Shown piece after piece: positions 1-64,000 of a stretch of 64,000 nt of DNA. Within the stretch, counting starts at the first letter, position 1; each line of letters begins with the position of its first letter. The position numbers and the translations under genes are program-made. The stretch is from Methylomonas sp. AM2-LC. GTDB taxonomy: Bacteria > Pseudomonadota > Gammaproteobacteria > Methylococcales > Methylomonadaceae. Location: positions 2,046,001-2,110,000 of the forward strand of contig NZ_CP157005.1 in NCBI RefSeq assembly GCF_039904985.1, read 5' to 3'. A model generated the notes under the pieces. It made no database searches and was not told where the DNA came from. It was given only the letters and a program-made list of their open reading frames with translations.

Positions 1-1249
1 CAGAACGACCATTACCACTGTAGTCCTGTATGTTGCCCCAAGTGCTTTCTTCCATGGCATAGTAAGCATAAATTTCTGAAGGAAATTGATAGCTGTCAAT
101 GGCAGTATTATTGACCGTATTTTGGTCGCCTCCCGTGCCAGAGACTGTAGCGGTATTAGTAACAGTACCCGCCGCACTGCTCGACACATTGACATAAAGG
201 ACTAGTGCGGACGCTGACCCACCAGACGCTATTGCCCCCGTGCGTGTACAGATCACCGTTTTTCCTGAAGCACTGCAACTCCAACCAGAGCCCGAATAAG
301 CAGCATAACTTAACGAGCTGGATAAGGTGTCAACAATGGTTAATGGCCCCGGTTCAGATTTTAATCCAAAGTTGGATACATTCAGCGTATAGCTGGCACT
401 ACTACCCGCAATTAAGTTACCGCTTCGCGTTATAGTAACCGCAGTATCAACCTGCGAAGGCGTTAGTGCCATTAATTGCCCAACGCCATAATCAGCAAAG
501 CTGGAATCCCCGGTTGCAACTGCCGTGGCGGAACCCGTTGCTCCGGCATTAGCTTTAGTAGCGGTAGCCATTTGAATGGTAGTGCCGACTGCATTGGCAG
601 CTAACGGGGCAGATTGATCAAGTCTTCCTACCATACCACTAATCCCCGTTGGGGTGCCAAAACTGGAAGCCGATAGATAAGTAAGTGATGAAATGATCAT
701 GCTATTAGCCACGGTAGTGGTAATAGAAGCCGTCGATTGCGTCATAGAGCTTGGGTTTAATTGCGCACTCCAGACATTAATTGGGCTGGCGGTAGTATCT
801 ACGCCAGAAAAGGCCAGAAAGCCACCTACGGCTGTTCCTCCTGATAAATGTGAATTAGAGAATGTCCAGGTATAACTGTTTGGATCGTTAATGCCGACAA
901 TATTGTAATAAGTTAATAAGGTTATACCTCCTGGTGCGGTTGAAGTACCTCCATTGGGTTGCTGGGTACTGGTCATCAGCGTCCAGCCAGGGGGAGCTGT
1001 ATAAGTTACAGTGTATGGACGAGCAACAATTGAGGCTATTAAAGTTTGGCCTGCCACTGTTCCTGGAGGTTTGTTAATGACCAAAGCCCCAGGTGATCCA
1101 TCGGTTGGTAATGCGCCGTTATAACCGCTAGACTCGCTGATATAGGTGATATTGGCCAGAGCTTTAAACGAACTCATACATAAACAAAAAACTATCAGTG
1201 CCCTGAGCAGAAAACTTAATTTAGACCATTGTGGAAAAAGGCGCTTCAT
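1..1249 (-). CDS. Secreted DUF11-repeat exoprotein, MshQ-like (partial)
   Basis: The minus-strand frame is open from an ATG at 1249 to the left edge, giving the first 416 residues of a longer protein. Residues 1-31 form a signal peptide with a basic start and a hydrophobic core ending near FKALA. A Ser/Thr/Gly-rich region follows. Around residues 260-370 there is a DUF11-type beta-sandwich repeat (VTITRSGNLIAGSSASYTL, later GTVTNTATVSG). The last visible residues (YAYYAMEESTWGN) resemble the start of the LamG-like domain of MSHA-biogenesis MshQ-type proteins. This suggests a large cell-surface or secreted protein. The family call is from motif recognition only, and the C-terminal part lies outside the window. 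There is no obvious operon partner. Confidence 0.7.
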   Translation of the reverse strand, partial: MKRLFPQWSKLSFLLRALIVFCLCMSSFKALANITYISESSGYNGALPTDGSPGALVINKPPGTVAGQTLIASIVARPYTVTYTAPPGWTLMTSTQQPNGGTSTAPGGITLLTYYNIVGINDPNSYTWTFSNSHLSGGTAVGGFLAFSGVDTTASPINVWSAQLNPSSMTQSTASITTTVANSMIISSLTYLSASSFGTPTGISGMVGRLDQSAPLAANAVGTTIQMATATKANAGATGSATAVATGDSSFADYGVGQLMALTPSQVDTAVTITRSGNLIAGSSASYTLNVSNFGLKSEPGPLTIVDTLSSSLSYAAYSGSGWSCSASGKTVICTRTGAIASGGSASALVLYVNVSSSAAGTVTNTATVSGTGGDQNTVNNTAIDSYQFPSEIYAYYAMEESTWGNIQDYSGNGRS

Positions 1250-1458
1250 CGGAACATTTTGCAATTTTTGTTAGCTTATTAAACATGCACAATATCATAG
1301 ATCGAACAATATCCCCTTAGGGCGAAACCTAAAATATGCCGATCAGTTAACATAAATAGAAAAGGCAATCGTTAGATACGAGAAATTCACTCTGTTGTTC
1401 CATTTCAACGCCCTCAATAATTACCTCAATCCTGTGTGATGCATAGATATCCTTTCTA

Positions 1459-1807
1459 TATAGGGGTCAGGTTAGTTTTAATGTTTAGAGTCAAAGCCTA
1501 AAAAAATGCTGGTTTTCATATGGGGTAATAGTTGTAAACTGTATTACAACGCTTGAAGTCAACCACCACCCAGTAAAGGCAACACTGATTTAAGACATCA
1601 ATGAATGTTTTTCCGAAATAGATGGGTTTGACGCAACACTAATTTATCAAGTCAGTATTTGGTCAAATATTTAGTGTGCCGGTTGGCGTTTTAGAAATAA
1701 GTTGCTTTAGCTAAAGGCAATAAAAAAGGCCTTAGATTCACACCTAAGGCCTTCTTTAATATGGAGCTAGTGAGGGGGGGCGAACTCCTGATCGGCAGAT
1801 TACAAAT
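1459..1807 (-). repeat. tRNA-Thr scar repeat, copy 1
   Basis: This copy begins with the motif GGGGTCAGGTTAGTTTTAAT and runs through a conserved spacer to a hairpin (1726-1753) and then about 46 nt matching the 3' half of the intact tRNA-Thr at 3662-3737, from the T-arm to the anticodon loop, with point mutations. It is one of three long copies in the first 3.7 kb. The match ends at the anticodon loop, which is where tyrosine-recombinase attachment sites in tRNA genes often end. The repeat itself is directly visible; its origin as an integration scar is inference. Confidence 0.75.
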
Positions 1808-1843
1808 GTTGGATTCAATTTTTAATATAAAAAATCTATACAA

Positions 1844-2024
1844 ATAGGTGTCAGGTTAGTTTTAATACTTAGAGTCAAAGCCATAAAGGGCACTTAAAAG
1901 AGTGCTAGTTTTTAGGGTGCATTAGGTGTCAACTGTATTGCACCGCTTGAAGTAAATTACCGTCAAATAAAGGTAATGCAGATTTAAGGCATCAATGAAT
2001 GTTTTTCCGAAACAATATATAGGG
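1844..2024 (-). repeat. Diverged partial copy of the same repeat (copy 2)
   Basis: It starts with a variant of the GTCAGGTTAGTTTTAAT motif and carries the central spacer (ending CATCAATGAATGTTTTTCCG), but lacks the hairpin and the tRNA 3' half. It is more diverged than the other copies and is probably an older remnant. The same central sequence recurs in part at 16200-16270 and 48690-48790, so this piece is also a dispersed repeat. Confidence 0.55.
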
Positions 2025-2029
2025 GTCAG

Positions 2030-2392
2030 GTTATAAACAATATATAGGGGTCAGGTTAGTTTTAATGTTTAGAGTCAAAGCCTAAAAAAATGCTGGTTTT
2101 CATATGGGGTAATAGTTGTAAACTGTATTACAACGCTTGTAGTCAACCACCACCCAGTAAAGGCAACACTGATTTAAGGCATCAATGAATGTTTTTCCGA
2201 AATAGAGGGGTGTGACGCAACACTAATTTATCAAGTCAGTATTTGGTCAAATATGTGGTGCGCTGGTTGGCGTTTTTAGAAATAGGTTGCTTTAGCTAAA
2301 GGCAATAAAAAAGGCCTTAGATTCACACCTAAGGCCTTCTTTTATATGGAGCTAGTGAGGGGATTCGAACTCCTGACCGGCTGATAACAAAT
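2030..2392 (-). repeat. tRNA-Thr scar repeat, copy 3
   Basis: This is a nearly complete copy of the unit seen at 1459-1807. It has a doubled GGGGTCAGGTT start (2024 and 2047), the full spacer, the hairpin at 2309-2338, and 46 nt of the tRNA-Thr 3' half at 2347-2392, ending at the anticodon loop. The toxin-antitoxin module begins about 170 bp to its right, so this copy and the intact tRNA bracket that module. Confidence 0.75.
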
Positions 2393-2529
2393 TACATTCT
2401 TAAGCTAACCTTATCAAAATCATAACACAAAATAATTTTGTACACAGGTGTTTATAAGTGATTGATTTAATTGACCTGCGTTTTGCGTTTTGTACGCCTT
2501 TTTTAAGATTATTACGTTTTAAAATTTGC

Positions 2530-2557
2530 TTGACATTATACGGGTATCCCGTATAAT
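2530..2557 (+). promoter_or_regulatory. Promoter and palindromic operator of the higB2-type module
   Basis: A consensus -35 box TTGACA (2530-2535) and a -10 box TATAAT (2552-2557) are separated by 16 bp. A perfect palindrome with 10-bp arms (ATTATACGGG, 2535-2544, and its complement, 2548-2557) fills the spacer and covers the -10 box, as expected for an autoregulating antitoxin operator. The predicted start of transcription, about 7 nt after the -10 box, falls on or next to the toxin ATG at 2564, so the toxin mRNA would have almost no leader. Confidence 0.8.
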
Positions 2558-2563
2558 AAAACC

Positions 2564-2860
2564 ATGAGAACAGTTATTGAAACCCCAACCTTTGAAAAGT
2601 TAGCCGATAAAATCTGGTCTGAGAATGATCGCCTAGACTTTATTGCATGGATTGCACAATATCCATTGGCAGGCGATGTTATACCGGGTGCCAATGGCGC
2701 TAGAAAAGTTAGATGGTCAGCCAAAGGTCATGGTAAACGCGGTGGTGTACGTGTTATTTATTTCAATATATCCGATCAAGGCGTCATCTATCTAATCACG
2801 CTTTATCAAAAATCAGAAAAAGAAAATATTTCCCCTAACGAAATTCTTAAAAAGGTATAG
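2564..2860 (+). CDS. RelE/HigB-2 family toxin
   Basis: The 98-residue protein matches HigB-2-type RelE-fold toxins: an N-terminal ETPTFEKLAD segment, the central GDVIPGANGARKVRW, the KGKRGGVRVIYF-like core (here GHGKRGGVRVIYFN), and a C-terminal YLITLYQKSEKEN strand. Members of this family are ribosome-dependent mRNA endonucleases, blocked by the antitoxin encoded next to them. The toxin comes first and the antitoxin second, 5 nt apart, as in higBA-type operons. The ATG sits 6 nt after the -10 box, so translation would be from a leaderless or near-leaderless mRNA. The pair lies among tRNA-Thr scars, suggesting arrival with, or retention from, a mobile island. Activity is inferred. Confidence 0.88.
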   Translation: MRTVIETPTFEKLADKIWSENDRLDFIAWIAQYPLAGDVIPGANGARKVRWSAKGHGKRGGVRVIYFNISDQGVIYLITLYQKSEKENISPNEILKKV

Positions 2861-2865
2861 ACATT

Positions 2866-3186
2866 ATGGATATTGAAAAAATAGCCAAAGCCATTGAAGC
2901 AGATGCTGGATTTGAATTGCCTGGGCTGGTTGATAGCCTAGCTGAAATGCAGCAAGGCATAGCCGGACGAACACATACCCCAGAACAAATGCTTCTTCGC
3001 CAGGCTAGAAATAAAACAGGCAAAACGCAACAGGCATTTGCTGATTTAATACAAACTCCTGTTGCTACTTTACGCGACTGGGAACAAGGTCGCTTTAGTC
3101 CGTCCGGCGCTGTAGTTTGTTTGCTTCACATTATCAGTAATCATCCTGATGTCATTGATGAACTATCGCAAATTAATCACTCATAA
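2866..3186 (+). CDS. XRE-family antitoxin (NadS/HigA-like)
   Basis: The 106-residue protein has a helix-turn-helix of the XRE type in its C-terminal half (KTQQAFADLIQTPVATLRDW, followed by EQGRFSP), typical of NadS and HigA-2 antitoxins that pair with HigB-2 toxins. The N-terminal 45 residues probably wrap the toxin. It starts 5 nt after the toxin stop, with AAGG inside the toxin's last codons as a possible ribosome binding site, so translation is likely coupled. It is the natural candidate to bind the perfect palindrome at 2535-2557 and repress the operon. The partner and operator assignments are inference from organisation. Confidence 0.85.
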   Translation: MDIEKIAKAIEADAGFELPGLVDSLAEMQQGIAGRTHTPEQMLLRQARNKTGKTQQAFADLIQTPVATLRDWEQGRFSPSGAVVCLLHIISNHPDVIDELSQINHS

Positions 3187-3204
3187 TTACGATCGACAAA
3201 GCTT

Positions 3205-3424
3205 TTACAAGCTATCCATCACCACCTTAAAAGCTGCTACAGCATCACAAATCTGTTTGGTCGTAGTTGTATTAGTATCTTTAATAATGCGCTTAGCTTC
3301 CTGCCTGGCAGCTTCGATTTTTGCCCCAACTATTGCCCACTGATTTGCAGTTGTTATGATTAAGTCAGCAACCTGTTGTGCTGTTGCGCCTGTTGCTGAA
3401 GCTTCGGTGGTTACCCATATATCA
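3205..3424 (-). pseudogene. C-terminal fragment of an unidentified gene
   Basis: On the minus strand a frame of about 65 codons without a start (VADLIITTANQWAIVGAKIE, then ARQEAKRIIKDTNTTTTKQI) ends at a TAA at 3205-3207. Its upstream end runs directly into the GGGGTCAGGTT repeat at 3427, so the rest of the gene is missing. The composition (Ala/Thr/Lys rich, helical) looks like real coding sequence, perhaps the tail of a phasin-like or coiled-coil protein, but I do not recognise it. It was probably cut off by the repeat rearrangement that brought in the toxin-antitoxin module. Confidence 0.4.
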
Positions 3425-3426
3425 TT

Positions 3427-3661
3427 ATAGGGGTCAGGTTAGTTTTAATACTTAAACTCAACCACTGCTTAGTTAAGGCAATACAGAGTTAAGACATCAA
3501 TGAATGTTTTTCCGAAATAGAGGGGTGTGACGCAACGCTAATTTATCAAGTCAGTATTTGGTCAAATATGTGGTGCGTTGGTTGGCGTTTTTAGAAATAG
3601 GTTGCTTTAGCTAAAGGCAATAAAAAAGGCCTTAGATTCACACCTAAGGCCTTCTTTTATA
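3427..3661 (-). repeat. Repeat unit downstream of the intact tRNA-Thr (copy 4)
   Basis: This is the parental-looking copy: from GGGGTCAGGTTAGTTTTAAT (about 3430) through the spacer to the hairpin and straight into the complete tRNA-Thr. It lacks about 100 nt of the spacer present in copies 1 and 3. Confidence 0.7.
3622..3653 (-). terminator. Rho-independent terminator of tRNA-Thr
   Basis: Read on the minus strand, the hairpin AAGGCCTTAG / CTAAGGCCTT is followed by a run of T, 9 nt after the tRNA 3' end. Identical hairpins accompany the two tRNA scars at 1726-1753 and 2309-2338. Confidence 0.8.
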
Positions 3662-3737
3662 TGGAGCTAGTGAGGGGATTCGAACTCCTGACCGGCTGAT
3701 TACAAATCAGCTGCTCTACCGACTGAGCTACACCAGC
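3662..3737 (-). tRNA. tRNA-Thr (anticodon TGT)
   Basis: The minus strand folds as a 76-nt cloverleaf: acceptor GCTGGTG pairs with CACTAGC (one G-T), the D-arm holds AGCTCAGTCGGTAGAGC, the anticodon stem is GCTGA/TCAGC around the loop TTTGTAA (anticodon TGT, threonine), the T-arm contains GTTCGAATC, and CCA is encoded at the 3' end. It is the only complete copy; the 3' half (46 nt, up to the anticodon loop) is repeated at 1762-1807 and 2347-2392. Confidence 0.95.
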
Positions 3738-3817
3738 AATATTTGAACATTATACTCTGCGAATTTTATCTTGGCAAGCCTTTTAGGCAAAATCAATATC
3801 CAAAATTTTCAGCAATA

Positions 3818-4999
3818 TTAACTAGCCTGTTGAATACGTATTAACGCGTTTTCCAGATTACTCATACTGGTAGCGATAGAAATACGAATATGTCCAGGGC
3901 AGCCAAAGGCAGAACCCGGTACCAAGGCAACTCCGGCTTTTTCAATTAAGTATTCGGCAAATTCCAAATCGTCGTTAATGCCGCTCAGTTTGGCAATCAG
4001 TTTTTCAACATTTGGAAACACATAAAAAGTACCGTCAGTCGGTATGCATTCAATGCCCTCTATCTTGTTCAGTTCGGCAACCACAAAGTCGTGGCGTTTT
4101 TTAAACTCAACCAACATGGTATCAATGCAGCTTTGATCGCCGTTTAAAGCTTCTTCGGCGGCTACTTGCGAAATTGATGTCGGGTTAGATGTACTTTGCG
4201 ATTGGATAATGCACATAGCTTCAATCAAATCCACAGGGCCAGCGGCATAACCAATACGCCAGCCTGTCATGGAATAAGCTTTAGAAACGCCATTCAGCAC
4301 GATGGTCCGTGCATAAAAATCCGGGTTAGCGTTTAAAAAGTTTACAAATTCGCCTTTGTTCCACAAAACATGTTCGTACATGTCATCAGTGGCCACCAAA
4401 ATATCCGGAAAATCGCGCAATACATCGCCCAGTGCTTTTAATTCCTCTAAGGAATAAGCCGCACCCGTTGGGTTAGAAGGGCTGTTGATCACCAGCAACC
4501 GGGTTTTAGCGGTAATGGCATTGCGCAATTGCGCCGGGGTAATTTTAAAGTGTTGATTTTGACCGGCTTCAATAATCACAGGCACGCCATCGGCCAGTAA
4601 CACCATATCAGGATAAGATACCCAGTATGGGGCAGGAATGATCACTTCGTCACCCGCATTCAATAAGGCTTGTGCCAAATTAAAGAAGCTTTGTTTGCCC
4701 CCACAAGATACCAGAATTTGATTCGGTTGATAGTCAAAACCGTTATCGCGTTTAAATTTTTGGATAATAGCTTTTTTCAGGCCAGCCGTACCATCTACAG
4801 CGGTGTATTTGGTAAAACCATTATCAATGGCTTTAATGGCAGCGGCTTTGATGTGGTCTGGGGTGTCAAAATCTGGCTCGCCAGCGCCTAGACCAATAAT
4901 GTCTTTTCCAGCAGCGCGCATGGCTGCAGCTCTGGCGGTTATCGCTAAAGTAGGGGATGGTTTAACCGCTTTAACTCTGTTGGACAGTAAGATGCTCAT
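3818..4999 (-). CDS. aspC: Aspartate aminotransferase, PLP-dependent class I
   Basis: The 393-residue protein transfers the amino group between aspartate and 2-oxoglutarate in the cytoplasm. It starts MSILLSNRVKAVKPSPTLAI and shows the subgroup I-gamma landmarks: GLGAGEPDFDTP near the N-terminus, NSPSNPTGAAYS, and the pyridoxal-binding lysine in NGVSKAYSMTGWRIGY. The C-terminal PGSAFG...HIRIS strand with the substrate-binding arginine is present. I chose the ATG at 4999 because GAGGAA lies 4-9 nt upstream; an ATG 8 codons further upstream lacks a good site. Length and motifs match the family. It is monocistronic next to the tRNA. Some relatives also accept prephenate, so exact specificity is not certain. 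Confidence 0.92.
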   Translation of the reverse strand: MSILLSNRVKAVKPSPTLAITARAAAMRAAGKDIIGLGAGEPDFDTPDHIKAAAIKAIDNGFTKYTAVDGTAGLKKAIIQKFKRDNGFDYQPNQILVSCGGKQSFFNLAQALLNAGDEVIIPAPYWVSYPDMVLLADGVPVIIEAGQNQHFKITPAQLRNAITAKTRLLVINSPSNPTGAAYSLEELKALGDVLRDFPDILVATDDMYEHVLWNKGEFVNFLNANPDFYARTIVLNGVSKAYSMTGWRIGYAAGPVDLIEAMCIIQSQSTSNPTSISQVAAEEALNGDQSCIDTMLVEFKKRHDFVVAELNKIEGIECIPTDGTFYVFPNVEKLIAKLSGINDDLEFAEYLIEKAGVALVPGSAFGCPGHIRISIATSMSNLENALIRIQQAS

Positions 5000-5213
5000 G
5001 ATTCCTCGGGCAAATGAACTCAAAATGCTGCATATTATACGGTATTGCAGAAGAAAATATGCGGATTTGCTAACAAACTTGTCGTTTTTAGCGTGGTCGA
5101 GTCATCATCATAAGCCATACCTTGCAATCTAGAATAATAGGTACTGTGCTTAAAACAAGACGGCTCTGCCTGCACAGATGCACAGGAAGAGCAGTCATTT
5201 TTACAGGCAAACT

Positions 5214-7094
5214 TTATAGCTGTTTTAAATATTCCAATAGCGCTTTTTTATCCGCGGCATTCAGTTGCGTACCAAACTCATGACCACAGCGGCTATTGCC
5301 AGATGTTATCTCTTTGCAGTCGGTCGTTTGATAAGTATAGTTAAACTGGCTTTGTTCACTGGCTAAACCAACTTTGATAGGGTCGTAAGCCTGTCCAACT
5401 TTAAACGCAGTGCTTCTATTGGCAACCGGTTCTAATAAATCAGTCAAAGTGGGGATTGAGCCATTATGCAAATACGGTGCAGTCGCCCATATGCCCTGTA
5501 ATACACGCGATTCAAAGGCAAGTTTAGGGCTGGCGCTTTTAAAACTATCTTTACAGGTAGGTGTGCTAGCACCCGGTGCTGGTTCAGCATGCGACAAGGT
5601 TTGAAAAGCACCCTGTAATACAGAGGTTTGCTCAGTAATCAAATTGCCCTGCAATTTACGCAATGCGGCGGCTTTTTCTTGAATTTTTTGCGTTTTTTCA
5701 GCACCTAATAACGATTCCAGTTTCAATGCTTCTTTTTTGGCTGCCGATTCAAGCGCGACTACGGTACTGGTTTCGTGTTGCAGAACCGAGCCCATCACCG
5801 AAATTCCCAACACGTTAAAAGCCAGTTCTTTTTCGGCTTTTAAAGGTTTATCCAAAAATGGAATTTGAGCCCCCGCCAATACGCCAGTGTCCACTTGCCA
5901 GCTTAACAGGTTAAATTGGCGTTGATCAGTTTGCACATCACACAATGGGGTTGCCCAGGTTTGCTCTTTACCGCGCGGGCTGCCTTTGCGGATGCCGTGA
6001 CAAGCTGCACAACCGCCTTCTTCGGTTTTAGTGGTACTTTCAAAAATAGTTTTACCCTGTGCTGCCAGTGGTAAATTGATCGCATAAGGGCCTTGTTTCC
6101 AAGGCCATTGCGGTGGTCCTATGTTTTTTAGATGTACTTCCTGTGCTTTTAAACCATCAAAATTAGCGGAGTTCTCAGACAGATAATCAATGCCTAACAC
6201 CCGCCAATCGTCTTTTTGCGGGTTAAAATGGGCAAATACGCCAATTACTTCGCCCAAATTGCGTGATAACCCCAGTATGCTATTACCGTTGTCCGCAAAG
6301 CCGGGCCATTGGGTTTTATCTTGAATAGGCGCATTCCATACAAAAGGGTAACGAACAGGGGCATCGGCTAGATGAATGTTGCTGGCAATGATGTGGTCGG
6401 CAGAGGTACCAATATCCAGGCCAGTTACCCGATTAAAAATCATGCCCACCGCATCCAGTCGGGCAGGTCCCCAAGGTTTATCTTTGGGTAAGGCATTGTC
6501 CATGATAGTGCGATAGGGCAAATCCCAGTCTTCAACTTGTTTACGCAATGTGGCTTGTTTGTCGGCTGTAGCGGCATTGCCTAACACCTGTTTGGCAAAT
6601 TCATCAAACTGTTTGGGGTCATTAAGTACGCTTTTAACCGCAATGCCCAAATCAGTGGCAAAGCTTTGAAAATCGACAATGGCGGGGCCACCATCAATTC
6701 GGTAAAGCTGTTTATCGACAGAAATTTCGCGCACATGACAAGCCGAACAAGTCATCCCCACATGGCTGCCATCTTTAGTGACGGTAAAGCCAACCGGCAA
6801 GCCGGGTGTAGGGCTGGCAGGATTGGCAAGATAGCCATATCGTTTCAAGCTGTCGGCCAAAAATAATTCGCCATTGCTTTGTTTTAAAGACTGAAACCAT
6901 TTAAGAGGCATCAGTTGTGATCCTTGATCCTGACTATAGTAGGCTTTGCGCTCAGCTTCTGTCCATTTTTGGCCTTGGTAAACAAACTGGCTATCGCCAG
7001 TGGCGGCCATTACGTTTACCTGGGGTAAAAATAGGCTGCCCAACCATAAAATAAAACCCATATTTTTGCAGTATTTCTGATGAAAATCTAACAT
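5214..7094 (-). CDS. Periplasmic di-heme cytochrome, RoxA/MauG-like
   Basis: The 626-residue protein has a signal peptide (cleavage near NVMAA) and two covalent heme c motifs, C116-S-A-C119-H120 and C362-A-A-C365-H366. The stretch ATAPYLHNGSIPTLTDLL near the C-terminus is the conserved distal segment of MauG and cytochrome c peroxidase relatives. It is about twice the length of a normal CcpA-type peroxidase, and the spacing of the hemes resembles the RoxA-type di-heme dioxygenase group that includes rubber oxygenases, though many members have unknown substrates. The ATG at 7094 is supported by GGAGG 7 nt upstream. It stands alone. Heme binding is secure; the oxygenase or peroxidase activity is inference. 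Confidence 0.75.
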   Translation of the reverse strand: MLDFHQKYCKNMGFILWLGSLFLPQVNVMAATGDSQFVYQGQKWTEAERKAYYSQDQGSQLMPLKWFQSLKQSNGELFLADSLKRYGYLANPASPTPGLPVGFTVTKDGSHVGMTCSACHVREISVDKQLYRIDGGPAIVDFQSFATDLGIAVKSVLNDPKQFDEFAKQVLGNAATADKQATLRKQVEDWDLPYRTIMDNALPKDKPWGPARLDAVGMIFNRVTGLDIGTSADHIIASNIHLADAPVRYPFVWNAPIQDKTQWPGFADNGNSILGLSRNLGEVIGVFAHFNPQKDDWRVLGIDYLSENSANFDGLKAQEVHLKNIGPPQWPWKQGPYAINLPLAAQGKTIFESTTKTEEGGCAACHGIRKGSPRGKEQTWATPLCDVQTDQRQFNLLSWQVDTGVLAGAQIPFLDKPLKAEKELAFNVLGISVMGSVLQHETSTVVALESAAKKEALKLESLLGAEKTQKIQEKAAALRKLQGNLITEQTSVLQGAFQTLSHAEPAPGASTPTCKDSFKSASPKLAFESRVLQGIWATAPYLHNGSIPTLTDLLEPVANRSTAFKVGQAYDPIKVGLASEQSQFNYTYQTTDCKEITSGNSRCGHEFGTQLNAADKKALLEYLKQL

Positions 7095-7464
7095 TTGTTA
7101 TCCTCCAACTTTATTATAATTTATAGCTTTCCGTGGCCGTTGTAACTAAACTCTATTTCGGTGGCCATCATTAACAGCACTTATTTATCGAGCAGTCGGG
7201 CATAGATTACATAGACCACAATTAGAAAAGACAGGTGGTTTAAGTAAAAAAAGCTAGGTTTTGCTGCTAGGCGATTTTGCGTTTTACAGTAAAGCACAAA
7301 TCAAGTCAATAGTTTTGCGGAACTTGCCGCTAGAAGCACGGTTTGGCAGGGTAATTTGTTTAGCCGTTGGCTAGGGGGGTGGGTTAGGTAATGCGCCTTA
7401 CGGCTTAGCAGGGGAATGAAATTTAGGTTGCGAAATAACACAATTTCGCAACCCTTATAGCCAT
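7095..7464. other. Intergenic region, 370 bp
   Basis: This must contain the promoter of the di-heme cytochrome (reading left) and the 5' side of the gap behind the lytic transglycosylase upstream of it. I see no open frame of note, repeat or strong terminator. Confidence 0.5.
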
Positions 7465-8541
7465 TTATTCAGAAGCCAAGTATTGACCAGGGTTAACGGG
7501 CATTTCGTAACTAATGCCTTCTTTAAAATATTGTCTGGGGTCCAAAGCAATTTCTCGGGCCGCTAAAAATTGTGCATAATAATTGCGCGAGGCAAAACCA
7601 AAAGCCGGACCATCATATTCACGTACTATGCGCCCAAAATCATTACCCACTTGGGTTTGCGCGCGCTTCATACCGCCTATGCCATGATTATAAGAAGTAA
7701 CGGCGCTTGGCCAATCGCCCAATTTATTATAAGCATGACTTAAATAACGCGCGGCAGCAGTAGCAGATATAAACGGATCAGAACGCCATTCAGCATTGTC
7801 GTCACCTGGCATAAAAGTTTTGGCGGCGGCTTTAGTAAATTGCCATAAACCCACTGCACCAGCAGACGATTTTGCAGACACTTGAAAAGAAGACTCAACA
7901 TGAGGCAAATAGGCTAAATCTTCCGGCAAACCCGCTTGCTGGAAAACTTTTCTAAAATGATTATCATAACGGCCACTAATTTCCAGTCCGCGTTTAAAGC
8001 GTTCCCGTGTGCCGCGTTGCGAACGCAAACGATCACCCGCACCATTAAAAAAACTAACCGATTTGCCGCTGCTTTGCAGTTTGGCCATTAACTGTTTGTC
8101 ATTAGCGTTTAATTCGGCACCATACTTTAATTTGTATTCCAGTCCATACAGCTGGTTGCGCCAGAATTCACGCCGTTGGTTAATCATCTCTTTCTGATCG
8201 TTGGTTAAGCCTTCCCCCACATTGCCGGGTAAATCCATCACTTCGTAAATCACATCCAAATGCCTATCGTCATGAAAAGCAACTTGCGAACGCGCCCATA
8301 CCGCATATGTTTTACGCCAAAACTCAACAGCAGGTTCCAGTACGGCCGGTTTTGGAAAAATACCTGTCGAGACTATCACTTTATCTTTTTTAGGGGTGTT
8401 GATATTTCCAGAACGATTTTGAGTTTCATACGGATTCAATGCCAGAGAGTCTTTTTTTGTCGACTGCGTACAAGCACTCATAAATACCAGCGTCACGAGC
8501 ATAAGCGAAAATCGTAAAAAAAGTCGATGCGTATTGGTCAT
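7465..8541 (-). CDS. Lytic murein transglycosylase, MltD-like lipoprotein
   Basis: The 358-residue protein has a lipoprotein signal (FMSACTQS, lipid-modified Cys near residue 24), a long N-terminal helical domain (residues 60-190), and an SLT domain from about residue 200. The catalytic glutamate is in LPHVESSFQVSAKSSAGAVG, followed by LWQFTKAAAKTFM and the AARYLSHAYNKLGDW and SYNHG motifs of the MltD/Slt fold. It cleaves the MurNAc-GlcNAc bond of peptidoglycan, leaving 1,6-anhydro ends. LysM repeats usual in MltD are absent and the protein stops soon after the catalytic domain. I see no clear ribosome binding site; the signal peptide supports the start. Confidence 0.88.
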   Translation of the reverse strand: MTNTHRLFLRFSLMLVTLVFMSACTQSTKKDSLALNPYETQNRSGNINTPKKDKVIVSTGIFPKPAVLEPAVEFWRKTYAVWARSQVAFHDDRHLDVIYEVMDLPGNVGEGLTNDQKEMINQRREFWRNQLYGLEYKLKYGAELNANDKQLMAKLQSSGKSVSFFNGAGDRLRSQRGTRERFKRGLEISGRYDNHFRKVFQQAGLPEDLAYLPHVESSFQVSAKSSAGAVGLWQFTKAAAKTFMPGDDNAEWRSDPFISATAAARYLSHAYNKLGDWPSAVTSYNHGIGGMKRAQTQVGNDFGRIVREYDGPAFGFASRNYYAQFLAAREIALDPRQYFKEGISYEMPVNPGQYLASE

Positions 8542-8807
8542 GATAATTGATTCAAATTAAGCAAGTATTTGGAACACGTCCGTGTAAAATTTTGCACAAG
8601 CCAGTTCCAAGGTAATGGTTATACTCAGGTTTAAAGAGTTTAACGAACTACTGGATTTATATCAGCTTATTCGTTTTGTATTATAGTGCATAAACCTATT
8701 TGTTAAAAAAAAATGACAAGGTTTTGTATGCTGAATAGCAAAAATGAATAAAAAACACTATTTTGACTGATTTGCAAAGCAGCTTGCTGCTTTCAATGGC
8801 ATCAAAT

Positions 8808-8984
8808 TTATCTCGAAAGGTGCGGTAAGTTTACAAACCGCACCATAAAGTCTAAATCGCCACCATCAATCTCAATTGTTAGTTGGGTAGGATGTGCCAA
8901 CCAACGGGCGGCGCATCGATTGAAATTTAATCTATCATCATCCCGCTGGTTGTCACATCCTGCCCAAGTGTAACGGATAGACAT
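8808..8984 (-). CDS. Small hypothetical protein
   Basis: A 58-codon frame starts at an ATG with GAGG 9 nt upstream and ends TRP/ASP-rich at PHLSR. The frame continues upstream to 9077, but that part looks non-coding. No domain, signal peptide or membrane segment is visible and I do not recognise it. It may be an unimportant open frame in the gap behind the transglycosylase. Confidence 0.25.
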   Translation of the reverse strand: MSIRYTWAGCDNQRDDDRLNFNRCAARWLAHPTQLTIEIDGGDLDFMVRFVNLPHLSR

Positions 8985-9086
8985 GAATTCAACCTCATCA
9001 ACCACCCAAACACATTTTGTACAAAACGGCGCGATTAAAAAACATGAACTGTTCCAATTTCCAACCCTAGAATACAAATAGCCAAT

Positions 9087-9605
9087 TTATTCTGAAGGCT
9101 TGGCGTGATGCTGGCTATGTTCATCAATCACCGCATTGCCGTGCTCGGTTATCTGCGCATCAAACCATTCATGCAATGCCTGCACCAATTTAGGGTATTC
9201 AGAGGAAAAATGAATCTGGGCACCATTTGCCAGTGGTTTATAATCAAATCTAATCTCGTCAGTTTTAGCCGCTTTTAACTGCGCTAAACCTGGCATATTG
9301 GCGCCATGGCTGGCTTCCGTAGCGGAAAAATCCCCTTGTTTAAAGGCATTGGTCATTTTGAGAAGATGCGCTTGTATAAGCTTTATTTGCGTAACATTGT
9401 TATCCAATTTGGCAATCACATGCAGAACGCCGCCATGAACAGATTTAGAAAATGTTTGTAAGGTTTGATCCAAAGCATAAGCTGGCAAGGCCTGCTGCGT
9501 ATTTTTGTTTGCTTCAGCAATGGGTTTGCCGGCTGCATTATCAGCAGCAAGAACAGGCGTTGCTAAAAGCAGAAAGCTGATAAAAACCAAAGGGTAGTGT
9601 TTCAT
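9087..9605 (-). CDS. Small periplasmic protein, unknown function
   Basis: The 172-residue protein has a clear signal peptide (hydrophobic core FISFLLLATPVLA, cleavage after A20) and a helical mature part. It contains MTNAFKQGDFSATEASHG, then MPGLAQLKA, and a His-rich tail (HSQHHAKPSE) that could bind metal. Similar secreted proteins occur in Legionella and methanotrophs, sometimes wrongly labelled aspartate carbamoyltransferase; no such catalytic motif is present. GGAG lies 9 nt before the ATG. It is monocistronic. A role in metal or copper handling is only a guess from the His and Met content. Confidence 0.6.
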   Translation of the reverse strand: MKHYPLVFISFLLLATPVLAADNAAGKPIAEANKNTQQALPAYALDQTLQTFSKSVHGGVLHVIAKLDNNVTQIKLIQAHLLKMTNAFKQGDFSATEASHGANMPGLAQLKAAKTDEIRFDYKPLANGAQIHFSSEYPKLVQALHEWFDAQITEHGNAVIDEHSQHHAKPSE

Positions 9606-9664
9606 AATAGTGCTCCAGATAGTGAGTTATTGTTATAGTCAATTAGACTCGCATGCAGCACTAA

Positions 9665-9787
9665 AGGGAACTTCGAAAAACCTGGTTTTTGTGCTTCGAC
9701 AAGCTCATTGCGAATAGTAAGCTATTGATACATAAGTGACGCCGTTCGCCCTGAGCCTGTCGAAGGGTGGTTTTTTCGAAGTTCCCT
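9665..9787. repeat. Palindromic MITE-like element, family GGGAACTTCG, copy 1
   Basis: A 123-bp element is bounded by the terminal inverted repeats AGGGAACTTCGAAAAACC and its complement. Inside are the REP-like words CTTCGACAAGCTCA and CCTGAGCCTGTCGAAGG. Other copies are at 55566-55686 and 59432-59575. Confidence 0.8.
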
Positions 9788-9914
9788 AAAGCTCTAAAAT
9801 ACGGGTATGCTAGACCTTATACCGCATATACCTAATTTGTTAATGTGTTTTTTCAGCAACGCCAATTTGCTTGATATCTATAAACATCAAAAATGGGTCA
9901 TGATAGTGGGCATT

Positions 9915-10875
9915 GGGGTCAGGTCTTTCCATGACACATGCAAGTAATTTCATTTTACCGTTCGACTAACTGTTGAGTAATGCACACCAAAAATAGTCGC
10001 TATTTGTTGTAAAGTAAAGTCGCCTGTTTTGAATGCTAACCTCATACCTTCTTTCTTATTTTGATAATTATTCTTATAGAACTCTAACGGTTCAGCGGGT
10101 GGACGCCGTTGAGCCTTGGGAATTTCATTAATAAGTTCGGAATTGCCTTTTAAATTGCTTTGTAGTTGTAGAACAAAGTCTTTATTTCCTAAATAAATTT
10201 GATTGCGTAAATTCTGCCAAATTGGTGGCAAACCAACGCCAGCATTTACAAAATCAAGATATTGAATTATTGCATGTGCTCTATTAAGGCTAAATTGGCT
10301 CAATAACCAATCCGTTTGCAGCCATCTAGGGGGTATTACACTATCAATCATAGCGTTATAACTACTCCATTTCCATTGTCCAGGTAATGACACCATTAAC
10401 ACTCTAACGGGATTCAAAACCACATATCGCGACAATTCCAGTAAATAGCTCTCTTTTTCAACCAAAATTCCTTTAAATCTTCCCTGATAGACATGCCCTA
10501 ACCGTTGATGCCTGCGGTTAAATCTTTGAGTATAAACCTCATTTAACTGCCGCATGCCAGCTGATAAATTACCTTTAATGGTTTCAATAACAACGTGGTA
10601 GTGGTTAGTCATCAAACAATAAGCATGGCATATCCAGTTGAATCGCTCGCAAACTTGACCAAATATTTCCAGCCAACATAATCTATCGTCATCGTCTAAA
10701 AAAATATCATCGCGAGCATTTCCTCGCGAAGTGACATGATACAAACCGCCCGCTAATTCAATTCTTAAAGGTCTTGCCATATTGTTTAACCTTTCATATA
10801 TATATTTATGTTATTCATTCTGTATATGCTGTACATTTATTTTAACATAAAAATGCGTTATTGAAAGACCTGACC
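9915..10875 (-). mobile_element. RAYT element bounded by inverted GGGGTCAGGTCTTTC repeats
   Basis: GGGGTCAGGTCTTTC at 9915-9929 is matched in inverse orientation by GAAAGACCTGACC at 10863-10875, enclosing one transposase gene. The outermost CC of the right repeat is found on the far side of the group II intron (12786-12787), so the intron split the end of this element. The word GGGGTCAGGTT also starts the tRNA-scar repeats at 1.4-3.4 kb, which suggests a common end sequence. Confidence 0.7.
9950..10780 (-). CDS. REP-associated tyrosine transposase (IS200-like, with C-terminal HTH)
   Basis: The 276-residue protein has the Y1 transposase fold: MARPLRIELAGGLYHVTSRG at the N-terminus, the HUH metal-binding pair H60-Y-H62 (CLMTNHYHVVIE), and the tyrosine region YVVLNPVRV around residue 117. 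These enzymes nick single-stranded DNA through a tyrosine and are thought to move or spread palindromic REP sequences. The C-terminal 25 residues (TLQQIATIFGVHYSTVSRTV) form a DnaA/resolvase-like helix-turn-helix found in the longer RAYT subgroup. It lies between inverted GGGGTCAGGTC repeats that are probably its substrate ends. The gene is intact. Confidence 0.9.
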   Translation of the reverse strand: MARPLRIELAGGLYHVTSRGNARDDIFLDDDDRLCWLEIFGQVCERFNWICHAYCLMTNHYHVVIETIKGNLSAGMRQLNEVYTQRFNRRHQRLGHVYQGRFKGILVEKESYLLELSRYVVLNPVRVLMVSLPGQWKWSSYNAMIDSVIPPRWLQTDWLLSQFSLNRAHAIIQYLDFVNAGVGLPPIWQNLRNQIYLGNKDFVLQLQSNLKGNSELINEIPKAQRRPPAEPLEFYKNNYQNKKEGMRLAFKTGDFTLQQIATIFGVHYSTVSRTVK

Positions 10876-11343
10876 GTACGCAGTAACAACTGCAAATCTA
10901 GCGGGTTAAAGTCCCGACCGTGGAATTGTCCGTACGCCACGGTAGCATGAGAAAGCGGCGTTGTGGCGACACGGGGTCGTAAGTTTTCAAATAGCAAAAG
11001 TGCAGGCCGAAACGAAAGTGAACCTATAAGTAGCCTCGTAAACGTAATCGAAGAAGCCGACCCTGTGGTCAGAAGGGGAAGGTCGTCGTACGAACACTTA
11101 AATAACGGAAATGGTGTTTGTGTTCTTCCGGGGTAGCAGGGTTGGCATGTACTAGAAGATTTGTAGTCCAGTGCTGGAGACCTGTATTGAGGGATGGGGA
11201 GGCCATCGATCATTGGATATAAGGAAACGAAATTTCAATGGCTGAATACAGGAGTCGGAGGGGCTCATAGTACCGTTTGAAGCCAAAGGACAACATAACC
11301 TTGGCTGAGGGAAGGGGCTCTACTTTGTTCACGCAACCCAAGA

Positions 11344-12696
11344 ATGGAGGATGAGGAGATTGCCATGTTGCTAGTCACTCCTACGAAAATCAGGACATTA
11401 CAGAGGAAGCTATATACCAAGGCCAAGCAAGAACCAGCCTATCGTTTTTACGCGCTTTACGACAAGATATACCGGGAAGATGTCCTCTATCACGCCTGGT
11501 GTCTGGTTAGAGCTAATAAGGGAAGTCCCGGCGTTGACGGGATAAGCTTTGAAGCCATAGAGCATGTAATTGGGTTAGATAAGTTTTTGTTGGAACTTGT
11601 CCATGATCTGAAAGAAAAGACCTACCGAGCCCAGCCAGTCCGGCGCGTTATGATTCCTAAAGCGGATGGTAGTTTAAGACCGCTGGGGATTCCGACGATA
11701 CGTGACCGGGTGGCGCAAATGGCGGTTAAACTTGTCATTGAGCCCATATTCGAAGCAGACTTCTGTCCGAATTCGTATGGATTCAGACCAAAGAAATCGG
11801 CGCATGATGCGGTGGATGACATTGCCAATGCGCTATGGGCGGGTTATACACAAGTCATAGATGCTGATTTGACGAAATATTTCGACAGCATACCGCATGC
11901 AAAGCTGATGGCAGTGGTTGCAGAACGCATTGTTGATGGTGAGATTCTCGCACTGATCAAGCAATGGCTGAAAGCCCCCGTGATTGGTAATGATGAAAAC
12001 GGTAAGAGGAAGGTGTTGGGTGGTGGAAAAGCCAATCGTAAAGGAACGCCGCAAGGTGGTGTAATCTCCCCGCTATTGGCAAACTGCTACCTACATATTC
12101 TTGACCGGATATGGCAACGACATCAGCTCAAAGGCAAATTAAAAGCGCAGTTGGTGAGATATGCCGATGACTTTGTTGTGTTGTGTAGAAAGGATGTTGA
12201 AACACCCATGTTGGTTGTAAAGCAAGTGCTGGAAAGATTAGGTCTTACCCTGAACGAATCCAAAACGCACATTGTTGACGCTACCCAATCAAGCTTCAAT
12301 TTCTTGGGATTTTCAATCAGAATGAGCCAAGGAAGGCGAACAGGCAAGCCATACCCGCATGTCTGCCCATCAGCTAAATCTGCGAAGAAGATCAAGGACA
12401 AGCTGACACAGATGACGGGGCGAAATCAAACCACCCTGCCACTAGAAATTATGATCAGAAATATTAATCTAAGCCTCAGAGGTTGGACAAACTATTTCCA
12501 TTATCAAAACTCTAGTCAGGTATTTGAGAAAGTTAAGGTACACGCAGAGCAACGCCTGCGTAAACACTTGATGAAACGCCATAAGATAAAAGATCGAAAG
12601 ATTGGCGAAGGTCGATTTCCTAGCGTAGATTTATACAAACGCTATGGTTTATTTAAGGTTCCAGGGAAAGCTGGCTGGCGATCAGTGCATGCCTGA
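11344..12696 (+). CDS. ltrA: Group II intron reverse transcriptase/maturase
   Basis: The 450-residue protein contains the RT blocks in order: NKGSPGVDGI (residues 59-68), the fingers motif MIPKADGSLRPLGIPTIRDR (103-122), VIDADLTKYFDSI (171-183), GTPQGGVISPLLAN (234-247) and the catalytic YADD (273-276). The maturase domain X follows (LSLRGWTNYFHYQNSS). There is no HNH endonuclease after it, so retrohoming would rely on replication forks or nicked targets. It is located in domain IV of the surrounding intron. The ATG at 11365 (residue 8), preceded by GAGGATGAGGAG, may be the true start. The frame is intact, so the intron may still be active. Confidence 0.95.
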   Translation: MEDEEIAMLLVTPTKIRTLQRKLYTKAKQEPAYRFYALYDKIYREDVLYHAWCLVRANKGSPGVDGISFEAIEHVIGLDKFLLELVHDLKEKTYRAQPVRRVMIPKADGSLRPLGIPTIRDRVAQMAVKLVIEPIFEADFCPNSYGFRPKKSAHDAVDDIANALWAGYTQVIDADLTKYFDSIPHAKLMAVVAERIVDGEILALIKQWLKAPVIGNDENGKRKVLGGGKANRKGTPQGGVISPLLANCYLHILDRIWQRHQLKGKLKAQLVRYADDFVVLCRKDVETPMLVVKQVLERLGLTLNESKTHIVDATQSSFNFLGFSIRMSQGRRTGKPYPHVCPSAKSAKKIKDKLTQMTGRNQTTLPLEIMIRNINLSLRGWTNYFHYQNSSQVFEKVKVHAEQRLRKHLMKRHKIKDRKIGEGRFPSVDLYKRYGLFKVPGKAGWRSVHA

Positions 12697-12711
12697 GTAC
12701 GAAGAGCATCG

Positions 12712-12785
12712 GAAAGCCGTGTGCGGGAAAACTGCAAGCACGGTTTGATGAGGAGGGGTAGGCGCAAGCCTGCTCCTTACTCTAC
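12712..12785 (+). ncRNA. Group II intron domains V and VI
   Basis: Domain V is the hairpin from AGCCGTGTGCGG to CTGCAAGCACGGTTT, with the catalytic AGC triad at 12715-12717 and a GAAA tetraloop. Domain VI follows as GGAGGGGTAGGC / GCCTGCTCC and ends with TCTAC at the intron 3' end. Confidence 0.75.
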
Positions 12786-13158
12786 CCATTGTGTGCCCGG
12801 TGAATTCTTTCGGTGGCCCTGCCGTCCACGTTGCTTGAGGCCGGAACTTCTTGCTCTCGTATGATTCGATCCGCTATCTGGAAACTTTCAATATAGTCGG
12901 ACAAATCAGAGATCACATTATCAAAAAATTTTCATTATCTGTGTCAGAAGTTTTTCACTGTTTTGTCAATTTTTTCATTAATGGTGTCACTCGACATTTG
13001 TTTGCAAAAAAGCGGCATTTTTTAACGTTCAAAATGAGTCGACTATTTTGTTGCGGTAATCTAAAATTGTGCATCATAATTTTTAAACTAAAAATTCTTT
13101 AATTATCGTATTTGATATTTTTGTTTAAAAGTCAGTAATTTTTATATTAAAGGCCGAT
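12786..13158. other. Intergenic region, about 370 bp
   Basis: The first 90 bp after the intron (CCGGTGAATTCTTTCGGTGG onward) are GC-richer than what follows and match nothing I recognise; they may be a remnant of another element. The last 150 bp are strongly AT-rich and should hold the promoter of the PEP-CTERM gene. Confidence 0.4.
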
Positions 13159-13908
13159 ATGAAGTTAGGTATTCTAAGATTAGCTGTGTTAGCGTCAGTT
13201 TTTATAAGTGGTTCTGTTTTTGCTGACACAGAGATATTTACTCATACTACACCCCCTAAAATCGACTCAAATTTTGACATAAATGCTCGATTTTCAGACA
13301 CTTTTACACTGCCTTCTTTCAATAAGGCATTAGGTATACTTAACTCTGTTGAGGTGTTGGTTTCTGTTAGTGGTACTGATAGCGTCACAGCATTTAATAG
13401 TGCTGGAAGTGAACAAACAACAACAATTGATACACCTTTCGGGGTGGTTAGTTATTCAGTTTGGCAATGGCAAGTTTGGCAAATACAAGCTATTGGCATT
13501 ATACCAGTAACCGTTTCCGGTTTAAATGGTGTTTCTTACGTTGATAATCTATCAGTAAGTATGTTAGGCGCTACATCGTCAACTAGTTCCGCCACTGTTT
13601 TGGGAGATGCGCTTCCTGTTAGTCATTCAAACAGTCAAACCTTGACTACTAATTTATTTGATTTTGAAAAAAATACATTACCTGTCACTTTAAATATTCA
13701 TTTCGGCAGTCCTAATGTTGTTGCAACGGGTTTCCCAACTGGACAGGTATTTTTCAATAGCGAAGCAGTTGTTGGTGGCACTACTGAAATAATTTATAAC
13801 TATACACCAACAGCTGTAAACTCAATACCTGAGCCAGAGTTATTGACACTGTTTCTGCTGGGTTTGCCTCTGATTACTTTAGCTTTACGCCGTAAACTAG
13901 ACACATAA
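13159..13908 (+). CDS. PEP-CTERM exoprotein, choice-of-anchor E type
   Basis: The 249-residue protein has a signal peptide (core LAVLASVFISGSVFA) and a C-terminal PEP-CTERM sorting signal: IPEPELLTLFLLGLPLIT followed by LALRRK. The body (FTHTTPPKIDSNFDINARFS) matches the choice-of-anchor E pattern, a beta-sandwich found in exopolysaccharide-associated proteins. Such proteins are exported, cut and probably re-anchored by exosortase, and usually serve in biofilm matrix or sheath. No exosortase gene lies in the window. Its anchor differs from that of the other two PEP-CTERM genes here (41583 and 44681), so it is not a recent copy of them. Confidence 0.82.
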   Translation: MKLGILRLAVLASVFISGSVFADTEIFTHTTPPKIDSNFDINARFSDTFTLPSFNKALGILNSVEVLVSVSGTDSVTAFNSAGSEQTTTIDTPFGVVSYSVWQWQVWQIQAIGIIPVTVSGLNGVSYVDNLSVSMLGATSSTSSATVLGDALPVSHSNSQTLTTNLFDFEKNTLPVTLNIHFGSPNVVATGFPTGQVFFNSEAVVGGTTEIIYNYTPTAVNSIPEPELLTLFLLGLPLITLALRRKLDT

Positions 13909-13917
13909 ATTCAAAGC

Positions 13918-14019
13918 ATGTTTATGTCGCTAAAATACGATGGACTGATTCTGGTGTCAGGGGATGCCAGCATTGGCGGCGACATCAAAGACGTACTTTA
14001 TGCACTCAACAAAGCTTAA
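13918..14019 (+). CDS. 33-codon open frame, possible gene remnant
   Basis: MFMSLKYDGLILVSGDASIG continues to ALNKA and stops at 14019. The sequence looks like the C-terminal end of a longer globular protein rather than a free peptide, but no parent gene is adjacent and I do not recognise it. No ribosome binding site is evident. It lies directly behind the PEP-CTERM gene. Confidence 0.2.
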   Translation: MFMSLKYDGLILVSGDASIGGDIKDVLYALNKA

Positions 14020-14041
14020 TTGAGTAAAACCCTTCAACCAG

Positions 14042-14755
14042 TTAGCTTTCAGCAAACCGCAACAAAAATGGCCGTAAACAGTCACAATAAGCCTGGCTAT
14101 ATTCACCCGGTTTAGAATAAACAGTAAAAACCTCGCATTGGTAAGTAGTTTGCTGGCGGCTAAAACTCAGTGCCGCTACTTTGGCCGGCTTATGGGTATG
14201 CGCCTGTAATTCTATTTGCTTAAATACATACAGGCCCGCCAGTTTTGCCAAGTCAATAAACTTAACAATGGCCTGTGTGGGTAGCAGCACATAAAAACGC
14301 CCATCAGCACTTAATAATTGTGCTGCATTCGCAATAAGTTCGGCATGCGGTAAACCATCGCTGTGTCTTGCCAGACGTTTAGCGCTGGCGGTGGTTTTAT
14401 AATGCTGTTCAAAAAATGGCGGGTTACTGATAATAAAATCGTATCGACGCGGGTTGGTTTGGGCAAAATCCTGAATCGATTGATTAACGGATTGCAGGCG
14501 GGTTGCCCACGGACTGTTATAAAAATTTTCAGCCGCCTCTCTACATGCTTCGGGGTTTATTTCCACACCCGTAATGTTAGTCGCGCCCAATTGTGCCATT
14601 ATCAACGCCAAGATACCATTACCCGTGCCTATATCCAGCACCTGCTTAGCCTCATTAAGATCGGCCATGGCGGCAAACAACAGGCTATCGGTGCAAATTT
14701 TCATAGCTGCGTGGTTTTGTTGCACCGAAAATTGTTGGCAACGAAAAATGCTCAT
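14042..14755 (-). CDS. trmN6: tRNA1(Val) A37 N6-methyltransferase
   Basis: The 237-residue enzyme (YfiC type) methylates A37 of tRNA1-Val with S-adenosylmethionine. Motifs: FRCQQFSVQQN...MKICTDSLLFAAM at the N-terminus, the SAM-binding VLDIGTGNGILALIMAQ, the acidic VEINPEA, and the catalytic NPPFF in FIISNPPFFEQH. I prefer the ATG at 14755 (MSIFRCQQF), which is where family members begin. The frame extends 17 codons further up, but those codons lie in a 181-bp repeat that recurs at 16367-16547, so they are unlikely to be original coding sequence. Neither start has a good ribosome binding site, so expression may have been altered. Confidence 0.88.
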   Translation of the reverse strand: MSIFRCQQFSVQQNHAAMKICTDSLLFAAMADLNEAKQVLDIGTGNGILALIMAQLGATNITGVEINPEACREAAENFYNSPWATRLQSVNQSIQDFAQTNPRRYDFIISNPPFFEQHYKTTASAKRLARHSDGLPHAELIANAAQLLSADGRFYVLLPTQAIVKFIDLAKLAGLYVFKQIELQAHTHKPAKVAALSFSRQQTTYQCEVFTVYSKPGEYSQAYCDCLRPFLLRFAES

Positions 14756-14760
14756 GCTGG

Positions 14761-14941
14761 CAAAATTAGTTTGTGAAAATGAGTGAGCATAAAATCGCTT
14801 ATTCAAGCTGGGTGGTTGTCAGCGTGCAATGCTGCGAGTAAAGTAGCCCGAAAGGTAACGAGTCGGCGTAATTTTTTATAATTAAAATCAATAGACTACA
14901 GGATGTGCTGAACAAAGTGAAGCGCATCTGTCACGATAGCA
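14761..14941. repeat. 181-bp direct repeat flanking the VapBC module, left copy
   Basis: From CAAAATTAGTTTGTGAAAAT to GCGCATCTGTCACGATAGCA this is about 93 percent identical to 16367-16547. It starts 6 bp upstream of the trmN6 ATG. Its right part carries the word GGATGTGCTGAACAAAGTGA, also seen at 46935. Confidence 0.85.
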
Positions 14942-15110
14942 ACAGCTCATTGTATCAACACAGCCTATAAAAACTTAATTTTAAGAAGTAATTGCACTGC
15001 TAACGACATAAATTGCTGGTAAGCCGGATTCCGATTACTGGCCCTTCCGGATCCTATGCGTCGTTTCAATTTGGCGTGGTTCAGACAAGATGGTCGCGTC
15101 ATGTATCTCA

Positions 15111-15527
15111 TTAAGTTTTCCAAGGATTAATGACAGGTACACCAGCAGCCTCATAAGGCGCGGTATCGCGCGATGCTACAATAAAATTTCGTGAAGCCGC
15201 AATTGAAGCGATATAGCCGTCAGGTGTTGGAAACCCTTGCCCGCTAGTCCTGGCTGTCACCGCCAAGTCAGCATATCGCCGTGCCGCAGGGGTATCGAAT
15301 GGCAATACCCGATCCCTAAATATTTCCAACAGACCATCTAGGGCCTGCGAAAGCACGTCCTTACCTCTGCCGGTTGGAAGCGCAGCAATACCAAAAAGCA
15401 ACTCGGCTAGCGTTACACAGGACAGGAACAGTGTTTCTGCCACTTGCTCGTTCAACCAAGCCATTACGACAGGGTGTGGCTCAGCCTTCATAGCCTCGGA
15501 AACAATATTGGTATCAAGGACAATCAT
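15111..15527 (-). CDS. vapC: PIN-domain toxin, VapC/FitB family
   Basis: The 138-residue protein is a PIN-domain ribonuclease of the FitB/VapC type. The acidic active-site residues are visible in order: D5 in MIVLDTNIVSE, E in VTLAELLFG (about residue 42), D in FPTPDGYIA (about 102) and D in VASRDTAPYE (about 120). It degrades RNA unless bound by the upstream antitoxin. Its ATG overlaps the antitoxin stop by 4 nt (ATGA), as in most vapBC operons. The module is intact. It sits in a 1.4-kb segment between 181-bp direct repeats, suggesting it was inserted or duplicated as a cassette. Confidence 0.92.
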   Translation of the reverse strand: MIVLDTNIVSEAMKAEPHPVVMAWLNEQVAETLFLSCVTLAELLFGIAALPTGRGKDVLSQALDGLLEIFRDRVLPFDTPAARRYADLAVTARTSGQGFPTPDGYIASIAASRNFIVASRDTAPYEAAGVPVINPWKT

Positions 15528-15778
15528 TCAAACCTCAATGGTTCAGCAGGCGTTTTGTCTTTGACTTGATCAAATACTTCTAAATCCTCGTTGGTCATGC
15601 CAATTCTGCGTCCCAATGCAGATAAAGCATCACCAACCCGAACGCGCACGTCAGGCTTGACAGCCATTGTCAGTATTTCGCGGACTTCAGCCTCGGTGCT
15701 GTGTCCATGTTGGGCGGCCTGCACACGTAATGCTCTATGGACATCATCGGGTAGATTGCGTACTGTTAACATTGCCAT
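15524..15778 (-). CDS. vapB: FitA/VapB-type ribbon-helix-helix antitoxin
   Basis: The 84-residue protein starts MAMLTVRNLPDDVHRALRVQ, an Arc/MetJ-like ribbon-helix-helix of the FitA type, followed by AAQHGHSTEAEVREIL. The C-terminal tail (DKTPAEPLRF) probably enters the toxin active site. I chose the ATG at 15778 because AAGGTG lies 6 nt upstream; an upstream ATG at 15814 lies inside the operator. The toxin gene follows with a 4-nt overlap. The palindrome at 15795-15811 just upstream is the likely binding site for autoregulation. Confidence 0.9.
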   Translation of the reverse strand: MAMLTVRNLPDDVHRALRVQAAQHGHSTEAEVREILTMAVKPDVRVRVGDALSALGRRIGMTNEDLEVFDQVKDKTPAEPLRFE

Positions 15779-15794
15779 TGCATCACCTTTTATA

Positions 15795-15811
15795 CATTCA
15801 TTCAATGAATG
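15795..15811 (-). promoter_or_regulatory. Palindromic operator of the vapBC module
   Basis: A perfect inverted repeat, CATTCATT-C-AATGAATG, lies 17 bp upstream of the antitoxin ATG. On the minus strand a possible promoter (TTGTAT, 17-bp spacer, CATAAT, the latter at about 15813-15818) would put the palindrome over the transcription start. The palindrome is certain; the promoter boxes are tentative. Confidence 0.65.
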
Positions 15812-15814
15812 CAT

Positions 15815-16366
15815 TATGTGATATTGACTTCATTTATACAAGTATTCGTGATGTCGTAAAAGGTCAATATTACATATATTTTGACAAAAGGAAGGCTCTT
15901 CATTCAGGCATGCTAAAACTAGCAATGTTATCGACTTTTAAGGGTGCATGCATTTTGGAAATCCACTACATCCTCAAAACTAACCCACGTTTAACATCAT
16001 TCCGGTTTAAATATTAAGCAGGAGAAACGAGCCCGCGTAGCCACGATTAACGGCAGCGTAATCGTGGGAACAATAGGCTTGCGGCAAGCCATAGCATCCT
16101 GCCCTCGTTTACGCTTCACTAACCGAGGCTACGAGCTGCCAAAGCTGCAATTGTAGAGATAGGGTTTACGCCTTTATTACTCCGAGAAAACAATGTGGTC
16201 AAGGCCATAAGGCGCACTCAATAAAGCGTTGGTTTTTCATAGGGTGGAATAGGTGCAAACGAAAACACTGGGCTCAGTTTCCACATTACAACATTTGGAA
16301 AAATTTAGTCTTATTAACTTAATTTTTAAGTTCAGCCGAGAAAACACAGAGATCATATCTTTCAAT
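15815..16366. other. Intergenic DNA with repeat fragments
   Basis: The stretch 16020-16140 holds a REP-like imperfect palindrome (ACGATTAACGGCAGCGTAAT and CGAGGCTACGAGCTGCC). Positions 16200-16270 carry part of the dispersed sequence TTTTTCATAGGGTGGAATAG that recurs at 48700. No gene is evident. Confidence 0.45.
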
Positions 16367-16547
16367 CAAAATTAGTTTGTGAAAATCAGTGAGCATAAAA
16401 TCGCTTATTCAAACTGGGTGGTTGTCAGCGTGCAATGCTGCGAGTAAAGTAGCCCAGTAAGTAACGAGTCGGCGTGATTTTTGATAATTAAAATCAATGG
16501 GCTATAGGATGTATTGAACAAAGCGAAGCGCATCTGTCGCGATAGCA
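16367..16547. repeat. 181-bp direct repeat flanking the VapBC module, right copy
   Basis: Second copy of 14761-14941, same orientation, with about a dozen differences. Together the two copies enclose the toxin-antitoxin cassette. Confidence 0.85.
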
Positions 16548-16631
16548 GCCCCTAAATACCTAAGTAGTTACACAAATAGTATTAAAGACAATACCGACTA
16601 TGATAATCCCAGTAATGATATTTACGTTATT

Positions 16632-17738
16632 ATGAATTTTTTGATACGTCCTGCCCAGCCCGGCGATCTCGGTAGTCTGGTCGCTTTGGAAAATGCTTGT
16701 TTTAACAGCGATAGACTAAGCCGGCGTAGTTTCAAGCATTGGTTAAGCAATACGCATTGTGCTTTGCTGGTGGCAGAAGCACAGCAAGTTCTGGCCGCCT
16801 ATATTTTGATTATTCATCATCCCGGTACTCGCTTGGCGCGCATTTATTCGCTGGCCGTTCTGCCACAACAGCGCGGGCAGGGCATAGCCAAAGCGTTGTT
16901 AAAAGCGGGGGAGCAGGCTGCCAATGCCGATGGCCGTTTATATTTACGCTTAGAAGTTAGCGTGGATAACACTGCGGCCATCAAGCTCTATGAAGCGCTG
17001 GGTTTTCAGAATTTTGGCTTGTATCGAGATTATTATCAGGATCATAAAGATGCTTTGCGCTATCAGAAGCGCATACGCTCATATCATGATAAACCGCAGC
17101 ATCGCAGTGTGCATTGGTTAAGACAAACCACACCGTTTACCTGTGGGCCCGCCGCATTAATGATGGCTATGCATGCACTTAATAAACAGTATTTGCCCTC
17201 ACAGGAAGAAGAAATCAATATATGGCGCGAGGCAACCACTATTTTTATGACCTCCGGGCACGGCGGTTGTCATCCGCTGGGTTTGGCGCTGGCAGCAAAA
17301 CGCCGACATTTTTCGGTGGAAGTATGGATTAATCAGACGGGTACCTTATTTATAGATGGCGTGCGTAACGAATCCAAAAAACAAGTTGTAGAATTGGTAG
17401 ATAACGGATTTAAACGCCAAGTGCAAGAGCAGGGTATTCCCGTCCACTATACCCCCATCAGCCAGGATGAATTGATTGCAGCCTTTAATTCCGGTGCTAT
17501 TCCGTTAATTTTAATTAGCACCTATGCCATGGATCGTAAAAAAGCACCGCATTGGGTAGTGATGAGCGGTTTTGACGATGATTGTTTATACATGCACGAT
17601 TCCGATCCAGACGAGGAACGCCAAAATGATTTGGATTGTCAATATATCCCCATTGCCAAAGAAGATTTGGAGCGTATGTCCTGTTTTGGCAAAAACCGCT
17701 TACGAACCGCGGTAATTATTCGCGCCACCGCCGATTAG
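16632..17738 (+). CDS. GNAT acetyltransferase fused to C39-like peptidase domain
   Basis: The 368-residue protein joins two domains. Residues 1-150 are a RimI-like GNAT fold: SLAVLPQQRGQGIAKALLKA is the acetyl-CoA loop and AIKLYEALGFQNFGLYRDYY the C-terminal strand. Residues 160-368 are a peptidase C39-like domain with the nucleophile in QTTPFTCGPAALMMAM (Cys about 172) and the histidine in APHWVVMSGFDD. C39 peptidases usually process double-glycine leaders of RiPP peptides or bacteriocins. This exact fusion is a known but little-studied architecture, found in several gammaproteobacteria. No peptide precursor or ABC exporter is adjacent, so the substrate is unknown. Confidence 0.85.
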   Translation: MNFLIRPAQPGDLGSLVALENACFNSDRLSRRSFKHWLSNTHCALLVAEAQQVLAAYILIIHHPGTRLARIYSLAVLPQQRGQGIAKALLKAGEQAANADGRLYLRLEVSVDNTAAIKLYEALGFQNFGLYRDYYQDHKDALRYQKRIRSYHDKPQHRSVHWLRQTTPFTCGPAALMMAMHALNKQYLPSQEEEINIWREATTIFMTSGHGGCHPLGLALAAKRRHFSVEVWINQTGTLFIDGVRNESKKQVVELVDNGFKRQVQEQGIPVHYTPISQDELIAAFNSGAIPLILISTYAMDRKKAPHWVVMSGFDDDCLYMHDSDPDEERQNDLDCQYIPIAKEDLERMSCFGKNRLRTAVIIRATAD

Positions 17739-17958
17739 ACTTTATGCCTGCTCTGGTTAAGAAGGGGTAAATTATTTTTTTCAAGTGATTGTTTTATAGA
17801 CTTATATTTTTAATATAATCCCGTTTTACGCACTGGCTGATAAATTTGTTCTTCAAACGAACTATGTTCATTCCGCTCGGTCATAGGTTTTTCGGTGACG
17901 TTTTGATAGAATTTAAACAACAGCACGCAGTCTCATTTTTTAGGTATAAAAAGCAAAC

Positions 17959-19665
17959 ATGGAAATTGTCGATAATTCTGAAAAATATACCGAGTTTTTG
18001 CAGTTGTTGAAAAATAACGGCAAGCTGTCGGATAACGATTTAGCTAAAGTCAAACGTATGCAGAAAACGGCCATGGACGACACCTTGCCGCAACTACTCA
18101 TCAAATTGGGATTGTGTTCCGATGCCGATGTCGCACAAACCTTTGCCAATGTGTGCGATGTTCCGCAAATTCGTACCGAACAATTCCCACCGCAATCGCC
18201 TTTTTCCGACCTCATCCCGCAACGTTTTCTCAAATATCACCATATAGCGGGATATGAAGAAAGCGAAACAGCCATTAAAATCGCAGCCATGGACCCGCTG
18301 GATGAATATGTGTTTCAAGTATTGCGCTTGGCGACCGGCAAACAAATTCTGGTATCTATCGGACAACTGTCCGAGATTGATAATGCACTAGAAATACAAT
18401 ATGGCGAAGGCAAATCAACCATGGATAAGCTGGTTGATAATCTCAGTGTCGAAGAAGTGGGTACCGAAGATTTAGAGCATCTAAAAGACTTGGCCAGTGA
18501 AGCGCCCATTATCAAAATGGTAAACTTTATTCTGCAAAAAGCCGTAGAAAGCCGGGCATCTGACGTACATATCGAACCGTTTGAACAAAGCCTAAAAGTG
18601 CGCCTACGCATTGATGGTGTGCTACAAGAGATCGATTCTCCACCGGTAGCGTCAACTGCAGCGGTACTCTCTCGAATAAAAATCATGGCAAAATTAAATA
18701 TAGCCGAGCGGCGCTTGCCGCAAGATGGACGTATAAAATTGCAAATGATAGGCAAGGAATTGGATTTGCGGGTATCCACCATCCCCACTATGTATGGTGA
18801 AAGCGTAGTTATCCGTTTGCTCGATAAAGAAAACGCTGTTTTAGATTTTGCTGCCCTAGGCTTTTCCGGCAAAATGGCCCAGCAATTTATGGAAGTGCTG
18901 GCGCAACCGCATGGCATTATTTTAATTACCGGGCCAACCGGTAGCGGTAAATCCACCAGTCTGTATGCCGCTCTTAAACAGCTTAACACCTCGGCGCGCA
19001 AAATCATTACGGTTGAAGATCCGGTCGAATATCAAATGGAAGGTATTAATCAGATTCAGGCCAAGCCACAAATCGGCTTAACCTTTGCCTCGGCATTACG
19101 TTCTATCGTGCGTCAAGATCCCGATGTCATCATGATCGGCGAAATGCGTGATTTGGAAACAGCAAAAATTGCGGTGCAATCGGCACTTACCGGTCACTTA
19201 GTATTATCTACCTTACATACCAACGACGCCGCCGCAGGTGTCACGCGCTTACTAGACATGGGCCTGGAAGAGTATTTGCTCAGTTCAACCATTAACGGCA
19301 TTCTCGCACAGCGCTTGGTTCGCAAACTCTGTCCGCTGTGCAAACAAAGCCATGCGGCTTCAGACGCCTTGATCGAGCAAATGCAACTCAGACGCTGGCA
19401 ACCAACTGGCGAAATCAAAGTATTTACGCCTGTTGGCTGTCCAAGTTGTAATAATATCGGTTATAAAGGTCGGATGGCGATTATTGAATTTTTAAGCATG
19501 TCAGATGCCATTCGCAAACAAATCATGAAGCACGAAGAAGCGTTTGTTATTCAACAAACAGCTATTCAGGAAGGCATGCAAACCATGTATGAAGACGGGG
19601 TGGGTAAAGCGTTACTGGGCGGCACCACTCTGGAAGAGGTGCTAAGGGTAACCACAGAATCCTGA
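17959..19665 (+). CDS. gspE: Type II secretion ATPase GspE
   Basis: The 568-residue cytoplasmic ATPase powers pseudopilus assembly. It has an N-terminal MshEN-like domain (residues 20-150), the N2 domain with ASDVHIEPFEQSLKVRLRID, the Walker A GPTGSGKST at about 325-333, the Asp/Walker B region DVIMIGEMRD at about 389-398, and the His box TGHLVLSTLHTND. The zinc tetracysteine motif is complete: C458-P-L-C461 and C494-P-S-C497. It is the first gene of an eleven-gene operon in the order E-F-G-H-I-J-K-L-M-N-D, the order of the Xanthomonas xps system. Confidence 0.95.
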   Translation: MEIVDNSEKYTEFLQLLKNNGKLSDNDLAKVKRMQKTAMDDTLPQLLIKLGLCSDADVAQTFANVCDVPQIRTEQFPPQSPFSDLIPQRFLKYHHIAGYEESETAIKIAAMDPLDEYVFQVLRLATGKQILVSIGQLSEIDNALEIQYGEGKSTMDKLVDNLSVEEVGTEDLEHLKDLASEAPIIKMVNFILQKAVESRASDVHIEPFEQSLKVRLRIDGVLQEIDSPPVASTAAVLSRIKIMAKLNIAERRLPQDGRIKLQMIGKELDLRVSTIPTMYGESVVIRLLDKENAVLDFAALGFSGKMAQQFMEVLAQPHGIILITGPTGSGKSTSLYAALKQLNTSARKIITVEDPVEYQMEGINQIQAKPQIGLTFASALRSIVRQDPDVIMIGEMRDLETAKIAVQSALTGHLVLSTLHTNDAAAGVTRLLDMGLEEYLLSSTINGILAQRLVRKLCPLCKQSHAASDALIEQMQLRRWQPTGEIKVFTPVGCPSCNNIGYKGRMAIIEFLSMSDAIRKQIMKHEEAFVIQQTAIQEGMQTMYEDGVGKALLGGTTLEEVLRVTTES

Positions 19666-19725
19666 GTCAGTGTAGACTGCTCAGTACACCTTAATTCATA
19701 CCCTTTAAATCCGATAAACTAAATC

Positions 19726-20943
19726 ATGCCATTATTTTCCTATAAAGTAGTCAATAATCAAGGGCTTGCCGAAGAAGGTGTGCGTGATGCCAGCGACGAA
19801 GCCACGTTGCTGCTGGATTTGCAAAATCAGGGTTTGATACCGATCCGTGTGCAACTGGCTAAAGATAAAACTTTTCTGGGTTTTAAGCTAAAATCCGCCT
19901 CACAGCGCTTATCACAAAAAGAAATTGGCATGTTTACTGGCGAGCTGGCAACCCTGTTGGAATCGGGCTTGCCACTGGATCGCTCCCTGATGATTTTAAT
20001 GCAATTAACCGAAGAGAATATCAAGCTGAATAAAATGGTGGCTGAAGTTCTGGAAATGGTTAAAGCCGGTAAATCACTGGCCGATGCATTGCAAGGGCGG
20101 AGCGGGGTATTTTCCAAATTTTATTTAAATCTGATTCGTGCAGGGGAAATGGGCGGTAATCTGGGCGGCGTATTACAACGTCTGGCCGATTATCTGGAAC
20201 GCACGCAAGAATTAAAAGATACCGTCAGTACAGCACTTATCTATCCAGCCATTTTGCTGGTAATGTCACTGGCGTCACTGTTTGTGATGCTGACTTTTGT
20301 AGTGCCACAATTTAAAGAAATGTTTGAAAGCGCTGGAAAAAATCTGCCGGTACCCACACAGATTGTGGTGGGCATGGCCGAGTTTTTACAAAGCTATTGG
20401 TGGGTGCTGCTGTTAATCGTTATCACAGCCGTACAATTTATGAAGACACAGTTGGCCAATCCCGTTACTCGAAAAGTTTGGGACGAACGGTTTTTAAAAG
20501 CCCCCTTGTTTGGCGATATTATCCTGAATATGGAAATTGCCAATTTTAGTCGTACATTTGGAACATTATTGGGTAACGGCGTGTCAATTCTTAACTCCTT
20601 AACCATCGTTAGGGAAACTGTCACCAATAGTGTGCTGGCCGAATTACTGGAAAGCGCAGAAGGGCAATTAAAACAAGGTAAAACCATGTCGGAATCCTTA
20701 ACCCAGCAAAATATGTTTCCGCGTCTGGCAGTACAAATGATTAAAATGGGCGAAGAAACCGGGCGTCTGGAAGAAATGTTGATGCGTATTGCTGTTATCT
20801 ACGATAAACAATTACGCACCACCATTCAACGCATGTTAGCTTTGCTAGAGCCAGCGCTAATAATTTCGCTGGGTTTGATGATAGGTGGCATTATTGTGTC
20901 TATTTTGCTGGCTATTTTAAGTGTTAACGATCTTGCAGTATAA
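19726..20943 (+). CDS. gspF: Type II secretion inner membrane platform protein GspF
   Basis: The 405-residue polytopic protein has two T2SSF repeats (residues about 70-190 and 270-395), each with the GEMGGNLGGVLQRLADYLE-like or GEETGRLEEMLMRIA signature, and three membrane spans (about 170-190, 220-240 and 375-400). It anchors the GspE ATPase and the assembling pseudopilus. It starts 60 nt after gspE. Length is normal for the family. Confidence 0.95.
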   Translation: MPLFSYKVVNNQGLAEEGVRDASDEATLLLDLQNQGLIPIRVQLAKDKTFLGFKLKSASQRLSQKEIGMFTGELATLLESGLPLDRSLMILMQLTEENIKLNKMVAEVLEMVKAGKSLADALQGRSGVFSKFYLNLIRAGEMGGNLGGVLQRLADYLERTQELKDTVSTALIYPAILLVMSLASLFVMLTFVVPQFKEMFESAGKNLPVPTQIVVGMAEFLQSYWWVLLLIVITAVQFMKTQLANPVTRKVWDERFLKAPLFGDIILNMEIANFSRTFGTLLGNGVSILNSLTIVRETVTNSVLAELLESAEGQLKQGKTMSESLTQQNMFPRLAVQMIKMGEETGRLEEMLMRIAVIYDKQLRTTIQRMLALLEPALIISLGLMIGGIIVSILLAILSVNDLAV

Positions 20944-20955
20944 ATCTTTAGAGGA

Positions 20956-21387
20956 ATGATTATGAAATTCGGGTTACCGCGTAACGCAGGTTTTACGTTA
21001 CTTGAACTTTTGGTGGTTTTGGGCATTATAGCCATGCTGGCGGGTATCGTTGGCCCAGCAGTAATGAAGCATATGGGCGATTCTAAAACCAAAGCGGCTA
21101 AGGTTCAGATAGAAGATCTGTCTTCTGCGCTGGATATGTATAAACTGGACGAGGGTCGTTACCCCTCTCAGCAACAAGGTTTACAAGCGTTAATCGAAAA
21201 ACCTTCCGATGCCAGACGCTGGAATGGGCCTTACTTGCGCAAAGAAAAAGTGCCAGAAGATCCATGGAGACAAGACTATCATTATGTGTTTCCAGGTCAG
21301 CATGGTAAGTTCGATCTATTTAGTTACGGTGCCGACGAAAAAGAAGGCGGTACTGGCGAAGACCAGGATATCAATAGCTGGGATTAA
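20956..21387 (+). CDS. gspG: Major pseudopilin GspG
   Basis: The 143-residue protein carries the prepilin peptidase site NAG-FTLLELLVVLGIIA, with Glu at +5. The C-terminal part has the GspG hallmarks PSQQQGLQALIEKP and PWRQDYHYVFPGQHGKFDLF, ending with acidic calcium-binding residues (GEDQDINSWD). GAGGAAT lies just upstream of the ATG, 12 nt after gspF. It forms the shaft of the pseudopilus. The processing enzyme GspO/PilD is not in this window. Confidence 0.96.
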   Translation: MIMKFGLPRNAGFTLLELLVVLGIIAMLAGIVGPAVMKHMGDSKTKAAKVQIEDLSSALDMYKLDEGRYPSQQQGLQALIEKPSDARRWNGPYLRKEKVPEDPWRQDYHYVFPGQHGKFDLFSYGADEKEGGTGEDQDINSWD

Positions 21388-21393
21388 TGGCTA

Positions 21394-21861
21394 GTGAAAC
21401 CCCAGCAAGGTTTTACATTACTGGAACTCATTATTGTATTGGTCATCAGTGTGTTGGGCTTTGCCGCACTGGGTACCAATATCTCTTCGGGTAATCAGAC
21501 AACCAAAATACAGGCAACTGCCCGCGATATTGCGTCTGCTTTACGTTATGCGCATGGGCAGGCTTTAATGACGCGCATACCAGCGAGTGTGACTATCAGT
21601 CTGGATGATAACAGTTACCGCATCAATGATCGCGATAAAGTGTACCGTTTTCCGGGGGAGATAGAAGTGTCCGTCACTGTCGCTCAAGAAGAGTTTTCAG
21701 CAAGTAGCAATGGTGGTGAAGGTGGCGAAGGCAGTATCCGTTTTTTTTCAGACGGTTCCTCGACCGGTGGGCGCGTAATTTTAAAATGGGGTAAACAAAT
21801 ACGGAGACTGGATGTGAATTGGATAACAGGTGAGGTTAAGATCAGTGATACGCCAGCCTAA
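21394..21861 (+). CDS. gspH: Minor pseudopilin GspH
   Basis: The 155-residue protein starts with GTG, 6 nt after gspG. It has the cleavage motif QQG-FTLLELIIVLVISVLG and the GspH/FimT-like body (ARDIASALRYAHGQALMT). A polyglycine-acidic stretch (NGGEGGEGSIRFFSDGSS) precedes the last beta strands. It overlaps the start of gspI by 32 nt, indicating translational coupling. Its role is as a minor pseudopilin near the tip. Confidence 0.9.
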   Translation: MKPQQGFTLLELIIVLVISVLGFAALGTNISSGNQTTKIQATARDIASALRYAHGQALMTRIPASVTISLDDNSYRINDRDKVYRFPGEIEVSVTVAQEEFSASSNGGEGGEGSIRFFSDGSSTGGRVILKWGKQIRRLDVNWITGEVKISDTPA

Positions 21862-22309
21862 AGGATTTTCTTTACTGGAGATATTGGTCGCCTTTTCCAT
21901 TATGGCGGTTGCCATCACTATCGTATTGCGGATTTTTGGCTCTGGGGTTAACAATGCCATTATTTCCGAAGAATATAACATTGCCGTGCAAATTGCAGAG
22001 TCCATAATGGCCCGAACCGGGGTGGAAGCACCAATGAATATTGGCGAAACCTCTGGCGTAGAAGGCTATAAATATCACTGGCTGGTTTCTGTCAATGTGG
22101 TTGGGCAGAATAATGCCAATAACCAGCAGTCTGCAAAGACGCCCAGTGGGCAAAGGGCACAAACCGGACAATTAGCAGGGCAAACAGGCGGACAACCGGG
22201 ACAGGCAGAGCAGCAGACTACGTTGTTTGCCGTCAAGGTGCTTGTCATTTGGGGCGATGAGGGCAGTAATGCACGCAGTGTTGAATTACGCACCTTAAAA
22301 TTAGGTTAA
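21830..22309 (+). CDS. gspI: Minor pseudopilin GspI
   Basis: The 159-residue protein starts with GTG at 21830 (another GTG at 21845 is possible) inside the end of gspH. The leader cleavage motif is QPKG-FSLLEILVAFSIMAVA, and the AESIMARTGVEAP segment is typical of GspI. An unusual Gln/Gly-rich insert (SGQRAQTGQLAGQTGGQPGQ, about residues 100-130) interrupts the globular domain and may be a surface loop. It forms the tip with GspJ and GspK. Confidence 0.9.
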   Translation: MRLRSVIRQPKGFSLLEILVAFSIMAVAITIVLRIFGSGVNNAIISEEYNIAVQIAESIMARTGVEAPMNIGETSGVEGYKYHWLVSVNVVGQNNANNQQSAKTPSGQRAQTGQLAGQTGGQPGQAEQQTTLFAVKVLVIWGDEGSNARSVELRTLKLG

Positions 22310-22320
22310 GAGCAAAAGAC

Positions 22321-22974
22321 GTGATTAATCAGCCGCATAAAGGATTTACCCTGATCGAAATGCTCATTGCCATGACCCTGTTGGGTGTGATGGTAGTATT
22401 ACTGTTCAGTAGCCTTAAAATTGCAGCCAATAGCTGGAATGTGGGCGAAGACAAAGTGGTCGCTGTTAATAAAAAAGCGGTGGTGTATCAGTTTTTTAGG
22501 CAACATTTAACCAGCATTTTACCAGTGGTTCAGACCACGCAACCCGAATTATTGGGCGATGCTACCCCGCAACCATCCTTTATTGGGCAAGCACAAGCCA
22601 TGCGTTTTGTCGGTGCATTACCCGTCAGCTCGGCACGTAAAGGCTTGCAGATTTTTCAGATCGCCGCCAATACTGACGATGCCTCAAAATTAATGGTAGC
22701 CTTGTCACCATTTATCGGTGGAGACAATGCGCAAGCAGATAAAGAAGTTCTGGTAGATCATGTTAAATCATACAAGTTTGCCTATTTCGGCAATATCGAT
22801 CAGATCGGTCCAGGTGGCTGGATGAATGAATGGTCTGCCGATAAATTGCCTAAACTGATTAAGGTGAGTATTTTGTTGGATGATGATAGCTATTGGCCAG
22901 ATATGGTGTTTCAGCTCAAAATCGATGGGCAGATTGGAAACAGTCAGCTTCACTCCATTGGTAATCCAGATTAA
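22321..22974 (+). CDS. gspJ: Minor pseudopilin GspJ
   Basis: The 217-residue protein starts with GTG, 11 nt after gspI. The cleavage motif is PHKG-FTLIEMLIAMTLLGVM, followed by the GspJ body (FRQHLTSILPVV, ...AMRFVGALPVSSARKGLQIF). It is part of the I-J-K tip complex. A 117-bp gap separates it from gspK, the largest gap in the operon. Confidence 0.92.
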   Translation: MINQPHKGFTLIEMLIAMTLLGVMVVLLFSSLKIAANSWNVGEDKVVAVNKKAVVYQFFRQHLTSILPVVQTTQPELLGDATPQPSFIGQAQAMRFVGALPVSSARKGLQIFQIAANTDDASKLMVALSPFIGGDNAQADKEVLVDHVKSYKFAYFGNIDQIGPGGWMNEWSADKLPKLIKVSILLDDDSYWPDMVFQLKIDGQIGNSQLHSIGNPD

Positions 22975-23091
22975 CGTATGTTGATAATGGCTGACAGCTC
23001 AATAATTTTGCCTGTAAGCAATGCGTGCAGTTTTTTATATGCAGAGTTGTTTTACCCCAAACACCTGCTTAACCGCACTAAACACTAGCCT

Positions 23092-24057
23092 ATGCACGCC
23101 ATTAATAAATCAAATCAGGGGTTTGCGTTAGTAGTGGTTATCTGGATACTAACCCTGCTCAGCTTAATGGCGGGAAGCTTTGCGCTGAGTATGCGGCGTG
23201 ATAGTAGTGTCAGTGTGGCTTTGAAAAAAAATGCAGAGGCAATGGCTGCCGCTGAAAGTGGTATGGAATTAGCTGTTTTTATGATGCAAAATCCAGACCC
23301 CGAACAACGATGGTTGACTGATGGTTCTGTCTATCAAATTTTGCGCGCCGATGGCTCACAAATCAGAATTAAAGTCAGTTCTGAAGCCGGTAAAATCGAT
23401 ATCAATGCCGCCAATGAAAAACTTTTGTCAGCTGTGATAAAATCAGTAACGAATGATCTTTGGGCTGAACAAAAGCTATTAAATAGTATTCTTGATTGGC
23501 GCGATGCAGATGACGAACCTCGACCTCAGGGTGCCGAAAAAAAACAGTACGATGAGGCAGGCTTGCCTTATAAACCGACCAATAGTCCGCTACAATCGTT
23601 AGAAGAACTACAAATGATAATAGGAATAACCCCAGAAATTTACAATGCCATACAACCGTTGTTAACTGTTTACTCTGGACAAAGCGATGTCAATATAAAC
23701 GAGGCTACCCCAGAAGTATTACAGATACTGCGTAGTGTAGAATCGGGTCAAACGCAACAGATACCCACAGGCTCTCAGCAAACACCTACTACTTCAAATT
23801 CTACTTCTACAACGAATACCAATAATACGGCTGCCAGCACTCCTAATAGTATTTATGCTATTGGTGTTGACGTAGTAATGGAAGATAATGCATCTGCCTC
23901 ATTGCAAGCTATAATTAAATTACAGACTCAAGATGCAACGCAAGCTGCTCAACAAGTATTGGCATGGAAACAGAATCAGTTGCTTCCTTCGTTATTTGCT
24001 AATGGCACGGAATCCCAGTTAATAACCATTCAAAATGAATTTACAATCAACAATTGA
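23092..24057 (+). CDS. gspK: Minor pseudopilin GspK
   Basis: The 321-residue protein has an NQG-FALVVVIWILTLLSLMA leader. As usual for GspK, the +5 residue is not Glu. The large alpha-domain (INAANEKLLSAVI, ILDWRDADDEPRPQGAE) contains the acidic metal-binding segment. A Thr/Asn-rich low-complexity loop (TTSNSTSTTNTNNTAAS, about residues 225-245) is an addition. It caps the pseudopilus and its stop overlaps gspL by 23 nt. Confidence 0.93.
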   Translation: MHAINKSNQGFALVVVIWILTLLSLMAGSFALSMRRDSSVSVALKKNAEAMAAAESGMELAVFMMQNPDPEQRWLTDGSVYQILRADGSQIRIKVSSEAGKIDINAANEKLLSAVIKSVTNDLWAEQKLLNSILDWRDADDEPRPQGAEKKQYDEAGLPYKPTNSPLQSLEELQMIIGITPEIYNAIQPLLTVYSGQSDVNINEATPEVLQILRSVESGQTQQIPTGSQQTPTTSNSTSTTNTNNTAASTPNSIYAIGVDVVMEDNASASLQAIIKLQTQDATQAAQQVLAWKQNQLLPSLFANGTESQLITIQNEFTINN

Positions 24058-25201
24058 TTTAGACATTAAAGGCTTTTATCGGTGGTGGCTTAAGGAGCTT
24101 GCGTTCCTGGTACCCAAAAAAGTCAAACAATTAATCAGCGACAGAACGGGTAGTTTAATTTTTACTGCCGGTAATGACGGCTTTACAGTGTGTTTTCTGC
24201 GCGAAGATAACCCGCAGCATAAAGTATTTGAGGTCAAAATTGAGGATAATGCAGCATATCAAAATCTGCTAAATCAATATGCCGATATCGACAAAGCCGA
24301 TTTTATTCTGCGTTTGAGCGATGCACAGGCCATGGCAAAGTTTGTGTATTTGCCGGAAGCCGCGCAGGAAAATCTACAACAGGTGGTGGGTTTTGAACTT
24401 GACCGCTATACACCCTTTAAAAGAGAACAGGTGTATTACACGGCTGTTTCCCTGGGCAAAACCGGTTTTGGGCAAATTCAAGTGTTACTGGTGTTAACGC
24501 CGCAAGCCATACTGGACGATTTACTCGCGCAACTCAATAGCTGGGGTGTACAACCGGGCCGAATAGAATTTGCATCCATACAAAGCACGTATCCGCAAAC
24601 AGAGGGTGTCTATAATCTGTTGCCAGAACGATACCAACCCAGCTCAAACCCGTTTGAAAAATCCATACATTGGCTATTAAATGGGGTAATGCTGATATTG
24701 TTGATAGCGGTCATGGTGTATCCTGTCTGGCAAGAACAGCAGGCGGTGGATTATCTAAAAGCACAAATCAAAGCATTGGAAAAAGACACGCGTCTGGTTG
24801 ATCAGCAACAATTAGAAATTGATGCCCAGCGCGATGAAACGCAAAAACTGATCAGCATTAAAACGCAAACGCCCGAATTGGTGCCGGTGTTAAATGAGTT
24901 GACGCATTTATTAAAGAACGATACCTGGTTGAGTAATTTGCAATACTCAGAAAAGCATATGCAAATTACCGGGCAGTCACCTTCCGCCTCATCCTTGATC
25001 GGGGTATTGGAAGCCTCGCCGTATTTCAGTAAAGTCAGTTTTGTGTCACCGCTGACGCAAGATAAAGTAACCGGATTTGAGCGTTTTCAGATTAGTATGG
25101 ATGTTAGCTCTGGGGTAGAAGCCAATGCAGCACCTACCAGCTCAGGAGCGGCAGGGAACGAGTCGTCCAAATCTTTTTCCTTACCTGAGGATCAGCCATG
25201 A
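24035..25201 (+). CDS. gspL: Type II secretion assembly protein GspL
   Basis: The 388-residue protein has a cytoplasmic actin-like domain (about residues 1-195, with FELDRYTPFKREQVYYTAVS typical of GspL/PilM), one transmembrane helix (WLLNGVMLILLIAVMVYPVW, about 210-230), a coiled coil, and a periplasmic ferredoxin-like PilN-type domain. It links GspE to GspM and GspF in the inner membrane. Stop and start overlap gspM by 4 nt (ATGA). Confidence 0.92.
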   Translation: MNLQSTIDLDIKGFYRWWLKELAFLVPKKVKQLISDRTGSLIFTAGNDGFTVCFLREDNPQHKVFEVKIEDNAAYQNLLNQYADIDKADFILRLSDAQAMAKFVYLPEAAQENLQQVVGFELDRYTPFKREQVYYTAVSLGKTGFGQIQVLLVLTPQAILDDLLAQLNSWGVQPGRIEFASIQSTYPQTEGVYNLLPERYQPSSNPFEKSIHWLLNGVMLILLIAVMVYPVWQEQQAVDYLKAQIKALEKDTRLVDQQQLEIDAQRDETQKLISIKTQTPELVPVLNELTHLLKNDTWLSNLQYSEKHMQITGQSPSASSLIGVLEASPYFSKVSFVSPLTQDKVTGFERFQISMDVSSGVEANAAPTSSGAAGNESSKSFSLPEDQP

Positions 25202-25788
25202 ATCTGGTGCGCTATCATAAATGGTTAGCCGTTGGCTTATTAGTGATGTTACTCACTACGATATTTTTAGTGTTGATTTTGCCCTTAATCAGCAGTGGTT
25301 TAGAGTATCGGGATCAAAAAACGGATTTGTTGTTTCGCTTACAACGCCAGCAAAAAATTGCCGCACGTAAAGACAGCGTGGCGCAAAATCTGGAAACCAT
25401 CAAAAACCAATTTCAAGAACAGGGCTATTTTAGTAACCGTTCAACTGAAGCATTGGCTTCAGCTGACTTACAAGAAATTGCAAAAACCGCCGTCACCGAT
25501 GCCGGCGGACAATTAACCAGTACCCAGGGATTGCCTGGAAAAATGGAAAACGGTTTTAATCGCGTGGCTGTGCGGGTGCGCATGACAGCCAATACCGAAA
25601 CCTTGCGTAACGTATTACATACTTTTGCAATTTCGGTGCCTATTTTAATTGTTGATCAACTCGACATTACCCCCATACGTGGTAATGGTCGCAGTCGGCC
25701 AGTAGGCAACAAAAATGACGCCAATTCTAACTCCCAACTCAATGTGAGTTTTCAGGTGGTCAGTTTTATGCGGAGTGCAGCACCATGA
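25198..25788 (+). CDS. gspM: Type II secretion protein GspM (XpsM-like)
   Basis: The 196-residue bitopic protein has an N-terminal membrane helix (WLAVGLLVMLLTTIFLVLIL, about residues 9-28), a coiled coil (DQKTDLLFRLQRQQKIAARK) and a periplasmic ferredoxin-like domain (residues 90-190) of the GspM type found with Xps-like systems. It stabilises GspL. It overlaps both neighbours by 4 nt. Confidence 0.88.
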   Translation: MNLVRYHKWLAVGLLVMLLTTIFLVLILPLISSGLEYRDQKTDLLFRLQRQQKIAARKDSVAQNLETIKNQFQEQGYFSNRSTEALASADLQEIAKTAVTDAGGQLTSTQGLPGKMENGFNRVAVRVRMTANTETLRNVLHTFAISVPILIVDQLDITPIRGNGRSRPVGNKNDANSNSQLNVSFQVVSFMRSAAP

Positions 25789-26399
25789 ACCTGAAACTGC
25801 TTAAAGTTCAAGCCTTGCTCAGTGCCTTATTCTGTTTAATTCTGGCTGCAGAATGGGGCTATGCCGAATACAGTAACCGCGAATTACAACAGCAACTGAA
25901 AGCAGAGGCAGCCGATACGGCCAGTATTGCCGAACTACCCAGCATAGTGAATCTTAAAACCGCGGCAACAGAATTTAACGAAGTGGTGGAACGGCCCTTA
26001 TTTATAGAAGGTCGTAAACCCATCGTCGAAGTACCCGCCGAAAACGCGCAGCAGGCAGAAATCAGTCAAATAGACGATTGGTCATTGATTGGCATCTACC
26101 ATAAAGATAATCAACCCGTGGCTCTGTTTTCCAAAAAAACCGAAGCAAAAAAATATCTTAAAATTAAAGTCGGACAATTAATTTCCGGTTGTGTGCTTAA
26201 CGATATTCAGCCTGATCGGGTTATTTTGCAGCAAGCAGGACAACAGAAAACCGTGTTATTAAGAAAGCCACGCGCAGAACCACCGGCTGTACCGGGTGGC
26301 AAACCCGCGTCAAGGCCTCCGCCGCCGCCCAAACAACCCAAAAACCTTGTGCCACCGCCTAATATTAATCCTGAGAATGCAAACGATGAAAAGAATTAA
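25785..26399 (+). CDS. gspN: Type II secretion GspC/XpsN-like protein
   Basis: The 204-residue protein has an N-terminal membrane helix (LSALFCLILAAEWGYAEY) and a periplasmic homology-region (HR) domain: DDWSLIGIYHKDNQPVALF, then KYLKIKVGQLISGCVLNDIQ. It ends in a proline-rich tail (SRPPPPPKQPKNLVPPP). In the Xanthomonas system XpsN takes this place and acts as the GspC equivalent that connects the inner platform to secretin GspD. No separate gspC is seen. It overlaps gspM by 4 nt and gspD by 14 nt. The N label follows operon order; functional equivalence to GspC is inference. Confidence 0.85.
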   Translation: MNLKLLKVQALLSALFCLILAAEWGYAEYSNRELQQQLKAEAADTASIAELPSIVNLKTAATEFNEVVERPLFIEGRKPIVEVPAENAQQAEISQIDDWSLIGIYHKDNQPVALFSKKTEAKKYLKIKVGQLISGCVLNDIQPDRVILQQAGQQKTVLLRKPRAEPPAVPGGKPASRPPPPPKQPKNLVPPPNINPENANDEKN

Positions 26400-28722
26400 A
26401 TTACCCCTGTTGACACTGGCGTTGTCGATGGCTGGTTGCGAATTCATTGGTCCGCAGATGCAAACAAAATTGCCGCTGCCACAATTAGCTCCTGCCCAAG
26501 AAGACACTGTTATCCTGCCGCAGGATACCAAACTGGATGACAGCAAGAAAACCACAAAGGTCGAGGTTTTTCCGGCAACTGACGCTAATAATCAAGTTGG
26601 ACATTCTTTCTCTACAGATGTAGATAAATCGGGTGAAGTTAACCGGGAAGCAAAAGGGGGAAAAGGCGAATACAGTTTAAATTTTGATGATGCCGATCTG
26701 GGCGAGGTGGCCAAAGTCATACTCAGCGACATACTCGGTAAAAACTATACGCTTAGTCCGCAAGTCACTGGCAAAGTCACCTTGCAAACCACTAAGCCCT
26801 TAACCAAAGAAGAATTATTACCGGCACTCGATATGTTGTTGAGTGTCAATAATGCCGCAATGGTTAATCAAAACGGCTTGTACGTCATTAAACCGTCGAC
26901 TGAAGCCTTGTACAGTACCACCATGAATGGTATGGGCGGTGCTGGTTATCAATTACGTGTCATCCCCATTAGAAATGTGGCTGCCAATGAAATTGCCGAA
27001 ATTATAAAACCGCTATTGCCTGAAAAGTCCTTGCTGCAAGTGGATGATAAAAGAAATATTCTGTTAGTGGCAGGTTCCGGCTCAGAGTTAAAACGGGTAC
27101 TGGAATTAATCAATATTTTTGATGTAGATGTCATGAAAGGCAATTCCTTTGCCTTAATCACCCCTGCACATGCCGATGCTGGTGTCATCATTGATGAACT
27201 GGAGCAGATCTTTAATAACGCCACCCCCACAAAACCCAGCTCTGGCGGTAAAAAAGAAAAAGAAAAAGACAAAGAAGGTGGTGCGGCATCTGCCGGCGGC
27301 GCAGCCAGCCCCAGCGGCAGCTTTTATCGCTTCATTGAAATTGATCGTTTAAATGCAATTTTGGCAGTCACACACCGTCCACAGGATTTAACCGAAATTG
27401 AAACCTGGGTAAGGCGTCTGGATAAAACCAATAGCGAAGGTAAAGGCGGCGTAAATGTCTACCGCGTACAACACCATCCAGCCATGGCATTAGCAAATAC
27501 CTTAAATGTTATTTTCGGTAACCGCCAGCAAAATACACAAACCTCTATCGCATCCGGACGTTCATCCATGTCAGGAAGCAACAGCAGCGGCATGCTGGGT
27601 AGTAATTCCAGTGGTATCGGTGGCAGCAACAGCTTGCAGTCTGGCTCTTCCAGTGGAGGATTGTCAGGTTCAAGTAGCGGCATGTCAGGTGGCCTGGGTA
27701 GTTTCGGTTCCAGTAGTAGTATGGGTAACAACAATACTTTGGGCGGCATTAGTTCCGGTGGCGGTGGTATCAGTGGTGGACAACAGGCTTTGTTACCCAA
27801 TGTAAAAATTATTGCCGACGAAAGTAATAATGCCCTGATTATTGTCGGCAATGCCCAGGAATATGCCACAGTGTCCAAGGTCTTAAAACAGCTGGATGTT
27901 TTACCCATGCAGGTGTTAATCGATGCGACTATTGCCGAAGTTAAATTAACTAATGATTTACAATACGGTATAGAATGGTTTTTAACACACGGTCATAATA
28001 CCGCTAGTGGCGGTAGTGGCGCTGAAGCCACCACTACAGCGATTACTACCTTGGCCAGTGGCGTTGCCACAGGTGGTTTTTCTTATATCTTTAATTCCAA
28101 AAATATCATGGCTGTGTTACAGGCACAAGCCACCTATAACAATGTCAACGTCATTTCTTCGCCGTCTTTAATGGTGTTAAACAATGGTGAAGCCACTATT
28201 TTGGTGGGTGATTCAGTGCCGATACAAACTGGTACGGTAACCAGTTCCATTGGCGGTAGTAGTACCACCAACTCTTATACCGATACTGGTGTTAGCTTGG
28301 GCATTAAACCAAGAGTAAATGCCAATGGTCTGGTATTAATGGATATTATGCAGAGCGTCAACGCGGCCAATTCCACCAATACCTCAACCATCAATTCCCC
28401 CACTATCTCCAAACGGCAAATTCAGACCAATGTTGCCGTACAAAGTGGTGAAACTGTGGTGCTGGGGGGCATGATTCAAGAAACCAATACCAATAATACC
28501 GATGGCGTGCCATGGTTGCACGAAATCCCTTATCTAGGTTCGCTGTTTGGCGGCACCACCCGCGATAAAGTAAAGTCTGAACTGGTTATTTTATTAACAC
28601 CGCGCGTTATGAAAAGTCGTCAGGATGCTCAGGATGTGACCGAAGAGTTTAAACGTAAACTGACCGGCATATACGACGACAGACGCATCCCTGCTATGAT
28701 GCCAGAAACCACGCAACAATAA
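26386..28722 (+). CDS. gspD: Type II secretion secretin GspD (lipoprotein)
   Basis: The 778-residue outer-membrane secretin starts at the ATG at 26386 (MKRIKLPLLTLALSMAGCEF), giving a lipoprotein signal with Cys about 16. The frame continues further upstream but overlaps gspN. Domains: N0 (about 80-150, YSLNFDDADLGEVAKVILSD), N1, N2, N3, and the secretin domain with VPIQTGTVTSS, VAVQSGETVVLGGMIQE and VPWLHEIPYLGSLFGGTTRD. The N3 domain carries a long Gly/Ser/Met/Asn-rich insert at about residues 385-465. As a lipoprotein it may not need a pilotin; none is encoded here. It is last in the operon. Confidence 0.95.
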   Translation: MKRIKLPLLTLALSMAGCEFIGPQMQTKLPLPQLAPAQEDTVILPQDTKLDDSKKTTKVEVFPATDANNQVGHSFSTDVDKSGEVNREAKGGKGEYSLNFDDADLGEVAKVILSDILGKNYTLSPQVTGKVTLQTTKPLTKEELLPALDMLLSVNNAAMVNQNGLYVIKPSTEALYSTTMNGMGGAGYQLRVIPIRNVAANEIAEIIKPLLPEKSLLQVDDKRNILLVAGSGSELKRVLELINIFDVDVMKGNSFALITPAHADAGVIIDELEQIFNNATPTKPSSGGKKEKEKDKEGGAASAGGAASPSGSFYRFIEIDRLNAILAVTHRPQDLTEIETWVRRLDKTNSEGKGGVNVYRVQHHPAMALANTLNVIFGNRQQNTQTSIASGRSSMSGSNSSGMLGSNSSGIGGSNSLQSGSSSGGLSGSSSGMSGGLGSFGSSSSMGNNNTLGGISSGGGGISGGQQALLPNVKIIADESNNALIIVGNAQEYATVSKVLKQLDVLPMQVLIDATIAEVKLTNDLQYGIEWFLTHGHNTASGGSGAEATTTAITTLASGVATGGFSYIFNSKNIMAVLQAQATYNNVNVISSPSLMVLNNGEATILVGDSVPIQTGTVTSSIGGSSTTNSYTDTGVSLGIKPRVNANGLVLMDIMQSVNAANSTNTSTINSPTISKRQIQTNVAVQSGETVVLGGMIQETNTNNTDGVPWLHEIPYLGSLFGGTTRDKVKSELVILLTPRVMKSRQDAQDVTEEFKRKLTGIYDDRRIPAMMPETTQQ

Positions 28723-28751
28723 GTAGGGAGCTTAAACACTCTTTGCAGACT

Positions 28752-28788
28752 GTAAGGCTGTGCCAGCCAAAAGCTGGTTCAGCCTTAC
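28752..28788 (+). terminator. Hairpin behind gspD
   Basis: GTAAGGCTG-tg-CCAGC pairs with GCTGG-tt-CAGCCTTAC, 29 nt after the gspD stop. A T-run is missing, so it may be a transcript-stabilising or factor-dependent terminator rather than a classical one. Confidence 0.55.
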
Positions 28789-29004
28789 CATCAGGCCAAG
28801 ATAACGGGATTAGTTCGTCGGTGGGGTTGCGCTTTTTGCAACCCAACTAAAATTAAACAGCAACTATCCGTCGTTGTTTTTATAATTTTAAATCAATTTG
28901 TAGTAGGTGCTGAACCCAGTGAAGCGAATCTAATTAGATTGATACGACGCCACCACACTCTCAGTACAGTATAAAAACTCGAATAGTGACAAATTATAGA
29001 TTGA

Positions 29005-30261
29005 TTAATCAACCGTTTCAGTCCATCGGCAGCGCTCATTAACTATCTGCGCGGTTTTTTCATTGCCAATACCCTTGGCTATCAAAGCAATTACCCGATC
29101 ATCGGTGTCATAACCTATGTGTGCCTCCATTGGGTTTGCTAATTTGCCCAGTCCAAAAGCATCGTAGACTTTGGCCACGTTAATATTAATATTGGTCACA
29201 TTTAAACAAAGTCTTGAATCCAGATATTTAGATACAAAATCAGGCGGTATAGCATAACTCAGCAAATCATTGGGATCACTGAATGCAATTATTGACGTTT
29301 TAGCCAGCATGCGCTCTGCGTATTTTTCACCATCCGCCTTGCAATAGGTTTGGTGTTGATTGCTGATGGCAGGCAGGCTGCGACCCAGTTGTAACATGGG
29401 TAACTGGTTAGACATCATGTAGATAGGTATTTCTTTGTTTTTCATAGCCTGAGCAATACCGGTATCATAAAGTGCTGTTTCATTTTTATCCTGCATGGCC
29501 GCCACGCGTTGTAAACCATCAATGGTGATACGGCTACCCAAACTATGCGAAACAAAGGCATAGCTGTCGTTGTAAAACTGGCTAATATTTCTGGGTGGAC
29601 AGGTTTTGTGTACTTCGTTGGGTAAAGTGTTCCAGTCGTCAGTAATCATCCAGCAAAATGCCTGGGCAAAGCCACCCAGTATATCTTCACGACTCTCACC
29701 CAAATAAATAATGGGATCTGGTCCGGTGTCATTGGAAAATTTTTTCAGCAGATTATTGACTTCAGCGCGTCGAAAAGATTGTTCGCCAGAATTATCATAG
29801 GCCAATATCGATTTTTCTTTAGCAGTAATTTCTGACCAAGTGTATTCATAAAATAACAATTCCTGGCTTTTATCTTTGCTCAGATAACGTGTGATACGCA
29901 GATTGCCCAATTCTTTGTCAGGGTGATGCGGTTCTGCTAATTTGATATTTTTGTCATCGGTAGAGGTAACAGGTAAATCCAGCTCTTTGGCCAGTTTTTC
30001 CAAAAATTGTGTAGAATAGCCGGGCAAATGATTACCTACTCCGTGTACCATTAATACTTTCATTTTTCGCCCTGCCACTTCCAGTTGCGGTTTTAACCCT
30101 CGAAAATTATTACCGGTTATTTCGCACAGCCGAATGTCCTGCTCATCCTGTTTTTCCAGAATGGCTTCAGTAATGCCTCTACCAAAACTGGCGCAACCAC
30201 TTACCAATACCAGTGTTGCTAACAATAGCCATTTGCCGTTGAATATTTTCATGAGTTTCAT
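29005..30261 (-). CDS. Lipoprotein with alpha/beta-hydrolase fold
   Basis: The 418-residue protein has a lipoprotein signal (LLATLVLVSGCASFG, Cys 23). The mature part has the oxyanion-hole word LMVHGVGNHLPGY (about residues 70-82) and a nucleophile elbow SHSLGSRITIDGL (Ser about 245, S-H-S-L-G instead of G-x-S-x-G), with a C-terminal region that could supply the histidine. This suggests a periplasmic or outer-membrane-anchored esterase or lipase-like hydrolase. Substrate unknown. It stands alone, on the strand opposite to the gsp operon. Confidence 0.7.
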   Translation of the reverse strand: MKLMKIFNGKWLLLATLVLVSGCASFGRGITEAILEKQDEQDIRLCEITGNNFRGLKPQLEVAGRKMKVLMVHGVGNHLPGYSTQFLEKLAKELDLPVTSTDDKNIKLAEPHHPDKELGNLRITRYLSKDKSQELLFYEYTWSEITAKEKSILAYDNSGEQSFRRAEVNNLLKKFSNDTGPDPIIYLGESREDILGGFAQAFCWMITDDWNTLPNEVHKTCPPRNISQFYNDSYAFVSHSLGSRITIDGLQRVAAMQDKNETALYDTGIAQAMKNKEIPIYMMSNQLPMLQLGRSLPAISNQHQTYCKADGEKYAERMLAKTSIIAFSDPNDLLSYAIPPDFVSKYLDSRLCLNVTNININVAKVYDAFGLGKLANPMEAHIGYDTDDRVIALIAKGIGNEKTAQIVNERCRWTETVD

Positions 30262-30509
30262 AAACCGAATAAGCGGATAGATCGTATATTATTAAGGATA
30301 GCTATTATAACGCGCTAGATTGATTACCTAAGTCGAATATTCTGCTCTACACTAGCCTGCAAGTCTTGGTAAGCAAGCAGCCAGTTTTCGGCTGGATTTT
30401 GCTAAACTACTCAGTAAGGTGCTGGTTAATAACAGCCAAATTTACAATAGACTAGTCTGAAAAGTCGCCTTTTAACCACATTATTTTACACCACCAACAA
30501 GGAGATTTT

Positions 30510-31271
30510 ATGCCTAACAATTTTAAACGCATAGCCATCGTTACGGGCGCTACATCCGGAATAGGTGAGGCGACAGCTCGAAAATTTGTCGCAGCTGAAT
30601 ATGGTGTAATCGGTACAGGACGCAATGCTCAAAAACTGGAACAATTGCAACAGGAGTTGGGGCTTGCTTTTCGTGGTATTGCGGGTGATGCTAGCGACGA
30701 ACAGTTGTTGGATAGTTTGTTTACAGCAGCTCAAACACACTTTGGAAAAACGCCTGATATTGTGGTGGCTAATGCCGGGCGTGGTTTGGGCGGTTCCGTT
30801 AAAGATGCTGATTTGGAAGCATTTACAGAAGTGCTTAAAATCAATGTGTCTGGCACGCTGGCTCTATTACAAAAAGCGGCCAGACAGATGCTGGTCAGTC
30901 ACGCACCACTCTATCCTAAGGCCACTGCCGATATTATTATCGTGGGTTCGGTAGTGGGCCGGAATGTGTCACCGTTTAGTGCCGTTTACGGTGCCAGCAA
31001 GTTTGCGGTACATGGCTTAGCGGAAGGCTTGCGCCGAGAATTAGGGCCGCAGGGTATACGCGTATCGCTGGTAGAACCGGGACTGGTCATCAGTGGTTTT
31101 CAGGCAGAAGCAGGGTATAGCGATGAAATGGTGCAAAATTTTAAAGATAAATTTGGACCCTTACTCATTAGCGAAGAAGTTGCCGAAGCCATTTATTTTA
31201 TGGTGAGCCAAAAGCCGCATGTGCATATTAGCGATATTGTGGTGCGGCCCACGCGTCAGGATTATCCTTAG
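30510..31271 (+). CDS. Short-chain dehydrogenase/reductase
   Basis: The 253-residue classical SDR has the NAD(P)-binding TGATSGIG at residues 12-19, NAGRG as the NAG motif, and the catalytic Ser in GSVVGR (about 148) with Tyr160 and Lys164 in VYGASKFAV. R39 (GTGRNAQK) suggests NADP preference. GGAGATTTT lies before the ATG. Relatives include serine 3-dehydrogenase YdfG-like enzymes, but the substrate cannot be read from the sequence. Confidence 0.9.
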   Translation: MPNNFKRIAIVTGATSGIGEATARKFVAAEYGVIGTGRNAQKLEQLQQELGLAFRGIAGDASDEQLLDSLFTAAQTHFGKTPDIVVANAGRGLGGSVKDADLEAFTEVLKINVSGTLALLQKAARQMLVSHAPLYPKATADIIIVGSVVGRNVSPFSAVYGASKFAVHGLAEGLRRELGPQGIRVSLVEPGLVISGFQAEAGYSDEMVQNFKDKFGPLLISEEVAEAIYFMVSQKPHVHISDIVVRPTRQDYP

Positions 31272-31318
31272 TTTAAGAGGCTGGGTTAACTCGCCTAATC
31301 GTAATCTAGAAATCTAAA

Positions 31319-32026
31319 CTAGGAAACCAAATCATCTTTTGATAAATAGAGAATAGTATTGCTTTGGTTATCATTGTGCTGACTGATTAAAATACTAGGT
31401 AATTCTGAGCCAATTTTTATAGGCAACATAGTCAATTTTGAGGCTAATTCATCTCTATTATCAATAGCTAACTCTAGTCTGCACATGCTTGATCGGCATT
31501 CTAGGCCGATAATGTCGGCAGGGACTATTTGTTCTTCCTCTAACGCGGCTTTTATCAGATTTTTGGTTCTAGTAGCCCAGTTGGCATCGAGTCGTTGTTT
31601 GCGGAAATCGATTTCCAATAATTGTGCTTGTTGATTGAAACGTTCTTCTTCATGGGCACGTTGTTCGGAAAGGCGCTGTTTTTCTTCAGACGGACTCAGT
31701 ATTGAGCTAGCCACAACAGTATTTGAAGCTAGGTTTTGAGCTTGCATGGCCGTGCGTAAGCTTAATATTTCAGCCTTAAGTAGAACGATGTCGTTGCTTA
31801 ACGCGGTCACCTGCTCTCGAAGTCCAACTCCTGCTTGTTTGCTGTCCAAAAAGCCATCCCTGGCTGCAAATTCATTGGTAGCATGCTGCATAACCAGATT
31901 GGTGTTAGTTATAGCATGCGTCTTTCCCTCCACGCTATCTGTTGCGGGTTGCTTAGCATTATAAATATATACCCCAGTGCATAGGGCGACGACAATCCCG
32001 AGATAATAGCCATAATAAGTTTTCAT
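31319..32026 (-). CDS. Secreted or inner-membrane coiled-coil protein, unknown
   Basis: The 235-residue protein has an N-terminal hydrophobic helix (GYYLGIVVALCTGVYIYNAK) that could be a signal anchor. A coiled coil follows (about residues 65-145, VTALSNDIVLLKAEILSLRT) and then a small globular domain with two cysteines (LECRSSMCRLELAI). GGAAG lies before the ATG. It is 43 nt behind the 150-aa secreted protein at 32070 and probably formed an operon with it, now cut from its promoter by the IS66 element. No function is recognised. Confidence 0.6.
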   Translation of the reverse strand: MKTYYGYYLGIVVALCTGVYIYNAKQPATDSVEGKTHAITNTNLVMQHATNEFAARDGFLDSKQAGVGLREQVTALSNDIVLLKAEILSLRTAMQAQNLASNTVVASSILSPSEEKQRLSEQRAHEEERFNQQAQLLEIDFRKQRLDANWATRTKNLIKAALEEEQIVPADIIGLECRSSMCRLELAIDNRDELASKLTMLPIKIGSELPSILISQHNDNQSNTILYLSKDDLVS

Positions 32027-32069
32027 GGATTTGCTTCCGAATAAAATCGATCAACTCAAGTTTTTAGAT

Positions 32070-32522
32070 TTAGAAAAAAGATGCAGTGTCAAAAATAATA
32101 CCGCCGGTAGGCACGAAACAATAGACGCTATGGCTTGACCACTCATTTGCAGGTACTGAACTGATCATAGTATCTTGCACGCCAGCTGCAATAGCTTGAT
32201 ATTTATAACCTAGGCTCACTCCCGTATAGCTATAGCTAGTTAGGTAACAATATGAAGCACTGGGAAAATTGGTGTCTATATAAATATAACCAGTGGTTGT
32301 ACCAGAAGTATGTGTAACCGTTAATGGACAAGTAACCCACATGCCAGTATTGGTATGTGCACCAGTATAATGGTCAAGCTGCGTAGCCTGACTGCCATAG
32401 TACGGTTCACAACTTGAGCCGTTTTCTACGGTTGGCATTCCTGCGAAAGCCTCGTTGCCTGGAACTAGTGCGCTAAACAAGGTGACTGAAAGGCTTAAAC
32501 TTAATGCGATAATTGTTTTCAT
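32070..32522 (-). CDS. Secreted Cys-containing protein, expression blocked by IS66
   Basis: The 150-residue protein has a signal peptide (LSLSLSVTLFSALVPGNEAFA) and a Ser/Thr/Tyr-rich mature beta-type domain with four cysteines (SSCEPYYG, VTCPLTV, SYCYLTS, VYCFVPT), likely two disulfides. I do not recognise the family. Its start codon is part of the 8-bp target duplication of the neighbouring IS66-family element. The original ribosome binding site AGGAGA is now 1.7 kb away at 34277-34282. The coding sequence is intact but should be poorly translated. Confidence 0.65.
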   Translation of the reverse strand: MKTIIALSLSLSVTLFSALVPGNEAFAGMPTVENGSSCEPYYGSQATQLDHYTGAHTNTGMWVTCPLTVTHTSGTTTGYIYIDTNFPSASYCYLTSYSYTGVSLGYKYQAIAAGVQDTMISSVPANEWSSHSVYCFVPTGGIIFDTASFF

Positions 32523-32527
32523 AATAG

Positions 32528-34266
32528 GTAACTATTCAGCGTAAATAATTAAAAAAAAGCTTGACAAGGTTTTTGGTCGAAAAATAAAAAATTCAGTGAA
32601 CTGCCAGCTTGTAGTGGAATGACGTATTTAGCTACGCATTCGGCAACTACAATTCCTCAATTGCAACATTAAATAGAAGGGTAGTGACTCTTGGTCGTTC
32701 GTGGCCTACATCGCAACCTCGAAGGCAAAAATCGACTTTTAAAACTGGCCTTATAATACCGCTAACAGTAACGGTTTAGCGGTATATTAGTTTGACTGTC
32801 GATAATATCAACATTGAAGACACCATCAAAAAAGTTCAGCAACTGATCGCTGATGAAGAGCATATGTCATCAGCTTTGCGTGCGACCTTAGAAGTCATGA
32901 TCATGCTGATTCAAATAATGGCTAATCGTTTAAGCCTGACTAGCCGAAATAGCAGCAAACCGCCTTCTACGGATCGTTTTAAAGATCAAGACAAAGTCAG
33001 TGGCGATGACGAGAACAAAGGCAAAAATAGAAAGCGCGGTGGGCAGTTCGGTCGGATAGGTACAACTTTAAAAAAAGTGGACGATCCCGATGAAATTGAA
33101 ATTCTGGAATTAGATCGGGCGACTTTACCACCAGGGAACTATCAGGAAGTTGGTTTTGAGATCCGCCAAGTATTTGATATTGAGATTCAGCGCCTTGTGA
33201 CCGAATACCGCGCTCAAGTTCTGGAAGATCAATTTGGCAAACGTTTTACAGCCTCTTTTCCGGTTGAAGTCACTAAAGCGGTGCAATACGGGAATGGCGT
33301 CAAAGCACAGGCCGTGTATTTGTCTCAATATCAACTCATTCCCTACCAACGTGTTCAAGAGCAATTTCAGGATCAATTCCAACTACCGATCAGTGTCGGC
33401 TCAATCTTTGAATTTAACCAGCAAGCTTATCATTTGCTCGAACAATTTGAATTGAAACTCATCACGAAAATACTCGCCTCGTCCCTATTGCATTCCGATG
33501 AGACCGGGATCAACATCAATGGGAAAAATCATTGGCTGCACTGTATTTCGAACCAGCAATGGACGCTCTTTTACGCCCACGCCAAACGCGGCATGGAAGC
33601 AATAACCGCTATGAATGTTTTAACCCGTTTTACAGGTATTCTCTGCCACGATCACTGGAAGCCCTATTTCCAGTTGAACTGCCTGCATGCCTTATGTAAC
33701 GCTCACCATTTGCGCGAGCTGACCTATGCCGAAGAACAAGAGAACCAAGCATGGGCTAAGGATATGCGAGAGTTGCTTGTTTCTATCAATGAGGCTGTTA
33801 AGGCCCAGGGCGGTGTTTTATCCGATTCTATAGCGGCAGGCTATACCGATCAATATCGGGCAATTCTTAAAGAGGCTGAGCAGGAATGTCCTCCCCCGCT
33901 CCCAGAGAGAAAGGAAGGACAACGGGGACGACTTAAACGCAGTAAATCGCGAAACTTATTGGAGCGGTTAATCAACTTTGAGCAGCAAACCTTAAGGTTT
34001 ATGACTGATGCCAAGGTACCCTTTACCAATAACCAAGGAGAGAACGACATCAGAATGACCAAGGTTCACCAAAAGATTTCAGGCTGTTTTCGTAGTCAGG
34101 AAGGTGCTGATATTTTTTGCCGTGTTCGAAGTTATTTATCAACATGCCGGAAAAACAACATATCAGCCAGCGAAGCGTTGACACTGCTCTTTAATGGCAA
34201 ATTGCCGGATTTTATACGGTGACGACCAAAATTCGCTGAGCGTGATAAATTACGCTGAATAGTTAC
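32528..34266 (+). mobile_element. IS66-family insertion sequence (single-gene, ISBst12-like)
   Basis: The element has terminal inverted repeats GTAACTATTCAGCGTAA at 32528 and the complement ending at 34266, 8-bp target duplications CATAATAG at 32520-32527 and 34267-34274, and one transposase gene. The length is 1739 bp. IS66 elements begin with GTAA and make 8-bp duplications, as seen here. The accessory tnpA and tnpB genes of full IS66 members are absent, which fits the ISBst12 subgroup. Perfect target duplications and an intact transposase suggest recent insertion. Confidence 0.93.
32792..34222 (+). CDS. IS66-family transposase
   Basis: The 476-residue DDE transposase starts with TTG (MTVDNINIEDT). 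It has the N-terminal leucine-zipper/HTH part (ANRLSLTSRNSSKPPSTDRF is the IS66 landmark), and the catalytic acids in LHSDETGIN (D about 235), CHDHWKPYF (about 288) and NNQGENDIRMTK (E about 410). The C-terminal RSYLSTCRKNNISASEAL is also typical. It is complete, so the copy may be mobile. Confidence 0.95.
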   Translation: MTVDNINIEDTIKKVQQLIADEEHMSSALRATLEVMIMLIQIMANRLSLTSRNSSKPPSTDRFKDQDKVSGDDENKGKNRKRGGQFGRIGTTLKKVDDPDEIEILELDRATLPPGNYQEVGFEIRQVFDIEIQRLVTEYRAQVLEDQFGKRFTASFPVEVTKAVQYGNGVKAQAVYLSQYQLIPYQRVQEQFQDQFQLPISVGSIFEFNQQAYHLLEQFELKLITKILASSLLHSDETGININGKNHWLHCISNQQWTLFYAHAKRGMEAITAMNVLTRFTGILCHDHWKPYFQLNCLHALCNAHHLRELTYAEEQENQAWAKDMRELLVSINEAVKAQGGVLSDSIAAGYTDQYRAILKEAEQECPPPLPERKEGQRGRLKRSKSRNLLERLINFEQQTLRFMTDAKVPFTNNQGENDIRMTKVHQKISGCFRSQEGADIFCRVRSYLSTCRKNNISASEALTLLFNGKLPDFIR

Positions 34267-34285
34267 CATAATAGTTTCTCCTAAG
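34267..34285 (-). promoter_or_regulatory. Stranded ribosome binding site of the gene at 32070
   Basis: On the minus strand TTAGGAGAAACTATTATG reads into a copy of the target duplication that contains the start codon ATG. In the uninterrupted ancestor this AGGAGA lay 8 nt before the ATG of the 150-aa gene. Confidence 0.8.
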
Positions 34286-34747
34286 AATCTAGTGAAAAAT
34301 GCCGCTTATGCTGACTTGAAGTCATTGCAAAGCACCATTTCAGAATACAGCAGAGCAAATCTGTATTTATTGTGTTAACTGAATTGTTCTGATGTGGATT
34401 TAGAATAGCTAAATGGTTCCTGAAAAGCTGTTATGTGAGCAACATGTAAACTGTGAGCATAATCACAGTAATTTTGAGGGTCTGCCACAGAATGATGGTA
34501 GTGTTATCAGGTTTTTGCATGTAAGCAGCTTTATAAAGAATGATATGATATTCGTTTATTTAGATACTGCTTTCTGATCTGGTGGATTATATTATCTGTG
34601 AGACTGTTAAAATGCAGAATTAAGTCTTTGGTACGTCTGCTAAGTTTCCAAATCTATTAACTTAAAACCCGATAACTCTGGTTTTACTTACAGGTATTCG
34701 TTTAAGCTGAATAATTTCGATTTTTTATTAACTCCATATTAAACCCC
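34286..34747. other. Intergenic region, about 460 bp
   Basis: This should hold the original promoter of the IS66-disrupted operon (reading left) and the promoter of the beta-glucosidase gene (reading right). It is AT-rich. I see no repeat, RNA gene or terminator. Confidence 0.5.
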
Positions 34748-36994
34748 TTGAAAATTAGATCCTCTTTAATATTTTTTTCGCTCTTGGTAGCGATGGAGAC
34801 AGCCTTGGGCGCTCAAGAATTAAACCCACAGATTGAAAAACAGGTTCAGAATTTGCTGGCACAGATGAGTCTGGAAGAAAAAGTCGGGCAAATGACTCAA
34901 ATCGACTTTAGTGTTATTTCAGCAGAAAACGCTCAGGATATCGATAATCCCATCGATCAGGCAAAATTGGAGGAGGCAGTGCTTAAGTATCATGTAGGCT
35001 CTATACTCAATACGCCGTCTACCCCCAATAACAAAGCCCAACCCATTGAAAAATGGAGGCGTTTAACCAATAGCATCCGCGAAGTCGCAGCCAAAAGCCG
35101 GCTTAAAATTCCGGTCATCTACGGTATTGACGCCATTCATGGTGCAACCTACACGCGCAGTTCGGTATTATTCCCGCAAGCCATCAATATGGCGGCTACC
35201 TTTAATACACAGTTATCATTTCAAGAAGGCGAAATTACCGCCGCAGAAGTAAAAGCTTCTGGATTGGATTGGAATTTTTCACCTGTGATGGATATAGGCA
35301 GGCAACCACTTTGGCCACGCTTATGGGAAACCTATGGCGAAGACGTATATTTAGGTAGTGCCATGGGTAGTGCGTACATCAAAGGTCATCAGGGTGCAGA
35401 TTATTCGGCCGCGACTAAAGCCCCCACCTGTCTCAAGCACTATATTGGCTACAGTTATCCTTTAAACGGCAAAGACCGCAGTCCGGCCTGGATAGGCGAA
35501 CGAGCGTTACGTGAATATTTTTTACCCGCCTTTGCCGCAGGCATAAAAGCGGGGGCACCGACTGTGATGATTAATTCCGGTGAAGTGGATGGTATTCCCG
35601 GCCATGCAAATTATCAGTATTTAACCAGTATATTGCGGGGTGAATTAGGGTTTACTGGTTTTACTATCTCCGATTGGGAAGACATTATTCGCCTGTATGA
35701 TCGCGATAAAATGGCCGCGTCGCCTAAAGAAGCAGTAAAAATAGCAGTGATGGCCGGCGTTGATATGAGCATGGTGCCTTTTAATTACTCTTTTTACGAC
35801 TTACTGCTGGAACTGGCACATAGCGGTGAAGTACCCCTCAGTCGTATCGATGAAGCGGTGACGCGTATTTTGCGGGTAAAATTTGCCACGGGTTTATTTA
35901 ACCCGCATCCTCTGATCAACGAAGCCGAGTATTTTGATACGCCTGCCGCCAATGCTGTCAATCGTCAAGCAGCGGAAGAATCCATTATTTTGGCTAAAAA
36001 CGACCAGCAATTGTTACCTTTGCCCAAAACAGCCAGTATTTTGGTGACAGGGCCTGCGGCAAATTTGCTGAGTGTCATGAATGGCGGCTGGACTATAACC
36101 TGGCAAGGCGATAAAGAAGAACTTTATCCACAAAACAAATTAACCCTATTGCAGGCAATACAGAAAAAAACTACAGGTCAAGTAAGCTATGTGGGAGGCA
36201 AAGCATTTGGTGATGAAATCAATATAGAACAGGTTGTCAGCGCGGCGCGTAACCATGATTACATTATTCTGGCTTTAGGCGAAAAGCCTTATACAGAAAC
36301 ACCGGGCAACATCGACAGTTTAAATCTGGACGATAATCAGTTAAAACTGGCGCATGACGTGTTGGCTACTGGCAAACCGGTGATACTGGTCACTTTGGGC
36401 GGCAGACCACGCATTATTACCCCCATAGCCGAAAAAGCGGCGGCCGTGGTATTGGGGTTTTTACCCGGTATGGAAGGCGGCGAGGTGCTGGCAGATATTC
36501 TATTTGGTGATGTTAATCCCAGTGGTAAATTGCCCATTTCTTATCCGCGTAATACCAATGATATTGTGCCTTACGATCATAAACCCATGGAGTCTTTTGA
36601 GTTTAATCAGTATCGGCCGCTTTATGCGTTTGCACATGGTTTAAGTTATACCCGCTTCGAAACCAATGGCTTAACACTGAATAAAAACAAAATTAAGCTT
36701 GGCGAAAGCATTGATGTCAGCGTAAAGGTTAAAAATATCGGTCAATTAACTGGAAAAGAAGTGGTTATGGTGTATTTACATGATAAAGCCGCTTCAGTCA
36801 CCCGACCTACCCGACAACTGAAAGCCTTTAAAAAGGTGGAATTAAAACCCGGTCAGCAGCAGACTTTGCAGTTTACACTCACCGCCGACGATATGTCTTT
36901 CATCGGCGTTGATATGAAACGCATAGTCGAGCCTGGCGAGTTTAAAGTGATGGTCGGTACCGAAACTGCCGAATTTACTGTTACACATCCCTAG
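34748..36994 (+). CDS. bglX: Beta-glucosidase, glycoside hydrolase family 3 (BglX-like)
   Basis: The 748-residue secreted enzyme hydrolyses terminal beta-D-glucosides. A signal peptide ([17 protein letters not shown]) precedes the GH3 N-terminal TIM barrel ([37 protein letters not shown]), with the catalytic nucleophile Asp309 in FTISDWEDI. The alpha/beta sandwich domain and a fibronectin III-like C-terminal domain (about residues 650-745) follow. TTG at 34748 is the only start that includes the signal peptide; it has no clear ribosome binding site. The sugar permease follows after 1 nt, so the pair is probably one operon. It could be exported by the nearby type II system. Confidence 0.9.
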
Positions 36995-36995
36995 T

Positions 36996-38288
36996 ATGCA
37001 GGATATGTATAACTCACAAAATACTTACTCAGGCGCGTTAAAGGTATTAACCTCATTGTTTTTTCTATGGGGTTTTATTACCTGTTTAAACGATATGCTT
37101 ATCCCGCATTTAAAAGCGGTGTTTACGTTAAGCTATACACAAGCCATGCTGGTACAGTTTTGCTTTTTTGCCGCCTATTTTGTGGTGTCTATCCCCTGTG
37201 GTTATTTACTGAAAAAAATCGATTATCAGGGCGGTATTATTGTCGGTTTGGCTATTGCTGCTTGTGCTTGTCTGATGTTTTATCCAGCCGCAGCACTACA
37301 TTCCTATGCGTTGTTCCTAATAGCTTTTTTTATTCTGGCAACGGGTATTACCCTGTTACAGGTTGCTGCTAATCCTTATGTAACCGAGCTGGGCGATAGT
37401 CAAACCGCGTCCAGTCGCTTAACCTTAACTCAGGCTTTTAATTCCTTGGGAACGACTGTGGCACCGTATTTTGGTGCACTGTTTATTTTAAGTAATACTG
37501 TCAAATCGCCCGCCGAACTGACGCTTCTGGATGCACAACAATTAAGCGCCTATCAATCGGTACAGGCCACCAGTGTGCAATATCCGTATCTGTTTTTGGC
37601 TGGGGTATTGTTGAGTCTGGCTATGCTGTTTTTTTATTTAAAATTACCGAAAATTGCAACCCAAACCAGCGAAAATCAGCCCCTAAGCTATACAGAAAAA
37701 CACAGTGCCTGGCATTATCCGCATTTAGTATTAGGTGCCATTGCCATTTTTATGTATGTCGGTGCAGAAGTTTCTATTGGTAGTTTTTTAGTCAATTTCT
37801 TGGGTGATGCACAAATAGGCAATCTTCCAGAAGCAGAAGCCGGTAAGTACGTTTCCTTTTATTGGGGTGGGGCCATGTTGGGTCGCTTTGTGGGGGCGGC
37901 TGTCATGCAAAAAACCACGCCTGCCAAGGTGTTGGCTTTTAATGCTATTTGTGCCATGTTATTGGTATTGCTAACCATATTGAGTACTGGAAGCTTGGCA
38001 ATGTGGAGCATACTGGCGGTGGGTTTGTGTAATTCCGTCATGTTCCCGACCATTTTCTCACTGGCTGTTGCCGGTTTGGGGCCTCACACCGGTCAAGGGT
38101 CCGGAATATTATGTGCGTCTATTGTCGGTGGTGCCATTTTGCCAGTGCTACAAGGGCTGTGTGCCGATAGCATCGGTATTCATGCCGCGTTTTTTGTGCC
38201 AGTGCTGTGTTATGCCTATATTATGTTTTATGGTGTTTATCAAGCCTTACGCTTTAGGTCTTTGCTGACAGCAGAAAAGTCGCTATAA
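36996..38288 (+). CDS. FucP/GluP-family sugar:H+ symporter (MFS)
   Basis: The 430-residue protein has 12 predicted membrane spans and the FucP-subfamily landmarks [30 protein letters not shown] and ANPYVTELG. It belongs to the fucose/glucose/galactose:H+ symporters of the major facilitator superfamily. Right behind the GH3 beta-glucosidase (1 nt), it most likely imports the released glucose. The substrate is inferred from context. Confidence 0.88.
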
Positions 38289-38587
38289 CAAATTGTAAAG
38301 GTGTCACTATCCTGCAAAACTCTACCTAATTTAATGGGTTGAAAGGTTTTTTGATAGATAAGCTGCTCACGAAAACGCAGTAGGCACACCATTGGCTAGT
38401 CCGTTCGTGGTGAGCCTAGTCAAACCATGAGCGGACTAGCCGATCAGACGTAAAAAATACACACTGATTTATTGCTAAGCTCTTAACCAGTATTTGTATC
38501 GCTTGCAAGCCATGAAAATAAAATTGAAAATCTCTATTTTGATGCGTAGAATCAAATCTTTACTGAAGAATAAAGGCTAGATTTAAA
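38289..38587. other. Intergenic region with a REP-like hairpin
   Basis: Apart from the hairpin at 38394-38441 I see no gene. AT-rich DNA just before 38588 should hold the promoter of the glycosyltransferase; AAAGGCTAG precedes its ATG. Confidence 0.45.
38394..38441. repeat. REP-like hairpin
   Basis: GGCTAGTCCGTTCGTGGT and ACCATGAGCGGACTAGCC form an inverted repeat around TGAGCCTAGTCAA. The core is the common REP word GTTCGTGGTGAGCC. It lies behind the permease gene and may act as a transcription end. Confidence 0.7.
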
Positions 38588-39313
38588 ATGGCACAATTAT
38601 TAGATTACTTTCAAGGTATTTATATTATTAATTTGCCTTCGAGAACAGATCGCCTCAGTGAAATTCAAGATCAATTCAAAAAAATCGGTTTAAGTCTTGA
38701 TCATCCTAATATTCATGTGTTTGCGGCCATTCGTCCTGATGATGCGGGGGAGTTTGAAAATATTGGTGCAAGAGGTTGTTTTTTAAGTCATTTAGGCGTG
38801 TTAAAAGATGCCAGAAGTCGTCAGCTTGAAACTATATTAGTTTTTGAAGATGATCTGGATTTTGCGAGTGATTTTTTAGCAAGAGTCGATAGTTTAATTG
38901 AACAGTTAAAAACCGCCGATTGGGGCATTTATTATGGCGGCCACCGCTTATCCAAGCTTTTAGCACTAACAAACCAAGCAGATTTAGTTGAAGTAGACTC
39001 TGATCTGACAGTGGTTACCGCACATTTTATAGGTTTTCGTCAGCCTGTGATTGATGGTTTGATCAATTATCTGGAACAAGCTTTAACCCGTCCGGCAGGT
39101 AGCCCAGAATGTGGGCCTATGCATGTAGACGGTGCCTATTCTTGGTTTAGAAAAGAGCATCCGCATGTAAGAGTGTTTTTGTCGGTACCCGAACTAGGCT
39201 ATCAACGCATGTCCAGAACCGATATTCACGAATTAAAATGGTACGATCAAGTCATTGGGATACGTACCATCACACAGATCGTGCGCAAGCTGCTACGAAA
39301 ATTGCGTTCTTGA
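38588..39313 (+). CDS. Glycosyltransferase family 25 protein
   Basis: The 241-residue protein has the GT25 pattern: IYIINLPSRTDRLSEIQDQF at the N-terminus, GCFLSHLGVLKDA, the putative metal or base motif VFEDDLDF, and HVDGAYSWFR toward the end. The family includes LOS/LPS galactosyltransferases. A truncated acceptor domain is normal. No LPS cluster is adjacent; the next gene is a GT39-like protein on the other strand. Confidence 0.85.
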   Translation: MAQLLDYFQGIYIINLPSRTDRLSEIQDQFKKIGLSLDHPNIHVFAAIRPDDAGEFENIGARGCFLSHLGVLKDARSRQLETILVFEDDLDFASDFLARVDSLIEQLKTADWGIYYGGHRLSKLLALTNQADLVEVDSDLTVVTAHFIGFRQPVIDGLINYLEQALTRPAGSPECGPMHVDGAYSWFRKEHPHVRVFLSVPELGYQRMSRTDIHELKWYDQVIGIRTITQIVRKLLRKLRS

Positions 39314-39366
39314 GTGGCTTAAAAACCTAGGCTGAGTTTCATGAAAATGTAATCCAGCTTAGAAGG

Positions 39367-40917
39367 CTAATGACACACCTGTTGATCCAATGCCACCACG
39401 CGATTATAACCTACCCATTCTGGGTAATAATCCAAATCGGTATCATCCGGGCCAGCCAGCACTCGAAACGAATTACGCCGATTTGCACAAATCCATAATT
39501 CTTCTTTAAGTGTAAAAATATAAATATCTGCCGATTCTCTTGCCACAAAAGCCGAATGCGTGCTTTTATAACGTTCAGACACATAATCTAAGGCTTTGTC
39601 AGAAATGCTTATTTTTTTAGTAGGATTTTTATCCAAATACTGTTCCAGAGCCATTCCCCAGGCATCTTGACGGGGATTTTGTAAGCTATCAACCGCCTTA
39701 AAATAGTAATTTAAATTGCTAGATAATAATGCCAGAAAGGCGACAGGAATGGCAAAGCGCAACACATTGCCAGGAAAATACTTCATTAACGCGTCTATGG
39801 CAATGCCCACCAATACCACAATAAAAGGTGTCAACATCAGCAAATTACGCACAAATAATACTTTTTGTGTTGAAAAATAGACTAGGTAAGCGATTATGGG
39901 TATTAAAATAATAGACGCGTGGTTTTTATTGCGCTGCCAGATAAATACCGCACCCATTACGGCTAGTAGTATCACACCCACTGAAATTGCCGCATCCGGT
40001 GAAAATAGCCTGAACAAAATAAACTCCGATAACTTTTGTATGCCGTCCAGTTTAGTTTCAAGGGTATGCGCAGCGTGACCGGTTTTATAATGATTCATCT
40101 CGCCCCTGACATTCTTTATAAATTCAACAGGTTCAAGCAGAATGCCGGGTGTGATAAATAGAAAGGTTAACATAAAGAAGGTCATAATTATCCCCAGTCG
40201 CTGGAATTTATGCTTGCCCTTTATGGCAACGTAAAGCGGTAAAAACAAGGTGATACCACCAGGGTATTTGGCCGCTGCAGCCAAACCTGCCGATATTGCT
40301 GCAAACGTCAGTGTTTGGCTGCTGTTATGTTTGCTTGCCCATACTGTAGTTAAAATAACCAGTGCAGTCATTAACATTAATAAGGTATCTGGCGCAATCC
40401 AGCGCGAGTGATAAAAAATGGGGTAGGATAACAGCAGGGTAATGCCCGTTGTTGCCGAAGCTATCCAATTAACGCCCAGCAGTCTTGCTGAAAGGCTAAC
40501 CACAAGTGCGCTGCTGGCGGTTAGTAAAATAAAAACGCTACGTACTTCAAAATGATAAGTTTGAGTATTAACAAAATCAATAAATTGCTTATTGATTATC
40601 ACAATGCCTTCTTTGTCTATAGGCGGGAAAATGATGTCAGGATTTATCATTACCTGGGCAACATAGCCAAATAGAGCTGTAAAAAGACAAACTAAATAGC
40701 TTAACGAGGGATAGTTATACCACCGAGGTAAAATCACCCCGGTATTAGCGGTATCAATCACCGAACCAATCAATTTTCCCTCATCCCAATGCGCACCAAA
40801 ATCTACGCTGTTAAATCCGCACCAGATAAAAATGCCTGTAAATGCCAGTAATAGCATCGTAGCGATAACGCATTCGGAATAAGAGGCCAAAATATCAGTT
40901 GCTTTGAATGAACGCAT
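39367..40917 (-). CDS. GT39-like membrane glycosyltransferase
   Basis: The 516-residue integral membrane protein has about ten hydrophobic helices and the first-loop acidic pair of the GT-C fold in HWDEGKLIG. Loops contain RWYNYPSLSY and FSTQKVLFVRNLLMLTPF. It resembles the dolichyl-phosphate-mannose mannosyltransferase (PMT_2) group that adds lipid-linked sugars to proteins or lipids at the outer face of the inner membrane. The acceptor is unknown. There is no second gene in the operon. Confidence 0.7.
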   Translation of the reverse strand: MRSFKATDILASYSECVIATMLLLAFTGIFIWCGFNSVDFGAHWDEGKLIGSVIDTANTGVILPRWYNYPSLSYLVCLFTALFGYVAQVMINPDIIFPPIDKEGIVIINKQFIDFVNTQTYHFEVRSVFILLTASSALVVSLSARLLGVNWIASATTGITLLLSYPIFYHSRWIAPDTLLMLMTALVILTTVWASKHNSSQTLTFAAISAGLAAAAKYPGGITLFLPLYVAIKGKHKFQRLGIIMTFFMLTFLFITPGILLEPVEFIKNVRGEMNHYKTGHAAHTLETKLDGIQKLSEFILFRLFSPDAAISVGVILLAVMGAVFIWQRNKNHASIILIPIIAYLVYFSTQKVLFVRNLLMLTPFIVVLVGIAIDALMKYFPGNVLRFAIPVAFLALLSSNLNYYFKAVDSLQNPRQDAWGMALEQYLDKNPTKKISISDKALDYVSERYKSTHSAFVARESADIYIFTLKEELWICANRRNSFRVLAGPDDTDLDYYPEWVGYNRVVALDQQVCH

Positions 40918-41098
40918 GTTTTAGTAGGAATTGTTTGATAAGTGGGAATAAGTTTACACCCGCTGTCGAATTTTGAGTAAATCTAAACGGACTAAGGGAA
41001 GAGGGTAGGGCGTAGATGGTGTCCAATGAGAATGAAACCCTGTGTCGAGGCTAACAACTCATGCTTTTAAAATATAATGACACAGTCACATTTTTTGT

Positions 41099-41380
41099 TT
41101 ATGCACTAAACATGCCCGCCATTAAGGCTGTGGCAAGTGCAACGGTAACTGTCGGAGCTAACAGAAGCGCGATGCCTGCACGCATACTTGGCAAGGTAAG
41201 TGCTAACCTGAACAGTCGACGATTTTGTTCAGGAACAGCGCCTCGCTGGGCCATAATAAGCGCGGTAGCGCAGAGGCTTAAGCCAACTGCCAGGGATGCA
41301 TAGACCGCAAAAAAAGTCATCAGGCAAAGCAGCGAACTTAAGATGAATAACAATACTGGAACTAGAATTGAGCGTAACAT
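41099..41380 (-). CDS. Small two- or three-helix membrane protein (uncertain)
   Basis: The 93-residue protein has hydrophobic helices (VPVLLFILSSLLCLMTFFAV and ALLLAPTVTVALATALMAG) separated by a basic loop (EQNRRLFRLALTLPSMRAG). A longer frame, from 41482, runs upstream, but that part is repeat-like DNA (CTGGGTTTCATTTGCATTTA and ATTCCGGCTTATCG), so I start at 41380. No ribosome binding site is evident. It may be a genuine small membrane protein or a remnant. Confidence 0.4.
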   Translation of the reverse strand: MLRSILVPVLLFILSSLLCLMTFFAVYASLAVGLSLCATALIMAQRGAVPEQNRRLFRLALTLPSMRAGIALLLAPTVTVALATALMAGMFSA

Positions 41381-41582
41381 ATAACAAATCGATAAGCCGG
41401 AATTGGGTGTAATAGGCGAAGTATGGCGTAGATGGGTTAAATGCAAATGAAACCCAGCATCGAAGACTAAAACGCCCACCAAAACACATTGTATATTGAA
41501 AATCTAATCCAATTTTTTTAAGGCCATAAGCCGTATTACGTCTTATGGCTCTAATGAGGCAAAATTGAGGCTTATAAACTTG

Positions 41583-42194
41583 TTAAGATTGTTTACGACG
41601 AACGACCCAGCCTACTAATGGCAAGCCTAATAACATCATTGCCCATTCTTGAGCTTCTGGTACTGCTGAAATTTGCAAATTAGCCCCGAAAATACCAGCG
41701 TTACTCAGATTGAAATTATTAGATTTAAATGGGAAAGCGAGAGAGCTGCCATTATAATTCCAAGCATCTTTAATATAGGTAATCTGTGGCGCAGTAGTTG
41801 CACCAATTGCACCTGCCCCGTAGTTTGTATATCCTACTGAAGCTACGTAGTAATCCGAACCTGCTTTGAGTTCCACTGGAGTAATTGCAGCATAGCTGAA
41901 TTGATTCAATACTGGGCTTGACTTAGTGACTGATGCTGAGGCTAATAAGTTGCCAGAACTGTCCCATAGACCAATTTCAACTGGACTACTGCTAACACCG
42001 GCAGTTAAAGAGCCAAGTTTTGTAACATCAACATTGGAGTTGGCCTGAAATTCGAAACCAAGATTCCAATTACTCCCTGAGAGATTACCTGCCAATGAAT
42101 TAAAAGAGATAGCTGGTGTATCAGCCTGTGCAATTCCAAAACTTAATGAAAATGTCAGAAATATTGATGTGATTGATGTTTTCATAGAAACCAT
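41583..42194 (-). CDS. PEP-CTERM exoprotein
   Basis: The 203-residue protein has a signal peptide (SIFLTFSLSFGIAQA), a beta-rich body like the DUF4082 type (LGFEFQANSNVDVTKLGSL, VEIGLWDSSGNLLASASV), and a C-terminal sorting signal VPEAQEWAMMLLGLPLVG followed by WVVRRKQS. AAGGA 10 nt upstream of the ATG at 42194 supports this start. Its last 67 bases are nearly identical to those of the PEP-CTERM gene at 44681. The motif is VPEA instead of VPEP, shared by that gene, suggesting both use the same exosortase variant. Confidence 0.82.
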   Translation of the reverse strand: MVSMKTSITSIFLTFSLSFGIAQADTPAISFNSLAGNLSGSNWNLGFEFQANSNVDVTKLGSLTAGVSSSPVEIGLWDSSGNLLASASVTKSSPVLNQFSYAAITPVELKAGSDYYVASVGYTNYGAGAIGATTAPQITYIKDAWNYNGSSLAFPFKSNNFNLSNAGIFGANLQISAVPEAQEWAMMLLGLPLVGWVVRRKQS

Positions 42195-42564
42195 GAATTA
42201 AATATCCTTGATGTTAAGTTAATCATAAGACGATGCAGCACTGTAATTCAATATGGCTTTAATCGCTTACCTACGGCGTTATTTTGCTTTTAACGCATAA
42301 TAGTCTAACATAAAAACAAAGTTTATTAAGTTCTGCCTAACGTATTTTCTATTCAGCCGATATAGGGTGTAGTTGTATTGCGCCTTATAACATCGTCGGA
42401 CTTATCATAGTTAATTCAGCTAGGTTTTTATATTGTTATTAAGCCTAAAAGCTGTTGAAATGGCTGGAAATTTTTATCTGCATGCAAGAGGGGGAACCGC
42501 TTTCGATACAATAGGTTGCAATCAGTGTGTCTATGGTTTTGCGGATAGTAATGCCTTGCTTACG
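42195..42564. other. Intergenic region, 370 bp
   Basis: Holds the promoter region of the PEP-CTERM gene at 41583. I see no gene; the ATTTTTATCTGCATGCAAG area precedes the mobile repeat. Confidence 0.4.
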
Positions 42565-43443
42565 CAACACGGTAAGTCGTAATTGCCAACGCGTCAGCCT
42601 CATAGGGCGCATTAGCTTCAGCGTAATGCGCCGCATGGTCGAAGGCAACAGTGTCGCAATACGGCTTCGCCTATTACGACCTATTCCGGCTTATCGCGTT
42701 AGCTTTAGGGCTTTGCCTAAGCTGTCTTGATTCATCTACATCAATCAACGCGATAAGCCGTTGCGCCGCATGGTTTAACTTCGTTCACCATCAACATCAA
42801 TAACGGGTAAGGGTGTTGCCCAATTTGCCGGGTATAAACCTTGATCAACACAACGATGAAAAGTGGAGTAAGGCCAATTAATCACTTGTTTAACCAATCC
42901 GTGTTTTACAGGATTAATGTGGCAGTAATCAAGATGTGCTGCATAATCGGCATCATCAAGAATTAGATGTTCCCAAAAACGCCGTTGCCAAATGCCTCTT
43001 TCACCCTTGGCAATACGTACGGCAGAACGTCTTTCAGTGATGGGTAATGCTTTTGAAAAAGCTTGCTTGATCAAGCGCCAGCGGGTGGTGTTATCGGTAT
43101 CACCTTGGGGAAGAGTCCATACACAGTGTAAATGATCAGGCAAAACCACCCAGGCATCAATATGAAAAGGCCAACGTCTTCTTACGTTTTTAACGGTATG
43201 CCTTAGGATGTCAATGTGGCGGATTAATAAATCATTAGGCTCTCGCTCTAGCAGATTAACGGTAAAAAAGTAGGTTCCACCGGGTATGCGGTAGCGTCGA
43301 TAGTTGGACATGAATAAAAAAATATTTTAGGTGTTCCAAAAATTTTAGCAAACGTGGTGGTTAGTGTCTATCATGCGGCGCAATAGGCTTCGCTATTGAC
43401 GCCCTATGAGGCAATCGCTTTGATAGTTGCGGCTTATGGTCTT
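42565..43443 (-). mobile_element. RAYT element, full copy (879 bp)
   Basis: The element contains a palindromic 139-bp unit (42565-42703), the RAYT gene (42775-43311) and the right-hand repeat ATTGACGCCCTATGAGGCAA to 43443. A shorter copy at 44220-44549 is the same at both ends but lacks 549 bp from the middle, which fixes the boundaries. Both ends consist of REP-like palindromes. Confidence 0.85.
42775..43311 (-). CDS. REP-associated tyrosine transposase (short type)
   Basis: The 178-residue single-domain RAYT has HUH residues H60-L-H62 (VLPDHLHCVWTLPQG) and the tyrosine region DYCHINPVKHGLV (about residue 129). The start MSNYRRYRIPGGTYFFTVNL is typical. It is a different subgroup from the longer RAYT at 9950. 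It is flanked on both sides by palindromic units that recur several times in the window and could be its substrates. Confidence 0.92.
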   Translation of the reverse strand: MSNYRRYRIPGGTYFFTVNLLEREPNDLLIRHIDILRHTVKNVRRRWPFHIDAWVVLPDHLHCVWTLPQGDTDNTTRWRLIKQAFSKALPITERRSAVRIAKGERGIWQRRFWEHLILDDADYAAHLDYCHINPVKHGLVKQVINWPYSTFHRCVDQGLYPANWATPLPVIDVDGERS

Positions 43444-43539
43444 AATGTTTTCGAACAAAGTTGGGGGTAAAACAAACTTGTCTTTTTATTTGCAAAGTTT
43501 GTCGCTTCGAAGCTGGGTTTCGTTATCTCAGCCCAGCCT

Positions 43540-43755
43540 TTATGCTGCTTCCAAAGTTTGTAAAGGTAAATGTGCAAGCGATATAGATTCAATATCCGTT
43601 TTTTGGCTCGCGTTCTGTACATCAATTCCCACAAGCTTACCGTTGCAATCAAAATCCAATACTACACCCTCAGCAACTTCGTCTGAGTCAACAGATGGAG
43701 TATTGGATAGATGAATATATAGCGAATCAGTTTCTTTATCGTAGCTAAGCTTCAT
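43540..43755 (-). CDS. DUF2283 protein (probable antitoxin-like partner)
   Basis: The 71-residue protein matches DUF2283: MKLSYDKETDSLYIHLSNTP, then VLDFDCNGKLVGIDVQNAS. It is cytoplasmic and its ATG overlaps the stop of the upstream DUF4258-like gene by 4 nt. In many genomes DUF2283 and DUF4258 genes are paired in this order and are suspected toxin-antitoxin modules, but I know of no proof. The pair lies between a RAYT element and its derivative. Confidence 0.75.
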   Translation of the reverse strand: MKLSYDKETDSLYIHLSNTPSVDSDEVAEGVVLDFDCNGKLVGIDVQNASQKTDIESISLAHLPLQTLEAA

Positions 43756-43988
43756 GGTTTAAATCTCCGATCCGGAAAGGCGTTGTGTAGGGTTATGCCG
43801 TCTTCGAGCGTTACCACTCGCAAATATTTACCTAGCTCTTGCACATATATCCAGTGCCGAATTCGACCATCTTCCTGGATTTCTTTGTGAGCAGTTTGAA
43901 TCAGCGCTGATAAACACCAATCTATCTGTATATAGGGCCGTTTAACTAAAACATCATTACGAAAATAAGCTGTAGTTGGGTGATCCAT
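43752..43988 (-). CDS. DUF4258-like protein, paired with DUF2283
   Basis: The 78-residue protein has the pattern RPYIQIDWCLSALIQTAHKE, then GRIRHWIYVQELGKYLRVV and TLHNAFPDRRF, as in small RelE-like proteins annotated DUF4258. It may act as the toxin of the pair; the fold suggestion is inferred. The downstream DUF2283 gene overlaps by 4 nt. Confidence 0.7.
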   Translation of the reverse strand: MDHPTTAYFRNDVLVKRPYIQIDWCLSALIQTAHKEIQEDGRIRHWIYVQELGKYLRVVTLEDGITLHNAFPDRRFKP

Positions 43989-44139
43989 GTCTTATAATAA
44001 TGTATAAAAAGACATTGTTCAATTTTGGCATTGATCGCATTCTGTGCGGATTGATGCACAACCTTTGATGGTAATGTTTTGGGCGAGTATGCACAGCTAT
44101 AAAGCAGATTAGCTTCGATGCTGGGTTTCGTTAACCAAT

Positions 44140-44216
44140 GTTGTAGGTGCTACAGTAAATGGAGTCAGTAAAACTGTAGATACAGCGTCAACACCTGCCG
44201 CATAATAAAAAAAGGT
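44140..44216 (+). repeat. Gene-tail repeat, left copy
   Basis: GTTGTAGGTGCTACAGTAAA to TAATAAAAAAAGGTAG resembles 44550-44645 on the far side of the deleted RAYT element. Read forward it would encode a tail such as VSKTVDTASTPAA followed by a stop. It contains part of the terminator hairpin of the PEP-CTERM gene at 44681. Confidence 0.6.
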
Positions 44217-44219
44217 AGT

Positions 44220-44549
44220 CAACACGGTAAGTCGTAATTGCCAACGCGTCAGCCTCATAGGGCGCATTAGCTTCAGCGTAATGCGCCGCATGGTCGAAGG
44301 CAACAGTGTCGCAATACGGCTTCGCCTATTACGACCTATTCCGGCTTATCGCGTTAGCAGATTAACGGTAAAAAAGTAGGTTCCACCGGGTATGCGGTAG
44401 CGTCGATAGTTGGACATGAATAAAAAAATATTTTAGGTGTTCCAAAAATTTTAGCAAACGTGGTGGTTAGTGTCTATCATGCGGCGCAATACGCTTCGCT
44501 ATTGACGCCCTATGAGGCAATCGCTTTGATAGTTGCGGCTTATGGTCTT
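44220..44549. mobile_element. Deletion derivative of the RAYT element (330 bp, MITE-like)
   Basis: Bases 44220-44358 match 42565-42703 and 44355-44549 match 43249-43443, with only a few differences. The 549-bp interior, including codons of the transposase after the first twenty, is missing. The joint falls at the four bases TAGC, present at both deletion ends in the full copy (42700-42703 and 43249-43252), indicating a microhomology deletion. It is nonautonomous. Confidence 0.92.
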
Positions 44550-44645
44550 GTAGGTGCAACTGTAAATGTAGTCAGTAAAACTGTAAATGTAGTCAGTAAA
44601 ACTGTAGATACAGCTTCAACACCTGCCGCATAATCAAAAAGGTAG
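44550..44645 (+). repeat. Gene-tail repeat, right copy
   Basis: Right counterpart of 44140-44216, with the internal unit TGTAAATGTAGTCAGTAAAAC present twice. The two copies flank the deleted RAYT element. Confidence 0.6.
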
Positions 44646-44670
44646 CCAGAATATTATAATTGTGGCTACC
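44636..44670 (-). terminator. Rho-independent terminator of the PEP-CTERM gene at 44681
   Basis: On the minus strand GGTAGCCA and TGGCTACC pair around a 14-nt AT loop and are followed by TTTTTGATTA, 10 nt behind the stop codon. Confidence 0.85.
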
Positions 44671-44680
44671 CTGATAACTA

Positions 44681-45471
44681 TTAAGATTGTTTACGACGAA
44701 CGACCCAGACTATTAATGGCAAGCCTAATAACATCATTGCCCATTCTCCTGCTTCGGGAACTGCTGATATAGATCCTGTGAATGTTAAACTGGCATTTAG
44801 AGAATACCCAGCAGTGTCAGCGCCAGTATTACTAATGGTATTACCATTAGCACCATTATTCGTATTATTAAGAATTACCTCAATTTGATTGCTGCCAATA
44901 TTGAGCAGATTACTGGAAAAAGTGAATGTTCCACCAGTATTACCTCCGTCGAAATTTTCTGTAATATAGGAACCGCCAGATACAAATTGAAATGCTCCTG
45001 TTGTTGGTGTTGATTTAGTATAAACAAGGTCAACTAACGTACCATTTATAAGTAATGCTGCGCGGTCATCAGCACCAAATGATGCGATATTTACTTGAAC
45101 ATTTTGTGAATTGTCTATACTACTAATATTAAAATCACGAACACCTGAAGACCAACCTGTATATGTTGATTGGGTAATATTTTGGCTAAGTGTGTAACCA
45201 CTTCCAGTAACCCAGGTTGAACCAACTGAGCTACCATATGTTACATAACTATTAAGGCTATTTGTGCCGTCAGAAAAAGACCAGTTACCAACATTTGTGT
45301 TATCTGTGCCAAAATCAAGAGTAGCAGCAGTGACTTGCGTGGTTGGTATAACAGCGACAAGTCCAGCTAATAAAACAGTTGTAATAATCTGCTTATTTTT
45401 CCTAAAATTCAGAAATGAACTTGCTATAATTTGAGTTGAGTTGAGTTGAGTTGAGTTGAGTTGAGTTGCAT
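44681..45471 (-). CDS. PEP-CTERM exoprotein, probably phase-variable (currently out of frame)
   Basis: A minus-strand frame without stops runs from 45490 to a TAA at 44681-44683. It encodes a signal peptide (IITTVLLAGLVAVIPTTQVT), a beta-rich domain (ATLDFGTDNTNVGNWSFSDG, NIGSNQIEVILNNTN) and a sorting signal VPEAGEWAMMLLGLPLIV followed by WVVRRKQS. The only good start is the ATG at 45471, with AAAGGA 9-14 nt upstream. It is followed at once by seven CAACT units plus CAA, and from there the ATG frame meets TAG after 15 codons. With six or nine units the ATG would read into the long frame and give about 261 residues. The 791-nt length is not a multiple of three. The coding region is otherwise intact, so slipped-strand phase variation is the simplest reading. 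Confidence 0.8.
45431..45468 (-). repeat. Pentanucleotide microsatellite (CAACT)7 within the start of the PEP-CTERM gene
   Basis: The plus strand reads (TTGAG)7 TTG. The tract lies directly behind the ATG at 45469-45471. Five-base units change the frame, so unit loss or gain switches translation. No other tract of this kind is seen in the window. Confidence 0.95.
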
Positions 45472-45493
45472 CAATATTCCTTTGAATTGCTTG

Positions 45494-45852
45494 TTACAAT
45501 AAATTTTCACCGAATTAATACCGATGGTTTCAAGTTTCATTTCAAAGAGGCAATCCAGCAATCCTTACAACAAGAACCCTAAGACTTTCCGCTTCTACCC
45601 TTTGGTAGAATTGGCCTTTACTCTTGGTTAATAATTAACATATAAAATAAGTATTTTCAATTCTATCTAACATATTTTTTTATATCCTCTGCGCCTTAAA
45701 TCTATCAGTAGCCTCAAACCCAGAAAAGCGATAGAATTCAACAAGAAAAAATCAAGTCTATCGTTTTTCAATTTCAATTCATGGAAACACGTATAACTAA
45801 TTGATTATAAATAACTATTCAGATTGATACAATAATAACTCAGGAGGTTCGC
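45494..45852. other. Intergenic region, about 360 bp
   Basis: A divergent promoter region for the PEP-CTERM gene (left) and the peroxidase (right). AT-rich. CTTTGGTAGAATTGGC may form a small hairpin with upstream GCTTCTACC. No gene is evident. Confidence 0.45.
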
Positions 45853-46857
45853 ATGTTTAGTTTTCGTCTATTGGTCAGTGCTATTGCATTAACCAGCTCA
45901 TTTTCGGTTATGGCGGCAGATACTTTGCCGACCACCGCACCTGCACCCGCTAATAATCCCACTACTCCAGAAAAAGTGCAGTTGGGTAAAATGTTGTATC
46001 ACGATCCACGTTTGTCTTCTACCGGAACTGTCTCTTGCTCTTCTTGCCATAACACCATGCTAGGTGGTGAAGACAATCGTCCTAATTCGATGGGGGTTAA
46101 TGGGCAAACAGGCGGTCGTAGCGCACCTACCGTGTGGAACGCAGCATTTAATAGTGTACAGTTCTGGGATGGCCGTGCGGCCAGTCTGGAAGATCAAGCA
46201 GCAGGTCCTGTTACTAACCCCATAGAAATGGGTATGAAAAGTTGGGATGATGTTGTAGCACGTTTAAAAACCATTAAAGGTTACCAAACTGCTTTTGAAA
46301 GCGCATTTGGCGATAAAAACGCAATCTCTAAAGAGAATGCCACTAAAGCAATTGCCGCGTATGAAAGAACCTTAATTACGCCTAACAGTGCTTACGATAA
46401 ATATATTAGTGGTAATAAATCGGCCTTAACCCCACAACAAGTTCGCGGTTTAACAAAAGTGACCGAATTGGGTTGTACCAGTTGTCATAGTGGCCCAGCC
46501 TTTAATGGCCCCGGTGCGTTCCAAAAATTCCCGGTTTTCCCTGACGGCTATTTTGACGCGCAATACCATTTTACTAAAGATTTGGGTCTAGCCGAAGTCA
46601 CTAAAAAAGACAGTGATAAACATATGTGGAAAGTACCCACCTTACGTAATATTGCTTTAACTGCACCGTATTTCCATAATGGTTCGGTTAAAACTTTGGA
46701 TGTTGCTGTTAAGATGATGGCAAAAATGCAAATGAACATCACCTTGCCCGATTCAGATATTGCCGATATCGTGGCTTTTCTTAATGCGTTGACCGGGGAG
46801 TTTCCACAACAAACCATGCCAACATTACCCGGTACTCCTGGCACTACCTTCAATTAA
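45853..46857 (+). CDS. ccpA: Di-heme cytochrome c peroxidase
   Basis: The 334-residue periplasmic enzyme reduces hydrogen peroxide with electrons from small c-type cytochromes. A signal peptide ends at SFSVMAA. Heme motifs are C62-S-S-C65-H66 and C208-T-S-C211-H212. Other landmarks: LGKMLYHDPRLSSTGTVSC, SAPTVWNAAFNSVQFWDGRA, NPIEMGMK, and KVPTLRNIALTAPYFHNGSV with the distal ligand region. AGGAGG sits 8 nt upstream of the ATG. A terminator follows 28 nt behind the stop, so it is a single-gene unit. Confidence 0.93.
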   Translation: MFSFRLLVSAIALTSSFSVMAADTLPTTAPAPANNPTTPEKVQLGKMLYHDPRLSSTGTVSCSSCHNTMLGGEDNRPNSMGVNGQTGGRSAPTVWNAAFNSVQFWDGRAASLEDQAAGPVTNPIEMGMKSWDDVVARLKTIKGYQTAFESAFGDKNAISKENATKAIAAYERTLITPNSAYDKYISGNKSALTPQQVRGLTKVTELGCTSCHSGPAFNGPGAFQKFPVFPDGYFDAQYHFTKDLGLAEVTKKDSDKHMWKVPTLRNIALTAPYFHNGSVKTLDVAVKMMAKMQMNITLPDSDIADIVAFLNALTGEFPQQTMPTLPGTPGTTFN

Positions 46858-46885
46858 GGTATATAAGTTGTACTGCTAGATGAGA

Positions 46886-46908
46886 GGGGGCTAATAGCCC
46901 CCTTTTTT
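46886..46908 (+). terminator. Rho-independent terminator of the peroxidase gene
   Basis: GGGGGC and GCCCCC pair around TAATA and are followed by TTTTTT. Confidence 0.92.
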
Positions 46909-46925
46909 GTAAACAAAATTAATGG

Positions 46926-47006
46926 GCTTTATAGGATGTGCCGAACGAAGTAATGCGCATCTGTCGCGATTGATGCACCTGCTGATGTCGGCACATTCTA
47001 TAAAGC
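46926..47006. repeat. Palindromic repeat, GGATGTGCCGAAC family
   Basis: GCTTTATAGGATGTGCCGA is inverted as TCGGCACATTCTATAAAGC, enclosing GCGCATCTGTCGCGATTGAT. The same central word appears in the 181-bp repeats at 14902-14940 and 16502-16547. Confidence 0.7.
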
Positions 47007-47098
47007 TTAACATTACACTGATTAGATGTTTTATGCCTGTTTTTTAAAACTGCGCTATCTTTCAGTTATTCAATTTTATGTTAAGGATTTTTCCACCC

Positions 47099-48646
47099 AT
47101 GAAAAAATTACTTTTAATTGCAAATATAGGACTGTTATCGCTATCAGCAAGCACTCAGGCGGCCGATATATCCGCTTGTAAAGCTGGTGGTATTAATCTT
47201 GACAGTTTTTCTTACTTTTCTTCCGACCGGGCTTTTATCGATTTGGCCAAAGTCGCTGGCAACTGGATTTCTCCTGAAAACAGGGCCTTACAATTAGACA
47301 AGGATGGCTATCCAATCAGCTTTGATCCAACAGGTAGAGCGCCAGAAAGTTTGGTAACCTACGACAACTGGAAGAGTGATCCCCAGCTAGATGATAAATA
47401 CGTGCTTTTGTATGACGGTGAAGGCCAGTTAAAAACCGGCCTGCCTGCGGATAAAATTTTACAGGAAGGCCCAGGCAGAATTTTGTTTAAACCTTATATG
47501 AATAATTTATATCTGGATATAATTAAGACAAATCCAGATAATCATATTCGCAATCTTAGGTTAATCCCGTCAGACTTTGAAAAAAACTATGTTGAGCATC
47601 CCTTTAGAGAGCGATATCTAAAAACCTGGGGTATGTTTCCGGTGTGGCGTTTTATGGATTTTATGGCAACTAACGATTCGTTGGTCACTACTTGGCAGAC
47701 CAGAAAACAAACTACTGCCTATGGTGCTGATGGCGGTGTTCCCATTGAAGACATTATTAACTTAGCCAATAAAGCGCAAGTGGCACCTTGGCTTAATATA
47801 CCGCACATGGCAACGGATGATTACATTGTTAATCTGGCTAGCTATGTAAAAGAGCATTTAGATCCTAAGCTTAAGGTTTACATTGAATATTCGAATGAGG
47901 CCTGGAACGGTGGATTTAAGCAATTTGGCTACATGGTGAACGAAGGAAAAAAACATGGCATGGACCCGCATCAGTTTTATGCTGATCGCGCTTTGAGTAT
48001 TTTTAAAGCCTGGGAACAAGTGTTTGGCGGTGCCGATAGAATCGTAAGGGTAGTTGGAACGCAAGCCACCGTACCTTGGGTGAGTGAAAGAATCTTTAGC
48101 TGGAAAGATATTGCCAAACATACCGATGCTCTGGCGGTAGGGTATTATTTTGGTTACGAGTACGGTAGCGAATTAGTTGAAAAAACCGTGAATATGACGG
48201 TTGATCAATTAGTGGACGATGTTAAACTGAATGCCTTAGCTAAACAAAAACAATTTTTAATAGCACAGAAAGCCATTGCAGATAAATATAAAATCAGTTT
48301 GGTGTCTTACGAAGCCGGTCAACATTTAGTGGGTGCTGGCTTTAATCAAGCCCTGGGTTACTTACCCGATAACGTTAAATTAGCCGATTTGTTTATTGCT
48401 GCGAATAGACATCCGAAAATGAACGAAATCTATAAACAACATTACCAAAACTGGGTTGATGTGGGCGGTGGTATGATTGGCTGGTTCTCCTCCACCTTTA
48501 TTCCTGGAAAATGGGGTTCGTGGGGCTTATTGGAAAGCGGTGGACAAAAGATAGAGACTGCCCCCAAATTTATGGCCGTAAAAGACATACAAACGCAACT
48601 GGATAAAAAATCAATTGATGCGTGTAAGTATGTTTCCACGCCTTAA
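47099..48646 (+). CDS. Secreted protein, glycoside-hydrolase-like, unknown family
   Basis: The 515-residue protein starts at the ATG at 47099 (AAGGA 11 nt upstream); an earlier in-frame ATG lacks a good site. It has a signal peptide (LLLIANIGLLSLSASTQA). The word IEYSNEAWNGGFKQFG (about residues 265-280) fits the beta-4 Asn-Glu acid/base motif of clan GH-A barrels, and VSYEAGQHLVG (about 400) would suit the strand that holds the nucleophile. GMIGWFSSTFIPGKWGSWGL follows. Similar proteins are annotated as cellulose-binding or hypothetical secreted proteins. It is likely exported, perhaps by the type II system. Hydrolase activity is inference. Confidence 0.6.
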   Translation: MKKLLLIANIGLLSLSASTQAADISACKAGGINLDSFSYFSSDRAFIDLAKVAGNWISPENRALQLDKDGYPISFDPTGRAPESLVTYDNWKSDPQLDDKYVLLYDGEGQLKTGLPADKILQEGPGRILFKPYMNNLYLDIIKTNPDNHIRNLRLIPSDFEKNYVEHPFRERYLKTWGMFPVWRFMDFMATNDSLVTTWQTRKQTTAYGADGGVPIEDIINLANKAQVAPWLNIPHMATDDYIVNLASYVKEHLDPKLKVYIEYSNEAWNGGFKQFGYMVNEGKKHGMDPHQFYADRALSIFKAWEQVFGGADRIVRVVGTQATVPWVSERIFSWKDIAKHTDALAVGYYFGYEYGSELVEKTVNMTVDQLVDDVKLNALAKQKQFLIAQKAIADKYKISLVSYEAGQHLVGAGFNQALGYLPDNVKLADLFIAANRHPKMNEIYKQHYQNWVDVGGGMIGWFSSTFIPGKWGSWGLLESGGQKIETAPKFMAVKDIQTQLDKKSIDACKYVSTP

Positions 48647-48654
48647 GCATAACA

Positions 48655-48800
48655 TCGCAACCCCTTTGATAATTGCGGCTTATGGCCTTCAATAAATGGT
48701 TGGTTTTTCATAGGGTGGAATAGGTGCAAACCGTATTCCACCGATTGAAGTCAATCGCCGTATAGTTAAGGTAATGCTGTCTTAACATCCCAGAATGTTA
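48655..48800. repeat. Dispersed repeat fragment
   Basis: Contains CTTTGATAATTGCGGCTTAT and TTTTTCATAGGGTGGAATAG to CCGATTGAAGTCAATCGCCG, sequence shared with 1490-1620, 1875-1995, 16200-16270 and 54460-54480. No gene is evident here or in the rest of 48647-49296, which also contains the element at 48856 and a repeat at 49180-49250. Confidence 0.5.
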
Positions 48801-48855
48801 TTGCCAAACAGATGGCTTGTCACGTATTTAAGAAAATGCCACCCTGTGTAGAATA

Positions 48856-49101
48856 GGGTAGTTACCACATAGCTGCCAAAAGTGCCATCTTCTCTTGATT
48901 GGCGAGTTAACCAAATACAATCAATATGTTAAGTGTTTTTAGATTTTAACCAGTGATTGATCACTAAACTACAAAATACCCAAAATCACTCTAAATAGGC
49001 TGTTTTGTGACTTATGAGAGGAGCTCAATCACTGCATTTCGGATGCTTTTTGTTAAGTTTAACCAAGATGGCGGTTTTGGCAGCTATGTGGTAACTACCC
49101 C
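48856..49101. mobile_element. MITE of about 246 bp with 26-bp terminal inverted repeats
   Basis: GGGTAGTTACCACATAGCTG (continuing CCAAAA) at 48856 is repeated in perfect inverse at the right end (TTTTGGCAGCTATGTGGTAA, continuing CTACCC, to 49100). AGAATA flanks both sides (48850-48855, 49102-49107), a possible target duplication. The interior is non-coding. Confidence 0.85.
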
Positions 49102-49179
49102 AGAATAGCGATAGTCTGGGATGAATTGATATTTTAGCGATTCATGTTCTAAAAGTATTCGTAAACAAAATCTGCCTAC

Positions 49180-49250
49180 CATGCATCCTGGCGCAATACT
49201 CTTGGCTATTGACGCCCTATGAGGCGACCGCTTTGATAATTGCTGTGATA
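49180..49250. repeat. REP-like repeat, CTATTGACGCCCTATGAGG family
   Basis: CTATTGACGCCCTATGAGGC with CGCTTTGATAATTGC matches the right ends of the RAYT elements at 43376-43440 and 44482-44546, and loosely 55430-55490. It is a solo copy of that palindromic unit. Confidence 0.6.
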
Positions 49251-49296
49251 AATTAAATCACGTTTTGTATCGAGTAGGATGCACTACGGGTGATGG

Positions 49297-50433
49297 TTAT
49301 AGGCTGCTTAACAGGTTTTGCAGTTTCAACACTGTTTGAAAGCTACTATTGATCGAAAAAATCAAGCATTGGTAGACCAAGGTGAATAATACGGCATACT
49401 GAAAGGCGTTGGCATTAAAGGTTTTTTCCAGCTTGCCACGCGCGTAAATCAAAACCGTCAGTAGTGCCAGAGCCAAATTTGACATGGAAAGCCATCTGTC
49501 AACGTCAGTGGCTACTATGCTCAATGATAACGGCACTAGAAAAGTAATAATAAGTGCAATTGGCATGAGTGGCTGCTGCTTAAATGTGCGCGCTGCATTA
49601 AAAAACAGTAAGTAAAACGGCATAAATGCCGGCAGATATAATAAAACATAAAACCAAAACCCAGAGCCACGCATGGCATCCAAACCCATTGATTTATTTT
49701 CGTCTAGCGATGTAAATTGTACTTTCATGCTCATCTCATCAATCTCCACTTTCGGTGCAACAGAATGGTAGTAATTGATCGCATCAGGCATTGAAATGTA
49801 ATTTAACAGGGTGAATTTAGACAGGGTAATAGAGAAAATGAACGATAAAAACACATAATACGTCACTCTAGAGCGAAGTATGTCTTTAAGCGTAGGTTGA
49901 TCAAGCAGAGCGCTTGCAAAAAAAAGTGTTCCCAAAAAAAATACAGAAGCTTCATGAATTAAGACACAAAATATCAGGGAAACCAACTGAATCTCTGGGT
50001 AAAACACCCGACGATGCCAGCCCTTATAAGTACAGAGTATATGAATAACCGCAAAAGGAATGGCCCATAAATCTAATATTCCACCACTCATGGTATGCTG
50101 TGGAATAAAGCCGGGAATGGTTGCCAACCAAAGTATCATGGTTAGCCTAAAAGCGCTATTCTGCTCGGTTACAAAGACCTGAACCAGTAAATATAAATAA
50201 ACTAAACTACTAGAAACGATTACCAGCAAAGAAATAGCCGATACGGTTTTACTGCTAATAGGTACCCAACTGCCAAGTAAGCTACCAATTAACCCACGCT
50301 TGATTAAACCAAACTGATAATCCCATATCCATGACGTTTCTACTTGCGGGTAAGAACCTCGGTAATTTATTAGAATCAGCGATATTAAAATGGGTAATAG
50401 AACGTAGAGCTGTTGTTTTTGGTCCGAGGTCAT
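49297..50433 (-). CDS. Polytopic membrane protein, unknown
   Basis: The 378-residue protein has about nine hydrophobic helices and loops such as YRGSYPQVETSWIWDYQFGL and SLDENKSMGLDAMRGSGFW. It looks like the transporters, polymerases or glycosyltransferases of polysaccharide clusters, but I recognise no family signature. It is 186 bp from a GT4 glycosyltransferase on the same strand, so a role in glycan synthesis is plausible. Confidence 0.55.
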   Translation of the reverse strand: MTSDQKQQLYVLLPILISLILINYRGSYPQVETSWIWDYQFGLIKRGLIGSLLGSWVPISSKTVSAISLLVIVSSSLVYLYLLVQVFVTEQNSAFRLTMILWLATIPGFIPQHTMSGGILDLWAIPFAVIHILCTYKGWHRRVFYPEIQLVSLIFCVLIHEASVFFLGTLFFASALLDQPTLKDILRSRVTYYVFLSFIFSITLSKFTLLNYISMPDAINYYHSVAPKVEIDEMSMKVQFTSLDENKSMGLDAMRGSGFWFYVLLYLPAFMPFYLLFFNAARTFKQQPLMPIALIITFLVPLSLSIVATDVDRWLSMSNLALALLTVLIYARGKLEKTFNANAFQYAVLFTLVYQCLIFSINSSFQTVLKLQNLLSSL

Positions 50434-50618
50434 AGTAAGTCCTACTGCGAATATTAAAAATCGATGTTATTACTCCATGCGATAAACCAGCACTCTAAAG
50501 AGTATGTAGATCTGTTTAAACGTATATTCGATCTGAAACCTTAGCGGCTTGACCAATCGGCAGAAAAATCCGCATGGCTAACGGCATCTTATGCGGTGTG
50601 CGCTAGTATTTTTTACGC

Positions 50619-51872
50619 TTAATCCGCTACATTTAGCAAACGTTGGTAAATGGATTTTAACTGCCGTGCTTTGCTTTCCCAGGTATAGTGTTGTTTAGCA
50701 AATTCAGCTGCTTTAATGGACTTGGCATTACGCTGCTCATGATTATTAGCCAGTTCCAGCATGGCAGATGTGACTGCGCTAATCAGATTGGGTTTATCGG
50801 TAAGCTTTAGTTTTATGCCTGTTTCCTGATTCACCAATTCAGACGGCCCGCCGTAATCTGGCACAATGCAGGGTAAGCCACACGCCATGGCTTCTACCAG
50901 CACATTGCCGCCTACTTCCCTAATGGTTGGAAACACAAAAACCTGTGCTGCTTTTAATAAGGCACTAATTTCGGCTGCCGATTTCCACCCCACTAACGCA
51001 ATGTTCTGACTAATTGCACTGTGTTTGCTAATGATATTTTGCAGGCTTTGCATTTCCGGGCCATCGCCGACAATAGTGAGCCTATGGTTTTCATACAAAT
51101 TTTTATCGGCTAAAAACGCTCGCACTGCCACGTCTGCGTTTTTATAGGGTACTAAGCGGCCCACAAACAGAAAGTGGCATTGTTCGCTGCTGTTAAGTCT
51201 GTTGTCGGCATTAAAAACGTCTGGATTAATGCCCAATTCATCAAAACGTTCTACAAGGCCTAAGGCGTATTCTGGAATGTCGCGTTCGACATGTTTAAAC
51301 GCGGCCAGCACCCGTTTTACATGTTTAAAAGTGGCGTGATAATAAGGTAACAGCCGATATAGCTGCCTGAAATAAATGATAAATTCCTTTTCTTTTTTTA
51401 ATTCATTCACAAATGTGTCTGGCCATCCCAGTCCACCATTAATAGGCCCCAGTATAAACGGCACTGTCGTCCAGCTGGCTAACGGGCTAGGCAGTGTTGG
51501 CGAAACAGGCGAAATTCTGTGTATTAGCGCAAACTCATTATCTGCCAGACGTTGCTTATATTTTTTCCAGACTTCATATTCAAAAGCAATATAAGACGGG
51601 TAGCTTAAGGCCATACCCATCATCCAGTTACCCAGTTTAAGACGACGAAACAGATTGGCCAGTTTGTAAAGTGGGGCCGCAATATATTCATTATCGACAT
51701 ACTCCACTTGCGCACGCCCAAAACCGGTTCTGTCAATGGCTGGTTTATTGCGGATATGCGTTACAACTACCACATCAACCTGATCTGCAGTGGCTTTTGC
51801 CAGTTCATAAGAAAAGAAAGGTAGTGATGCCCATTCAGAATTACATTGTTCGGCAAGAATTAAAACTTTCAT
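50619..51872 (-). CDS. Glycosyltransferase family 4 protein
   Basis: The 417-residue GT-B enzyme has an N-terminal Rossmann domain (MKVLILAEQCNSEWASLPFF) and the GT4 signature in the C-terminal half: FVGRLVPYKNADVAVRAF (about residues 215-232), LTIVGDGPEMQSL, and the E-x7-E nucleotide-sugar site in PTIREVGGNVLVEAMACGLP (about 315-334). It transfers a sugar from an NDP donor to a polysaccharide or lipid acceptor that cannot be read from the sequence. Confidence 0.88.
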   Translation of the reverse strand: MKVLILAEQCNSEWASLPFFSYELAKATADQVDVVVVTHIRNKPAIDRTGFGRAQVEYVDNEYIAAPLYKLANLFRRLKLGNWMMGMALSYPSYIAFEYEVWKKYKQRLADNEFALIHRISPVSPTLPSPLASWTTVPFILGPINGGLGWPDTFVNELKKEKEFIIYFRQLYRLLPYYHATFKHVKRVLAAFKHVERDIPEYALGLVERFDELGINPDVFNADNRLNSSEQCHFLFVGRLVPYKNADVAVRAFLADKNLYENHRLTIVGDGPEMQSLQNIISKHSAISQNIALVGWKSAAEISALLKAAQVFVFPTIREVGGNVLVEAMACGLPCIVPDYGGPSELVNQETGIKLKLTDKPNLISAVTSAMLELANNHEQRNAKSIKAAEFAKQHYTWESKARQLKSIYQRLLNVAD

Positions 51873-52267
51873 AAAGGGCCGTTATAGTGGTTTTATTGAG
51901 GTATAGATTCGCATGAATAGACACTTGAAAGTGATGTTGCGGTGAAAAACATCAGTAAGCGTAAGCCGTAACCCCACTGGGTGTTTAAAAATGGATTAAC
52001 GATGTGCTTAGCGAGTTTGTGTCCTCATCATAAACAATTAGACGACTCTGGACAAGGATATTTATGTTTATAGCCACTAATGGCGGGGGCAAAGACGATT
52101 GTTGAACTTTGCAGGGTAGGGCAGGTGTGCGCTTAATTGACAGGATTGCAGGCTATGGAAAACCTGTATTTATAGTGCTACATGAGTAATGAGTGGATTT
52201 AAAAGCAGTGCTGCTCAATGAGTCATAAAGCGCATCCAAACAACAGATGCGCTTTATGCATAAGGTA
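51873..52267. other. Intergenic region, 395 bp
   Basis: Lies between the GT4 gene and the 3' end of htpG. AAAGCGCATC and CAGATGCGCTTTATGC just behind htpG (about 52228-52260) form a hairpin that could end its transcript. Nothing else is evident. Confidence 0.5.
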
Positions 52268-54214
52268 TTAAGCTAACAAACCTTGTAGCAGATGATTCAG
52301 CTTGTGTACAAACGCGGATGGATCATCCAATTGACCGCCTTCGCTAAGAATAGCCTGATCAAACAAGATGTGGGTGATGTCAGCAAAGCGGCCATCATCC
52401 TGTTCATTTTTAATGGCTTTAACCAACGCATGATCGGGATTAATCTCAAATGCGGGTTTGCTGCCACCCATGCCCATCATATTTAGCGATTGCCCGGCTT
52501 CTTTCATGATACGTTCCATATTCAGGCTCATATCATACACACCGGTAACCAAACAAGCAGGGGAGTCTGTTAAGCGATGGCTAAGGCGTACTTCACTCAC
52601 CTTGTCTTGCAGCACTTCCTGCATTTGTTTTAATACGGCTTCGTAGTCTTTACCCACTTCTTCCTGGTGCTGTTTTTCTTCTTCCGTATCAAATTTATCC
52701 AGGTCCAGCTCGCCTTTGGCGATAGATTGCAGGTGTTTGTCGTCGTAATCTGTCAAACTGGATATCAGCCATTCATCAATCCGGTCTGTCAACAGTAATA
52801 CTTCGATGCCTTTTTTACGGAAGATTTCCAGATGCGGGCTGTTTTTGGCCGCCGCAAAACTGTCTGCAGTGACAAAATAAATTTTGTCCTGACCTTCTTT
52901 CATGCGACTAATGTAATCATCCAATGACACATTCTGGGTTTTGCTGTCGGTATGTGTAGAAGAAAAGCGCAACAATTTGGCGACACGCTCTTTGTTTTTG
53001 TGATCTTCAATCGGGCCTTCTTTAATCACATTACCGAACTGTTCCCAAAATGTCTGATATTTCTCGGCATCGTTTTCTGCCAGACTTTCCAGTAAGCCCA
53101 ATACTTTTTTAACCGCACCCGCTTTAATAGTGCTGATTTGTTTGCTTTGTTGCAAAATCTCGCGTGATACGTTTAAAGGTAGGGAATCGGCATCAATTAC
53201 GCCACGGATAAAGCGCAGGTAGCGCGGCATCAGTTGCTCGGCATCGTCGGTAATAAATACTTTGCGAACATACAGTTTAACGCCATGTTTAGCGTCACGA
53301 TCCCACAAGTCGAAAGGTGCGCGGGTAGGAACATACAGTAACAAGGTATATTCGTTAGTACCTTCTACTTTACTATGCACATGTGTCAGCGGTTCTTGAT
53401 AATCATGCGATACATGTTTATAAAATTCGTTGTAAGATTCTTCGCTAATCTCGTCTTTGGATTTGGTCCACAATGCTGAAGCACTGTTAACCACTTCATC
53501 TTCTTTACCCGCTGGGCTGGTTTCATTACCTTCTTCATCTTTTTCAGCAGGAATATCCTTGCTCATGATAATCGGTAAAGAAATATGATCAGAGAATTTT
53601 TTAACGATGGAACGTAGTTTCCAGCCATTTAAAAAGTCTTCTTCACCTTCTTTTAAATGCAGAACAATTTCGGTACCGCGATGTGCTTTTTCGACAGTTT
53701 CGATAGAGTACTCACCATCGCCTATCGATTCCCAGCGCACAGCTTCGTTTGCTGTTGCACCGGCTTTGCGGGTAGTGAGCGTTACTTTGTCAGCAACAAT
53801 GAAAGCGGAGTAAAAACCCACGCCAAATTGACCGATTAATTCGCTATCTTTGGCCTGGTCGCCTGTTAAGCGTTCAAAAAACTGTTTAGTGCCGGATTTA
53901 GCAATGGTACCAATATGTTCTTGCACCTCAGCGCGCGTCATACCGATGCCGTTATCGGATATAGTGATGGTTTTCAGGTTTTCGTCAAAATCGATGCGTA
54001 TTTTCAGATCGCTGTCGCCATCGTACAAAGTGTCGCTACCTAAAGCCTCGAAACGCAGTTTATCAGCAGCATCAGAAGCGTTAGAAATCAATTCACGTAA
54101 AAAAATCTCCTTGTTGCTATATAAGGAGTGGATCATTAAATGCAGCAGATGTTTTACTTCGGTTTGGAACCCCAGAGTTTCTTTTTTTGCTTCAACAGTC
54201 ATGTTTGTGCTCAT
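52268..54214 (-). CDS. htpG: Chaperone HtpG (bacterial Hsp90)
   Basis: The 648-residue ATP-dependent chaperone has all HtpG landmarks: [39 protein letters not shown] (ATP site Glu and Asn), [13 protein letters not shown], the lid [20 protein letters not shown], then the middle-domain Arg in [12 protein letters not shown] and the dimerisation domain ending FVHKLNHLL. Length is normal. No obvious heat-shock promoter was checked in detail. It is monocistronic. Confidence 0.97.
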
Positions 54215-54489
54215 TTCAAGTTAAGACTAAATAAAAAATGTCAGACTGTGCAAATCTGGGGGTAGTCATTTTGATTTTCAAGTCCAAAACCTGGAGAATT
54301 TTAAATTTTACTGCTTAGCGGCCAGTGATAGTGTTGATTTTGCTTGTTTCTGACCAATAAGCGAAAGTTAGTCTGGGTGAAGAAAATAATGCTAATTATT
54401 CAGCGTAAAGGCGAGTATTTATAGGATGCCGACGTCAGGAGGCGCATTAATCGCGACCGTATTCCACCGATTGAAGTCAATTACCGACT

Positions 54490-54628
54490 AACCCGATAAG
54501 TCGTAATTGACAGCGCGTTGCCTAATAGGGTGATTGGCATTAGCGTAATGCGCCTCATGGTCGAAGGCAATAGTGTCGCAATACTGCTTCGCCTATTACG
54601 ATTACGACCTATTCCGGCTTGTCGTGTT
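54490..54628. repeat. Palindromic repeat, AACGCGATAAG family, copy C
   Basis: Starts AACCCGATAAGTCGTAATTG and ends ATTCCGGCTTGTCGTGTT, the diverged inverse. Two copies form the left ends of the RAYT elements at 42565 and 44220; another is at 57484-57619. Confidence 0.75.
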
Positions 54629-54815
54629 GGAGTCTTTCATCAATCGTGGCTTCGCTGGCTTGAGGTTGAAATTTACTAAATTATAGAGTAATGTTAAACA
54701 GCATTGATTTGTGATTTGGTTGGTCTTTATTTATCGACCAGTTGATGCTGTCTTGGCATTAGCGAGTACTTTTGCCAGTAATAATAAATTTTTGTATTTC
54801 AACAGGAAGGGAGTT

Positions 54816-55160
54816 ATGAAGTTTTTTTATCCGCTAATTTTGGCATCGTTGTTTTTCTGTTCTTCTGCGTTTGCAGAGGAGCATGTTGCCAAAGCACTAG
54901 AGCATGTTAATGAGGCTGTTACGCACGGCAAAGCAGGTCATGTCGGATTGTTTGTCGAACATGCTGCCAAATCCATAGCGCATGCTGAAGAAGCTTTGAA
55001 AGTAGAGAAAGGACAATCTAAAGGGCATGTTGAAAGCAGTATTCATCATTTGCACGAAGCCATTAAGGAAGAAAAAAGTGGGCACAGCGCCGTTGCGACC
55101 AAGCATGCTGAAGATGCTGAATCACACTTGATTCAGGCATCTAATACCGAGAAGAAATAA
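54816..55160 (+). CDS. SmbP-like small periplasmic metal-binding protein
   Basis: The 114-residue protein begins at the ATG at 54816 (AGGAAGGGAG upstream). It has a signal peptide (FFYPLILASLFFCSSAFA) and four helices of repeated His/Glu/Lys character (EHVAKALEHVNEAVTHGKAG, HVGLFVEHAAKSIAHAEEAL and so on). This matches SmbP, a four-helix copper-binding periplasmic protein first seen in Nitrosomonas. Histidines recur every 10-13 residues. A strong terminator follows. It likely buffers copper in the periplasm. Confidence 0.85.
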   Translation: MKFFYPLILASLFFCSSAFAEEHVAKALEHVNEAVTHGKAGHVGLFVEHAAKSIAHAEEALKVEKGQSKGHVESSIHHLHEAIKEEKSGHSAVATKHAEDAESHLIQASNTEKK

Positions 55161-55175
55161 CAAAATAAGCAAAAC

Positions 55176-55226
55176 AAAAGGGTGCGAGTTTAATTAACAC
55201 GTAATTGAACTTGCACCCTTTTTTTA
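55176..55226 (+). terminator. Rho-independent terminator of the smbP-like gene
   Basis: AAAAGGGTGCGAGTT and AACTTGCACCCTTTT pair with a mostly AT loop and are followed by TTTT, behind the stop at 55160. Confidence 0.9.
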
Positions 55227-55565
55227 AGTTCATGATATAAATATAAAGCCGAGCAATAGCTAGCGCATTAATTGTCAACGATGAGATTTTGTTCTCACTT
55301 TTACGAGTTACTATAGGGAGGTTCTTCAAGGTCTTTTCAATAAGTTTCAATTTTCCTTACGCAATTAAAGCGATAAACAGGAATAGGTCGTAATAGGCGA
55401 AGCCATTTTAAACACATTTGTCTTCCGATCATGCGAAGTAATACGCTGCGCTATTGTCGCCCCATAGGGTAATTGCTTTGATTTATGGCCTTGTTTACCA
55501 ATAGATGGGTTTGATTTTGCGTTGCCCATTTTGAGTGTCATTTTAGAGGTTTTGTCGTTATCCTA
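55227..55565. other. Intergenic region with degraded repeats
   Basis: AATAGGTCGTAATAGGCGAAGC at 55382 is a fragment of the AACGCGATAAG family, and 55430-55490 a diverged CTATTGACGCCCTATGAGG unit. No gene is evident. Confidence 0.45.
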
Positions 55566-55686
55566 AGGGAACTTCGAAAAACCACCCTTCGACAGGGTCA
55601 GGGCGAACGGTGGTCTATATATCAATAGCTTACCGTTCGTGCTGAGCCTGTCGAAGCACAAAAACCAGGTTTTTCGAAGTTCCCCT
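55566..55686. repeat. MITE-like element, GGGAACTTCG family, copy 2
   Basis: Bounded by AGGGAACTTCGAAAAACC and GGTTTTTCGAAGTTCCCCT. Compared with copy 1 at 9665 the interior lies in the opposite orientation (ACCCTTCGACAGGG on the left, GTCGAAGCACAAAAACC on the right). Confidence 0.8.
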
Positions 55687-55849
55687 AAGTGAAAGTGAAT
55701 ACCATTTAAATTGTTCTCTATACATTGGGCGTTAGTGCGTGATATACTTTTAAGCTAAGTCAAGCCACTAGCATCTTGAAGTAGCTTTTGTGCTGAGTTT
55801 TGCGGCATTGCTTACTGCATCTCTGTCGGATTATGAATGGATAACTATA

Positions 55850-57493
55850 ATGACAATAAACATGCACACTCAATTGATAGGTGTTTATAACACCCTGCAT
55901 GCCATTAAATATAAAGAAATATCAATATTAATTCTGCTTTGGGGGCTATTGTATATCCCCTATATCATTCATGGCGGCATGCTTGGGGATGATGCAGGCA
56001 TATTAATCATCCCAAACTCAAATCAGAATTTAGGGTATTGGCATTATCAATGGTCGCTTTCATCCCAATTAACCATGACTGCACGCCCAATATCGGCAAT
56101 ATTGCATGGTTTGTGTAATTGGTTTTTTGGATTACATTTCTGGGCTTATCATTTTGTTAATTTAACACTATTTCTAAGTTCAATTTTATTGTTTTATCTA
56201 TCCATAAAACGCATTTTCTCAGCAGAAATCGCTTTGTTAGCGTCTTTGCTGGCTTTGGTATATCCCTGCTCTTCAAGTACGGTATTTTCATCAATTATGA
56301 TGAATTCTAATCTCGCCGCATTATTTTGGACTGGTGCATTATATTTGTCGACCAAAAAAATTAATTTTAAATATATTATCATTACAATCTGTTTATTATT
56401 TTCCTGCCTTTCTTACGAGTCTTTTATTCCTTTATTTATTTTAAATATAGTGTCAAGTGTGTTTTTTTATAAATACAGATTAAGTTTCAAAGTGTTTTTA
56501 ATTGAGGCACTACCGGCTATATTTGCTATGTTGATATTCGGGGTTTATAAATTTTATATAGAAAGTATATTATTTAATACTCATTATTCTAGGATTAATA
56601 TTTTTTCATTTTATCATTCCTTGTTAAAACTGTTTATAAGCTTGAATGAAGGTGTTAAGATTGCTTTGTTTGATTCTATTGAAATTTCGAATCACGCTTT
56701 AAGCAATATTGAACTACTTTCAATTCCTTATCTTTTTTTAGTAACCGTTGTTTTAAGTTTAATTTCCTATTTTTTGTATAAAATAATAACAAAATTTTGC
56801 ATTAATAATTCGTATGGTGATTATTTATTTTTTTTGTATAAAAAACAAATAACAATAATTGATAAAATTAATTTTTTTCTTTTACCCGTCATTTTATTTA
56901 TAGCTTGTCATCTAATTTATGTGTTTTCATATTATTACCCAGTTTCAGCTGGTTTTAATAATAGAACGCTAGGGGCTATTCGCTTTAGTACATCACTGGC
57001 TGCTGCATGCATTTTTATTACTTTATTTAATTCATTAAACCAGGTGACGGATAGAAAATTATTTTCCATGATATTTGTATGTTTTTTTGCCTTCTTTTCA
57101 ATGTCAGTGATAGGTCAACGTGAAGCATGGATTGCTGCTTGCAAATTTAACGACAATAATATTAGTAAAATAAACGCAGCTATTTATGAACAAGGTCTTC
57201 AAAATAATAAAGACATAACGCTAATTGCAATGCTTCCAAGAAACTTCCCTGAACAGGTGAATAATGAACCTATATTTAGTGAGTCGTGGGATCTGACAAA
57301 TTCTCTTAGTATATCCAATCCTTCCATTAATTTTACAGCGAATGTTAATACAGCTGAAACAACCGTCGATTCTGCAAAAGTGATACTACATAGTAGTTGG
57401 CAGGCTATATATCCGTTTTGGTTATATCATTTTAAAACTGAAAAATTATATCGAATTACATCAGAAGATAGCTGGAGAAATATAACGCGATAA
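55850..57493 (+). CDS. AT-rich polytopic membrane protein, GT-C-like
   Basis: The 547-residue protein (ATG at 55850; an earlier in-frame start adds 20 residues) has about eleven hydrophobic helices and a GDDAG motif in the first periplasmic loop (HGGMLGDDAGILII), as in GT-C glycosyltransferases. I recognise no closer family. Its DNA is far more AT-rich than the neighbours, especially 56350-57050, suggesting transfer. The last codons (ACG CGA TAA) lie inside the palindromic repeat at 57484, so the reading frame ends in mobile DNA and the original C-terminus may be lost. Confidence 0.6.
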   Translation: MTINMHTQLIGVYNTLHAIKYKEISILILLWGLLYIPYIIHGGMLGDDAGILIIPNSNQNLGYWHYQWSLSSQLTMTARPISAILHGLCNWFFGLHFWAYHFVNLTLFLSSILLFYLSIKRIFSAEIALLASLLALVYPCSSSTVFSSIMMNSNLAALFWTGALYLSTKKINFKYIIITICLLFSCLSYESFIPLFILNIVSSVFFYKYRLSFKVFLIEALPAIFAMLIFGVYKFYIESILFNTHYSRINIFSFYHSLLKLFISLNEGVKIALFDSIEISNHALSNIELLSIPYLFLVTVVLSLISYFLYKIITKFCINNSYGDYLFFLYKKQITIIDKINFFLLPVILFIACHLIYVFSYYYPVSAGFNNRTLGAIRFSTSLAAACIFITLFNSLNQVTDRKLFSMIFVCFFAFFSMSVIGQREAWIAACKFNDNNISKINAAIYEQGLQNNKDITLIAMLPRNFPEQVNNEPIFSESWDLTNSLSISNPSINFTANVNTAETTVDSAKVILHSSWQAIYPFWLYHFKTEKLYRITSEDSWRNITR

Positions 57494-57619
57494 GTCGTAA
57501 TTGACAACTCATTACCTAATAGGGCGCACTAGTTTTAGCGTAATGCACCGTATGGTCGAAGGCAACAGTGTGTCGCTATAGGGCTTTGCCAATTACGACC
57601 TATTTCGGCTTATCGCGTT
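57484..57619. repeat. Palindromic repeat, AACGCGATAAG family, copy D
   Basis: AACGCGATAAGTCGTAATTG on the left and ATTTCGGCTTATCGCGTT on the right are nearly complementary ends. The left end supplies the stop codon of the upstream membrane protein gene. Confidence 0.8.
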
Positions 57620-58004
57620 GTTAGTCTATTTCCCCTCTAATCTGGACAATCCAGACAGCTATTCCGGTGAATTCCCTATCATTGTCATCTGGTAGAACAT
57701 GAAGACATGGGGATGATGTTGCATTTTAAGGTTGAGAGTATACAGTTGTTAAGTTGACTTCTAATATAACTTAACATAGACTAGTCTCTTAAGTTAGTCG
57801 AAACATCATTGTAGGCTCTATACAAGTTTTAATGTATAAATGTGGCAGTAATCATTTGTTAGTAAAAGGCTGTTCAAATATTTGCACAGCTAAAAATAGC
57901 AGTCTTTTTATCAAAACTTTTGAAATTTATAATATAATTATAAGGCAAGAATGGAATCAATATATTATCCTCAATTAAGTTTGTTCAATAGCTTTTTTGC
58001 ATTT
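57620..58004. other. Intergenic region, 385 bp
   Basis: AT-rich DNA upstream of the two lipoprotein genes, presumably with their promoter. I see no gene, RNA or strong repeat. Confidence 0.45.
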
Positions 58005-58634
58005 ATGTTACTGAACAGGATTAAGTCTGTCTGTCGAAAGACTTTCTTTTCGGCTTTTTTGTTGTTATCGGGTTGTGTATCAATACCCACTGGCACAACT
58101 CTAAATAAACCCGATCCCTTACAACAATCAATTCAACGTAATTTATGGATTGGAAGCGTAAAAATAACTGATGAAAACGTAGTAAATAAATTGGCAGTTC
58201 AGGATTCTCTGCGAGGCAACATAAAAAACTATTTTAGCCAAGTCGCCTATTTTTCATCTGTTAATACTTTGCCCGGTAATTTGAACGGCAATGACGTGCA
58301 ATTCAACTTTCAGTTTAGTAAATATAATCAAACACGTAGCGTGCATCCTGCTTATTTTCCCTTGGCGATTGGAACATTGACATTTTATATCTGGTTTGGC
58401 GGCCCCATTTATGTTGATAGTTCTGATATATCGGGTGTTTTGTCATGTCAAGATGCTGTAGGTAATCAATTATTCCAAGTATCTTCCAATATTCATGATG
58501 AACATAATGTAAATATTTGGTCAACAGAATATTCTTTACCCAGTGGCATAAACGCTAGAACATCACTGATGCAAGATCTTTTGACGCAAGCTATTGGTAA
58601 ATTCAATGATAAAAAAATTAATAACACTCAATAA
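58005..58634 (+). CDS. Lipoprotein, unknown function
   Basis: The 209-residue protein starts at the ATG at 58005; the frame opens 18 codons earlier but then the signal sequence would be internal. The lipobox is LLLSGCVSIP. The mature part is beta-rich (YFSQVAYFSSVNTLPGNLNG) with one hydrophobic stretch (LAIGTLTFYIWFGGPIYV). It is followed after 9 nt by a second lipoprotein gene, so the two form an operon. Family not recognised. Confidence 0.6.
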   Translation: MLLNRIKSVCRKTFFSAFLLLSGCVSIPTGTTLNKPDPLQQSIQRNLWIGSVKITDENVVNKLAVQDSLRGNIKNYFSQVAYFSSVNTLPGNLNGNDVQFNFQFSKYNQTRSVHPAYFPLAIGTLTFYIWFGGPIYVDSSDISGVLSCQDAVGNQLFQVSSNIHDEHNVNIWSTEYSLPSGINARTSLMQDLLTQAIGKFNDKKINNTQ

Positions 58635-58643
58635 GGAGTCTTT

Positions 58644-59234
58644 GTGTCTATATATAAAACTATAATAGTTGTAGTTGTATCATTTATATTTTTTAATGGT
58701 TGTGCATCCTTTCGTGATGGTGCAAATCCCACTATCACACAATGGCCCCCTGAAAATGCAATAAAAAATAAAAACATTGCTATACAAATGACTGGTAATC
58801 TGGAAATAAATGGTAAACCAGCAGAAACTAATGCTCGTTTTTTAGAGAACTGGCGAAATCAAGTGCTGCGCGCTTATGAAGATTCCAACTTTTTTTCAGC
58901 AATAAAATCTGGTGGCGATACTGCAGATATTTATGCCGATATCAATATTCTGGATAAAGGTGAAAATAATAAAGGTTTGGCTTTTATCACTGGTTTCACG
59001 ATGGGATTAATTCCTAGTCATGTACGTGAAGGGTTTATCATCAAAACTACATATAAAGATAAAAGCGGCGCTGTATTGGGGACAGTTGAAAAATCTGAAT
59101 ATACCGACTTTTGGATACAATTATTTATGTTTCCATTGATGCCCTTTAATTGGCCATCATCTGTAGGTAAAGATATACTTTATGATCTTAATCGAAATAG
59201 CTTGATTGAAGGTCATGCAAAAGGAATTTTTTAA
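58644..59234 (+). CDS. Lipoprotein, unknown function, partner of the previous gene
   Basis: The 196-residue protein starts with GTG, with AAGGAG 6 nt upstream. The lipobox is FIFFNGCASF. The mature part has RFLENWRNQVLRAYEDSNFF, GDTADIYADINILDKG and a hydrophobic patch (AFITGFTMGLIPSHV). The last feature also occurs in the partner, suggesting related folds and a joint complex at the inner or outer membrane. Function unknown. Confidence 0.62.
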   Translation: MSIYKTIIVVVVSFIFFNGCASFRDGANPTITQWPPENAIKNKNIAIQMTGNLEINGKPAETNARFLENWRNQVLRAYEDSNFFSAIKSGGDTADIYADINILDKGENNKGLAFITGFTMGLIPSHVREGFIIKTTYKDKSGAVLGTVEKSEYTDFWIQLFMFPLMPFNWPSSVGKDILYDLNRNSLIEGHAKGIF

Positions 59235-59687
59235 ATTACTCGTTATACCTCAACCTAAAATGGGCGCTACCCTAAGTTGTTTCGTAGCATTGGGCGTTAA
59301 ACGCTAATTAACAGGGTAGCTCGTAGATACTATGACAAAATGAGTCGATTGCATTTTAATTCACCTTAAGTTGATGTTCGAAAACTCATTTTAAGGATTG
59401 ATTTGCAATTGGCTCAACTCATATTTGTCATAGGGAACTTCGAAAAACCTGGCTTTCGTGCTTAGTCAGGCTCAGCATGAACGGTAAACTATTGATATAT
59501 AAAATCGCTGTTCGCCCTGAGCCCTTCAATTCAACTCAGGAGAGCCTTGTCGAAGGGAGGGGTTCGAAGTTCCCCATAGTATATTTTTCAAGCTAAACTC
59601 ACTTGCTTGCGTAAAAGGTCGATATGCGTAGCTTATACCTAGGGCGGCGGTGGCGATAACCGCCTTGGATACACCCATAGAAACAAC
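59235..59687. other. Intergenic region with one MITE-like element
   Basis: Between the lipoprotein pair and msrQ. Besides the element at 59432-59575 I see only AT-rich DNA. The TAACAGGGTAGCTCGTAG word is a weak repeat candidate. Confidence 0.45.
59432..59575. repeat. MITE-like element, GGGAACTTCG family, copy 3
   Basis: AGGGAACTTCGAAAAACC at the left and GGGGTTCGAAGTTCCCC at the right. It is longer (144 bp) than copies 1 and 2 because of an insertion (TTCAATTCAACTCAGGAGAG) in the right half. Confidence 0.75.
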
Positions 59688-60332
59688 TTAGCCCCTAACA
59701 TTCCAAGACAAACCCCCCGATTTTTGCAACCCGCGCAACCAGTAAAATAAACGGATACTCAACAACACGGTCAGCAGTACCGCAAAAGTGATTGGATTGG
59801 TTAAATCTTTTTTGACTAACCACCAATAATGCACCACTCCACCGATGGCACACACATACACTGTGCGATGTAATAACAGCCAGCGTTTACCGCCAAGTAG
59901 CTTGATGACGCGATTATTAGAGGTAATGGCCAGTGGAATCAGTAATAAGAATGCTGGAAAGCCAACGGTTATATACGGGCGTTTCACAATATCATTCACG
60001 ATACTGGTCCAATCGAAAAATTGATCCAGCACCAGATAGGTTAAAAAATGCAGACTGGCGTAAAAGAATGCAAATAACCCCAACATACGCCGTAAACGCA
60101 GCAGCCAATTCCAGCCAGAGAATCGCCGTAATGGCGTAATGCTTAACGAGATTAATAACAGGGTTAGTGTCCAATAACCAGTGGTTTTGGTGATTTTTTC
60201 AATCGGATTAGCCCCCAGATTATCTAAATAAGCAGCAGTGCCTAATTTAAGCAACGGAATCAATGCCGCTATAAACACGGCAAATTTTATCCAGGCTAAT
60301 GCCTTATTATTAAGCGTTTTTAGTGACATCAT
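59688..60332 (-). CDS. msrQ: MsrQ, heme-binding membrane subunit of methionine sulfoxide reductase
   Basis: The 214-residue integral membrane protein of the ferric reductase-like family has five or six helices with heme-ligand histidines (FAFFYASLHFLTYLVLDQFF; LLHRTVYVCAIGGVVHYWW) and the ending GLQKSGGLSWNVRG. It passes electrons from the quinone pool or flavin to MsrP. It starts 1 nt behind msrP on the same strand, a classical msrPQ operon. Formerly YedZ. Confidence 0.93.
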   Translation of the reverse strand: MMSLKTLNNKALAWIKFAVFIAALIPLLKLGTAAYLDNLGANPIEKITKTTGYWTLTLLLISLSITPLRRFSGWNWLLRLRRMLGLFAFFYASLHFLTYLVLDQFFDWTSIVNDIVKRPYITVGFPAFLLLIPLAITSNNRVIKLLGGKRWLLLHRTVYVCAIGGVVHYWWLVKKDLTNPITFAVLLTVLLSIRLFYWLRGLQKSGGLSWNVRG

Positions 60333-60333
60333 G

Positions 60334-61269
60334 TTAAAAATTTTTAATTAAGTCCATCCCCGTATAAAGTTGCGCCACCTGATCTGCGTAACCGTTAAAA
60401 GGTAAGGTAGGTCGTTTTAAAAATTCACCAATGCGCCGTTCTTTGGCCTGGGTCCAGCGCGGATGATCAACGGCGGGATTCACATTCGAGTAGAAACCAT
60501 ATTCGCTAGGCCCGGCTTCCATCCAACTGGTTAGGGGTTGTTTTTCTACCAAACGGATTTTTACTATGGATTTAGCGCTCTTAAAGCCGTATTTCCAAGG
60601 TACCACCAGACGTATTGGTGCGCCATTCTGGTTGGGCAATACTTCACCGTATAAACCTACTGCCAGCATTGTTAAGGGATGCATGGCTTCGTCTATGCGT
60701 AAGCCTTCCCGATAAGGCCAGTTTAGAGTGGCTGATCGTTGTCCGGGCATTTGCTCGGTGTCTTTCAGGCTGATAAATTCTACATATTTGGCATTGCCGT
60801 TTGGCTCTACCCGTTTCAGTAATTCAGCTAACGAATAACCTACCCAAGGTATCACCATAGACCACGCTTCTACACAACGTAAGCGATAAACACGCTCTTC
60901 CAAAGGAGCCAGTTTCAGCAATTCCTCAATATCAAATACTTTCGGTTTATTAACCGCACCCTCTACAGTAATAGTCCACGGACGTGTTTTTAAACTACCG
61001 GCGTTTTTGGCGGGATCTTCTTTGCCTGTTCCAAATTCATAGAAGTTGTTGTAACTGGTGACATCTTTCAAAGGGGTTAATGAGTCCGACACACTTTCTG
61101 TGGATTTTTTGACATTTGCCAAGGGCTCTCCGGCCATTACCGTAGAGGGTAATAATCCCGCCAGAGCGGTACCCGCAGCTAACTGCATAAACTGTCGGCG
61201 ATTATGAAATATCTCTTGTGGCGTGATCTCTGAAGCGTCAATCGGTGTGGATTTATACGATTTCATCAT
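60334..61269 (-). CDS. msrP: MsrP, periplasmic methionine sulfoxide reductase (Mo enzyme)
   Basis: The 311-residue molybdopterin enzyme has a twin-arginine signal ([22 protein letters not shown] at 24-25) for folded export, the molybdenum-ligand Cys in [20 protein letters not shown], and the landmarks [14 protein letters not shown] and [17 protein letters not shown]. It repairs oxidised methionines in periplasmic proteins after oxidative or chlorine stress. It forms an operon with msrQ. Formerly YedY. Confidence 0.95.
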
Positions 61270-61451
61270 TGTCAGTGTTAAATGGTGATAATTTGATAGC
61301 CGTTATTGATTAACTTCGCGAAACGCATGTTTGCTCGGAAGTTTGCCAAAATTTCGATACCACAAGCTTTAATGGTGTTGGTAGCATCGCATAAAATTCG
61401 CAAGTACCCGTAATTTTTTGTTACATTGCCCTATAAGACACGTGTAACGGC

Positions 61452-61823
61452 TTACACATTTTTAAGTATGGACATAGCCTGATGCATCAACAGCTGATCA
61501 ATTTGCTCGGCAGCGCCCAAATACGGCGCTATCCTAATCACAACATGCGGTGCTTGTAGTCTTACCTGTTCAATTTGGTGTGGAATATCAACTAACACGT
61601 GTCGCCCAGCCGACAGAAAATAAGGCACTACCACAATTTCTGTCATATTATTAGCAATAAGACGTTGTAATCCTTGCGTAATAGAGGGTTCGGCAATTTC
61701 CAAAAACGCGCAGTCTATTCCGGAAAAAGGTGTTTCAAATTGCCGTAAACGTTCAGTTAATGAGCGTATTTCGTCATTGGAGGATTCTTGGCGGCTGCCG
61801 TGAGCGATCAGTAATAAATGCAC
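61452..61823 (-). CDS. cbiX: CbiX-like sirohydrochlorin chelatase
   Basis: The 123-residue protein has the CbiX/SirB half-length fold: MHLLLIAHGSRQESSNDEIR with the metal-binding His, FSGIDCAFLEIAEPS with a Glu, and VVVPYFLSAGRHVLVDIPHQ with the second His. Such enzymes insert Co2+, Fe2+ or Ni2+ into sirohydrochlorin. The single-domain length fits the CbiX-S type. It lies 10 bp behind the SOUL lipoprotein gene on the same strand. Confidence 0.85.
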   Translation of the reverse strand: MHLLLIAHGSRQESSNDEIRSLTERLRQFETPFSGIDCAFLEIAEPSITQGLQRLIANNMTEIVVVPYFLSAGRHVLVDIPHQIEQVRLQAPHVVIRIAPYLGAAEQIDQLLMHQAMSILKNV

Positions 61824-61833
61824 GATTTAGGTT

Positions 61834-62451
61834 CTATTCTATTTCAATATGTATTTCGTTGCGGCGTAAGGCTGGCAGGGTCCAGGGTGGATCAAAGGCA
61901 GCGGAACGCGGTTTAGACAATTGCCGATAGTGATGTTCTGTTAGCCAATCAGACAATATTTGGCTTTGTTCGGCAATTCGCTCTACTGTTAAACTGCCAG
62001 AATAACGCAATACGGCAACTTTTTTAGTGGGTGTTTCTTTTAGAACGACCTGCTTATCCAATGGCGTGGGCAAATTGGTTAAATCATAGCCTGACGGCAT
62101 TACAAACGACATCAGCCATTTATTATCAACAGCTTGTTGAAATACCGGTGCAGTCATATCCATTTTCTCACCGGCATTTTCGCGAAACACGGGTGTGGTC
62201 ATTGCCATTTTCTGATTTTGAATATTATTGCCAAAAATATAGCCAGCCAAGCGATTAAAACCGATACTGCCACTGCTTGCGTAATTGGCCTCAACCTCTG
62301 TTTCTGCCACTACGATGGCTGGGTATTGCCGAATTTGTATATCACCCTGTTGTGATATAAGGGTAAAGGGTGCTTCTTCACTGGTTCGAATGCCCATTAG
62401 TGTGCAACCTGTCAAAAAAAGAGTGCTTATAAATCCGATTAATTTTTTCAC
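61834..62451 (-). CDS. SOUL-family heme-binding lipoprotein
   Basis: The 205-residue protein has a lipoprotein signal (GFISTLFLTGCTLMG, Cys 16) and a SOUL domain: FTLISQQGDIQIRQYPAIVV, RLAGYIFGNNIQNQKMAMTT and PVFRENAGEKMDMTAPVFQQ, then FVMPSGYDLTNLPTPLD. SOUL proteins bind heme or related tetrapyrroles. Here it is probably attached to the outer membrane or periplasmic face. The downstream CbiX gene, also tetrapyrrole-linked, is 10 bp away, which suggests a common pathway. Confidence 0.88.
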   Translation of the reverse strand: MKKLIGFISTLFLTGCTLMGIRTSEEAPFTLISQQGDIQIRQYPAIVVAETEVEANYASSGSIGFNRLAGYIFGNNIQNQKMAMTTPVFRENAGEKMDMTAPVFQQAVDNKWLMSFVMPSGYDLTNLPTPLDKQVVLKETPTKKVAVLRYSGSLTVERIAEQSQILSDWLTEHHYRQLSKPRSAAFDPPWTLPALRRNEIHIEIE

Positions 62452-62561
62452 TAGCGTATTTTCTATAGAGTTTTTTGCATTGTGCTGTTAACGGTAGCAT
62501 GCCACAAAATAAAAAATTTGCGGTAACTTAAGCGTATATAAACCAATTAAACGCTACATTG

Positions 62562-63026
62562 ATGAAAATTTACTCACTCTATCGGCAACAAACGCTAGCG
62601 ATGAGCCAAACTGAAGCTTGGCGCTTCTTTAGCTCGCCGCATTTTCTCAATCAAATTACCCCGGATTTTTTTCACGTTGAAATCACATCCCCGGTACCCG
62701 ATAACATTTATGCGGGTCTATTGATCAGTTACCGCATGAAAGCTGTATTTGGTTTACCAATGGCCTGGCTTTCGGAAATATGTCATTGCGATGAGCCTAA
62801 GCGATTTGTTTATCAGCAACGTGTAGGCCCTTTTAAGTTTTGGAGTCATGAGGTCAGTATTACAGAAACCGCAGAGGGAATAGTCATGGACGATATTGTC
62901 TTCTATGCCATGCCGTGGGGCTGGCTCGGTGAATTATTACACGCTTTAATCATCGGCGAAAAATTGAAACGTATTTTCGATACCCGTTATACGTTTCTTA
63001 AACAGCAATGGGGCTTAACACCTTAG
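62562..63026 (+). CDS. SRPBCC-fold protein (cyclase/dehydrase-like)
   Basis: The 154-residue protein starts at the ATG at 62562. Its fold type is START-like: RQQTLAMSQTEAWRFFSSPH, then FLNQITPDFFHVEITSP, ISYRMKAVFGLPMAWLSEIC, and the long C-terminal helix LIIGEKLKRIFDTRYTFLKQ. Close relatives are annotated as ligand-binding SRPBCC family proteins often near cell division or epimerase genes. The ligand is unknown. It stands alone between convergent genes. Confidence 0.8.
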   Translation: MKIYSLYRQQTLAMSQTEAWRFFSSPHFLNQITPDFFHVEITSPVPDNIYAGLLISYRMKAVFGLPMAWLSEICHCDEPKRFVYQQRVGPFKFWSHEVSITETAEGIVMDDIVFYAMPWGWLGELLHALIIGEKLKRIFDTRYTFLKQQWGLTP

Positions 63027-63072
63027 ACGCAGATTGTTAAAGCTAGGCTGGCAATAAGTTGGTCACGCTCGC

Positions 63073-63474
63073 TTATTGCCAAGACATCGCTGTGTCTTTA
63101 ATCACTTCTACATGATGACCACGCCTTCTATCAGCAACACGTTTATTTTTAATTACGGCAGGCACTTCAGGGTAATCTAGCCTTCTGTCGTTATGCCAAT
63201 TACGACTAACGTATTCTCTAACAATAACAAGCTTGTTTTGCAAGCGCATAGAGCTGAGTTTGCGTATCACCCTTTGATCTTCGTCTTCCGGCTCAATATG
63301 AACGATGCCATGATTCTCAGTAAGATGGGTGGATTTATCCAGAAATGACACAATTTCAGTTTTAGCAATTTGAGCCGATTTAAAGGGAAAACGCCGCTTC
63401 AAAGTAGGCTCAACAAAATGATAAAGGTCACTTAAGTGCGTATCGTTGGGTATGTTTTTTATAAAAATTGCCAT
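63073..63474 (-). CDS. RRM-like RNA-binding protein
   Basis: The 133-residue protein begins MAIFIKNIPNDTHLSDLYHF, a RNP2-like strand, and has HGIVHIEPEDEDQRVIRKLS where RNP1 would lie, then LQNKLVIVREYVSRNWHNDR. The strongly basic C-terminal third (VIKNKRVADRRRGHH) could bind nucleic acid. Bacterial single-RRM proteins of this size are mostly uncharacterised. RNP1 is not canonical, so the assignment is moderate. No operon partner. Confidence 0.6.
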   Translation of the reverse strand: MAIFIKNIPNDTHLSDLYHFVEPTLKRRFPFKSAQIAKTEIVSFLDKSTHLTENHGIVHIEPEDEDQRVIRKLSSMRLQNKLVIVREYVSRNWHNDRRLDYPEVPAVIKNKRVADRRRGHHVEVIKDTAMSWQ

Positions 63475-63758
63475 AAACGCTTACCTATTAGCGATGTAAA
63501 CTTAATTTTACTGACAAGTGGTACGCATTTAAATTCAATAGCTGATGAAAATTATCTAAGAAGATGACAAAAAGCCCGCCGATCTATCAGTATTTTTGTA
63601 TCATTTACGAAACAGGCTTTATTTTTTATCAAGAGTAAATACCTAAGAATGTATATTCCCTATCGAAGCTGATAAACCTAGGAATTCGAAGGATAGATTG
63701 AATGTAAATAACGTTATTTTTTAAAGAGCCTGCTGGGTTTTAAATTGTTCAATACAGG
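63475..63758. other. Intergenic region, about 285 bp
   Basis: AT-rich, with the promoter of the RRM-like gene. AAAAGCCCGCCGATCTATC to ACAGGCTTTATTTTTTAT may contain a weak terminator for the gene at 63759. Confidence 0.4.
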
Positions 63759-64000
63759 CTACCGCCTTTGTTTTTCATGCCTGCGCCGCCAAACAAATCC
63801 CATTATTCCTAGCAGTAATGATGGTAATAAAACCCAGATTAGCTCGGATATAATGACTCTAAAGCCTTTTTCTGAGAAAAATGAGCCAACTCCAATGGGA
63901 GAAACTTGAATGGGTCTAAACGGAAAAAATAGTCTTTCTGTGCTAAAAGGCCAATACAGTGCAACACCCAATCCACCATTTGTCATGGCATCTAACAGAG
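63759..64000 (-). CDS. YdjM-like membrane metal-dependent hydrolase (C-terminal part)
   Basis: The frame is open to the right edge, giving the last 80 residues. LLDAMTNGGLGVALYWPFST, then RLFFPFRPIQVSPIG and a C-terminal membrane helix (WVLLPSLLLGIMGFVWRRR) match the end of the YdjM/DUF457 family, LexA-regulated inner membrane proteins annotated as metal-dependent hydrolases. The N-terminal helices and the HR-x-H metal sites lie outside the window. Confidence 0.75.
   Translation of the reverse strand, partial: LLDAMTNGGLGVALYWPFSTERLFFPFRPIQVSPIGVGSFFSEKGFRVIISELIWVLLPSLLLGIMGFVWRRRHEKQRR

Follow-up and report, generated by a model that had tools for sequence, protein, structure and literature searches.

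Five genes for PEP-CTERM-type exported proteins in this genome carry a CAACT pentanucleotide tract directly past their start codon and lie behind a common leader that looks like a c-di-GMP-I riboswitch aptamer. Judging from sequence, these genes probably form a multi-locus slippage switch resembling that of opa genes, which would act on exosortase substrates under c-di-GMP control. The original prediction had been made on a single tract, located in the 64,000-nucleotide stretch analyzed here (the window, i.e., positions 2046001-2110000 of contig 1), for which it had proposed an ON/OFF switch; both the family and the aptamer had been overlooked.

CAACT tract genes and their products

All the features of the window locus described here lie on the minus strand. 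A Shine-Dalgarno sequence, AAAGGA (45478-45483), is read 6 nt upstream of an ATG start codon (45469-45471), and this codon is directly followed by seven perfect CAACT units and a terminal CAA (45431-45468; 7.6 copies at 100% according to Tandem Repeats Finder). In this 7-unit state, the ATG frame is closed after 15 codons by a TAG (45424-45426). The neighboring frame is open from stop to stop (44681-45493, with its TAA at 44681-44683), encodes a PEP-CTERM-type protein within 270 residues and is OFF in the assembly. The ATG joins this frame with 3, 6 or 9 units; starting from seven, the removal of one unit or the addition of two would suffice. The tract, its early stop, the neighboring open frame and the arithmetic of the switch had all been described in the original prediction, and they were found again at the same positions. 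A 3-unit CAACT run occurred in none of 100 dinucleotide shuffles of the window.

The tract is not a lone oddity and belongs to a multi-locus family. Searching the whole genome (5.39 Mb, three contigs) for (CAACT)3C returned five sites, namely C1:1306k, C1:2091k (the window copy), C1:2942k and two adjacent sites on a 289 kb contig, C2. All five tracts are located at the starts of PEP-CTERM-type genes sharing a like tail and the common leader, and at each of them the frame is read through at 3n units only (3, 6, 9). The assembly contains 6 units at C1:1306k, which is ON, 7 in the window, 8 at C1:2942k and 5 in both C2 copies, the last four being OFF with ATG frames ending after 15 (window), 18, 20 and 20 codons. 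With a one-in-three chance of being in frame, a single ON copy out of five is unremarkable, one or none being expected in 46% of cases by simple arithmetic. This spread of 5, 5, 6, 7 and 8 units over five loci supports the proposed slippage switch on an exosortase-type substrate.

Being paralogues, the five copies do not represent five independent origins. Their 5' leaders are 79-99% identical and their 3' ends 90-97%, and their bodies differ except in one twin pair. Three loci correspond to units with near-same edges, each containing one or two tract genes (L201 7269-8543, L202 7270-8554 and L203 8230-10509, converted from reversed coordinates), and the left edge sequence is present at exactly three sites of the genome, up to one mismatch being allowed. 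Transfer of the 1.29 kb module by a classical transposon was rejected, since neither clear terminal inverted repeats nor target duplications were seen by eye. The 289 kb contig carrying two of the five copies is perhaps a plasmid. A plasmid collection, searched at the DNA and protein levels, gave no DNA match and a single weak protein match (31.5% identity, Novosphingobium plasmid). Elsewhere in the window, the region 42565-44640 contains duplicated blocks of 139 and 201 bp together with inverted repeats, and the gene at 42775-43311 is weakly Y1 transposase-like (PF01797, 12.8 of 23 bits); together they possibly represent REP elements and a cognate transposase.

Regarding the product, the window protein displays a signal peptide, RKNKQIITTVLLAGLVAVIPTTQVTAA (45323-45403), judged by eye from the translation, and a C-terminal sorting signal, VPEAGEWAMMLLGLPLIVWVVRRKQS (44684-44761). 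The original assignment of these two elements held in part: the PEP-CTERM motif of the tail is plain by eye, but the curated profiles score it below their cut-offs, with 15.5 of 20.7 bits for PF07589 and 12.0 of 16 bits for TIGR02595 (14.4 bits for P0001, the protein of the ON copy). A Pfam search with the window protein gave no match. A neighboring PEP-CTERM-type gene (41583-42194) has a similar tail, an ordinary ATG and no tract. The NCBIfam matches of its product, of the window protein and of P0001 were mostly to PEP-CTERM families and all under cut-off; P0001 reached 46.4 of 50 bits with the FxDxF family, and NF033554 (PepA) gave 13 of 80 bits. Genome-wide, the PEP-CTERM profile search yielded 35 matches with E values of 1 or less, of which 14 exceed the cut-off; the five tract genes are among the others, with scores of 15.5 to 18.2 of 20.7 bits. 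CAACT tracts were found at the starts of 5 of the 30 PEP-CTERM-profile loci inspected. Structure prediction of the window protein from its single sequence was discarded as unusable (pLDDT 34).

The genome contains four exosortase matches over the cut-off of PF09721. One of them, at C1:4419k, is located in surroundings that resemble by eye an exopolysaccharide cluster, and two genes at a distance of 6-8 kb encode products ending with the tails PEAGEWAMMLLGLPMVGWM(I/V)RRKQ. Because these two tails are near-identical to that of the window protein, the C1:4419k exosortase is the likely partner that would sort the tract proteins. Two matches to PF02461 (particulate methane or ammonia monooxygenase A) were also found, and the host is therefore probably a methanotroph. 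Besides, a heptamer array, (TAGCCCC)10.7, was observed in the C1:4879252 region (L062), about 60-135 bases upstream of another PEP-CTERM open frame, where it is possibly a promoter-spacing switch.

The tract looks like a local addition. PEP-CTERM matches were obtained in 32 of 37 genomes of the genus, and none of the 36 other genomes showed such a CAACT tract. Other repeats (units of 4-11 bases, three or more copies) were found neither at the starts of 29 PEP-CTERM genes of the genus, one per genome, nor at 29 of its riboswitch loci, three of which had cut flanks; both sets were drawn from considerably longer lists. A wider scan of genome contigs returned at least 115 CAACT stretches. Among the matches listed, 21 of the 96 usable tracts led into a frame of at least 300 nt vs. 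14 of 94 on the opposite strand, and a hydrophobic N-terminus was seen in 6 cases vs. 2; among these same matches, none of the 21 opened frames had a PEP-CTERM tail by eye. A widespread CAACT switch in PEP-CTERM genes is thus unsupported, both within the genus and in the wider scan. Also among the matches listed, five loci (L117, L159, L185, L192, L193), including Bacteroidetes and Saprospiraceae records, carry 5 to 11 CAACT units just upstream of signal-peptide-like starts and may represent further phase-variable exported proteins. In three other records, of Faecalicatena and Lactobacillus ruminis (L095, L141, L164), CAACT tracts are followed by near-same sequences, NDDYL(S/G)HRLFVKQ..., which point to a shared element or contamination.

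A riboswitch-like leader and its predicted folding

The common leader occurs at six sites of the genome, each before a PEP-CTERM-type gene, the sixth of which (C1:2286k) has no tract. In the window, the 5' leader of the gene holds a divergent element that looks like a c-di-GMP-I class riboswitch aptamer (45545-45625). RF03167 gave 34.5 bits on positions 45545-45624 (cut-off 59, E 5.4e-6) and RF01051 34.8 bits for a gathering score of 35. All six leaders matched the c-di-GMP-I clan of Rfam, with scores of 32.2 to 34.8 bits that are all below the RF01051 gathering score. With 150 of 498 first-look candidates scored, RF01051 matched at least 10 sites of the genome with an E value of 0.1 or less, namely four strong ones elsewhere and the six leaders. 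For a more independent check, a genus model, R1, was built from 20 further aptamers found in the genus, of which 4 come from this genome and none is one of the six leaders, and it was searched over 171 kb of partly overlapping sequence. The window leader scored 40.3 bits with this model (E 3.5e-8) and the five remaining leaders 36-39 bits; no further match exceeded 12.6 bits in the window or 19.2 bits elsewhere. In the leader alignments, model positions 10, 37 and 75 are G, A and C, which we take to be the c-di-GMP ligand contacts. Covariation within the six leaders was no better than in shuffles, the four distinct rows having too few changes to tell, and four isolated aptamers were hardly more stable than their shuffles (z from -0.96 to 0.04).

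Several other elements were noticed in these searches. The 19.2-bit match of R1 (L204:10025-10104, minus strand, E 0.01) lies directly upstream of a gene with a VPLPSSLWLF tail. Two strong c-di-GMP-I riboswitches of the same genome (L238 and L237) lie upstream of two genes that, by eye, resemble a filamentous haemagglutinin gene in one case and a large gene for a secreted product in the other, and a cspA thermoregulator-like match of 39.2 of 78 bits was obtained at L058:84-462 (minus strand). In the genus, c-di-GMP-I riboswitches are present in 30 of 37 genomes. Of 29 riboswitch loci retrieved, three were truncated; among the 26 with complete flanks, 8 are followed by a principal frame that bears by eye a tail of VPxP...WxFG type. 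Therefore, the link between this riboswitch and PEP-CTERM genes is not rare in the genus.

The P1 helix of the candidate aptamer is formed by a 5' strand, AAGAG (45621-45625), invariant in the six leaders, and a 3' strand, CTCTT (45545-45549). When the aptamer is folded in isolation, its minimum-energy structure pairs these two strands. In the paralogous leaders, the 3' strand is predicted to act as an anti-Shine-Dalgarno sequence as well. Indeed, the minimum-energy fold of five of the six leaders pairs the P1 3' strand CCTCTTTGA with the Shine-Dalgarno sequence. An equivalent duplex was obtained in 17-20 of 1000 shuffles for four similar leaders, and in 5 of 1000 for the tract-less C1:2286k leader, where the P1 strand and the Shine-Dalgarno sequence share a 9-bp complement. 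As the 3' P1 strand of the aptamer can mask the Shine-Dalgarno sequence in five of six leaders, c-di-GMP likely opens translation, and a c-di-GMP-ON translation switch is a reasonable prediction for the family, the window copy excepted. In the window leader this pairing is ordinary, being equalled by 406 of 1000 shuffles, so that such a switch is unsupported for this copy; its best fold has P1 closed, and P1 opens when a slightly longer stretch is folded. Forcing P1 and P2 costs 9.3-11.6 kcal/mol in the five non-window leaders. This leaves the Shine-Dalgarno sequence well exposed in C1:1306k and one C2 copy. In the second C2 copy the site is freed by about half, in the tract-less C1:2286k in part and in C1:2942k hardly at all.

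These leaders could alternatively be decayed or non-functional aptamers carried along with a duplicated promoter, the genes then being controlled by slippage alone. The scores under the Rfam gathering scores and the unmasked Shine-Dalgarno sequence of the window leader would fit this explanation, as would the P2 loop, which is of GNRA type in the consensus and in none of the six leaders. However, P1 and the lower P3 helix are unchanged between the window and the other leaders despite an identity of just 79-82% in the wider upstream stretches. The 36-40 bits given by the genus model also speak against decay, as does the retention of both the aptamer and the 9-bp complement (5 of 1000 shuffles) before the tract-less sixth gene. 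A control by slippage alone appears unlikely on this evidence, and an aptamer that still responds to c-di-GMP is the preferred reading of the leader.

Coding frames of the OFF copies

The pair formed by C1:1306k (6 units, ON) and C1:2942k (8 units, OFF) provides the strongest evidence for the proposed switch. These two copies are 98.8% identical over 1285 bp with a single 10-bp gap, and none of the 546 coding bases past the tract differs; therefore, the tract changed while the coding sequence did not. The first downstream difference is located 704 bases past the tract, and upstream differences are found in the shared stretch 56, 113, 122, 149 and 166 bases before it. Although these copies are paralogues and not isolates, a coding-identical pair two units apart, with one copy in frame and the other out, strengthens the case for the switch put forward in the original prediction.

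It could be argued that the OFF copies are frame-shifted pseudogenes whose tract is a mutation hot spot without selected switching. Indeed, four of the five copies are out of frame, and the loss of one copy would be harmless given the existence of near-identical ones. Yet the tract is the sole frame lesion in each OFF copy, and the 8-unit copy keeps past its tract the very coding sequence of the ON copy. Moreover, no stop interrupts any of the four OFF bodies, which span 182-250 codons. Including the ON copy, each of the five bodies is free of stops, which happened in none of 2000 first-order Markov simulations per copy, based on the composition of the respective body (simulated means of 10 to 15 stops, 14.6 for the window body). 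This makes decay into pseudogenes very unlikely, and switching copies are the better account of the OFF frames.

The protein might also be made from the present sequences if translation began at a rare codon, shifted frame at the tract or re-initiated. In-frame ATT codons closely precede the ATG in the window and also occur before the C1:2942k tract, and ATA and CTG codons are present past the tract in the window and in one C2 copy. Such codons can occasionally initiate translation, so that the rare-start route is no more than unlikely. Against these routes, no ATG, GTG or TTG lies ahead of the tail in the OFF frames of C1:2942k and of the window, where the first one occurs 232 codons past the tract, within the C-terminal tail. 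In the two C2 copies, the first such codon is a TTG that falls within the signal peptide, 20 or 28 codons downstream of the tract. Besides, the tract contains no homopolymer, and the in-frame copy uses the common ATG and Shine-Dalgarno sequence. Taken as a whole, synthesis by these routes has only a slim chance of being the explanation. Finally, an assembly or consensus error is extremely improbable: polishing can be misled by a near-identical duplicate of about 1.29 kb, but an ordinary read is longer than a 25-40 bp tract, and several errors would have had to arise independently to give four different lengths at five loci.

Two proposed levels of control in a probable methanotroph

According to the proposed slippage switch under c-di-GMP control, slipped-strand mispairing of the CAACT tract just past the ATG would alter the unit number in living cells. 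With 3n units the ATG would read into the protein, and other counts would lead to an early stop. Each of the five copies would thus switch on its own and heritably, one of five being ON in the assembly. The five copies and the tract-less sixth gene sit behind a putative c-di-GMP-I aptamer that would bind the second messenger and turn translation on. Hence, expression of the tract genes would need both a high c-di-GMP level, as a deterministic key, and an in-frame tract, as a random key. The biofilm would then contain a mixture of cells that differ in their matrix or surface coats. More tentatively, this may be a two-key system in the full sense, in which every dispersed family member requires a c-di-GMP-bound riboswitch and an in-frame tract. 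A heritable lottery of coat proteins, already in place, would become apparent on entry into the biofilm, i.e., a variation of antigenic type in a free-living bacterium, perhaps directed against phages or grazers; we consider this extended version possible, with some doubt.

Both halves of this arrangement, the slippage switch and the control by a c-di-GMP riboswitch, are already known elsewhere. In a literature search that was followed in part, their combination was not found reported. In the excerpts available for Neisseria opa genes (PMC7157529, PMC13183285), several dispersed copies likewise carry a frame-setting pentanucleotide in the 5' region coding for the signal sequence. In gonococci, fewer copies are in frame than expected by chance, and near-identical copies tend to be out of frame (PMC13183285, PMC7157529), which is comparable to the present family. 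The likeness is claimed for the switch alone: the unit is CTCTT there and CAACT here, whereas the products are here PEP-CTERM-type exported proteins, a riboswitch leads each gene and the host is an environmental methanotroph-like bacterium. The same excerpts give a rate of opa variation of 0.007 per month of carriage for tracts of up to 5 pentanucleotide units and 0.09 for 6-8 units (PMC7157529). By extrapolation, if the same rates apply here, ready switching would be expected at the loci with 6, 7 and 8 units and rare switching at those with 5.

Regarding the leader, c-di-GMP riboswitches flank PEP-CTERM and VPLPA-CTERM genes in Methylophaga (PMC12530212), which is similar to the present case in placing them by PEP-CTERM genes of a methylotroph; unlike here, the accessible part of that report mentions no repeat tract or phase variation. 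The Akkermansia genome combines PEP-CTERM proteins with repeat tracts proposed for phase variation, but the homopolymer tracts named in the portion consulted are in capsule genes and not in PEP-CTERM genes (PMC3048395). The original prediction had stated that no slippage case was described for the PEP-CTERM class. This stands for repeat slippage, of which no case was found for the class in our partly followed search. It is less true of reversible variation in general, since a PEP-CTERM gene family is among those enriched near invertible DNA in gut bacteria, according to the available passages of PMC11892184. Such invertons are alike in bringing reversible DNA variation beside PEP-CTERM genes; they differ in relying on DNA inversion and in being documented there by enriched proximity, instead of repeat slippage at a coding start (PMC11892184). 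A matrix role of the tract proteins would fit the properties of Aquincola PepA, because this PEP-CTERM protein is involved in floc formation and has been proposed as an extracellular polymer component; it is RpoN-dependent, and the excerpt of that report mentions neither riboswitch nor tract (PMC9850573).

What is new here, as far as can be told from the genome, is the probable slippage switching of another protein class, apparently in series with a c-di-GMP riboswitch. Opa-style multi-locus switching is best known from host-restricted pathogens. Its probable presence on exosortase substrates of a likely methanotroph suggests that random variation of the coat may be useful in biofilms without any immune host. 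If true, a second-messenger riboswitch and a slippage tract carried by one mRNA would be a clear example of two controls acting in series, one deterministic and the other random.
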